Source: Bacillota bacterium (lineage in GTDB: Bacteria; Bacillota; UBA4882; UBA10575). From it: a DNA stretch of 36,398 nt. The notes under the pieces were generated by a model that was not told where the DNA came from, ran no database searches, and saw nothing but the letters and a program-made list of their open reading frames with translations. Positions 1 to 36,398 of this stretch are shown here, piece by piece (the stretch's first letter is position 1; every line of letters starts with the position of its first letter). The DNA is taken from contig DUNX01000017.1 in NCBI GenBank assembly GCA_012839115.1, positions 1 to 36,398 of the forward strand. Reading direction: 5' to 3'. The position numbers and the translations under genes are program-made.

Positions 1-241
1 ACCCTTTGACCAAGCCCGTGTTTCTTAGCCTGTCTCCTCAGGCGCAGAGACAGGAGCAATCCGGTTTAGTCGACGCCCACCCCGGACTCCCGGATAAAAT
101 CCGGTTAGGACGGCTGCTCTATATTAAGCAGCAGCTAATTGATTGTTGCCGTTTATTATCGGCTTGCCGCTTTTTAACGAGGCACGGCGCCTCGGCCCGC
201 TGTTTCCGCCGTTCTGCTCCCCGTCGAAACCTGTCGCCCCC
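1..241 (-). ncRNA. ssrA: tmRNA (partial, 3' end outside window)
   Basis: Transfer-messenger RNA that rescues stalled ribosomes with SmpB. Read on the minus strand, the 5' end at about 241 begins GGGGGCGACAGG followed by TTTCGACGGGG, the hallmark 5' half of the tRNA-like domain. A GAGGC/GCCTC stem fitting pseudoknot 1 precedes the tag reading frame at 168-124. After the tag stop comes a CCGGAT/ATCCGG stem. The 3' acceptor half, roughly 100 nt, lies beyond position 1. It sits directly downstream of smpB, a common pairing, but has its own strong promoter. Any plus-strand ORF here is spurious. Confidence 0.95.
124..168 (-). other. tmRNA proteolysis-tag reading frame
   Basis: Within ssrA, the codons from GGC at 168-166 to the TAA at 126-124 encode GKPIINGNNQLAAA (14 codons). 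Bacillus subtilis is known to use a 14-residue tag starting GK and ending ALAA; the length and Gly resume codon match. The last three residues here are AAA instead of the usual LAA. The resume codon was inferred from frame and length; a GCA resume one frame away meets a stop after a few codons. Confidence 0.8.
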
Positions 242-268
242 GTTTATTCTTCTTCATTCTTCTCCTTT

Positions 269-297
269 ATTATATCCGATCAAGAGGGATTTGACAA
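269..297 (-). promoter_or_regulatory. sigma-A type promoter of ssrA
   Basis: On the minus strand, -35 TTGTCA (297-292) and -10 TATAAT (274-269) are separated by 17 nt. This is close to the sigma-70/A consensus. The predicted start near 262 leaves a leader of about 20 nt before the mature 5' end at 241, consistent with RNase P trimming. An interrupted palindrome (GGTAA-T-TTACC, 301-311) lies just upstream of the -35. Confidence 0.85.
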
Positions 298-361
298 ACC
301 GGTAATTTACCAATGCGGTAGGGTAGTGCAACGATGATCGGGCCCCGCCCACTTTCATGGT

Positions 362-820
362 TTATCTTTTCTCCAACCGTACGGCCCTTGCCATCTCCCG
401 TTCCGCGTCCCGGCGGGCCATATCCCGGCGTTTATCATACAGCTTTTTCCCGCGCGCCAGGGCCAATTCGACCTTGACCCGGTTTTTTTCGTCAAAATAT
501 AGAGAAAGCGGGACCAGGGTCATCCCTTTTTCCTTTACTTTCCCAAGCAACCGCCGGATCTCTTTTTTATGCAAGAGTAGTTTCCGCGAACGCAGAGGGT
601 CATGGTTGAAGCGGTTTCCAGCTTCGTACGGGCTGATGTGACAGTTATAAAGAAAAACTTCGCCTTTGTCAATCCCGGCATAGCTCTCGTTTAAATTGCC
701 CTTTCCTTGGCGTAAAGACTTGACCTCTGTACCTGTCAGGGCAATCCCGGCTTCATAAGTCTCTTCAATAAAATATTCATGCCTGGCCCGCCGGTTTACC
801 GTGATCTTCCGGGGTTCCAT
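362..820 (-). CDS. smpB: SsrA-binding protein SmpB
   Basis: 152-residue tmRNA-binding protein that delivers alanyl-tmRNA to stalled ribosomes. It shows the family pattern: N-terminal [33 protein letters not shown], then NCHISPY, then a lysine/arginine-rich C-terminal tail ([21 protein letters not shown]) that enters the empty mRNA channel. ATG at 820 is preceded 8 nt upstream by GAGGAG; the longer open frame upstream has no such site. It is followed by ssrA and preceded by ackA after about 46 nt. Length is normal for the family. Confidence 0.97.
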
Positions 821-866
821 AATTTTCTCCTCTCCCCTAGTTTTATCGGCTCCCCCGGCGAGGTTT

Positions 867-2090
867 TTATGCCTGGGAGAGCGTAACCAGCCGGTGGGTG
901 TCCCTGGCAATCACCAGTTCTTCGTCGGTGGGAATGACCAGAACCTTAATTTTGGAATCGGAGGCGCTCAAATCTGTTGGCGTGAAAATAGTCTGTTCCA
1001 GCTTCGTGCGGTTCAGGGCGTAATCCAACTTTACCCCCATAAACTCCAGTTCCTTGCAGACATCTTCTCTGAGCAGGTATTCGTTTTCTCCGATACCGGC
1101 CGTAAATACCAGGGCGTCAAGGCCTTTCAAGGCCGCATAATAGGCGCCGGTAAATTTGACAACCCGGTAAACAAAAAGCTCATAAGCAATCCGGGCATCC
1201 TCCGATCCCCTGGCAATGGCTTTATAGACGTCGCGCATATCGGAATAACCGCACATGCCCAGCATGCCTGATTGCTTATTCAAAAAATCCACCGCTTCCT
1301 CCAGCGTTATCTGTTTGAGACGGCAAAGAAAAGGCAAGACAGCCGGGTCAATATCCCCGGACCTCGTACCCATGGCAAGCCCTTCCAATGGCGTAAAACC
1401 CATGGATGTGTCAATCACTTTACCGCCGTCAATCGCCGCCATACTGGACCCATTACCCAGGTGCATGGTGATGAGTTTTAACTCCGTTGCCGGGCGGTTC
1501 AAAAACTTTGCCGCGGATTCGGCTACATACCGGTGGGAAGTACCGTGAAATCCGTAACGGCGAATCCGGTGTTTCCGGTAAAGTTCTAAAGGGAGTGCAT
1601 ATAGGTATGCCTTTTCCGGCATGGTCTGGTGGAAAGCCGTATCAAAGGTGGCGACCTGGGGGACACCGGGCATTAACTTCCGGCAGGCTTCGATCCCCAT
1701 CAGATTAGCCGGCATATGGAGCGGGCCCAACTCTTTCAACTCGTTCATCTTCGTAAGAGCCTCATCATCGACAAGTACCGATTCCTTATAATATTCCGCT
1801 CCGTGTAGCACTCTGTGGCCGACCGCATTAATTGCCGCAAGGTTAGAGATGACGCCGTGTTCAGGACCGGTCAAAAGTTCCAGGACGATCTCTAAAGCCG
1901 CCTCGTGGTCCCGTATCTCCTTTTCCTGAGAGTATTTGGGAGAACCCTGTTTCCGGTGGGTGATTCTGGCCGTCCCGGTCGGAACACCAATCCTTTCCAC
2001 CTTTCCATTGGCCAGCACCTCTTCTTTATCCACTGCAAAAAGTTTGTACTTCAATGAAGAGCTGCCGCTGTTCAGGACTAGAATATTCAA
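867..2090 (-). CDS. ackA: Acetate kinase
   Basis: Interconverts acetyl phosphate plus ADP with acetate plus ATP, the substrate-level phosphorylation step of fermentation. The N-terminus [17 protein letters not shown] is the ASKHA nucleotide-binding motif, [28 protein letters not shown] is the second family signature, and [10 protein letters not shown] is near the C-terminus. TTG at 2090 is preferred because AGAGGTG lies 6 nt upstream and gives the family-typical start M(N)ILVLNSG; GTG at 2099 overlaps that ribosome-binding site. About 407 residues, normal for the family. No pta gene is adjacent; it has its own promoter. Confidence 0.96.
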
Positions 2091-2181
2091 CGTCTTCACC
2101 TCTTTTGCTTTTCCACCTTACATTGCGCGGTCACAGAGTCAATATTGAAAAGGCGCGCACGCGCATAATCCGGCTATTCTT

Positions 2182-2209
2182 ATTATACCGTAAAGAACCG
2201 GCTTAACAA
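2182..2209 (-). promoter_or_regulatory. Promoter of ackA
   Basis: Minus-strand -35 TTGTTA (2209-2204) and a perfect -10 TATAAT (2187-2182) separated by 16 nt. The predicted leader is about 85 nt and contains a GCGC-rich stretch near 2150-2165. The site lies downstream of the terminator of the chemotaxis gene, so ackA is probably a separate transcription unit. Confidence 0.7.
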
Positions 2210-2267
2210 GGGTAAAAGAAATTTTTCTCCATCTTTTAATATTTTCCCACCTCATCTTCCCCAAAAT

Positions 2268-2289
2268 AAAATGGCCGTACGGCCATTTT
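2268..2289 (-). terminator. Perfect 22-bp palindrome, probable terminator of the MCP gene
   Basis: Arms AAAATGGCCGT (2268-2278) and its exact complement (2279-2289) form a fully symmetric stem, followed on the minus strand by a short TATTTTGG tract. It lies about 65 nt downstream of the chemoreceptor stop. The U tract is short, so termination strength is uncertain. A second inverted repeat (CTTAAGGC, 2328-2335 / 2352-2359) overlaps the MCP stop codon. Confidence 0.6.
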
Positions 2290-2354
2290 GTTAATACAAG
2301 GCATAACAAGGTAATATTTCACAGTGTCTTAAGGCCGCGTTTCAAGGCCACGCC

Positions 2355-3839
2355 TTAAGAAACGGATTTCTCTTCTGCTTCTTCCTGCTCTTTCTCCTCT
2401 TCCACCAGGGTATTTAGTTTAAAGACATCGCATTGGTGACATCTGACCCGTTTCTCCATTACTGAACCCATGGGAATCCCGTCACGGCCCAAAGTGTTCG
2501 CGATCAACCAGCATTTTTCTTCTTTAGACTGGTAGGCCGGGCACTCAATATAGTTACAGTCAAACACACGCCAACAACGTTGGAAGTCGGAGATGACCTT
2601 GAAACGTCCTACCAATGCAGTCAGGTGATCGGCCATGTCCACCAGTTCCATGGCAGACTTGGCCAGGTTTTCCATGGTTTGCCGTTGCTGTTCGGCTGCG
2701 GAAGCCACCTGTTGGGAGCCGAGCGCATTTCTGCTGGCAATCTGTTCCACACCCTCCATTGTACTGCTCATCTCCTGGCTGCTGGCTGCCTGTTCCTGGG
2801 AGGCCGCAGCGATCTCCTGGATCGTCTGGACCGTCTGGTTAATCGAACTCAGGATGGCTTCAAAGGCTTCGTTTGCCTGGATCGCCAGGCCGGCGCCTTC
2901 CTCCACGGCACGGGTACCGCTTTCCATGGCTTCCACCGCAGTTTTGGTTTCTTTTTGGATCTCACTGATCATCTGGGTAATCTGGATTGTCGACTGGGTA
3001 GTCTGCTCGGCCAAGGCCCGGACTTCATCGGCAACCACGGAAAAACCCCGCCCGTGTTCGCCGGCACGGGCCGCCTCAATAGCGGCGTTTAGAGCCAGCA
3101 GGTTTGTCTGACGGGAAATCCCCCTAATGACGTCAATAATCTTACCAATCTCTTGGGAACGGGTCCCCAGTTTCATAACAACCGCCGCCGAACTGTCCAC
3201 GGTCTCTTTAACCTGAATAATTTTCGACCGGACACTCTGGATGATCTCACCGCCGGTCTTGGAGCTATCCGCCGCCTTGGCCGATGAGGCCGCCGCCTTT
3301 TGTGCTTCCGCCGCTACTTCTTCTGCGGTCGCCGCCATTTGTTGTGCCGCCATCGCACTCTGCTTAATGTGGAGTGATTGTTCCTCTGTTCCCTTGGCAA
3401 TACTATCAATCGTACTGGAAATCTCCTGTGTGGACAGGTTTGCCTCTTCCACCATGGCCGACATATCCTGGGAAGCCTGGGCCACTTTCTCAGCAGCTTC
3501 CAAGTTTTCCTGCAAGATATCCCGCATATTTTTTATCATTTCATTCATGGTGTTGCCAAGGATGAAGAACTCGTCACGGGTCGCAAATTCCGCCCGCCCG
3601 CTCAGGTTATTGTCGGCGATCTCTTCAGCCAGTTGGTTAATTATATAAATGGGTTCCAAAATATACCGGTTGAGGAAAAAACTAAACAGGTACAGAAGAA
3701 CGCCTATGATCACCAGTTGCAGCAGATAAGGAAAAATCCCTGAAAAAGTCAGCCAAATCAGACGACTGGCTATGCCAAATAAAAGCAAAGCAATAACAGC
3801 CGCAAGTAAAAAGCGTTGCTTGATACTGAATAATTTCAC
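2355..3839 (-). CDS. Methyl-accepting chemotaxis protein with Cys-rich C-terminus
   Basis: 494-residue chemoreceptor that would control a CheA kinase. Two adjacent hydrophobic segments (about residues 10-31 and 36-56) leave almost no external sensor domain. A HAMP domain follows (about 57-110), then a long coiled-coil signalling domain with the tip motif [18 protein letters not shown] (about 265-281). The last ~75 residues carry six cysteines in a C-W...C...CPAY...C-W...C-x2-C pattern, possibly a metal- or redox-binding module. GTG at 3839 has GGGAGGG about 6 nt upstream. No che or flagellar genes are in the window, so the signal is unknown. Confidence 0.93.
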
Positions 3840-3963
3840 TGTGATCCCTCCCTCGCACTCGGCACAGGATTCGCAAATCTCTTGCTACTTCTACACCAGG
3901 CTCAATTATTCCTGCTTTTTAGAGAAAGTCGATCCTCCCTTACCACCGGAAAAAAGCGGGACT

Positions 3964-3989
3964 GAAAAAAGTACTCCCGCTACGGGAGT
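3964..3989 (-). terminator. Rho-independent terminator of secG
   Basis: Stem ACTCCCG/CGGGAGT (3973-3979 / 3983-3989) with a 3-nt loop, followed on the minus strand by ACTTTTTTC (3971-3963). The stem overlaps the secG stop codon. Confidence 0.85.
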
Positions 3990-4204
3990 TAAAACAGGTT
4001 CGCAATGATTGCCACCAGGAAAAAGGCTGTCGCCAAACCAGTGGTAAGTTTCTCCAAAAAGCGTTCTAATCCCTTGTTCTTGCCAAAAAACATTTGTCCG
4101 CCGCCGCCAATGGACCCCAAACCTTCGCCTTTACTGGGCTGGATGACGATGACGACAATCAAGAGAATAGAGATAAACAGCAACAAAAGAGAAAATATAT
4201 TCAT
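3989..4204 (-). CDS. secG: Preprotein translocase subunit SecG
   Basis: 71-residue membrane component of the SecYEG channel. Two transmembrane helices (about residues 3-22 and 51-70) flank the conserved cytoplasmic loop QPSKGEGLGSIGGGGQMFFGKNKG, which is diagnostic. ATG at 4204 follows GGGGG. It is monocistronic, with its own promoter and terminator, divergent from the Dps-like gene. secY is encoded far away at 32013-33263. Confidence 0.95.
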   Translation of the reverse strand: MNIFSLLLLFISILLIVVIVIQPSKGEGLGSIGGGGQMFFGKNKGLERFLEKLTTGLATAFFLVAIIANLF

Positions 4205-4241
4205 TTCTTTCCCCCTACTATTACCATGATAACTTGTCTTT

Positions 4242-4271
4242 ATTTTAGCACATACTCCGGTTGTTTCTCAA
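4242..4271 (-). promoter_or_regulatory. Promoter of secG
   Basis: Minus-strand -35 TTGAGA (4271-4266) and -10 TAAAAT (4247-4242) separated by 18 nt, about 40 nt before the secG start. Confidence 0.6.
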
Positions 4272-4280
4272 GTGTTTTTC

Positions 4281-4317
4281 CAAAACCGTGGCGGCAATAA
4301 TTTTCCGGCCGGTTTTG
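4281..4317. repeat. Inverted repeat in the secG/dps divergent region
   Basis: CAAAACCG (4281-4288) and its complement CGGTTTTG (4310-4317), 21 nt apart, lie between the secG promoter and the Dps-like gene. It could be an operator or an RNA stem. No PerR- or Fur-box match was recognised, nor a convincing plus-strand sigma-A promoter for the Dps-like gene. Confidence 0.4.
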
Positions 4318-4444
4318 CTGTTCTCCGTTTTGACTGTAAGATGCAGCGTTACCCCGCAAAAGCAGTAAAAAAATTTGAAGCCGGTATAGACCAAAATCTC
4401 CAGGGAATAATAGAGAACAAAGAAAAAGGAGGTTGCTTAGGGCA

Positions 4445-5188
4445 TTGGAAGGAATTCAACCGGCCACTTCACCCCCGCGGGAGATTACCACAACCGTATC
4501 AAATCTCAGTAATTTCCAGGGTACATTCAATACGGACAAAGCGGGTTTTAACGAAAGAATGCCGGGACATCGTACAGACCATACCATGGTCTTCCGTCAA
4601 CAGCCCAGAACGGTAAAACAGGTTGGGGCGGGAATCGCCCTCCCCTACGAAACCCGCTTGGAAATGGCTTTAATGCTTGACGACCATCTTTGTTCTCTAA
4701 CCGTGGCTTTGCACCAGTACAATAAGCACCATTGGCTTACCGAGGGAGCGGAGTCATTCTTAAGCCTCCATCATTTACTTGACGAGCACCGGGATAAAAC
4801 AGTAAAACACATTGACATGATTGGGGAACGCATCGCCCGTCTGGGCGGGGTTCCCACCGCGCACCCGGAAACCCAGCATCAACTCGCCTATATCAAGCAT
4901 GAGGTGGAAGGCAGGTATACGATGCGGGATTTTATCCGCAACGACCTGGAGCATGAATTAAAGATCCAGGAGATGCTGCGGAAACAGATCAAGCGGGCCC
5001 ATGAATTACAGGATTTCGGTACCGTCGAAGTATTGGAGGAAGTTCTGCTCGACCGGGAAGATCTAGGCTATCACTTGTACAGCGTACTCGAGGATGATAC
5101 CCTGACCCGGGGTATGCAACACCTGCTCCATGAGAAGGGAAATATCAGCGGCGACCAGCAATTTCCTCCTGCTTCCAAACTACAATAG
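4445..5188 (+). CDS. Dps-family ferritin-like iron-storage / DNA-protection protein
   Basis: The only plus-strand protein gene. From about residue 75 it shows a four-helix ferritin-like domain (LEMALMLDDHLCSLTVALHQYNKHHW, then LHHLLDEHRDKTVKHIDMIGERIARLGGVP). The HHW and D-x3-H/E residues resemble the intersubunit ferroxidase sites of cyanobacterial DpsA-type proteins. Members oxidise Fe(II) with peroxide and store iron in 12-mers. An N-terminal tail of about 70 residues is unusually long. TTG at 4445 lies 12 nt after AAGGAGG; TTG at 4433 abuts that site, and ATG at 4559 would remove half of the tail. Start is uncertain, family fairly sure. Confidence 0.85.
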   Translation: MEGIQPATSPPREITTTVSNLSNFQGTFNTDKAGFNERMPGHRTDHTMVFRQQPRTVKQVGAGIALPYETRLEMALMLDDHLCSLTVALHQYNKHHWLTEGAESFLSLHHLLDEHRDKTVKHIDMIGERIARLGGVPTAHPETQHQLAYIKHEVEGRYTMRDFIRNDLEHELKIQEMLRKQIKRAHELQDFGTVEVLEEVLLDREDLGYHLYSVLEDDTLTRGMQHLLHEKGNISGDQQFPPASKLQ

Positions 5189-5216
5189 GAAAGGAGGTGG
5201 GCGCGCGCGGCGCGCG

Positions 5217-5248
5217 AAAAAGAGAGAGGCCCCAGCCTCTCTCTTTTT
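5217..5248. terminator. Bidirectional terminator between the Dps-like gene and eno
   Basis: A 14-bp stem (AAAAAGAGAGAGGC at 5217-5230 and its complement at 5235-5248) with loop CCCA. The A-rich left arm and T-rich right arm provide a U tract in either direction, as expected between convergent genes. A GCGC-rich stretch (5201-5216) abuts it on the left. Confidence 0.9.
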
Positions 5249-5286
5249 TTAAAGCCGGTGTCTGGCGGTTCCCGTTTCCCGCCGGC

Positions 5287-6639
<1,353 letters not shown>

Positions 6640-8181
6640 TTATTCGTCAACAATCAATGATTCGCCGGTCATTTCCGGCGGTTTGGGGAGCCCCAAAAGC
6701 TGAAGAACAGTAGGGGCCAGATCGGCAAGGATCCCGTTCTTTAACCGGCACGGCCTCTGCCACCCGACCAAAATTACGGGCGTTGGAAAAGTGGTATGGG
6801 CCGTGTAGGGCTCGCCGGTTTCCGGGTCCACCATCAACTCGGCATTACCGTGATCGGCGCTGATGACCACCGCCCCGCCCTGTTCAATGATGGCCGGGAC
6901 CACTTGAGCCAGGCAGGCGTCGACCGTCTCCACGGCTTTAATTGCCGCAGGCATGCTGCCGGTGTGCCCCACCATATCGCAGTTGGCATAATTCATGACA
7001 ATAACATCAAACCGTTTACTCTTGATCTCCGCCAAAACCCGCTCCGTAACGCCCCAGGCGCTCATCTCGGGCTTCAGGTCGTAAGTAGCTACTTTGGGTG
7101 AGGGAATTAAGATCCTCTCTTCCCCCGGAAACGGCACTTCTTCACCGCCGTTAAAGAAATAGGTGACATGGGCGTACTTCTCCGTTTCCGCGATGCGCAG
7201 TTGTTTTAACCCCTGCTGGGAGAGGTACTCCCCGAAGATATTCTTCATCCGCTCCTCCGGCGGGAAGAGCGCCGGTGCAGCGATGGTCTCATCATACATT
7301 GTCAGGCAGGCAAACTTCACTTTCGGCTTTTCCCGGCGGGTAAAACCCCCAAAATCCCGGTCGACAAAGGCCTTGGTGATCTGGCGGGCGCGGTCCGGCC
7401 GGAAATTGAAGAAGAGGACCGCAGCCCCCGATTGGACAGTAGCCACCGGCCTGCCGTTCTCCATAATGACCACCGGGAGAACAAATTCATCGGTAACGCC
7501 GCGGGCATAAGAACTTTCCACCGCCTCCACAGCGGAAGCGGCCGTTTCCCCCTCGCCGTAAACCATGGCGGCATAGGCTTTTTCCGTCCGGTCCCAGCGC
7601 CGGTCCCGGTCCATCGCGTAATACCTGCCGGCCACGGTCGCGATCCGGCCCACGCCGATCTCCCGGATCTGTTCTTCAAGTTCCTGCAGGTACCCGGCGG
7701 CACTGGCCGGCGGGGTATCCCTCCCGTCCAGGAAGGCATGGATATAGACTTCAGTCAAGCCCGCTTCCGCTGCCAGCCGTAGAAACCCGTAGAGGTGATC
7801 GGTATGGCTATGGACGCCGCCGGGTGAAACCAACCCCATTAGGTGCAAGGGTTTCCCCTGCCGGGCGTAGGCCATGAGATCCAAGAAGACTTTATTGTTC
7901 TTAATTTCTCCATTATCAATAGCTTTACTGATCTTTACCAGGCTCTGATAGACAATCCTTCCGGCGCCGATGTTCAAATGCCCCACTTCGGAGGTGCCCA
8001 TCTGCCCGTGGGGCAGGCCCACGGCCTCGCCGGAGGTTTGCACCAGGGCATTGGGGTTCTCCGCAAACAAGCGGTCAAAAAAGGGGGTATTCGCCGCCGC
8101 GATGGCATTATTCTCTTTGCTCCCGTTATACCCCCAACCGTCCAGGATTATTAAGGCAACCGGCCTATGTAAAAGTTTCAT
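6640..8181 (-). CDS. gpmI: 2,3-bisphosphoglycerate-independent phosphoglycerate mutase
   Basis: Interconverts 3- and 2-phosphoglycerate using two Mn2+ and a phosphoserine intermediate. LIILDGWG (D14) and MGTSEVGHLN (nucleophile S64) are the N-terminal metal and serine motifs; MNYANCDMVGHTG and ISADHGNAE are the C-terminal metal motifs of the alkaline phosphatase fold. 513 residues is typical. It is 32 nt after tpiA. The ribosome-binding site is weak (GGGGCGA). Mn dependence is known of the family, not shown here. Confidence 0.98.
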   Translation of the reverse strand: MKLLHRPVALIILDGWGYNGSKENNAIAAANTPFFDRLFAENPNALVQTSGEAVGLPHGQMGTSEVGHLNIGAGRIVYQSLVKISKAIDNGEIKNNKVFLDLMAYARQGKPLHLMGLVSPGGVHSHTDHLYGFLRLAAEAGLTEVYIHAFLDGRDTPPASAAGYLQELEEQIREIGVGRIATVAGRYYAMDRDRRWDRTEKAYAAMVYGEGETAASAVEAVESSYARGVTDEFVLPVVIMENGRPVATVQSGAAVLFFNFRPDRARQITKAFVDRDFGGFTRREKPKVKFACLTMYDETIAAPALFPPEERMKNIFGEYLSQQGLKQLRIAETEKYAHVTYFFNGGEEVPFPGEERILIPSPKVATYDLKPEMSAWGVTERVLAEIKSKRFDVIVMNYANCDMVGHTGSMPAAIKAVETVDACLAQVVPAIIEQGGAVVISADHGNAELMVDPETGEPYTAHTTFPTPVILVGWQRPCRLKNGILADLAPTVLQLLGLPKPPEMTGESLIVDE

Positions 8182-8213
8182 TATTAAATCGCCCCGGTTC
8201 CATTATTAAATTA

Positions 8214-8972
8214 TTAATCAGTATTATATAATACTATGCCTGTAAAGCTGTTTATGTCCAGGCTCGCGCCGCCCACCAGGGCTCCGTCGATCTCCGGTTC
8301 GGCCATGAATTCCTCGATATTCCCCGGTTTGACACTACCGCCGTAAAGGATACGGATCTTCCCCGCCAGTTCCGGGCTGTAGAGGGCTGCCAATGTTTGG
8401 CGGATTAACCCGGTAACCCGGCCGGCATCGGCGCCGCTGGAGGAGCGCCCGGTCCCAATGGCCCAGATTGGCTCATAAGCGATGACAATCCGCTGGGCTG
8501 CTTCGGCCGGCACCCCGGCCAAGGCCTTTTCCACCTGGGTCTTAACGAGTTGTTCCGTTTCCCCGGCCTCCCGCTGCGCCAGGGTCTCGCCAACGCAAAG
8601 AATCGGCTCCAAACCGTGTTTAAAAGCGGCTTTTACCTTCTTGTTCACCTGTTCGTCGGTTTCGCCAAAATACTGCCGGCGCTCGGAGTGGCCAATAATC
8701 ACATAACAGCAGCCCAAGTCCTTTAACATCAAACCGGAAATTTCACCGGTATAAGCTCCTTCATCTTCCCAAAAAAGATTCTGGGCGCCGAGTTGAAACG
8801 GGGTCCCCGCCACCAGTTCCGCCACGGCGGCAAGGGCAGTAAACGGCGGGCAAAAGGCAACTTCCACCCCGTTGTTCCCGGCAAGGCTCTCCTTGAGGCC
8901 GTTGACCAAGGCCCGCGCCTCACCAGTGGTCTTAAACATCTTCCAGTTTCCGGCGATTAATGGTCTTCTCAT
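8214..8972 (-). CDS. tpiA: Triose-phosphate isomerase
   Basis: Interconverts dihydroxyacetone phosphate and glyceraldehyde 3-phosphate. Catalytic residues are visible: N9 and K11 in AGNWKM, H95 in IIGHSERR, E167 in AYEPIWAIGTG, plus the phosphate-binding LYGGSVKPGN. ATG at 8972 has GGAGAG about 8 nt upstream; the longer frame adds 23 unconserved residues. 252 residues, normal. It lies between pgk and gpmI. Confidence 0.98.
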   Translation of the reverse strand: MRRPLIAGNWKMFKTTGEARALVNGLKESLAGNNGVEVAFCPPFTALAAVAELVAGTPFQLGAQNLFWEDEGAYTGEISGLMLKDLGCCYVIIGHSERRQYFGETDEQVNKKVKAAFKHGLEPILCVGETLAQREAGETEQLVKTQVEKALAGVPAEAAQRIVIAYEPIWAIGTGRSSSGADAGRVTGLIRQTLAALYSPELAGKIRILYGGSVKPGNIEEFMAEPEIDGALVGGASLDINSFTGIVLYNTD

Positions 8973-8997
8973 GCCTTCTCTCCTATCCGCAGCATTA

Positions 8998-9070
8998 CTG
9001 GCAGCCCGCGGCGAAATCGCGTGCGCAGCGCGCGCACGCAAACAGATGCGATTATTCCCCTGGCTGCCAG
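8998..9070 (-). repeat. Nested inverted repeats between pgk and tpiA
   Basis: Three nested complementary pairs: CTGGCAGCC (8998-9006 / 9062-9070), AATCGC (9015-9020 / 9048-9053) and GCGTGCGC (9019-9026 / 9032-9039, sharing two bases with the second). They would fold into one long branched stem-loop ahead of the tpiA ribosome-binding site. No U tract follows, so it is more likely an mRNA-processing or stability structure than a terminator. Confidence 0.6.
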
Positions 9071-9084
9071 CGCCTCTTTTGTTT

Positions 9085-9113
9085 ATTAATTCGCGCGATA
9101 CACGCGAATTAAT
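9085..9113 (-). repeat. 11-bp stem-loop overlapping the pgk stop
   Basis: ATTAATTCGCG (9085-9095) and its exact complement (9103-9113) with a 7-nt loop. It starts within the pgk stop codon. There is no U run downstream on the minus strand, so it is not a classical terminator. Confidence 0.6.
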
Positions 9114-10300
9114 TATTTATCGGTCAGCACCGCCACCCCCGGTAGCTCCTTGCCTTCCAGGAATTCAAGGGAGGCCCCGCCGCCGGTGGAAATATGCGTC
9201 ATCTTGTCAGCCAGCCCAAAACGTTCAACCGCAGCGGCCGAATCACCACCGCCAATAATGGTGGTCCCTGTGGAAGCAGCCAAGGCATTGGCCATCTCCT
9301 TTGTGCCGTTGGCAAATTGCGGTTCTTCGAAGACCCCCATCGGGCCGTTCCATATAACCGTACGGGCTTTTTTAATCTCCTCCGTATATTCCTTCACCGC
9401 TTCCGGCCCAATATCTAAACCGTAAAGGTCCGCCGGGATCGCATCTGCACTCACCACTCTACAGACGGACGGATTTTTGATGGCATCCGCCGCCACCACA
9501 TCTCTGGGCAAAAGGATTTTAACTCCCCGTTGCTCCGCGGTCGCCATCATTTCCCGGCAGAAATCCAACCGTTCGGGGTCCAGCAATGAACGGCCAATCT
9601 CCAGCCCCTTGGCTTTTAAGAAGGTATAGGCCATCCCCCCGCCGATCAGCAGGCTGTCCACTTTCTCCAGGAGGTTGGTGATCACACCGAGTTTATCTGC
9701 GACTTTCGCCCCGCCGAGAATAGCGACAAAGGGCCGTTCCGGGTTGGCCAGCGCCTTGCCCATGATCCGGAGCTCTTTTTCCATCAGGAACCCGGCCACC
9801 GCCGGTTGGAGATAGGCGGCGACACCGGCTGTAGAGGCATGGGCACGGTGGGCGGTGCCAAAGGCATCGTTGACATAGAGGTCCGCCGGTTCGGCCAGTT
9901 TTTGGGCGAAGCCCGCCTCATTGGCTTCCTCTTCTTTGTAAAAGCGGACATTCTCCAGGAGCAACAAACCGCCCTCCGGTAATGCCTCCACCGCATTTTT
10001 TACCTCGGAGCCGATGCAATCGTCAACCTTGACCACTTCTTTCCCGGCGAGTTCCTGGAGGCGCCGGGCGATATTGTCCATCCGGTATTTTGGGTTGACA
10101 CTGCCTTTGGGACGCCCGAAATGGGAAACGATAATGACTTTCGCCCCCCGGCTGGAGAGGTTCTCAAGCGTCGGCAGGGCGGCCCGGATTCGCCGGTCGT
10201 CTGTGATCCGGCCTTCTTCATCCACAGGAACGTTGAAATCAACCCGGACCAGTACTTTTTTCCCTTTTACCTCAACATCGTTTATGGAAAGCTTGTTCAT
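9113..10300 (-). CDS. pgk: Phosphoglycerate kinase
   Basis: Transfers phosphate from 1,3-bisphosphoglycerate to ADP. Motifs: [15 protein letters not shown] near the N-terminus, [42 protein letters not shown], and the C-terminal nucleotide loop [13 protein letters not shown]...[22 protein letters not shown] at 10300 has AAGGAG 9 nt upstream; the 17 upstream residues of the open frame are not family-like. 395 residues, normal. Separated from gap by 119 nt containing a long stem-loop. Confidence 0.98.
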
Positions 10301-10341
10301 ATCTCCCCGCTCCTTAACGAAAACTTTCACCTGATATTTTC

Positions 10342-10379
10342 GACAAACCACAGGCGTCCGGTGACACCTGTGGTTTGTC
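10342..10379 (-). repeat. 13-bp stem-loop between gap and pgk
   Basis: GACAAACCACAGG (10342-10354) and its exact complement (10367-10379) around a 12-nt loop. Downstream on the minus strand the sequence is GAAAATATC, not a U run. It therefore fits an RNA-processing or 3'-end-stabilising hairpin that could uncouple gap and pgk mRNA levels. Confidence 0.7.
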
Positions 10380-10419
10380 TACATAGCGCAAACGCGCCGG
10401 AAGACCTTTCCCCATATTC

Positions 10420-11481
<1,062 letters not shown>

Positions 11482-11529
11482 CTATATGTTTTTCTAACAT
11501 CTTCCTTGGCTTTGATAACAACCAATAGT

Positions 11530-12531
11530 TTACCCGTTATTCCTATTTCCTTTTGACGAAAATATTTCCTTCTCGCCGGTGAAATTTTTTGCTATTTTTA
11601 ACACCCGGCGCATCCGGTAGTTCATTGTCGACTTGCTGACCGGCGGTACGGCCATTTTCCCAAGCTCCCTGAGGCTGGCCTCGGGGTTCTCCAGCCGCAA
11701 AAAAGCCGCTTCCCGCAATTTTTCCGGCAAATTGTTCAGTCCTGCCTTGCCGGCAAAGGCCGAAAGAATCTCCACCTGTTTCCAGGCGGCCCGGAGCGTC
11801 TTTTCCAGGTTGGCGGTCTCACAATTCACCTGCCGGTTTACTTCTTCACGCATCCCTTTGATGATCCGCATCTCTTCCATGCGGAGATAGGCGGTATAGG
11901 CCCGGACAAAACTGAGGAATCTCCCGATTGCTTCCGCATCTTTGAGGTAGACAACGTAGAAATCCTTCCTCCGGTTCACGCTTAAACCAGCCCTAAACCC
12001 ACATAGATCCATCAGGTAGACCAGACCGTGGGCAAATTCCTCGCTTTCCGTGACCAGTTCCAGGTGGTAATCGCTTTTTTGCGGATCGGTAATGGAACCC
12101 CGTCCCAACAAAACTCCACGTAAAAAAGCCGCCCGGCAACAGTCATTCTGGACCAGTGACGGGTTGATTCCCCCCTCGAGCTCAAACCGGCGTGTCATAA
12201 TCCCGCAAGCCATCAAGACCTTTTTTACCCGTTCTTCGCCGCGGAGATGCAGGCTGTAACGCCGGCGCCCGCCCAGACGCTCCGTTTCTTTGATATAGGC
12301 CTCGGTCCGGACCTGAAAAAAAGCTTTCAACAAACGGAAAACCTTCCGGAGAAGAAAAATATTCTCGCTTTCTACGGAAAGCACCAGCCGGTGAGAGGCT
12401 TGAAAGTGAAGGCTGCCGGCGGTATGAATGATCGCCGCAAGTTCCGCCCTGGCGCAGCATTCTGCATCCGGAAATCTGCGCGCCAATTCTTCTTTGGTCC
12501 GCCGGGAAAAACTGTCGGCCGTCTGACTCAC
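11530..12531 (-). CDS. whiA: DNA-binding protein WhiA
   Basis: Member of the WhiA family, which joins a degenerate LAGLIDADG homing-endonuclease-like N-terminal domain to a C-terminal helix-turn-helix; known to affect sporulation, division and chromosome segregation in Gram-positives. The CCARAELAAIIHTAGSLHF and CCRAAFLRGVLLGRGSITDP blocks mark the N-terminal repeats; SLRELGKMAVPPVSKSTMNYRMRRVLKIA marks the HTH. GTG at 12531 overlaps the divIVA stop by 4 nt, with AGGAGG 10 nt upstream. The usual partners rapZ and yvcK are absent. Confidence 0.95.
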   Translation of the reverse strand: MSQTADSFSRRTKEELARRFPDAECCARAELAAIIHTAGSLHFQASHRLVLSVESENIFLLRKVFRLLKAFFQVRTEAYIKETERLGGRRRYSLHLRGEERVKKVLMACGIMTRRFELEGGINPSLVQNDCCRAAFLRGVLLGRGSITDPQKSDYHLELVTESEEFAHGLVYLMDLCGFRAGLSVNRRKDFYVVYLKDAEAIGRFLSFVRAYTAYLRMEEMRIIKGMREEVNRQVNCETANLEKTLRAAWKQVEILSAFAGKAGLNNLPEKLREAAFLRLENPEASLRELGKMAVPPVSKSTMNYRMRRVLKIAKNFTGEKEIFSSKGNRNNG

Positions 12532-13082
12532 GAAGGCGGTTCCTCCTGGGTTTCTTGACCGGCTGCCGCTTCCCGGCTGGCGGAGATGGAGACCGTGTCA
12601 TTCCTGCTTAGTTCCATCATTTTATCCCAGATCTCATCCAGGTCAAGCCGGCGGTCGGCGATCTCAATCAGCGTCTGCAGGAACCTCTTGAGCTGGATGC
12701 GGAAAAACTCCACTTGTTGCTTAAGTTCCGCCAGGTTCTGCAGTTCTGTCTGGATCTCCTCCCTGACCCTCAGCTTCATTTGTTCCGCTCTTTGCTCCGC
12801 CTCCCGCAGAATGACTTCGGCCTTTTTCTCCCCGGCCGCCTTCATCTCGTTGGCCGTTTCTTGGGCCAGATACAAGGTGTCGTTCAGGGTCTTCTCCATC
12901 TGCCGGTAGGCATTTAGTCTCTCCTCTAACTCTTCCACCTTTTCTTTGAGGTCAAAATTCTCTTTGTACAGTCTCTCATAATCAACGGTAATTCTTTTCA
13001 TGAATTCCTGGACCTCTCTGGTCCGGTACCCACGTAGTCCCCGGCGAAAGACCATGGTCTCCAGGTCTACTGGTGTCAGCAT
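12528..13082 (-). CDS. divIVA: DivIVA-domain cell-division/polarity protein
   Basis: 184-residue coiled-coil protein expected to bind negatively curved membrane at septa and poles. The N-terminus LTPVDLETMVFRRGLRGYRTREVQEFMKRITVDYERLY matches the DivIVA lipid-binding domain, with the RGY core kept. Continuous coiled coil runs from about residue 35 to 145. ATG at 13082 follows GGAGGGG. It ends the division cluster and is translationally coupled to whiA. Confidence 0.95.
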   Translation of the reverse strand: MLTPVDLETMVFRRGLRGYRTREVQEFMKRITVDYERLYKENFDLKEKVEELEERLNAYRQMEKTLNDTLYLAQETANEMKAAGEKKAEVILREAEQRAEQMKLRVREEIQTELQNLAELKQQVEFFRIQLKRFLQTLIEIADRRLDLDEIWDKMMELSRNDTVSISASREAAAGQETQEEPPS

Positions 13083-13093
13083 TCGGACCCCTC

Positions 13094-13879
13094 CTATTGT
13101 AGTCTTTGCAGAACCAAACTTAGCCGTCCTTTTTTAGTCTTGCCCTTTATCTCACTCACCACTACCCGTCCCCTTCCCCTGATGGAAATGGTATCCGCCA
13201 AGCCCACCTGATAATCGGGGGCGGAGACAACTTTCCAGTTGACTTTGACTCTTTCCGCCTTAATCTCCCGCGCCATTTTTGTGCGGGAAACCCCAAAACC
13301 GGCTCCGGCCACGGCATCCAGGCGTAAGGAAGCTACGGTAGTCTTCACTTCTTTTACCCGCTGCGGCTGGATGTTCAGTTGCTCGGGGTCGACCGGCGCC
13401 ACCTCCACCGGAACAGTCCCGACACGGCTCAGATGAGTGAGGGCGTATTCCTCAACCTCCTTGGCGAGAATAACCTGTGCGCCGCCGTCAGCTGGCAAAA
13501 TATCGCCAACCTTTTCACGTTTAATCCCCAGCCCGATAAGGCTCCCCAACAGGTCGCGATGGGCCGGGTGAAAATCTTTTTTGCTTTTGCTTTTAACCTC
13601 CAAATAAGCCAAGGGCGGGATAACGGCCTCCGGAAGAAAAAATACCGGCATCAAAACCAACCGCACCCTCTCGGCTTGATGGTAACCGCCAAAGGTCATC
13701 ACCTTGATCTCCCCTATGAAATGCAGGAGATCAAGGAGGAGCTTTTTCTCCCCGGGGTTCAAAAAATCAGTGGCCACCGGTTCCGCTTTTTCCAAGGCCA
13801 TTTCGGCCAAATCCAGTACACGGGCGGCCAAAGCCCGGTCTTCCCCTTGTAAACCTGCAAGTAACCGTTGCTTTTCCAT
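13094..13879 (-). CDS. ylmH: YlmH-type RNA-binding protein (S4 domain)
   Basis: 261-residue protein of the YlmH family. The C-terminal ~75 residues form an S4 RNA-binding domain (SLRLDAVAGAGFGVSRTKMAREIKAERVKVNWKVV). The upstream part contains the family block VMTFGGYHQAERVRLVLMP. Bacillus YlmH has been linked to rescue of stalled 50S-peptidyl-tRNA complexes. It lies between yggT and divIVA, the conserved Firmicute order. ATG at 13879. Confidence 0.93.
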   Translation of the reverse strand: MEKQRLLAGLQGEDRALAARVLDLAEMALEKAEPVATDFLNPGEKKLLLDLLHFIGEIKVMTFGGYHQAERVRLVLMPVFFLPEAVIPPLAYLEVKSKSKKDFHPAHRDLLGSLIGLGIKREKVGDILPADGGAQVILAKEVEEYALTHLSRVGTVPVEVAPVDPEQLNIQPQRVKEVKTTVASLRLDAVAGAGFGVSRTKMAREIKAERVKVNWKVVSAPDYQVGLADTISIRGRGRVVVSEIKGKTKKGRLSLVLQRLQ

Positions 13880-13881
13880 GG

Positions 13882-14127
13882 CTAGAATAGATCCACCAGA
13901 ATTTTTGCCAGAAGCCAGACCAGGATTATGGCCAAAAGCGGTGAAAGGTCAAACCCGGCCTTAGTGTTAATTAACCGTCTTAAGGGCTCCAGGACCGGTT
14001 CTGTCAACCGGTAAACCAATTTCACCGGCGGGTAGGCCTCCGGGCTCAAATCCAGCCAATTGATGACAATCCTAAGGATTAAAACGATATTATAGAGGCG
14101 GGAAACCAACTTGATCAATAATTTCAT
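13882..14127 (-). CDS. YggT family membrane protein
   Basis: 81-residue protein with two hydrophobic segments (about 8-24 and 60-80) separated by the conserved YRLTEPVLEPLRRLI block that defines the YggT (YlmG) family. The molecular role is not firmly known; in Gram-positives it travels with sepF and divIVA. It is 2 nt from ylmH and 51 nt from proC. Confidence 0.92.
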   Translation of the reverse strand: MKLLIKLVSRLYNIVLILRIVINWLDLSPEAYPPVKLVYRLTEPVLEPLRRLINTKAGFDLSPLLAIILVWLLAKILVDLF

Positions 14128-14178
14128 CTCCGGATCCCTCCTTTACTTCTCCCCGGTGCACCACAAATAGAACCCCAG

Positions 14179-14970
14179 TTATTCGCCTAATTCTTCTGCC
14201 CTTTCTTTTGCGGAAAAAACCGCTTGCATAATGGCGCCGGCAAAACCGTATCTCTCCAATTCCAACAAGCCGGCGATGGTGGTCCCTCCGGGAGAGGTGA
14301 CCATATCCCGCAAGACCACCGGGTGTTCCCCCAATTCCGCCGCCATTTTTGCACTGCCGAGCAGTGTCTGGAGGGCCAGTTCCCCGGCGAGCACGCGGGG
14401 AAGGCCGGCCAAGACCCCGGCGTCGGTCAACGCGGCCAGGAAACTGAAGACAAAGCCCGGACCACTGCCGGAAACGGCGGTAACCGCATTCATCATCTCC
14501 TCCTCAACCAGCACGACACCGCCAAAGGCCTGCAGGATCTCTTTTCCCCAGGCCAAATCCTCTTCCCGTGCTGATTTCCCGGGCGTCAAAGCGGTAATAC
14601 CCTCCCGGACCAAAGCCGCCACATTCGGCATAGCCCGGAGAACCCTGAGCCCAGGGAGGAGCTTTTCCAGCCGGGTGGTGGAATACCCCGCAACAATCGA
14701 AAGCAAGGGCAGCCCGGGGCGGAATTTTACTCCTTGGAGGGCTTCCTCCACCTTTTGCGGTTTTACCGCCAAAATCACCGCGTCAACCCCTGCCACAGCG
14801 GCGGAATTCTCCGTAAAAACCGTGATCCCCAAGGCGGCAAGTTCCTGCCGGCGGCCGGGATCCGGATCGGCGACCAAAATCTTTTCTTTTGGGTAATCCT
14901 GATGCAGGAGGCCTTTGATCATGGCCGTCGCCATTTTGCCGCCCCCAATAAACCCGAGCGTGCGACGCAA
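14179..14970 (-). CDS. proC: Pyrroline-5-carboxylate reductase
   Basis: Last step of proline biosynthesis, reduction of pyrroline-5-carboxylate with NAD(P)H. LGFIGGGKMATAMIKG is the Rossmann motif, VILAVKPQ follows, RAMPNVAALVREGITAL is the substrate loop, and VTAVSGSGPGFVFSFLAALTDAGV with TLLGSAKM and VTSPGGTTIAGL are the C-terminal signatures. TTG at 14970 has AGGAGG spaced 7 nt upstream and lies 11 nt from the sepF stop. 263 residues. Placement in the division cluster is common in Firmicutes. Confidence 0.95.
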   Translation of the reverse strand: MRRTLGFIGGGKMATAMIKGLLHQDYPKEKILVADPDPGRRQELAALGITVFTENSAAVAGVDAVILAVKPQKVEEALQGVKFRPGLPLLSIVAGYSTTRLEKLLPGLRVLRAMPNVAALVREGITALTPGKSAREEDLAWGKEILQAFGGVVLVEEEMMNAVTAVSGSGPGFVFSFLAALTDAGVLAGLPRVLAGELALQTLLGSAKMAAELGEHPVVLRDMVTSPGGTTIAGLLELERYGFAGAIMQAVFSAKERAEELGE

Positions 14971-14981
14971 ACTCCTACCTC

Positions 14982-15497
14982 CTAACGTTTGAATTTATCC
15001 GTTGTAAAGAGTTGTTCCTCTTTAGTCTCTGTTAATTCAGAAAGTTTAGACAATTCCGTCCGTACCGGTAACGCCACTTCCACATTGGGCGGGGCAAACA
15101 ACATAATTGAGCCGCTGACCTTCTGGACTGTTCCGTCCAGGGCAAAAACCGCCCCGCCGACAAAATCCGTAATTCGCCGGGCCAGGCTTTTATCAATCTC
15201 CTCCATATTCAAAATCACCGGGCGCCTGGCCTTCAAATGGTTGACAATGGTCTGTACATCGTCAAAACTCTGCGGTTCAAAGACGACAAGTTTTATGTTT
15301 TTATCCGGATGGGGAAGACTAACCACCTTTCCCCGGTCTTTTCCGCTTTTCACCGGTTTCGAATCCACCGGTTCATCCAGATAAACCTCTTCAATGACCT
15401 CCTCCGTCTCTATCCCCAGGAGGTTCATGACTCTTTCCAGAAAACCCTTTTTTACTTCCGTCTGTTCCCAGTTATCACCGTTGTCCCAATTTTTCAT
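14982..15497 (-). CDS. sepF: Cell division protein SepF
   Basis: FtsZ-bundling, membrane-associated Z-ring component. The C-terminal domain (about 75-150) carries VVFEPQSFDDVQTIVNHLKARRPVILNMEEIDKSLARRITDFVGGAVFALDGTVQKVSGSIMLFAPPNVEV, the full SepF core. The amphipathic membrane helix (GFLERVMNLLG) begins near residue 18 rather than at the extreme N-terminus. ATG at 15497 has GGAGGG upstream inside the yggS stop region, so the two genes are translationally coupled. 171 residues. Confidence 0.96.
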   Translation of the reverse strand: MKNWDNGDNWEQTEVKKGFLERVMNLLGIETEEVIEEVYLDEPVDSKPVKSGKDRGKVVSLPHPDKNIKLVVFEPQSFDDVQTIVNHLKARRPVILNMEEIDKSLARRITDFVGGAVFALDGTVQKVSGSIMLFAPPNVEVALPVRTELSKLSELTETKEEQLFTTDKFKR

Positions 15498-15498
15498 C

Positions 15499-16200
15499 TC
15501 ATCCCTCCTCAGAGGTTTGAAATAGCACGGAACCGACCCGGATCATCGTTGCCCCTTCTTCCACCGCCACCTCAAAATCATTACTCATCCCCATGGACAA
15601 ATGCTGCCACTCCCCGCCCGGACGGAATCTGCCGGCAATCTCCTGGTGCAACTCCCGGAGCCTAGCAAAAACCGGCCGGACTTCTTCAGCCCGGAGAACC
15701 AGCGGCGCCATGGTCATCAACCCTTGCAGGCTAAGCCCGGACAAATCCTTAACCTCCCGGTAGAAATCAAAGAGTTCTCCCGGGGCCAGGCCGTGCTTGG
15801 TCTCTTCCCCGGCAACATTGACCTGGATCAAAACGGGCGTCTTTATCCCCCTTTTTAAACTCTCTTTATTTATTTCCAGCGCCAACTCCAGACGGTCCAG
15901 CGAATGAATAAAAGCAAAGCTCTCCACCGCCCGGCCAACCTTATTCCTTTGCAGGGTCCCGATCATGTGCCAGCGGAAGAGCCGGGCCGCGTCCCCGAGA
16001 GCCTCTTGTTTCCGGAAGGCGTCCTGCACCCGGTTCTCACCGATCTCTTTTACTCCCAGTGCAGCCAGAGCCCTTATCTCTTCCGGCCCCACGGTCTTGG
16101 TGACGGCAACCAGGAGAACTTCCCGGGGCGATCCGCCCGCCCGCAACAGGGCCTTGTTCACCCTCTCCCGGACTTTTTGAAGGTTTTCCGCTAAACCCAT
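15499..16200 (-). CDS. yggS: YggS family PLP-binding homeostasis protein
   Basis: Single-domain pyridoxal-phosphate protein with alanine-racemase-type barrel (YlmE/PLPBP family) that buffers PLP and affects amino- and keto-acid balance. K35 in LLVAVTKT is the expected PLP lysine; GENRVQDAFRKQ, FRWHMIGTLQRNK, VLIQVNVAGEETKHG, GLMTMAPL and LSMGMSNDFEVAVEEGATMIRVGSVLF are family motifs. ATG at 16200 has GGAGG 9 nt upstream. It heads the sepF cluster; its leader contains the heptamer repeat array. Confidence 0.95.
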   Translation of the reverse strand: MGLAENLQKVRERVNKALLRAGGSPREVLLVAVTKTVGPEEIRALAALGVKEIGENRVQDAFRKQEALGDAARLFRWHMIGTLQRNKVGRAVESFAFIHSLDRLELALEINKESLKRGIKTPVLIQVNVAGEETKHGLAPGELFDFYREVKDLSGLSLQGLMTMAPLVLRAEEVRPVFARLRELHQEIAGRFRPGGEWQHLSMGMSNDFEVAVEEGATMIRVGSVLFQTSEEG

Positions 16201-16214
16201 TGTATAAGGCCTCC

Positions 16215-16500
16215 AGTCTCGTTGCTCGTTGCTCGTCGCTCGTCGCTCGGTTGTTAGTTAACATTTGAGCGGTCTCGCGTTTAAATTCGAAGCTCGTTGC
16301 TCGTTGCTCGTTGCTCGTCGCTATTCTCGGTACTCGTTGCTCGTTGCTCGTTGTTCGGTTGTCAGTTGGCATATTAAGTGTCTCATCGCCAGACTCGAAG
16401 CTCGTTGCTGGTTGCTGGTCCGCTATTCTCGGTAATCGTTGCTCGTTGCTCGTTGCTCGTTGCTCGTTGCTCGTTGCTTGTTGCTCGTCGCTCTTCACTC
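16215..16500. repeat. Heptamer tandem-repeat array with 108-bp higher-order unit
   Basis: The region is built from the 7-mer TCGTTGC (plus strand) and variants TCGTCGC, TGGTTGC and TTGTTGC, with seven perfect consecutive copies at 16436-16484. Non-repetitive spacers recur too: a segment starting CGGTTGT at 16248 recurs at 16356, and the motif CGCTATTCTCGGTA appears at 16319 and again at 16421, so a ~108-bp unit is duplicated. The period is divisible by 3 and a minus-strand frame stays open through it, but there is no sign of a real gene. Confidence 0.95.
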
Positions 16501-16734
16501 TTGGTGTTAAATACCCAAAGCCAAACCCGCACCGGGCAGCAACGTCATGCGTAGCTGATCCGTGCGCATATGCGCGCGCCGGCGCGTCTGCCGGCAAGCC
16601 GGTAAAATGCCATGCCATCAGCCTCGCCCCACTCGTAAAGCTACGAAACCTTCTTTTATCTTACATATAACGCGGCTTTTGACCTATCCGTTCCGCATCT
16701 ATCCTCAGGTTGGGTGGGCGTGCCTTCCGGGATC
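16501..16734. other. Gene-free leader between the HlyD-type gene and yggS
   Basis: No gene is supported here. Together with the array it makes a 534-nt gap. It contains adjoining 12-bp palindromes GCGCATATGCGC (16564-16575) and CGCGCCGGCGCG (16575-16586), then CCGGC/GCCGG stems. A weak minus-strand -10-like TAAGAT lies near 16654 without a convincing -35. Confidence 0.5.
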
Positions 16735-17889
16735 TCAATAAAAGACGGGGGTGCCAAAGGCAAGCTGATCTACGATCGCCCAGCGGTCATCCATCGCCTT
16801 CACATCAACGGGGATTTCCTTTTTTGTCCCCCGCAAACTACCATATACTTTCCAGCCTGTCCCCTCATCATAGTGCAAGGCCGAACGGGGAACCCGTATC
16901 CCCCGGGCACGGGAATAAACTAAATGAACAGTAAAAGTTCTCTGTTGCAACAACTCGGGGCGCATGGATTTCTCTTCAAAAAGCCAAAATTCTTCTTCCC
17001 CCAGCCGGCAAAAACCGGTAAAGGTCACCGGGTACTCCTCTTCCCGTATCCGCAACCAGCAGCGGCTCCCTTCTTCCGGAGGTTGCAGGTTTTTTCTTTT
17101 TGGCGCCTCCACTAACAAAGTTTGCTGGAAACCGCTGATAATCTTCCCCACGAAGTCGCCCTTTTCCAAAGACCGGCCGGAGGGGGCCGGTGCGGGGAAA
17201 CGGAGTCTAAAAGGACTTTTCCCTGTAGCTTCCAGATCTTTAAGGGTAATTCTTTCCCACCCGTCAATCCCGGTGGAAAAAACCCCGGCTTCTTCTGCTC
17301 TGACCAGCCGGTAATAATCCTGCCAACCGGTTATGGTCTGTAAATTCGTCTCTTCGATCACAGCCAGTTTAGCGTCAAGAAGGTTTTTCTTGATCGTACG
17401 GAGCTCCGGATCCACCGGCATTCTTTCTCCTTTTGGTATGCCGGATCTACTCTGGGCGGCAAGAAAAGCCAGATCTTTCTCGACTGTTTCCAGTTCCCTC
17501 TCCAAATTGTGAAGGCGCTCACTCACCACCCGGAAAACTTCCCGCCATTCTCCCTTCATCTGCCGGCTAAAAACCGGGTTCACTACCTCCGCCACAGCCT
17601 GGTCCTTTTGGACCTTTGTCCCCCCGGCCACCAGCAATCGAAATTCACCGGCAACCGGAGTTGCGATGAGAACCTCATCCCGTAAAGCCAAGGCCTTCAC
17701 CCAGGCGCCGTGTTCAAGCGTTCCCCAGTCCGCCACGGTCACCCGGGGGAAAAAATAATCGGAGAAAAACGAAATCACCGGCACAAAAAGGACCATCCCG
17801 ATAACGGCCGGTAAGATCCGGGGGAGTTTCCTGCCAACCCTGATCAGGAACCCCATAATAGAGTTCTCTCTTATAACCAGCCGTTTCAT
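16735..17889 (-). CDS. HlyD-like membrane protein of the sepF neighbourhood
   Basis: 384-residue protein. One transmembrane helix near residues 24-44 (LPRILPAVIGMVLFVPVISFF) is followed by a barrel-sandwich (biotinyl-like) block VLIATPVAGEFRLLVAGGTKVQKDQAVAEV, a coiled coil (about 110-170), and a C-terminal beta-rich part ending RGIRVPRSALHYDEGTGWKVYG, as in HlyD-type adaptor proteins. No ABC transporter partner is adjacent. Position next to yggS-sepF suggests an envelope role, but function is unknown. ATG at 17889 has GGAGAG 8 nt upstream. Confidence 0.75.
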   Translation of the reverse strand: MKRLVIRENSIMGFLIRVGRKLPRILPAVIGMVLFVPVISFFSDYFFPRVTVADWGTLEHGAWVKALALRDEVLIATPVAGEFRLLVAGGTKVQKDQAVAEVVNPVFSRQMKGEWREVFRVVSERLHNLERELETVEKDLAFLAAQSRSGIPKGERMPVDPELRTIKKNLLDAKLAVIEETNLQTITGWQDYYRLVRAEEAGVFSTGIDGWERITLKDLEATGKSPFRLRFPAPAPSGRSLEKGDFVGKIISGFQQTLLVEAPKRKNLQPPEEGSRCWLRIREEEYPVTFTGFCRLGEEEFWLFEEKSMRPELLQQRTFTVHLVYSRARGIRVPRSALHYDEGTGWKVYGSLRGTKKEIPVDVKAMDDRWAIVDQLAFGTPVFY

Positions 17890-17954
17890 CAAATTTTCTC
17901 TCCCCAGCCTCCAGTTCCACTAGGAAACTTCGCTAAATGCTCCCTTTTTCCTGC

Positions 17955-18740
17955 TTACTCCTGGCGTTCTTTCAGCACGGCCAAGGATAACATACGGCCT
18001 GTCTCCCCCCGGTCGCGGCGGTAGGAAAAAAACTCCTCCTGCCTGCAGGATGTACAGATTCCGGCCAGATCAATATTGTCTCCGGCAAGCCCGGCTTTTC
18101 GCAATAAATCCCGGCTAATCCCGGCCAGATCCAAACGGTCTACCGGCGGCGTCAAGCCGGAGAGATCCGGCCACTGGTTGTAAAAAAGGTTGATCCTTTC
18201 TTGCGGCACCCGGTAACAGCATTTGCCGATAGCCGGCCCAATTGCCGCCCAGCACTCCCCAGGATCCGTTTTATACTCCACCCCCATTACTTTCAGCGCG
18301 CTAAAGACAATTCCGGCCAGCGTCCCCCGCCACCCGGCATGAACCGCCGCCACGACCCGGTGCACCGGATCAACGATGATTACCGGGACACAATCAGCGT
18401 GGACTGTCGCCACGGCAACCCCCGGCAGGGCGGTAACCAACCCGTCGGCCGCCGGTAACCCCGCCCCTGTGCGCGCAGGACCTTTCTCCCGGACCACAAA
18501 GATCTCCCGCCCATGAACTTGCTTGACGCCACGCACCTTTTCCGGGGTGAGCCCAAAAAATGAGAAAAACCGTTCCCTGTTGGCGACTACCCTGGACGGT
18601 AGATCTCCGGTGGCCGGCCCCAGGTTCAATGTGGTATAAGGCCCGGTACTGCATCCGCCGGTCCGTGTCGAAAAACCCTGGGCTAACCAAGGCAATTTGA
18701 GCAGGAGTTCCGACCGGTAAATCCTTAAATCCCCGTCCAC
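17955..18740 (-). CDS. pgeF: PgeF (YlmD/YfiH) laccase-domain purine nucleosidase / peptidoglycan-editing factor
   Basis: 261-residue Cu-oxidase_4 / DUF152 family protein. Zinc-site motifs are visible: VKQVHGREI, VATVHADCVPVIIVD, VVAAVHAGWRGTLAGI and the C-terminal CTSCRQEEFFSYRRDRGETGRMLS. Family members act as purine nucleoside phosphorylases or deaminases in vitro, and E. coli PgeF corrects peptidoglycan composition. GTG at 18740 is 17 nt from the nrdG stop. Gene order pgeF-HlyD-yggS-sepF suits a wall/division role. Confidence 0.92.
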   Translation of the reverse strand: MDGDLRIYRSELLLKLPWLAQGFSTRTGGCSTGPYTTLNLGPATGDLPSRVVANRERFFSFFGLTPEKVRGVKQVHGREIFVVREKGPARTGAGLPAADGLVTALPGVAVATVHADCVPVIIVDPVHRVVAAVHAGWRGTLAGIVFSALKVMGVEYKTDPGECWAAIGPAIGKCCYRVPQERINLFYNQWPDLSGLTPPVDRLDLAGISRDLLRKAGLAGDNIDLAGICTSCRQEEFFSYRRDRGETGRMLSLAVLKERQE

Positions 18741-18757
18741 CTCAACCTGCCAGGCGA

Positions 18758-19306
18758 TTATTCTTCCTCCTTCCCGGCGTTATGCCACAAAACAATCTCC
18801 CCGTTCGCCAGCGAAGGCTGAACTTTGATTATCCTTTGGTTACGGGAGCCGCGAAAAACCAACCCTTCCTCTTTCTCGGCCTCGAGGAAAGGCCCGTCAA
18901 CCATAAGTTCGAGATGGTGCAATAATTCTCTTACCGTTTCCGAAGGGAAAGTCATGACTTCTTCCCAGGTATAACCGGTATATAACATAACATTACCACT
19001 ACGGGCCCGTGTCATCAGGGCAAGGGCTAAAGCAGCGGCAGGCTGCAAAAGGGGTTCCCCGCCGGTGAGAGTAATGCCGGATAATAAAGGGTTTTGTTCA
19101 TACCCCAGATCCGCCCAGATCTCTGCAGGGGTGGCCTCATATCCCCCATTGGGGTCCCAGGTCTCCGGATTATGGCACCCGGGGCACCGGTGGGGACAGC
19201 CTTGAAAAAAAACCACCGCCCGTAGCCCGGGACCGTCAACGACACTTTCCTTTACAATCCCGGCAATTCTTATTTTTTCCCGATTATTTCCAGAAAATAC
19301 CGGCAT
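18758..19306 (-). CDS. nrdG: Anaerobic ribonucleoside-triphosphate reductase activating protein
   Basis: Radical SAM enzyme that installs the glycyl radical on NrdD for anaerobic dNTP synthesis. The 4Fe-4S motif is C37-x3-C41-x2-C44 (GCPHRCPGC), followed by TLTGGEPLLQP and LYTGYTWEE. VDGPGLRAVVFFQGC is the typical lead-in. ATG at 19306 has GGGAGA 5 nt upstream; the longer frame adds 37 hydrophobic, unconserved residues. 182 residues. No nrdD is in the window. Preceded by the DnaA-box cluster. Confidence 0.9.
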   Translation of the reverse strand: MPVFSGNNREKIRIAGIVKESVVDGPGLRAVVFFQGCPHRCPGCHNPETWDPNGGYEATPAEIWADLGYEQNPLLSGITLTGGEPLLQPAAALALALMTRARSGNVMLYTGYTWEEVMTFPSETVRELLHHLELMVDGPFLEAEKEEGLVFRGSRNQRIIKVQPSLANGEIVLWHNAGKEEE

Positions 19307-19341
19307 GTAAATCTCCCTTTCCGTCAGAAAGAACAAATATC

Positions 19342-19365
19342 TAAGAAAATTTGTTACATAAATAA
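19342..19365. repeat. Inverted repeat near the nrdG start
   Basis: AACAAAT and ATTTGTT are separated by 10 nt about 35-60 nt before the nrdG start. It could be an operator such as an NrdR-type site, but it does not clearly match the NrdR box and may be chance in AT-rich DNA. Confidence 0.3.
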
Positions 19366-19368
19366 TGG

Positions 19369-19517
19369 CTCTCCACAATTTCCACAAGGTTATCCACAGG
19401 AAAATGGCAGTTACCAAGTGGCGTTTTCTTTTTAATTCACATTTTCCACATTCCAGTCAACAAAAAAACTATAAAACGAAACCTTCGTTTAACTGGAGAT
19501 TAAAAAAACTATCCACA
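19369..19517 (+). promoter_or_regulatory. Cluster of five DnaA-box-like sites upstream of nrdG
   Basis: All five sites share the orientation of the plus strand: CTCTCCACA (19369-19377), ATTTCCACA (19378-19386), the perfect box TTATCCACA (19390-19398), TTTTCCACA (19442-19450) and CTATCCACA (19509-19517). The consensus is TTATNCACA. An 11-mer A7CTAT occurs twice, 40 bp apart (19462, 19502), and the region is AT-rich. A possible minus-strand -35 TTGACT (19460-19455) places the fourth box inside the promoter spacer. DnaA is known to regulate nrd genes in several bacteria. Confidence 0.65.
19462..19490 (-). terminator. Terminator after tsaD
   Basis: On the minus strand a stem AAACGAA/TTCGTTT with a 3-nt loop (19490-19474) is followed by TATAG and a run of seven T (19468-19462). 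The stem is AT-rich but has a good U tract and lies about 60 nt after the tsaD stop. It separates the t6A operon from nrdG. Confidence 0.7.
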
Positions 19518-19548
19518 AAAAAACCTCCAATTGCGGATTACGGGCTTT

Positions 19549-20559
19549 TCATTCCTTCAATTTCCAGGATAATCTTGGAAAAGCCGGTAAGTCCAGAGGA
19601 GAAGAACCCCTCTCCCGGAAAAGGAAGTGGCCACTTGCCGCCACCATAGCGGCGTTATCAGTACAGAGCTCCGGCGGCGGACAAAAAAATCTGACCTTCC
19701 GCGCTGCCGCCTCCCTGGCGAAACCCTTCCTTAATTCCCCATTGGCGGCTACACCCCCGGAAAGCAAAACTGTTTTTATGCCCAACTCGTCCACGGCCCG
19801 GAAGGTCCTTTCCAGTAGAATCGTGACAACCTGCTGCTGAAAGGTGGCGGCCAGATCCGCCACGGGTAAATCTTCATTTTTCTGCCGGTGACGGTGGACC
19901 CGGTTAATTAAGGCCGTCTTCAACCCGCTGAAGCTGAAATCATAAGTCCCGGCCAAGGAATCTGTACGGACCAGCGGGGTTCCGGTCTTGCCTTGTTGTG
20001 CCATTTTTTCCAGGTATGGCCCTCCTGGGTAACCCAAACCCAACACCCGGGCTACTTTATCAAAGGCCTCCCCGGCGGCATCATCCCGGGTACGCCCTAA
20101 AATCCGGTATTTCCCGTGGTCTTCCATGTAAACAAGATCCGTATGCCCGCCGGAAACCGTTAAACAGAGCAAGGGCGGGATAATCTCCGGGTGAGCCAAG
20201 AAATTAGCATATATATGGGCTTCCAGGTGGTTAACGCCAAAAAAATGTTTGTTACTCCCCAAAGCCAAAGCCTTGGCAAAAGAAAGCCCCACCAGCAGAC
20301 CGCCGATCAGTCCCGGCCCGCACGTCGCCGCCACCAGCCCGATCTCCTTCAGGCTTACTCCGGCTTCACGCAGGGCGGAATCGGTGACATGCAAAATCCC
20401 TTCCAGATGGCTCCGGGCTGCCAATTCCGGAACAACCCCGCCAAATCTGGCATGCTCTTCAACCTGGGAAAGGAGGACATTACTCCGGATCTTTCTCCCG
20501 TCCTCCACCACCGCCGCACCTGTCTCGTCACAAGACGTCTCAATCCCTAACACCAACAT
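19549..20559 (-). CDS. tsaD: tRNA N6-threonylcarbamoyladenosine synthase catalytic subunit TsaD
   Basis: Transfers the threonylcarbamoyl group to A37 of ANN-decoding tRNAs. ASKHA-fold protein: LGIETSCDETGAAVV, VPELAARSHLE, GPGLIGGLLVGLSFAK, metal-binding H111/H115 in VNHLEAHIYA, LTVSGGHTDLVYM, DDAAGEAFDKVARVLGLGYPGGP and LSGGVAANGELR. ATG at 20559 has AGGAGG 9 nt upstream; the longer frame adds 27 unconserved residues. 336 residues. Last gene of tsaE-tsaB-rimI-tsaD. Confidence 0.97.
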   Translation of the reverse strand: MLVLGIETSCDETGAAVVEDGRKIRSNVLLSQVEEHARFGGVVPELAARSHLEGILHVTDSALREAGVSLKEIGLVAATCGPGLIGGLLVGLSFAKALALGSNKHFFGVNHLEAHIYANFLAHPEIIPPLLCLTVSGGHTDLVYMEDHGKYRILGRTRDDAAGEAFDKVARVLGLGYPGGPYLEKMAQQGKTGTPLVRTDSLAGTYDFSFSGLKTALINRVHRHRQKNEDLPVADLAATFQQQVVTILLERTFRAVDELGIKTVLLSGGVAANGELRKGFAREAAARKVRFFCPPPELCTDNAAMVAASGHFLFRERGSSPLDLPAFPRLSWKLKE

Positions 20560-20644
20560 TTTTTCAGGCCTCCTGCCCAAGTGACGGCGCTTTCCGGTAC
20601 TATTGCAAAGACACCGGTTTGAAAAAAAATCCGGACACACCGCC

Positions 20645-21088
20645 TTACTCCAATTCTTTCCACATAATCAAGGCATCCTCTTGATTATCCAGGTAATAAC
20701 GGGGGCGCACCCCCACTGTGGTAAAACCAAACTCCATGTATAGATTCTGCGCCGCCAGGTTGGTCTGGCGGACTTCCAATGTTAAACGGCGAAGCCCGTA
20801 CCTTTTCCCGGTCTGAATCAGATTTTTTAATAATAAACGCCCCACTCCCCGGCGACGGTATGCGGGATGGACAGCCAGGTTGGTGATATGCCCTTCATCG
20901 ATTATTAGCCACATCCCGATATAACCGCGGATCTCAATATTTTCCCGGGCCACCAGGTAAAGCGCATATTCATTATTAAGTTCACTGATAAAAGCCTGTT
21001 TCGACCAGGGAACCGGAAACGATAGTTTCTCAATAACAAGAATTTCCGGCAAATCTTTCACTTGCATGGGTTCAACCGCCACTGCCAC
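20645..21088 (-). CDS. rimI: Ribosomal-protein-S18-alanine N-acetyltransferase
   Basis: 147-residue GNAT acetyltransferase. The acetyl-CoA motif is HITNLAVHPAYRRRGVGRLLLKNLI (about 67-92), followed by LTLEVRQTNLAAQNLYMEFGFTTVGVRPRYY, typical of RimI. It lies between tsaB and tsaD, its conserved position in Firmicutes. GTG at 21088, 3 nt after the tsaB stop; GTG two codons later is possible. The substrate is assigned from family and context only. Confidence 0.92.
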   Translation of the reverse strand: MAVAVEPMQVKDLPEILVIEKLSFPVPWSKQAFISELNNEYALYLVARENIEIRGYIGMWLIIDEGHITNLAVHPAYRRRGVGRLLLKNLIQTGKRYGLRRLTLEVRQTNLAAQNLYMEFGFTTVGVRPRYYLDNQEDALIMWKELE

Positions 21089-21091
21089 TCC

Positions 21092-21802
21092 CTATTCCCC
21101 TTTCCCCCAGCGAATTTCTGCTTCTGTCCGCTGAAGGTAAAGCGGCAGGCAGGTAAAAAGTTCGTCTTTGCGCTTTTCTTGCCAGCGCAGGAGACCTAAG
21201 AAAGCAACAACTCCTCCGTTTGCCTGGTCTGTTTCCCCTTCTTCCCTATCTTGGAAAACAGCGGCGGGGCCGAGGGCGGTTGCAATTTCTTCGCGGTAGA
21301 GGCGGGCACCATCGCCCACAAATAACAGGGGGGTTTTTTCCTTTTTTAGCTCCGCGGTAAGTTCCGCCAAAGGACCGAGTTCCGGCGGTCTTAGTTCGAC
21401 CCAATTACCTTGTTCTTTATGCAAATACAGCGCGGTATAAACCATTCCCCGGCGGGCATCCAAAACCGGGCAAACCAAACCCGGCCAGCCCGGATTGTTC
21501 GCCGCCAGCGCCAGGAGGGTGCTCACGCCAACCAAAGGAATGCCTAAGGAATAGGCGATCCCTTTGCCAATCGCCAGCCCGACCCGGATCCCGGTATAAG
21601 ACCCGGGGCCCCGGCCAACGGCAACCAGATCCAAATATTCCGGACGCCAGCCAACCACCTGGAAGGCCTTGTCGATCAAAGCGGGTATCCTCTCACCGCC
21701 CCCCGGCCGGATTGGAATCCCCTTTTCATAGAGGATATGCCCGCCGTCGATTAGTCCGACCGTACCTGTGGGTAATGAAGTGTCAATCCCTAAAACCCGC
21801 AT
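21092..21802 (-). CDS. tsaB: t6A biosynthesis protein TsaB
   Basis: 236-residue ASKHA-fold scaffold that dimerises with TsaD and is required for t6A formation. It shows LGIDTSLPTGTVGLI at the N-terminus and GRGPGSYTGIRVGLAIGKGIAYSLGIPLVGVSTLLALA, the strongest family motif. It starts inside the last codons of tsaE (13-nt overlap), showing translational coupling. Confidence 0.95.
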   Translation of the reverse strand: MRVLGIDTSLPTGTVGLIDGGHILYEKGIPIRPGGGERIPALIDKAFQVVGWRPEYLDLVAVGRGPGSYTGIRVGLAIGKGIAYSLGIPLVGVSTLLALAANNPGWPGLVCPVLDARRGMVYTALYLHKEQGNWVELRPPELGPLAELTAELKKEKTPLLFVGDGARLYREEIATALGPAAVFQDREEGETDQANGGVVAFLGLLRWQEKRKDELFTCLPLYLQRTEAEIRWGKGE

Positions 21803-22305
21803 TTTCTTGCCAACTCCTTAAGAAGAAGCCGGTACGGCTCACCATGGGGAAAAAAGACCATCTCGCGCTCGTCTTCATTTTCCCCGTAAGCAAAACGGAT
21901 CTCCAAGTAATCTGCGGGAAAAAGGTGCCTGGCCACTTCCCCCCATTCCACCGCCACTACAGCTTCCTCCTCCAATAATTCTTCCAAACCCAAGACTGCG
22001 GTTTCCTCCGGCCGGCAAAGCCGGTAAAGATCCAAATGATAAAGGGGAAGCCGCCCCTCATATTTATGAAGCAGGGCAAAGGAAGGGCTCGTCGCCAACT
22101 CGTCACAGTCTAAACCCTGGCTTAGCCCGCGCGTAAAAAGGGTCTTCCCTGTGCCCAACTCTCCGGATAAAAAAAGAAAAGTACCCGGTGGTAAGATTTG
22201 CCCCAGAACAAAGCCCAGTTCTTCAGTTTCCTGGGGGCTTGTCACCCGTACTCTCAAGGCTCCTTCCCTGCCTGCCGCACTTGCCACAGGGTATCCACCT
22301 CGCAT
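21790..22305 (-). CDS. tsaE: t6A biosynthesis ATPase TsaE
   Basis: P-loop ATPase that drives turnover of the TsaBDE complex. The Walker A motif is SGELGTGKT, followed by LATSPSFALLHKYEGRLPLYHLDLYRL and AVVAVEWGE, all TsaE signatures. ATG at 22305 is chosen because the predicted promoter starts transcription near 22322. That would exclude the GTG at 22344. The ribosome-binding site is weak, and a shorter form starting near TSPQETEEL is possible. 171 residues with this start, slightly longer than usual. Confidence 0.9.
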   Translation of the reverse strand: MRGGYPVASAAGREGALRVRVTSPQETEELGFVLGQILPPGTFLFLSGELGTGKTLFTRGLSQGLDCDELATSPSFALLHKYEGRLPLYHLDLYRLCRPEETAVLGLEELLEEEAVVAVEWGEVARHLFPADYLEIRFAYGENEDEREMVFFPHGEPYRLLLKELARKCGF

Positions 22306-22328
22306 CTTTCTTCTTTTCTTTAATGTCA

Positions 22329-22357
22329 AGAGTAGCACAACCAATACTATCCGTCAA
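22329..22357 (-). promoter_or_regulatory. Candidate promoter of the tsaE operon
   Basis: Minus-strand -35 TTGACG (22357-22352) and a weaker -10 TACTCT (22334-22329) with a 17-nt spacer. The -35 overlaps the stop of the upstream amidotransferase gene. The predicted start is near 22322, leaving about 17 nt before the tsaE ATG. Confidence 0.45.
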
Positions 22358-23073
22358 GGTGAAGCGGGGAAAAAGCCCCCACGCGCCGCTGCGTATGTAA
22401 TAAACGTTCTTAACAACCGCCGGGTACCGGGGCTGCGCAATCGCTCGGGATGCCACTGGACCGCCAGGAGAAAGGGGCCTTTCTGCGTCTCCAGGGCTTC
22501 CACCACTCCATCCCCGCTCCGGGCGGCAATGATCAATCCCGGGGCGGGTTCTTTCACCGCCTGGTGATGAAGGGAATTCGTCCAAATCCTTTTCCTCTTT
22601 ATTATTCGCGCCAGAAGGGTTCCTTCCTCCACCCACACCCGGTGGCTGACTTTTTCCGCCGGTGTATCCTGCCGGTGGGAAACCCGGAGTTGTGCCGGAA
22701 GATCCTGGTACAAAGTGCCGCCAAGCGCCACATTAATAATTTGTAACCCCCGGCAGATCCCAAAGACCGGAATGGCGTAACGGCGAGCCTGCTTTACCAG
22801 GAAGATTTCCCAGGCGTCCCGGCGCCGGTCTACACTGTCCAAAGGAAAAAGCTCTTCTTCTCCGTAAAACCGCGGGTCGGGATCACCCCCGCCACTGAAG
22901 AGAAGCCCGTGACAGACCGCAGCCGGCAACCGCTCCCGTACGGCCAGTGCCGGCAAGAGCAAAGGGATCCCGCCGGCTTTTTCCACCGCCGCGATGTAGG
23001 GAACGGCCAGACGGTATTCATCAACGCCCGCCCCGGCAACCCGGCGGCAAGTAATGCCAATTACTGGCCGCAT
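22354..23073 (-). CDS. Class I glutamine amidotransferase (gamma-glutamyl-GABA hydrolase-like)
   Basis: 239-residue Peptidase C26 / PuuD-like hydrolase. The nucleophile elbow is FGICRGLQ (C107), and H208 and E210 in VQWHPE complete the triad. RPVIGITCR at the N-terminus and LLFSGGGDPDPRFYGEE are typical. Family members split gamma-glutamyl bonds, for example gamma-glutamyl-GABA in polyamine breakdown. No other putrescine-pathway genes are nearby, so the substrate is open. ATG at 23073 has GGAGGTGA upstream. Confidence 0.9.
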   Translation of the reverse strand: MRPVIGITCRRVAGAGVDEYRLAVPYIAAVEKAGGIPLLLPALAVRERLPAAVCHGLLFSGGGDPDPRFYGEEELFPLDSVDRRRDAWEIFLVKQARRYAIPVFGICRGLQIINVALGGTLYQDLPAQLRVSHRQDTPAEKVSHRVWVEEGTLLARIIKRKRIWTNSLHHQAVKEPAPGLIIAARSGDGVVEALETQKGPFLLAVQWHPERLRSPGTRRLLRTFITYAAARGGFFPASP

Positions 23074-23160
23074 CTTCTCACCTCCAGCCGGGATAGGTAT
23101 ATAGGATCTGCCTGAAAAATATTAGCGGAGGTATTAATATATGCGGGAATATGCCGGAGG

Positions 23161-23949
23161 TTATTCTTTACTCCGGTAAACAGAAACTGGAGGATAATCC
23201 ACCCTGACCAAACAAAGCCCGTGCGGGGGCGCAGGAGGCCCGGCTGCCGCCCGTTTTTTTTCTTGAAGAACAAGTCTGACCTCGTCCGGCGTCATCTTTC
23301 CCCTCCCGGCCAAAAGCAGCGTACCCACAATATTCCGGGCCATTTTGTAGAGAAAGCCGTCGGCTTTCAGGGTAATAATTAATTCGTCCCCTTTCTCCGT
23401 AATATCCAGGCGCATGAGGTTTCTGACCGTACTCTTCACCGGCGAGCCGGCCGCGGCAAAGGCGGCAAAATCATTCTGGCCCCGGAAATAAGCGGCGGCC
23501 TTCCGCATCGGTTCCAAATCCAGTTCATAAGGATAATGAAGGCAATAATTGCGGCGGAGGACATCCGGCCATGACCGGCACAAGACACGGTACTGGTAAA
23601 CCTTGCTTTTCGCATGGTAACGGGCGTGAAACTCCTCCAGTACTCTCTCCACTTGCCAAGCCACCACATCTTGGGGTAATTTACTGTTTAGGGCGGCCAA
23701 CCAACGATCAACCGGGATTCCACTATTGGTCAAGACGTTAATAACCTGGCCGTAGGCGTGGACCCCGGCATCCGTCCGCCCAGCCGCAATCAGCTTCGGA
23801 TATTCCCCTGTCAGTTTATAAAAGGCATCTTCCAAAACACCCTGGACAGTTCTTTCCCCGGCTGCCTGCCGTTGAAAGCCGGCGAATCCCGTCCCATCAT
23901 AAGCCACGGTGAATTTCAGGTTTATCCTTTTCTCACCATGTTTTTTCAT
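23161..23949 (-). CDS. truA: tRNA pseudouridine(38-40) synthase
   Basis: Forms pseudouridine at positions 38-40 of the tRNA anticodon arm. D60 in AAGRTDAGVHAYGQV is the catalytic aspartate; FTVAYDGTGFAGFQRQ and VEGLE-like FLYKMARNIVGTLL are the other family blocks. ATG at 23949 follows GAGGTGA by 5 nt; GTG three codons earlier overlaps that site. 262 residues. It closes the ecf gene run, the usual Firmicute position, but rplM-rpsI do not follow. Confidence 0.96.
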   Translation of the reverse strand: MKKHGEKRINLKFTVAYDGTGFAGFQRQAAGERTVQGVLEDAFYKLTGEYPKLIAAGRTDAGVHAYGQVINVLTNSGIPVDRWLAALNSKLPQDVVAWQVERVLEEFHARYHAKSKVYQYRVLCRSWPDVLRRNYCLHYPYELDLEPMRKAAAYFRGQNDFAAFAAAGSPVKSTVRNLMRLDITEKGDELIITLKADGFLYKMARNIVGTLLLAGRGKMTPDEVRLVLQEKKRAAAGPPAPPHGLCLVRVDYPPVSVYRSKE

Positions 23950-23980
23950 TCCCGTCACCTCACCCGGAAACCCGGCGCCA

Positions 23981-24772
23981 TCAACGGGCCAGCCAGCGCC
24001 AGGTTAGTCCCGCCAACAAAGACAAGAAGGAGATCCCGGCGGTTAATGTGTCCGTGCTTTTCCATCCCAGTTCGGCATAGGAAGTACGAAACGCTCCAGG
24101 CACAAACCCCCTGGCTTCCATAGCCTGGGCCAGCTCCCCAGAACGTCGTAAAGCGGATAAAAAGAGCGGAATAACCATGGCCAGCAACCCCTTTATTCTC
24201 CGGGGCCACTGTTGACGACGGAAGTCTACCCCCCGGGCGCGTTGGGCCAAGGTAATTTCCCCGGCCTCTTCCAGCAAAAGCGGGAAAAAATGTAAGGCCA
24301 TCCCAATAACCAAAGCAATTTCCTCCCCCGGCAACCATCGGCGTAACGGGCGGAGAAAGGCAGCAATCCCTCTAACCATGAGGATAGGCTCGGTAGTCCC
24401 CATCAACCAGACCCCGCCCAGGAGTAGGCTGGAAAGACGGAAAAAATAGGCGCACGCAAGGTGCAACCCGTAATCGGTAAGAGAAAACCCGGCCATCCTG
24501 AGCAAAGGGTTGCCTTCCCTGGTTAAAACCAAATTGAGCAGGAAAATTAAACCAAGGAGCCAACGGAAGGAATATAGTGCTCTTAAGACCCAAATGCCGG
24601 GGAGATGGGAGGCAAGGAACAACCCCAGGCACACGGTGAAGACCATTACCTGCCACCATAAATTCTGTTCCAAAAGTACCATGACCACCAAGACCGTCAG
24701 GACAAAAACCTTCACCCTGGGGTCCCGCCGGTGCCAAAAAGACGCCACCGGATAATATCTGCCAAAAACCAT
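23981..24772 (-). CDS. ecfT: Energy-coupling factor transporter transmembrane protein EcfT
   Basis: Membrane scaffold of the shared ECF vitamin transporter module; couples ATP hydrolysis by EcfA1/EcfA2 to substrate-binding S components. About five to six hydrophobic helices. The two Ala-Arg-Gly motifs of the coupling helices are present as LAQRARGVDF and QAMEARGFVPG. ATG at 24772 gives 263 residues; a GTG at 24826 would add 18 residues. It is separated from ecfA2 by 342 nt, unusual for this operon. Confidence 0.93.
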   Translation of the reverse strand: MVFGRYYPVASFWHRRDPRVKVFVLTVLVVMVLLEQNLWWQVMVFTVCLGLFLASHLPGIWVLRALYSFRWLLGLIFLLNLVLTREGNPLLRMAGFSLTDYGLHLACAYFFRLSSLLLGGVWLMGTTEPILMVRGIAAFLRPLRRWLPGEEIALVIGMALHFFPLLLEEAGEITLAQRARGVDFRRQQWPRRIKGLLAMVIPLFLSALRRSGELAQAMEARGFVPGAFRTSYAELGWKSTDTLTAGISFLSLLAGLTWRWLAR

Positions 24773-25114
24773 CAGCCCACCCCACTTAGATATGTACGAT
24801 CTACCCGGCAAATCCGTTAAAACCACTATCGTAACGCCTTTTCCCGCAACGGCCTACTCACCTTTTCCGTTTACCCGTTGCGGGGGGCAACCGCAGGAAA
24901 TGGAGGCTGCTTACATTTAGCGTGCACAGCGCGGCACAATGGGAAGCGCAGACGCGAGAAATCCAAGGCGGGAGGGAGGACGGACCGCAGACAATTCGCA
25001 CGTTCCCACGCGCGTTCGTATGTCGAGGACCAGCCGGACCGACCAACGCCGAAATTCGACGCGGATCCGCTTCCCGGCCTCCATTTCCTACAATCCCCAA
25101 AGCCCAATCACACC
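24773..25114. other. 342-nt gene-free, structured gap between ecfA2 and ecfT
   Basis: No supported gene; the short open frames on both strands lack ribosome-binding sites and family resemblance. Nearest ecfT is an inverted repeat CCCGCAACGG (24843-24852 / 24875-24884, 22-nt spacer). Then comes a 195-bp segment bounded by 13-bp inverted repeats. No transcription terminator is visible, so the gap is probably transcribed as part of the ecf mRNA. Confidence 0.7.
24895..25089. repeat. 195-bp segment bounded by 13-bp perfect inverted repeats
   Basis: AGGAAATGGAGGC (24895-24907) is matched by its exact complement at 25077-25089. A second nested pair, GGGAAGCG (24941-24948 / 25068-25075), sits immediately inside the right arm, and a palindrome GCGGATCCGC (25061-25070) overlaps it. 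No flanking target-site duplication is evident. It could be a remnant of a small non-autonomous mobile element or a structured RNA inside the ecf transcript. Confidence 0.55.
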
Positions 25115-25927
25115 TTACCCCAACAACTTCCTAAACTCCTCCAAAGCCCCTTCCAGACTCTCCTGCCCCGGCTCCACCGGCGCCCCCTTCTCCGCCAGCC
25201 GGTAGAGAAGCCGCAGGGCAGCCGGCAGCTCCAGCCCCAACTTCTCCAAGAGCCCCGGGTCCTCCCCCAACCGTCCCCAGCTCGTATCCGCCGCCAGCCT
25301 CCCCCGGTCCAACACCAGCACCCGCCGGGTCAGCGGGAAGACAAAATCCGCCTCGTGTGCGGTGATGACCAGCGTTATCCCGGTCTCCTGGGCCAACTCC
25401 CGCAGGATCCGGGACAAATCCCGTTTCCCCTGGGCATCAACCCCGGCTACTGGCTCATCCAGGAGCAAAAACCGTGGCCGCAGCGAGAGCACAGAAGCCA
25501 ACGCCAACCGCCGCTGCTCCCCGCCGGAAAGCGCAAAAGGCGGCCATGCCCACTTCTCCTCCGGCAGGCCGACGGCAGAGAGGGCCCACCGCACCCGCTC
25601 CTCCACCGCACCGGCGCCGAGAGCGAGATTCTCCGGGCCAAAGGCCGCCTCCTCCCAGGCCGTAGCCGCAAAAAACCCCCGTTGCGGTTCTTGCAACGCC
25701 AAGGCCACCCGGCCCCCCTCCGGGACCAGGGCCTGCCCCCTTCCCGGCACGAGCAGCCCGGCCATCACCCGCAACAACGTGGATTTCCCGGCGCCACTGG
25801 GTCCGAGGAGGGCAATCTGTTCATTTTCCCCAACCAAAAGATTAACCCCGGCCAAAGCCCTGGTCTGCCAGGCGGTCCCGGGATAATAATCAACGCTTAC
25901 ATCAGATAATCTTATTTCCAAAGCCAT
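25115..25927 (-). CDS. ecfA2: Energy-coupling factor ATPase EcfA2
   Basis: 270-residue ABC ATPase. Walker A GPSGAGKST (42-50), Q-loop Q79 (ALQEPQRG), signature LSGGEQ (133-138), Walker B FLLLDEP (153-159), and H-loop H191 (VITAHEAD) are all intact. The C-terminal part after the ABC core is typical of EcfA. ATG at 25927 overlaps the end of ecfA1 by 16 nt. It pairs with EcfA1 on EcfT. Confidence 0.95.
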   Translation of the reverse strand: MALEIRLSDVSVDYYPGTAWQTRALAGVNLLVGENEQIALLGPSGAGKSTLLRVMAGLLVPGRGQALVPEGGRVALALQEPQRGFFAATAWEEAAFGPENLALGAGAVEERVRWALSAVGLPEEKWAWPPFALSGGEQRRLALASVLSLRPRFLLLDEPVAGVDAQGKRDLSRILRELAQETGITLVITAHEADFVFPLTRRVLVLDRGRLAADTSWGRLGEDPGLLEKLGLELPAALRLLYRLAEKGAPVEPGQESLEGALEEFRKLLG

Positions 25928-26733
25928 GATACGAATTCCTCTTCACCGGCCACCGGCGGAGGCGACTGGGAGAGCCCGGCCGCGATCTCATAAACCGGCG
26001 GCAATTCGATCCCCCACCGGTTGGCCTTTTCAACCTCACCCCAAAATTCACCGGGCCTGCCTTGCCAGGCCGTTTTCCCGGCTTCCAGAACCAGCAAATG
26101 ATCGGCCCCGGCCACTTCGGCAAAGGCAGACGTAAACCAAAGCAGAGCCGTTCCCTCTCTCCGGAGCTCCTGCAGGAAACCACAGACCTTCTTTTTGCTT
26201 CCGGAGTCCAACATGCTCAAGGGCTCGTCCAACAGCAGGACACGAGGCCGGAGTACCCAGAGGGCGGCCAGGGAGAGCCGGCGTTTTTCACCCCCGGACA
26301 ACCGGTGCGGCGGCATTCCGGCCAGATGACCCAGGTCGAACCGGTCCAGAGTATCCCGGACCCGCCGTCGGATTTCCGCCGGAGGTACGCCCAGGTTTTC
26401 CAGGGCGAAGGCAGTTTCTGCGGTGACGGTTTCCGCCACAAACTGGTTCTCCGGGTTCTGAAAAACAAGCCCCACGGCCTGCCGAATCCTTCGCCGGTTC
26501 TCCTCCTGCCGGGTGGAGCATCCTTCTACCAAGACCTCACCGGAGTCCGGCAGGTACAAACCACAACATAAACGGGCCAGAGTTGATTTACCCGACCCGT
26601 TGGCGCCCAAAATTCCACAAAAATCTCCTGCTTCTATCTGCAGGTTAATCTCTTCCAGCCTGAACTCTGCAGAGCCGGGCCGTTGCCGCGCGTGCGCGTA
26701 AGAAACGTCCTGCAAGGCAAGGAGCGCGGGCAC
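25912..26733 (-). CDS. ecfA1: Energy-coupling factor ATPase EcfA1 with altered H-loop
   Basis: 273-residue ABC ATPase. Walker A GANGSGKST (43-51), Q-loop Q92 (FQNPENQF), signature LSGGEK (145-150) and Walker B VLLLDE (165-170) are present. At the switch position the usual TH is WFTSAF, so serine 202 replaces the H-loop histidine. GTG at 26733 lies 3 nt after the rplQ stop. Together with EcfA2 this suggests one degenerate ATP site. Confidence 0.93.
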   Translation of the reverse strand: MPALLALQDVSYAHARQRPGSAEFRLEEINLQIEAGDFCGILGANGSGKSTLARLCCGLYLPDSGEVLVEGCSTRQEENRRRIRQAVGLVFQNPENQFVAETVTAETAFALENLGVPPAEIRRRVRDTLDRFDLGHLAGMPPHRLSGGEKRRLSLAALWVLRPRVLLLDEPLSMLDSGSKKKVCGFLQELRREGTALLWFTSAFAEVAGADHLLVLEAGKTAWQGRPGEFWGEVEKANRWGIELPPVYEIAAGLSQSPPPVAGEEEFVSWLWK

Positions 26734-26736
26734 GAT

Positions 26737-27072
26737 CTATTCAACCAGCTCCAACAGGGCCATCGGCGCCGCATCCCCCCGCCTCGGCTCCAGTTTAAGG
26801 ATGCGGGTGTACCCCCCGTTGCGCTCCGTATAACGTCCGGCGATCTCATCAAATAACTTCTTCACCACGGCCTTATCTCTCACAACAGCCGCCGCCTGGC
26901 GCCGGGCGTGTAAATCACCCCTCTTGGCCAGGGTAATCAATTCTTCGGCCAGGACCCTGACTTCTTTTGCCTTCATTTCCGTGGTTTTTATTCTTTCATG
27001 GACAAAAAGATCCGTAACTAAATTACGGAAAAGTGCTTTCCGTTGGTTGGCCGGGCGCCCCAGCTTTCGCAT
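26737..27072 (-). CDS. rplQ: 50S ribosomal protein L17
   Basis: 111-residue L17. The N-terminus [38 protein letters not shown] and the C-terminal [25 protein letters not shown] are diagnostic. It follows rpoA after a 126-nt gap that contains direct repeats of ATCTCCGG but no clear terminator, and directly precedes ecfA1. Confidence 0.98.
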
Positions 27073-27198
27073 AGTTATCCCCCCAATTACAATACTCTAA
27101 AGACTTTGCGTGACTCTTTTATCTCCGGGGAGAGTAAATCTCCGGATATAACCGGTGGCGCTACTCCCATGAACTACCCGGAGTTTCTAATCTTTCCG

Positions 27199-28146
27199 TT
27201 ATTCGTCGGCTTTACGCAGAGACAAACCGAGGGCGGCAAGTTTCGTCTGTACCTCTTCCAGGGATTTACGGCCCAGGTTCCGGACTTTCATCATGTCTTC
27301 CTCGGTCTTCTTAATCAGTTCTTCTACGGTATTGATGCCCGCCCGTTTTAGACAGTTATACGATCTAACCGAGAGATCCAGTTCTTCAATATTCATCTCC
27401 AGCAGTTTGTCTTTGGCTTCTTCCTCTTTTTCCACCATAATCTCGGTGTCGTTCACCTTGTCGCTGAGGTTGATGAAGAGCGCTAGATGGGCGGAGAGGA
27501 TCTTTGCCGCAAGGCTGAGAGCCTCCACCGGATCAATACTCCCATCGGTCCAGATCTCTAAAACCAGACGGTCATAATCGGTGAACTGTCCCACCCTGGT
27601 GTGTTCCACCACATAATTAACTTTTTTCACCGGGGTAAAAATCGAATCCACCGGAACTACCCCGATCACATCATCGGGTCGCTTGTTTTTCTCGGCGCTT
27701 ACATAACCTCTCCCTTTGTCCAGCGTGATCTCCATAACCAGGCTCCCGTCATCGCCGACGGTGGCAATATGGTGTTCCGGGTTGAGGATCTCCACGTCGC
27801 TGGGGACCTGGATATCCCTGGCTGTTACATCCTTTGGCCCGTTTACTTCCAAACGGACCACTTTCGGGCTTTCATTTTGGAGCTTCACCCGCAACTCCTT
27901 CAGGTTCAAAATAATCTCCGTTGTATCCTCGACCACCCCGGAAATTGTGGAAAATTCATGTAAAACACCGTCAATCTTAATCGAGGTTACGGCATACCCC
28001 GGAAGTGACGAAAGCAAAATCCTCCGCAGTGAATTCCCAAGGGTGGTACCATAGCCCCGTTCCAACGGTTCAACAACAAAACGGCCGTATTTTTCTTCCT
28101 CATTGATTTCTTCCACTGTGATCTTGGGCTTCTCAATCTCGATCAC
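27199..28146 (-). CDS. rpoA: DNA-directed RNA polymerase subunit alpha
   Basis: 315-residue alpha subunit. The N-terminal assembly domain (1-~225) contains [30 protein letters not shown]. The C-terminal domain (~245-310) contains [23 protein letters not shown] and [15 protein letters not shown], which bind UP elements and activators. GTG at 28146 gives the family start MIEIEKPKI with AGGGGG 8 nt upstream; GTG at 28152 is too close to it. It lies between rpsD and rplQ as usual. Confidence 0.98.
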
Positions 28147-28196
28147 AAACACAACCCCCTTCGTACCTTATCCACCTGTACCAGGGAAAAGGATCT

Positions 28197-28823
28197 TTAG
28201 CGGGAGTAAAGTTCAACAATGAGATGCTCCTGTATTGGCACATCAATCTGTTCCCGCGACGGAATGTTCTTGACCCGGCCCACCCAGGTGTTCGTATCCA
28301 ATTCTAACCATTCAGGGATATTCTGACCATTATTGTCCTCAAGAATACCCTTGAAATGCGGCGATTTCAAAGCCTTCTCCTTTAACTGGATAACATCGCC
28401 TGCTTTCACCTGGTAAGAAGGGATGTTAACCTTTTTCCCGTTTACCTGAAAAAAGCCATGCCTTACCATCTGCCGTGCTTCCCTGCGGGAAGAAGCCAAC
28501 TGCAGCCGGTAGACTACATTATCCAGCCTGGTCTCCAGGAATTGCAGTAAATTTTCGCCAGTAATCCCCCGCTTTTTCTCGGCTAAAACAAAGTACCGGG
28601 CGAACTGTGCTTCTAAAATACCGTACATCCGGCGGAGTTTTTGTTTCTCCCGTAACTGTAAGCCGTATTCGGAAACCTTCTTTCTACCCTGCCCATGTTC
28701 GCCTGGGATATAACTTCTCCGGTTAAAGCTGCATTTATCGGAGAGGCACCGTGCTCCCTTAAGAAAAAGTTTTTCTCCTTCCCGGCGGCACATCCGGCAG
28801 ACCGGTCCAGTATATCTTGCCAT
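28197..28823 (-). CDS. rpsD: 30S ribosomal protein S4
   Basis: 208-residue primary 16S rRNA-binding protein. Four cysteines (C9, C12, C26, C31) form the N-terminal zinc site of the C+ type; the S4 domain is [45 protein letters not shown] at 28823 has GGAGGTG 11 nt upstream; the longer frame adds 7 residues. It is preceded by a 209-nt gap. In Bacillus S4 autoregulates; no leader element was recognised here. Confidence 0.97.
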
Positions 28824-29032
28824 CGAAAAACTTACACCTCCCATTTTATTCGGCGCTCAGTTGCGCGTATGCCTGCGCGCGCGTGCGTCCAGTACCATCG
28901 TGTTCTCGTGACAGGTTCTCCATAACGACGCGGCGACGCGCCGGCGCGCCCTGCAGATCGTCCCGCCACGCTCAATAGTAGACATACATCCCGTATCTTG
29001 CACGGCCGGTCCTTGATATACCCCTGGAATTC
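28824..29032. other. 209-nt gap between rpsK and rpsD
   Basis: No gene is supported. It contains a 12-bp palindrome CGCGCCGGCGCG (28937-28948, the same 12-mer as at 16575-16586), tandem CGACGCGG/CGACGCGC, and a GCGC-rich stretch (28863-28887). The neighbouring ribosomal genes are spaced 15 nt apart, so this gap is unusual. It could house an S4 leader, an internal promoter or an inserted element. Confidence 0.5.
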
Positions 29033-29428
29033 TCAGACCCGCCGGCGTTTCGGAGGCCGGCAACCGTTATGCGGTATCGGGGTAACATCCTTAATCAGGC
29101 TGACTTCCAGCCCGGCCGCTTGGAGCGAACGGATGGCCGCTTCCCTGCCGGCGCCCGGTCCTTTTACATAAACCGATACTTGCTTCATGCCCATATCCAT
29201 GGCGCTTTTTGCCGCCGCTTCCGCCGCCATGCCTGCGGCATAAGGCGTGCTTTTCCGCGAACCCTTAAAGCCCATGGCTCCTGCGGAAGCCCATGTTAAA
29301 ACATTACCGTTTGGTTCCGATATGGTAACGATGGTATTGTTAAAGGTGGATTTGATATGGGCCACTCCGCTTTCAACATATTTCTTCTCTTTTTTCCGCG
29401 TCCTGCTACCCTTTTTGGCCTTTGCCAT
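29033..29428 (-). CDS. rpsK: 30S ribosomal protein S11
   Basis: 131-residue platform protein of the 30S subunit. [36 protein letters not shown] and the C-terminal [16 protein letters not shown] are family hallmarks. It is 15 nt from rpsM. Confidence 0.98.
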
Positions 29429-29443
29429 CCAGCTTAAACCTCC

Positions 29444-29818
29444 TTATGACTTCTTCCGGCGGACCCCAACGGTTTTTACCGGCCCTTTCCTGGTCCGCGC
29501 ATTGGTTCTGGTTCTCTGCCCGCGAACCGGTAGGTTCCGCCGGTGCCGAAGCCCGCGGTAACTGCCAATCTCAATCAATCTTTTGATGTTCATGGTCTCC
29601 TCACGCCGGAGGTCCCCTTCTACCTTGTAGTCTCTGTCGATTACCTCACGTAACCGGTTAATCTCTTCTTCAGTGAGATCCCGCACCCGGGTATCCGGGC
29701 TGACCTTCGTCTTTTTCAAGACCTTTTGTGCTGAGGAAAGACCGATCCCATAGATATAGGTGAGGGCAACTCCCACCCGTTTATCCCGTGGCAGGTCCAC
29801 GCCGGCAATTCGTGCCAT
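29444..29818 (-). CDS. rpsM: 30S ribosomal protein S13
   Basis: 124-residue 30S head protein. [24 protein letters not shown] and the C-terminal [29 protein letters not shown] are diagnostic. It is preceded by rpmJ after 15 nt with an AAGGAGG ribosome-binding site. Confidence 0.98.
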
Positions 29819-29833
29819 ATGCTATTCCCTCCT

Positions 29834-29947
29834 TTAGCCCTGTTTCTGTTTGTGTTTTGGGTTTATGCAAATAACCCTGACCCGCCCTTTCCGGCGGATT
29901 ATCTTACAGTGTTCACAGATCTTCTTTACTGACGGTCTGACTTTCAC
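29834..29947 (-). CDS. rpmJ: 50S ribosomal protein L36
   Basis: 37-residue zinc-ribbon ribosomal protein. The translated frame begins [15 protein letters not shown] and ends NPKHKQKQG, an almost exact match to the L36 pattern. C11, C14, C27 and H32 are the zinc ligands, so this is the C+ form. GTG at 29947 has AAGGAG 8 nt upstream. It lies between infA (78-nt gap) and rpsM, the conserved position. Confidence 0.96.
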
Positions 29948-30025
29948 TGTGATCGCTCCTTCTCATTCCCGCCGCGGCCCTTTGTTGAACCGGGCGGTAC
30001 GGGTTTTCCGATTTCTCATTATTCC

Positions 30026-30244
30026 TTATTTATAACGGTAAATAATTCTCCCCCTGCTTAGATCGTAAGGAGATAATTCCACCAGTACCCGGTCTCCGGC
30101 CAAAATTTTAATAAAGTTCATCCGCATCTTCCCGGAAATATGGGCCAAAATCCTATGACCGTTTGCCAATTCCACCCGGAACATGGCGTTCGGCAACGGC
30201 TCCACCACTGTTCCTTCCACCTCAATAACATCCTCTTTGGCCAT
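30026..30244 (-). CDS. infA: Translation initiation factor IF-1
   Basis: 72-residue OB-fold protein that occupies the 30S A site during initiation. [66 protein letters not shown] matches the family from end to end. Its ATG overlaps the stop of the KOW protein gene by one base (TAATG). Confidence 0.98.
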
Positions 30245-30549
30245 TACTCCCCCTCCTCCGGTTGGGTTTTTCCGAGGCGGGTCAAGGCCCGGCGGATGTC
30301 TTCAGCCGTAACCCGTCCGCCACCGGTAATTTTCTGCTCGATCTCCCGGTCGATCAGGGGAGAAACTTGTACATGCCGCAGGTTTTTTCTTTTCATCCGT
30401 GCCGGTGTCCGTTTCACCCCGTCCGCCACCAGGAGGAATCGATCGCCTTCAAAACCAACAACCAAATACTCATGGCCGCGGTCCCGCCCTTGGATAGACC
30501 GGACTTTCTGTCCCGGACGAAGCCCCGCGATATTCCCTTCTTCTACCAT
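30244..30549 (-). CDS. KOW-domain RNA-binding protein
   Basis: 101-residue protein with a KOW/L14e-like motif at the N-terminus ([35 protein letters not shown]) and a basic middle part ([16 protein letters not shown]). Proteins of this type sit between map and infA in many Firmicutes; the function is not established but ribosome or rRNA binding is likely. It overlaps map by 7 nt and infA by 1 nt. Confidence 0.85.
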
Positions 30550-31340
30550 GTCATCAATTCCTCTCCATTCCCTGCTTCCGGCGTCACCCTGGTTAAGATC
30601 TCCGGTTCATCCCCGGTCACCAAAACCGTATGCTCGAAATGGGCGGAATAGCTCCCGTCTCTTGTGGTCACTGTCCAATTGTCGGCCGGACTGACCCGCA
30701 CCCGGTACCCGCCGCAGTTAACCATCGGCTCAATCGCCAGAGTCATTCCGGACTTTAATACCGGGTCATACCCTCCTTGTAAAGGAGAGACAAAATTCGG
30801 AATCTGCGGTTCCTCATGCATGGCCTGGCCGATCCCATGGCCGACAAAATCCCTGACCACCGAGAACCCGTTCTTCTCCACATGCTCCTGGATAGCACGG
30901 GAAACTGCGGAAAGGCGGTTACCGGCCCGGGCCTGTTTGATCCCTTTCCACAAGGCCTCCCTGGTTACACGGAGCAGTTTCCCATGCTCCGGGGCGACCG
31001 CCCCTACGGGGACGGTCAAGGCGGCATCACCATAATAACCTTTGTAAATAACCCCAAAATCCAGGCTAACCAGATCGCCTGCCTTAAGCCGGCGGGAACC
31101 GGGGATCCCGTGGACCACCTCATCATTGACCGACACGCACAAACTGGCCGGAAACCCGTTATAACCTTTGAAGGCGGCGGTCACACCAAACTTTTCCACT
31201 GCGTCCGCTGCCATCCGGTCGAGTTCGCCGGTGGTGATCCCCGGCGTTACCGCCTTCGCCACCTGGCTCAGGATCCGGGCCACCACCTCTCCGGCTTTGC
31301 GCATCCGTTCGATCTCAAAACCGGATTTACGGCTGATCAT
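30543..31340 (-). CDS. map: Methionine aminopeptidase, type I
   Basis: Removes the initiator methionine. The dinuclear metal site is complete: D94, D105, H168, E204 and E236, with H77 in EVVHGIP nearby. 265 residues. It overlaps adk by 4 nt (ATGA) and the KOW gene by 7 nt, so these genes are translationally coupled. Confidence 0.97.
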
Positions 31341-31999
31341 TCACCGGGACCCCGCAATGCGGCAACGATTTCCTGGTAAACCCCGGCTATATCCTGGTCT
31401 CCATTGACCTCCAGCAACAAACCGGCTTCTTGGTAATACCGGATCAACGGTTCGGTCTGGCGGAAGTAGACCTCCAAACGGTTCCTGACAACCTCTTCCC
31501 GGTCGTCCTCCCGCTGGTAAAGGGAGCCTCCGCACTGATCGCAGACCCCGGCCTGCTTTTCTTTTTTCCCTTCTACGTGGTACACGGCGCCGCATTGCCG
31601 GCAGATCCGGCGGCCCGAAAGCCTTTTCACCAAAACCTCCGGAGGAACCGTAATATTGATTGCGGCGGTAAGTTGCCGGCCTTCTGCGGCCAAAAACTCA
31701 GCCAGCGCATCGGCCTGCGGGACCGTTCGGGGAAAACCGTCCAAAAGAAAACCACCATCTGTGTCTGGCTGGCGGAGCCTTTCGGCCACAATACCAATGA
31801 CGATTTCATCTGGAACCAATTCACCGCTGGCCAAATACTGCTGGGCCTTTTCCCCCAGAGGTGTCCGGTCTTTAATCGCCGCCCGGAAGATATCGCCCGT
31901 GGAGATATGAGGGATGGCGAACTCCACCGTCAACTTCTCGGCCTGGGTACCTTTGCCGGCCCCGGGAGGTCCCAAAAGAACGAGGTTGGTTTTTTTCAT
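31337..31999 (-). CDS. adk: Adenylate kinase (zinc-LID form)
   Basis: Interconverts ATP plus AMP with two ADP. P-loop [10 protein letters not shown] (10-19), LDGFPRT (87-92) and a LID with four cysteines (C133, C136, C153, C156) binding zinc, typical of Gram-positives. 220 residues. Placement after secY is conserved. Confidence 0.98.
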
Positions 32000-32012
32000 C
32001 GGTACAGCACTC

Positions 32013-33263
32013 CTATTTCAAAAAGCCTTCATACTGCCGCATCAGTAGTTGCGCTTCAATCTGTTTCATCGTGTCGATCGCCACACCCACAACGATCAAG
32101 AGCCCGGTACCGCCGAAGCCCACCTGCACCTTGGTGATCCCACTGATAATATAAGGAAGTAGGGCAATGCCGGTTAAAAACACGGCCCCGGCCAATGTAA
32201 TCCGGCTCAAAACCCGGTCCAGGTATTCCGCGGTCGATCGTCCCGGCCGGATACCAGGGATAAATCCGCCGTATTTCTTCATGTTGTTGGCGACTTCCAC
32301 CGGGTTGAAAGTCACGGCGGTATAGAAATAGGTGAAGATAAAGATAAATAAGGAATAAAGCACCAGATGTAACCACTGACCCGGAGTCAACCAACGAAGC
32401 AGATTGCCAAAAAACCCGCTGATATTCGGGAAAAACTGGGCAATGGTCAGGGGAAAAGCCAACACCGACGAGGCAAAGATTACCGGGATCACCCCCGACT
32501 GGTTAATCCTGAGCGGCAGGTGCGTGGCCTGCCCGCCGTACATACGCCGCCCGACCACCCTCTTAGCATACTGGACCGGGATCTTCCTCTGTCCCTCGGT
32601 GACAATAACAACAAGGACCACGACCGCCAGGGCAATCACGAGAAATGCCAGGAAACCGAGGGGATTAATCCCGCCGCTGCCGAGGGCGCCGATGGTGCCA
32701 ATGGTCGAAGGGAGCAAACGAGAGACAATACCGGCAAAGATCAACAAAGAGATCCCGTTGCCGATTCCCCGTTCGGAGATGACCTCACCCAGCCACATCA
32801 GTAAAATACTGCCCCCGGTCATCACAGCAATAACCGTCACTACCGCCCAGGGGTTACCCGGATCGGTCATGGCATCGCGAAAGCCCATGGTAAGAGCGGT
32901 CGCCTGCAAGAGACCGAGAATTACAGTACCGTACCGGGTATACTGGGCAATCACCTTCCGGCCCTCCACCCCTTCCTTGGCCAGTTCCTCCAGGCGGGGT
33001 ATGACCATGGTCAAAAGGTTCATAATAATTGAAGCGGTGATATAAGGGTTCACGCCGAGGGCAAAAAGGGACATGTTACTTAAAGCCCCACCGGAAAACA
33101 GGTTCAAAAGGGCAAAAATGGTATCCGCGCCGAATTCCCGCGGGTTCATCCCGGGGACAACGACAAACGAGCCCAGCCGGAAGATGGCCAACAACAACAG
33201 GGTCCAAAGCATTTTTTTCCGCAGATCCGGAAGTTTAAAAGCTGTTTTCATCGCGTCCAGCAT
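32013..33263 (-). CDS. secY: Preprotein translocase subunit SecY
   Basis: 416-residue pore subunit of the Sec translocon with about ten transmembrane helices. [11 protein letters not shown], the [31 protein letters not shown] plug/helix-2 region, [18 protein letters not shown] and the C-terminal SQFIGG-like [33 protein letters not shown] are family blocks. ATG at 33263 has GAGGTG upstream and lies 1 nt from the rplO stop. Confidence 0.98.
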
Positions 33264-33264
33264 C

Positions 33265-33708
33265 TTATATCACCTCGGCCTTTCCGCCGGCCGCCTGAAT
33301 TTTGGCCACCGCAGATTTGCTAAAGCCTTCGGTCTTAACCGTCAGTTTTTTGGTGAGTTCGCCGCGGCCCAAAATTTTCACCCCGTCCCCGGTGTTTTTA
33401 ATAATTCCGCTTTCCAAGAGAAGTTTGGGGGTTACTTCTGTGCCGTCGTCAAACCGGTTTAGTTTTTCCACATTGACAATGACCCAGTTTTTACGGAATA
33501 CTTTATTATTAAAGCCCCGTTTGGGTAACCGGCGTTGCAGCGGTGTTTGCCCGCCTTCAAAACCCGGCCCTTTACCGCCGCCGGACCGTGCTTTCTGTCC
33601 TTTCTGGCCCCGACCGGCGGTCTTCCCCCACCCGGAACCAATACCCCGGCCAACACGCCGTACCGACTTTTTCGCGCCCGGCGCCGGCTGTAATTGGTCA
33701 ACTCTCAC
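33265..33708 (-). CDS. rplO: 50S ribosomal protein L15
   Basis: 147-residue L15. The glycine/lysine-rich N-terminal extension [31 protein letters not shown] followed by [17 protein letters not shown] is diagnostic. Start codon at 33708 follows a GGGGGT ribosome-binding site. Confidence 0.98.
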
Positions 33709-33719
33709 GATGCCACCCC

Positions 33720-33917
33720 CTATTCCTCAGTTACTTCCAACAAATGCTCGACCTTTTTCACCATTCCGCGAACCGCCGGTGTATCGGGCTTAACGATCGT
33801 CTGGTACAGGCGGCGAAAACCCAGAGCGGCAATGGTTGCTTTTTGGTCTTCCTTGCGCCCAATTATACTGCGTTTCCACGTAAGCGTGAGCTGCTTTGTC
33901 TTGGCTTTTCTTGCCAT
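33720..33917 (-). CDS. rpmD: 50S ribosomal protein L30
   Basis: 65-residue L30. [53 protein letters not shown] shows the family pattern. ATG at 33917 is spaced 6 nt from GAGAGG; ATG at 33923 abuts that site. Positioned between rpsE and rplO as usual. Confidence 0.96.
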
Positions 33918-33936
33918 ATCCATCCTCTCCCTCTAT

Positions 33937-34446
33937 TTATCCCAAAAGCTGGTCCGCGGGGATTCCACGTAGCCGTGCAACTTCCTCCGCTGTTTTCAAG
34001 GATTTTAAACCCTGAACAGTAGCGTTAACAATATTCAGCGGGTTATCAGAGCCCAGGGACTTGGTGAGGATATCCCGTACCCCGGCCAGTTCCAAGATGG
34101 CCCGTACCGGCCCGCCGGCAATCACTCCAGCGCCAGGAGCTGCTGGTTTTAAAAGAACTTTTCCGGCGCCAAACCGTCCGATAACCGAATGGGGGATGGT
34201 GGTATTGACCATCGGTACGCTAAAAAGCTTCTTTTTAGCGTCTTCGACCCCTTTGCGGATCGCTTCCGGAACCTCTCCGGCCTTGCCGAGGCCGACCCCA
34301 ACATGCCCCTGGCCGTCTCCGACGACCACCAAAGCGCTAAAACTGAACCGGCGTCCACCCTTAACTACTTTGGCTACACGGTTGATAAAGACCACCCGTT
34401 CTTCAAATTCCATCTCATTCGGGTCTAGTTTTAATCGCTCGTCCAT
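33937..34446 (-). CDS. rpsE: 30S ribosomal protein S5
   Basis: 169-residue S5. The double-stranded-RNA-binding-like N-terminal domain contains [51 protein letters not shown], and the C-terminal domain contains [35 protein letters not shown]. It is 15 nt after rplR. Confidence 0.98.
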
Positions 34447-34461
34447 TATAACCCCCCTCTT

Positions 34462-34833
34462 TTAAAAGTCAAGCCCTTTTTCCCGGGCTGCTTCGGCCAA
34501 AGCCGCCACCCGGCCGTGATAAAGATGGCCGCCGCGGTCAAAGACCACTTTCTTGATGCCCTTGGCCAACGCCCGTTCGGCAATGATCTCCCCGACAACC
34601 TTCGCACCGGCAATATTTCCGCTGGTCTTTTTCACCTTTTTCCTGATCTCCGGCTCCAAAGTGGAAGCGGAAAGCAACGTTTTCCCGGCGGTATCATCAA
34701 TAATCTGCGCATAAATATGGCGAAGGCTTTTAAAAACCGAAAGGCGCGGGCGTTCAGCGCTACCGGTCACCTTTTTCCGGAGCCGCAGATGGCGCTTAAC
34801 CCGGGCTTCTCTTCGGCTGGTTTGAACAGGCAT
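34462..34833 (-). CDS. rplR: 50S ribosomal protein L18
   Basis: 123-residue 5S rRNA-binding protein. [34 protein letters not shown] and the C-terminal [28 protein letters not shown] are diagnostic. It lies between rplF and rpsE. Confidence 0.98.
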
Positions 34834-34867
34834 TTTCTGTTACCCCTTTCCTCTCGCGCACAGCGCG

Positions 34868-35413
34868 TTACTTGCCGGCCTTACCTGCTTTACCGGCTTT
34901 CCTCCGGACATACTCGTTTTCATAGCGGATACCTTTCCCTTTGTATGGCTCGGGTTTACGGACACCCCTGATCATCGCCGCCATTTCTCCGACTTTCTGC
35001 TTGTCAATCCCCTGGACAATAATTTTATTCGGCGCCGGGACCTCAATCTCGATCCCGGAAAAGGGCTCAATCTCCACCGGCTGGGAATAACCGACATTGA
35101 GTACTAATTTCTTCCCTTGCATGGCTGCACGGTACCCGACCCCGTGAATTTCCAGGGTTTTGGTGAAACCGGTGCTCACCCCTTCCACCATGTTGGCGAC
35201 GAGGGTGCGCACCAAACCGTGCATTGATTTACAATGTTTGGTATCATTAGACCGCTCCACGATCACTTGCTCCTTTTCCTGCCGGACCTTTGTCTCCACC
35301 GGAATTTCCTGGCTGAGTTCACCCTTCGGCCCTTTCACCTTTACCAAGGTACCGTCAATTTTCAAATTTACTCCGGCCGGGAGTGGAATCGGTTTCTTAC
35401 CAATCCTTGACAA
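34868..35413 (-). CDS. rplF: 50S ribosomal protein L6
   Basis: 181-residue L6. [33 protein letters not shown] and the C-terminal [40 protein letters not shown] identify it. TTG at 35413, 6 nt after AGGGGGTG, gives the family-typical start; the longer open frame adds 30 unconserved residues. The C-terminus ends in three AGK repeats. It is separated from rpsH by 58 nt. Confidence 0.96.
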
Positions 35414-35471
35414 AATTAACACCCCCTTCTCAGACTTGACGCTTGCACAGGATATTGCGATCTTACGCGCG

Positions 35472-35867
35472 TTACCAGATATAACAGAGGACTTCTCCGC
35501 CAAGGCCTTCTTTGCGCGCGGTTTTGTCCGTCATTATCCCCTTGGATGTAGAGAGCACCGCTACACCCAACCCCCCAAGTACCTTGGGGATCTCGTTTTT
35601 GCCAACATAAACCCGGAGCCCGGGTTTACTGATCTTTTTCAATCCGGAAATAACCCGTTGTTTACCGTTATACTTCAGGTAGATTTTGATGACTCCCTGA
35701 TAATTGCCTTCATGCACTTCGTAGTCGTCAATATAGCCTTCCGCCTTCAAAATTTCGGCCACCGCTTTTTTCATGTTGGAAGCGGGAATCTCCACGGCTT
35801 TGGCACGGACAATATTGGCATTACGGATACGCGTCAACATGTCGGCAACCGGATCCGTCATCACCAT
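35472..35867 (-). CDS. rpsH: 30S ribosomal protein S8
   Basis: 131-residue primary 16S rRNA binder. [43 protein letters not shown] and the C-terminal [26 protein letters not shown] are diagnostic. ATG at 35867 has AAGGAGG 8 nt upstream. The 51 extra residues of the longer frame run into rpsN and are rejected. Confidence 0.97.
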
Positions 35868-35883
35868 GGCGACAACCTCCTTC

Positions 35884-36069
35884 TCACCAGCTGGCTTTAT
35901 TAATTCCGGGAATCTCGCCCCGGTGGGCCAGGTTGCGAAAGCATACCCGGCAAATCTGAAATTTCCGCATATACGCGCGGGGCCGCCCGCACAAACGGCA
36001 CCTGTTATAGCGACGAACGGCATATTTCGGCTCCCGGTTGGCTTTATTGATCATCGCTTTCTTAGCCAT
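35884..36069 (-). CDS. rpsN: 30S ribosomal protein S14, type Z
   Basis: 61-residue zinc-binding S14. C24, C27, C40 and C43 form the zinc site ([20 protein letters not shown]), followed by [18 protein letters not shown]. This short C+ form is typical of Firmicutes. It lies 13 nt after rplE. Confidence 0.98.
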
Positions 36070-36082
36070 TTTTTCCCTCCTA

Positions 36083-36398
36083 TCAGGAAGGCCTGAAAGG
36101 CATTCCCAAAAGTCTTAATAACTCAAACGCCTCTTCATCGGTTTTAGCCGAAGTAACAATCACCACATCCATCCCGCGGATTTTATCGATCTTATCATAA
36201 TTAATCTCCGGAAAAATTAACTGCTCCCGCAGTCCCAGACTGTAATTGCCCCGCCCGTCAAAGGACCGGGAGGAAACCCCGCGGAAATCACGGATCCGTG
36301 GTAAGGCAATATTAAAAAGCTTATCAAGGAATTCGTACATACGCTGACCGCGCAGGGTTACTTTACAGCCCACCGGTACCCCGGCCCGGACTTTGAAC
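36083..36398 (-). CDS. rplE: 50S ribosomal protein L5 (partial, 5' end outside window)
   Basis: C-terminal ~105 residues of the 5S rRNA-binding protein L5. The frame reads from the window edge as [17 protein letters not shown], then [42 protein letters not shown], and ends RLLGMPF. The internal GTG at 36373 is not the true start because L5 similarity continues past it to the edge. Confidence 0.97.

Follow-up and report, generated by a model that had tools for sequence, protein, structure and literature searches.

A probable MITE-like element with a covarying hairpin core between ecfA2 and ecfT of a Bacillota bacterium

Results

The ecfA2-ecfT intergenic region

The window, by which we mean the whole stretch of DNA analyzed (36,398 nucleotides of contig DUNX01000017.1, from a Bacillota bacterium), contains an ecf operon in which ecfA1 (25912-26733) overlaps ecfA2, and in which 342 nt separate the ecfA2 stop codon from the likely ATG of ecfT. 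The gene coordinates bear out both the overlap and the distance given in an earlier note, which had been made from the sequence alone.

The gap contains exact 13-bp inverted repeats (AGGAAATGGAGGC and GCCTCCATTTCCT), the palindrome GCGGATCCGC at 25061-25070 and a 10-bp inverted pair, all found where the earlier note had placed them. The nested 8-bp pair that it described is present and perfect, and is longer than claimed: it is included in a pair of 16 nt, 81% complementary, at 24941-24956 and 25060-25075. Only mechanical ORFs were found in the segment. The window copy showed no promoter- or terminator-like site, and neither a sharp boundary nor a target duplication was recognizable there; the missing duplication had been remarked on before.

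Of 2000 dinucleotide shuffles of the 342-bp gap, 7 contained a perfect inverted repeat at least 13 bp long. The z-scores of single-sequence folding were modest (-2.8 for the plus strand, -1.8 for the minus strand), so that the real support for a structure is comparative. Scores of only about -2 to -3 would speak for chance palindromes in a long spacer; this explanation, already at odds with the shuffles, is hardly credible and was refuted by the recurrence of core copies described below.

At the edge of the window, a partial tmRNA gene was identified at positions 1-241 of the minus strand, where the window edge cuts it (Rfam RF00023, 81 bits).

Table 1. Coordinates of the proposed element, its parts and the adjoining genes
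Feature	Positions	Strand	Remarks
ecfA2	25115..25927	-	upstream gene of the interrupted pair
ecfT	23981..24772	-	downstream gene; ATG at 24772 inferred from relatives
whole putative mobile element, about 300 bp	24785..25097, ends approximate (+/-15 nt)		additional DNA when compared with congener G002, whose gap lacks the element; span agrees with how other copies are laid out
first hairpin	24843..24884 (arms 24843-24852 / 24875-24884)	+	corresponds in the alignment to a hairpin that other copies have to the left of their long hairpin
long hairpin, terminal arms perfect over 13 bp	24895..25089 (arms 24895-24907 / 25077-25089)	+	
conserved structured core	24941..25074	+	full-length match to both covariance models (R1 108.1 bits, R2 94.5 bits), the window copy being one of the seeds in both
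core 5' strand, CAAGGCGGGAGGGAGGACGGACCGCAG...	24964..24995	+	stretch first found repeated in the genome
core 3' strand, CGAGGACCAGCCGGACCGACCAACG	25018..25051	+	
apical extension	24996..25017	+	exceeds that of most copies by about 16 nt; a gap in the other sequences (alignments A1 and A3)

Copies in the same genome and limits of the element

The earlier note had proposed that other copies of the segment be sought in the genome. BLAST matches to the 5' strand of the core were obtained at four other places, on contigs C52, C35, C26 and C88, and a pattern search agreed. The matches on C35 and C26 lie at the ends of their contigs, where a repeat that interrupts assembly would be expected, and could be the two ends of one copy.

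The copies in this genome are organized like the window copy, with a first hairpin, outer arms that vary and a core that is conserved. The hairpin CCCGGCGC...GCGCCGGG, to the left of the long hairpin, was found in copies from the same bacterial family and class. The 10-bp repeat nearer to ecfT, formerly described as separate, aligns with this first hairpin and is therefore part of the same element. The 195-bp limits that had been proposed are thus too narrow, since the element also takes in this hairpin and some flank.

The core measures about 119 positions in the family models. The sequence of the outer arms varies between lineages and showed no conservation, which is unusual for ends recognized by a transposase. 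In one copy (locus L006), a GC-rich insertion of about 300 nt is nested in the apical loop, at about 800-1100.

Distribution of the family

A covariance model built from eight copies (R1) matched 10 of the 16 genomes of the bacterial family and 22 of the 299 genomes of the phylum, nearly all at full length. The second covariance model, R2, was made from 104 copies, and some of the genomes later searched were among its seeds; at E<=1e-6 it gave matches in 58 of 398 genomes, about 15% of those sampled, and in 45 of 266 genera of the phylum.

In named genomes, a pattern scan yielded at least 118 stretches, those listed being mostly from Gallionellaceae, other Nitrosomonadales and Deltaproteobacteria. 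Among the pattern matches listed, a few came from Desulfovibrionaceae, Omnitrophota and Patescibacteria; many of the named-genome records are metagenome-assembled genomes, so single odd taxa have to be read with care. R1 gave 56 matches in the 80 listed loci at E<=0.01, a few of them at sites missed by the pattern.

None of the Rfam 15 covariance models matched the element. Searches of plasmid and phage collections with G141, Sideroxydans-type and Omnitrophota queries gave no match. With one further query, the only plasmid match was an apical one (22-30%), in alphaproteobacterial plasmids. Two exact patterns found 2 and 20 stretches in 2.9 million virus contigs, and carriage by phages therefore looks rare.

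The alphaproteobacterial plasmids (loci L286 and L289, both at 2400-2660) carry the apical motif GGAGCGTAC..GTACGTGAGCACCGG, and most of the core is absent from them. The motif is placed between etfB and etfA in Aminobacter, and in Rhizobium its copy adjoins a similar gene end; the R2 match to L289 was weak. A tree of the elements was not used, as it was poorly resolved and grouped the window copy implausibly.

Covariation of the core and the strand that folds

Among the 104 copies, 34 of the 36 base pairs of the core change on both sides across phyla with the pairing kept (92.6% of cells pair). In the phylum set, 32 of 36 covary. These counts come from alignments fitted to the model structure, a bias that favours the structure, although the margin is large. 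The covariation score of the 104 copies was 0.745, as against 0.178 when shuffled (0 of 500 shuffles) and at most 0.127 with slid partners. In the window copy itself the core differs from its relatives by compensatory changes, G-C to C-G twice and T-A to C-G once. Further copies and covariation, whose joint absence had been named beforehand as counting against the proposal, were both found.

For 29 copies less than 65% identical, the model-fitted alignment contained 54 G.T and 8 A.C pairs. Because such an alignment favours G.T, the count was repeated using a strand-symmetric alignment of the hairpins: among isolated mismatches, G.A outnumbered T.C by 62 to 4 and G.T outnumbered A.C by 30 to 13. 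The counts indicate that the core strand bears purine-rich internal loops, of the type seen in folded single strands. On this comparative evidence the core strand is probably the strand that folds, and in the window it is antisense to the ecf genes.

Mobility of the family

The complete, single-contig genome G141 harbours about 15 copies or derivatives that share their ends, with a unit of 155 bp. In the 6-bp flanks of these ends 80 of 90 positions match, compared with a mean of 57 and a maximum of 73 in shuffled flanks (0 of 10,000 shuffles); TATATG/TATATG and TAGTAG/TAGTAG are examples of the duplications. This 6-bp evidence belongs to the G141 subfamily, target duplications being not discernible in copies from the window's own bacterial family. 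At several Nitrosomonadales copies 4-bp duplications were noted, the flanks being judged by eye.

Five copies in G009 were compared with the orthologous sites of the sister species G004. Three of these sites are empty, with gaps of 21, 20 and 84 bp where G009 has 416, 440 and 438; one of them is apparently the adk-secY gap of a ribosomal-protein operon. Of the other two, one is a 329-bp gap with no evident element and one holds a half-element.

Judged from these sequence comparisons, namely the G141 duplications and the empty orthologous sites, the family is mobile. The proposal of a non-autonomous mobile element in the earlier note is in keeping with both results and with the other copies in the genome. 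No convincing autonomous partner with the same ends was found in the complete genome G141 or in the fetched loci.

The strand-specific imperfect hairpin, with its variable arm sequence and purine-rich mismatches, also recalls a single-stranded DNA hairpin recognized by its structure, like the ends of IS200/IS605 elements or integron attC sites. Elements of these types insert without target duplication, and 6-bp duplications were found in the G141 subfamily, apparently 4-bp ones (by eye) in another lineage; such duplications are not expected of the IS200/IS605 or attC mechanisms. We consider this explanation improbable.

A 49-bp derivative at about 1470-1550 of locus L138 retains little beyond the two tips, and a 6-bp duplication still flanks it. 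At loci L027, L034 and L293 half-elements were observed that break off within the core.

History of the ecfA2-ecfT gap

When the locus was compared across the bacterial family, the ecfA2-ecfT gap measured 24-48 nt in six relatives from other genera. In another five the alignment to ecfA2 is cut short; the 150-198 nt left before ecfT read as the remainder of that gene and show nothing of an element. The congener G002 has a gap of about 66 nt and no element, and the congener G001 has the left half only.

This distribution marks the element as a lineage-specific insertion. The simplest history is that it was inserted in the common ancestor of the window species and G001 and that G001 later lost the right half. 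The half-elements that break off within the core suggest that loss of one half is a recurrent route of decay.

The same distribution makes control of ecfT by the element unlikely. A cis-acting RNA switch or attenuator would fit a folding sequence in an operon gap, and the earlier note had considered an RNA controlling ecfT translation. The element is, however, missing or broken in congeners, the gaps are short in other genera, and the strand that appears to fold is antisense to the ecf genes. It has no Rfam match and no terminator-like site, and the same family adjoins dozens of unrelated genes. We regard such a role as very improbable.

Genomic placement

For copies between co-directional genes in the Bacillota set, the core strand was antisense to both neighbours in 48 cases and sense in 8; in the named, mostly proteobacterial set the numbers were 16 and 11, with no significant bias. 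Both counts rest on mechanical ORF calls and include related copies that are not independent of each other. GC skew indicated that replication and transcription are confounded as causes of the orientation bias.

Several copies were found in apparent rRNA operon spacers or beside tRNA genes (loci L077, L111, L082, L074 and L071), and in those inspected the core strand is the transcribed strand. At 1363-1786 of locus L091, a copy lies inside the span of a T-box leader match.

These placements could be read as those of a functional structured RNA, a small RNA or an mRNA 3' element with a cellular role, for which mobility would be secondary. A strand-specific covarying fold kept across phyla, a position just 3' of genes, the orientation bias in Bacillota and the copies just listed from rRNA spacers, a tRNA neighbourhood and a T-box leader would all agree with this. 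On the other hand the distribution is patchy, with no detectable copy in 6 of the 16 family genomes, the window copy lacks a promoter-like site, and half-elements persist. The bias itself mostly places the core strand antisense to its neighbours and did not recur significantly in the other set. Overall, a primarily cellular function seems unlikely, although less so than the single-stranded DNA hairpin.

Discussion

Taken together, the window segment is best explained as a degraded, vertically inherited, short non-coding MITE-like element that entered between ecfA2 and ecfT in the line shared by the window species and one congener (probability about 0.83). The window copy is apparently old and immobile. 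A transposase encoded elsewhere would act on the terminal repeats, and the core strand may fold as single-stranded RNA or DNA, and selection would keep this fold. The ecf operon is probably read through the element, whose effect on ecfT would be small at most.

The family resembles MITEs in being short, non-coding and intergenic, with terminal inverted repeats, a stable hairpin and, in one subfamily, target duplications (PMC10969869). Of the features by which MITEs are defined, small size without coding capacity, terminal repeats, dispersed copies and empty sites were all found, and the 6-bp duplication in G141 only. It differs from them in that the internal core is conserved across phyla and the arms covary, and in that no parent insertion sequence was found in G141 or the fetched loci.

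The bcr1-bcr3 repeats of the Bacillus cereus group are MITE-like, carry a TTTAT motif, are reported to be confined to that group and are often transcribed, often as parts of UTRs and operon gaps (PMC6542083, PMC3446304); compared by description alone, they are similar to the window family in size and behaviour. Chunjie, a 235-bp MITE of Geobacter uraniireducens as described in PMC10969869, was likewise inserted in an operon, a likeness that is again one of description alone. RIME, mentioned in PMC2245857 as intergenic repeats of Rhizobium, share the intergenic position when compared by description alone, and some rhizobial plasmids carry a similar apical motif. REP sequences are also extragenic palindromes, but measure 20-40 bp (PMC3733652), whereas the core alone has about 119 positions here and target duplications occur in the best-resolved subfamily; membership in REP was ruled out by this difference in length.

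Small mobile repeats are usually regarded as conserved at their ends. In the window family the inside is conserved and the ends drift, against this usual view. One tentative and rather doubtful explanation is a widespread transposition module whose conserved part is a strand-specific folded RNA or single-stranded DNA core and not the end sequence, the same core being moved by a different transposase in each lineage, as the different tips and the 6-bp and apparent 4-bp duplications might indicate.

No earlier description of the family was found in the open-licence literature searched. A strand-specific, compensated hairpin family present in several phyla thus has neither an Rfam entry nor a description in that literature, and the question is raised whether the fold serves the movement of the element or the host. 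Long spacers in operons may be insertions of this kind and not regulatory elements.

Positions 16217-16493 of the window are taken up by degenerate tandem repeats of 7 bp (GCTCGTT/CTCGTCG), some of them arranged in 108-bp units, and GCTCGT-like strings are also found on the flanks of many element copies from related genomes.
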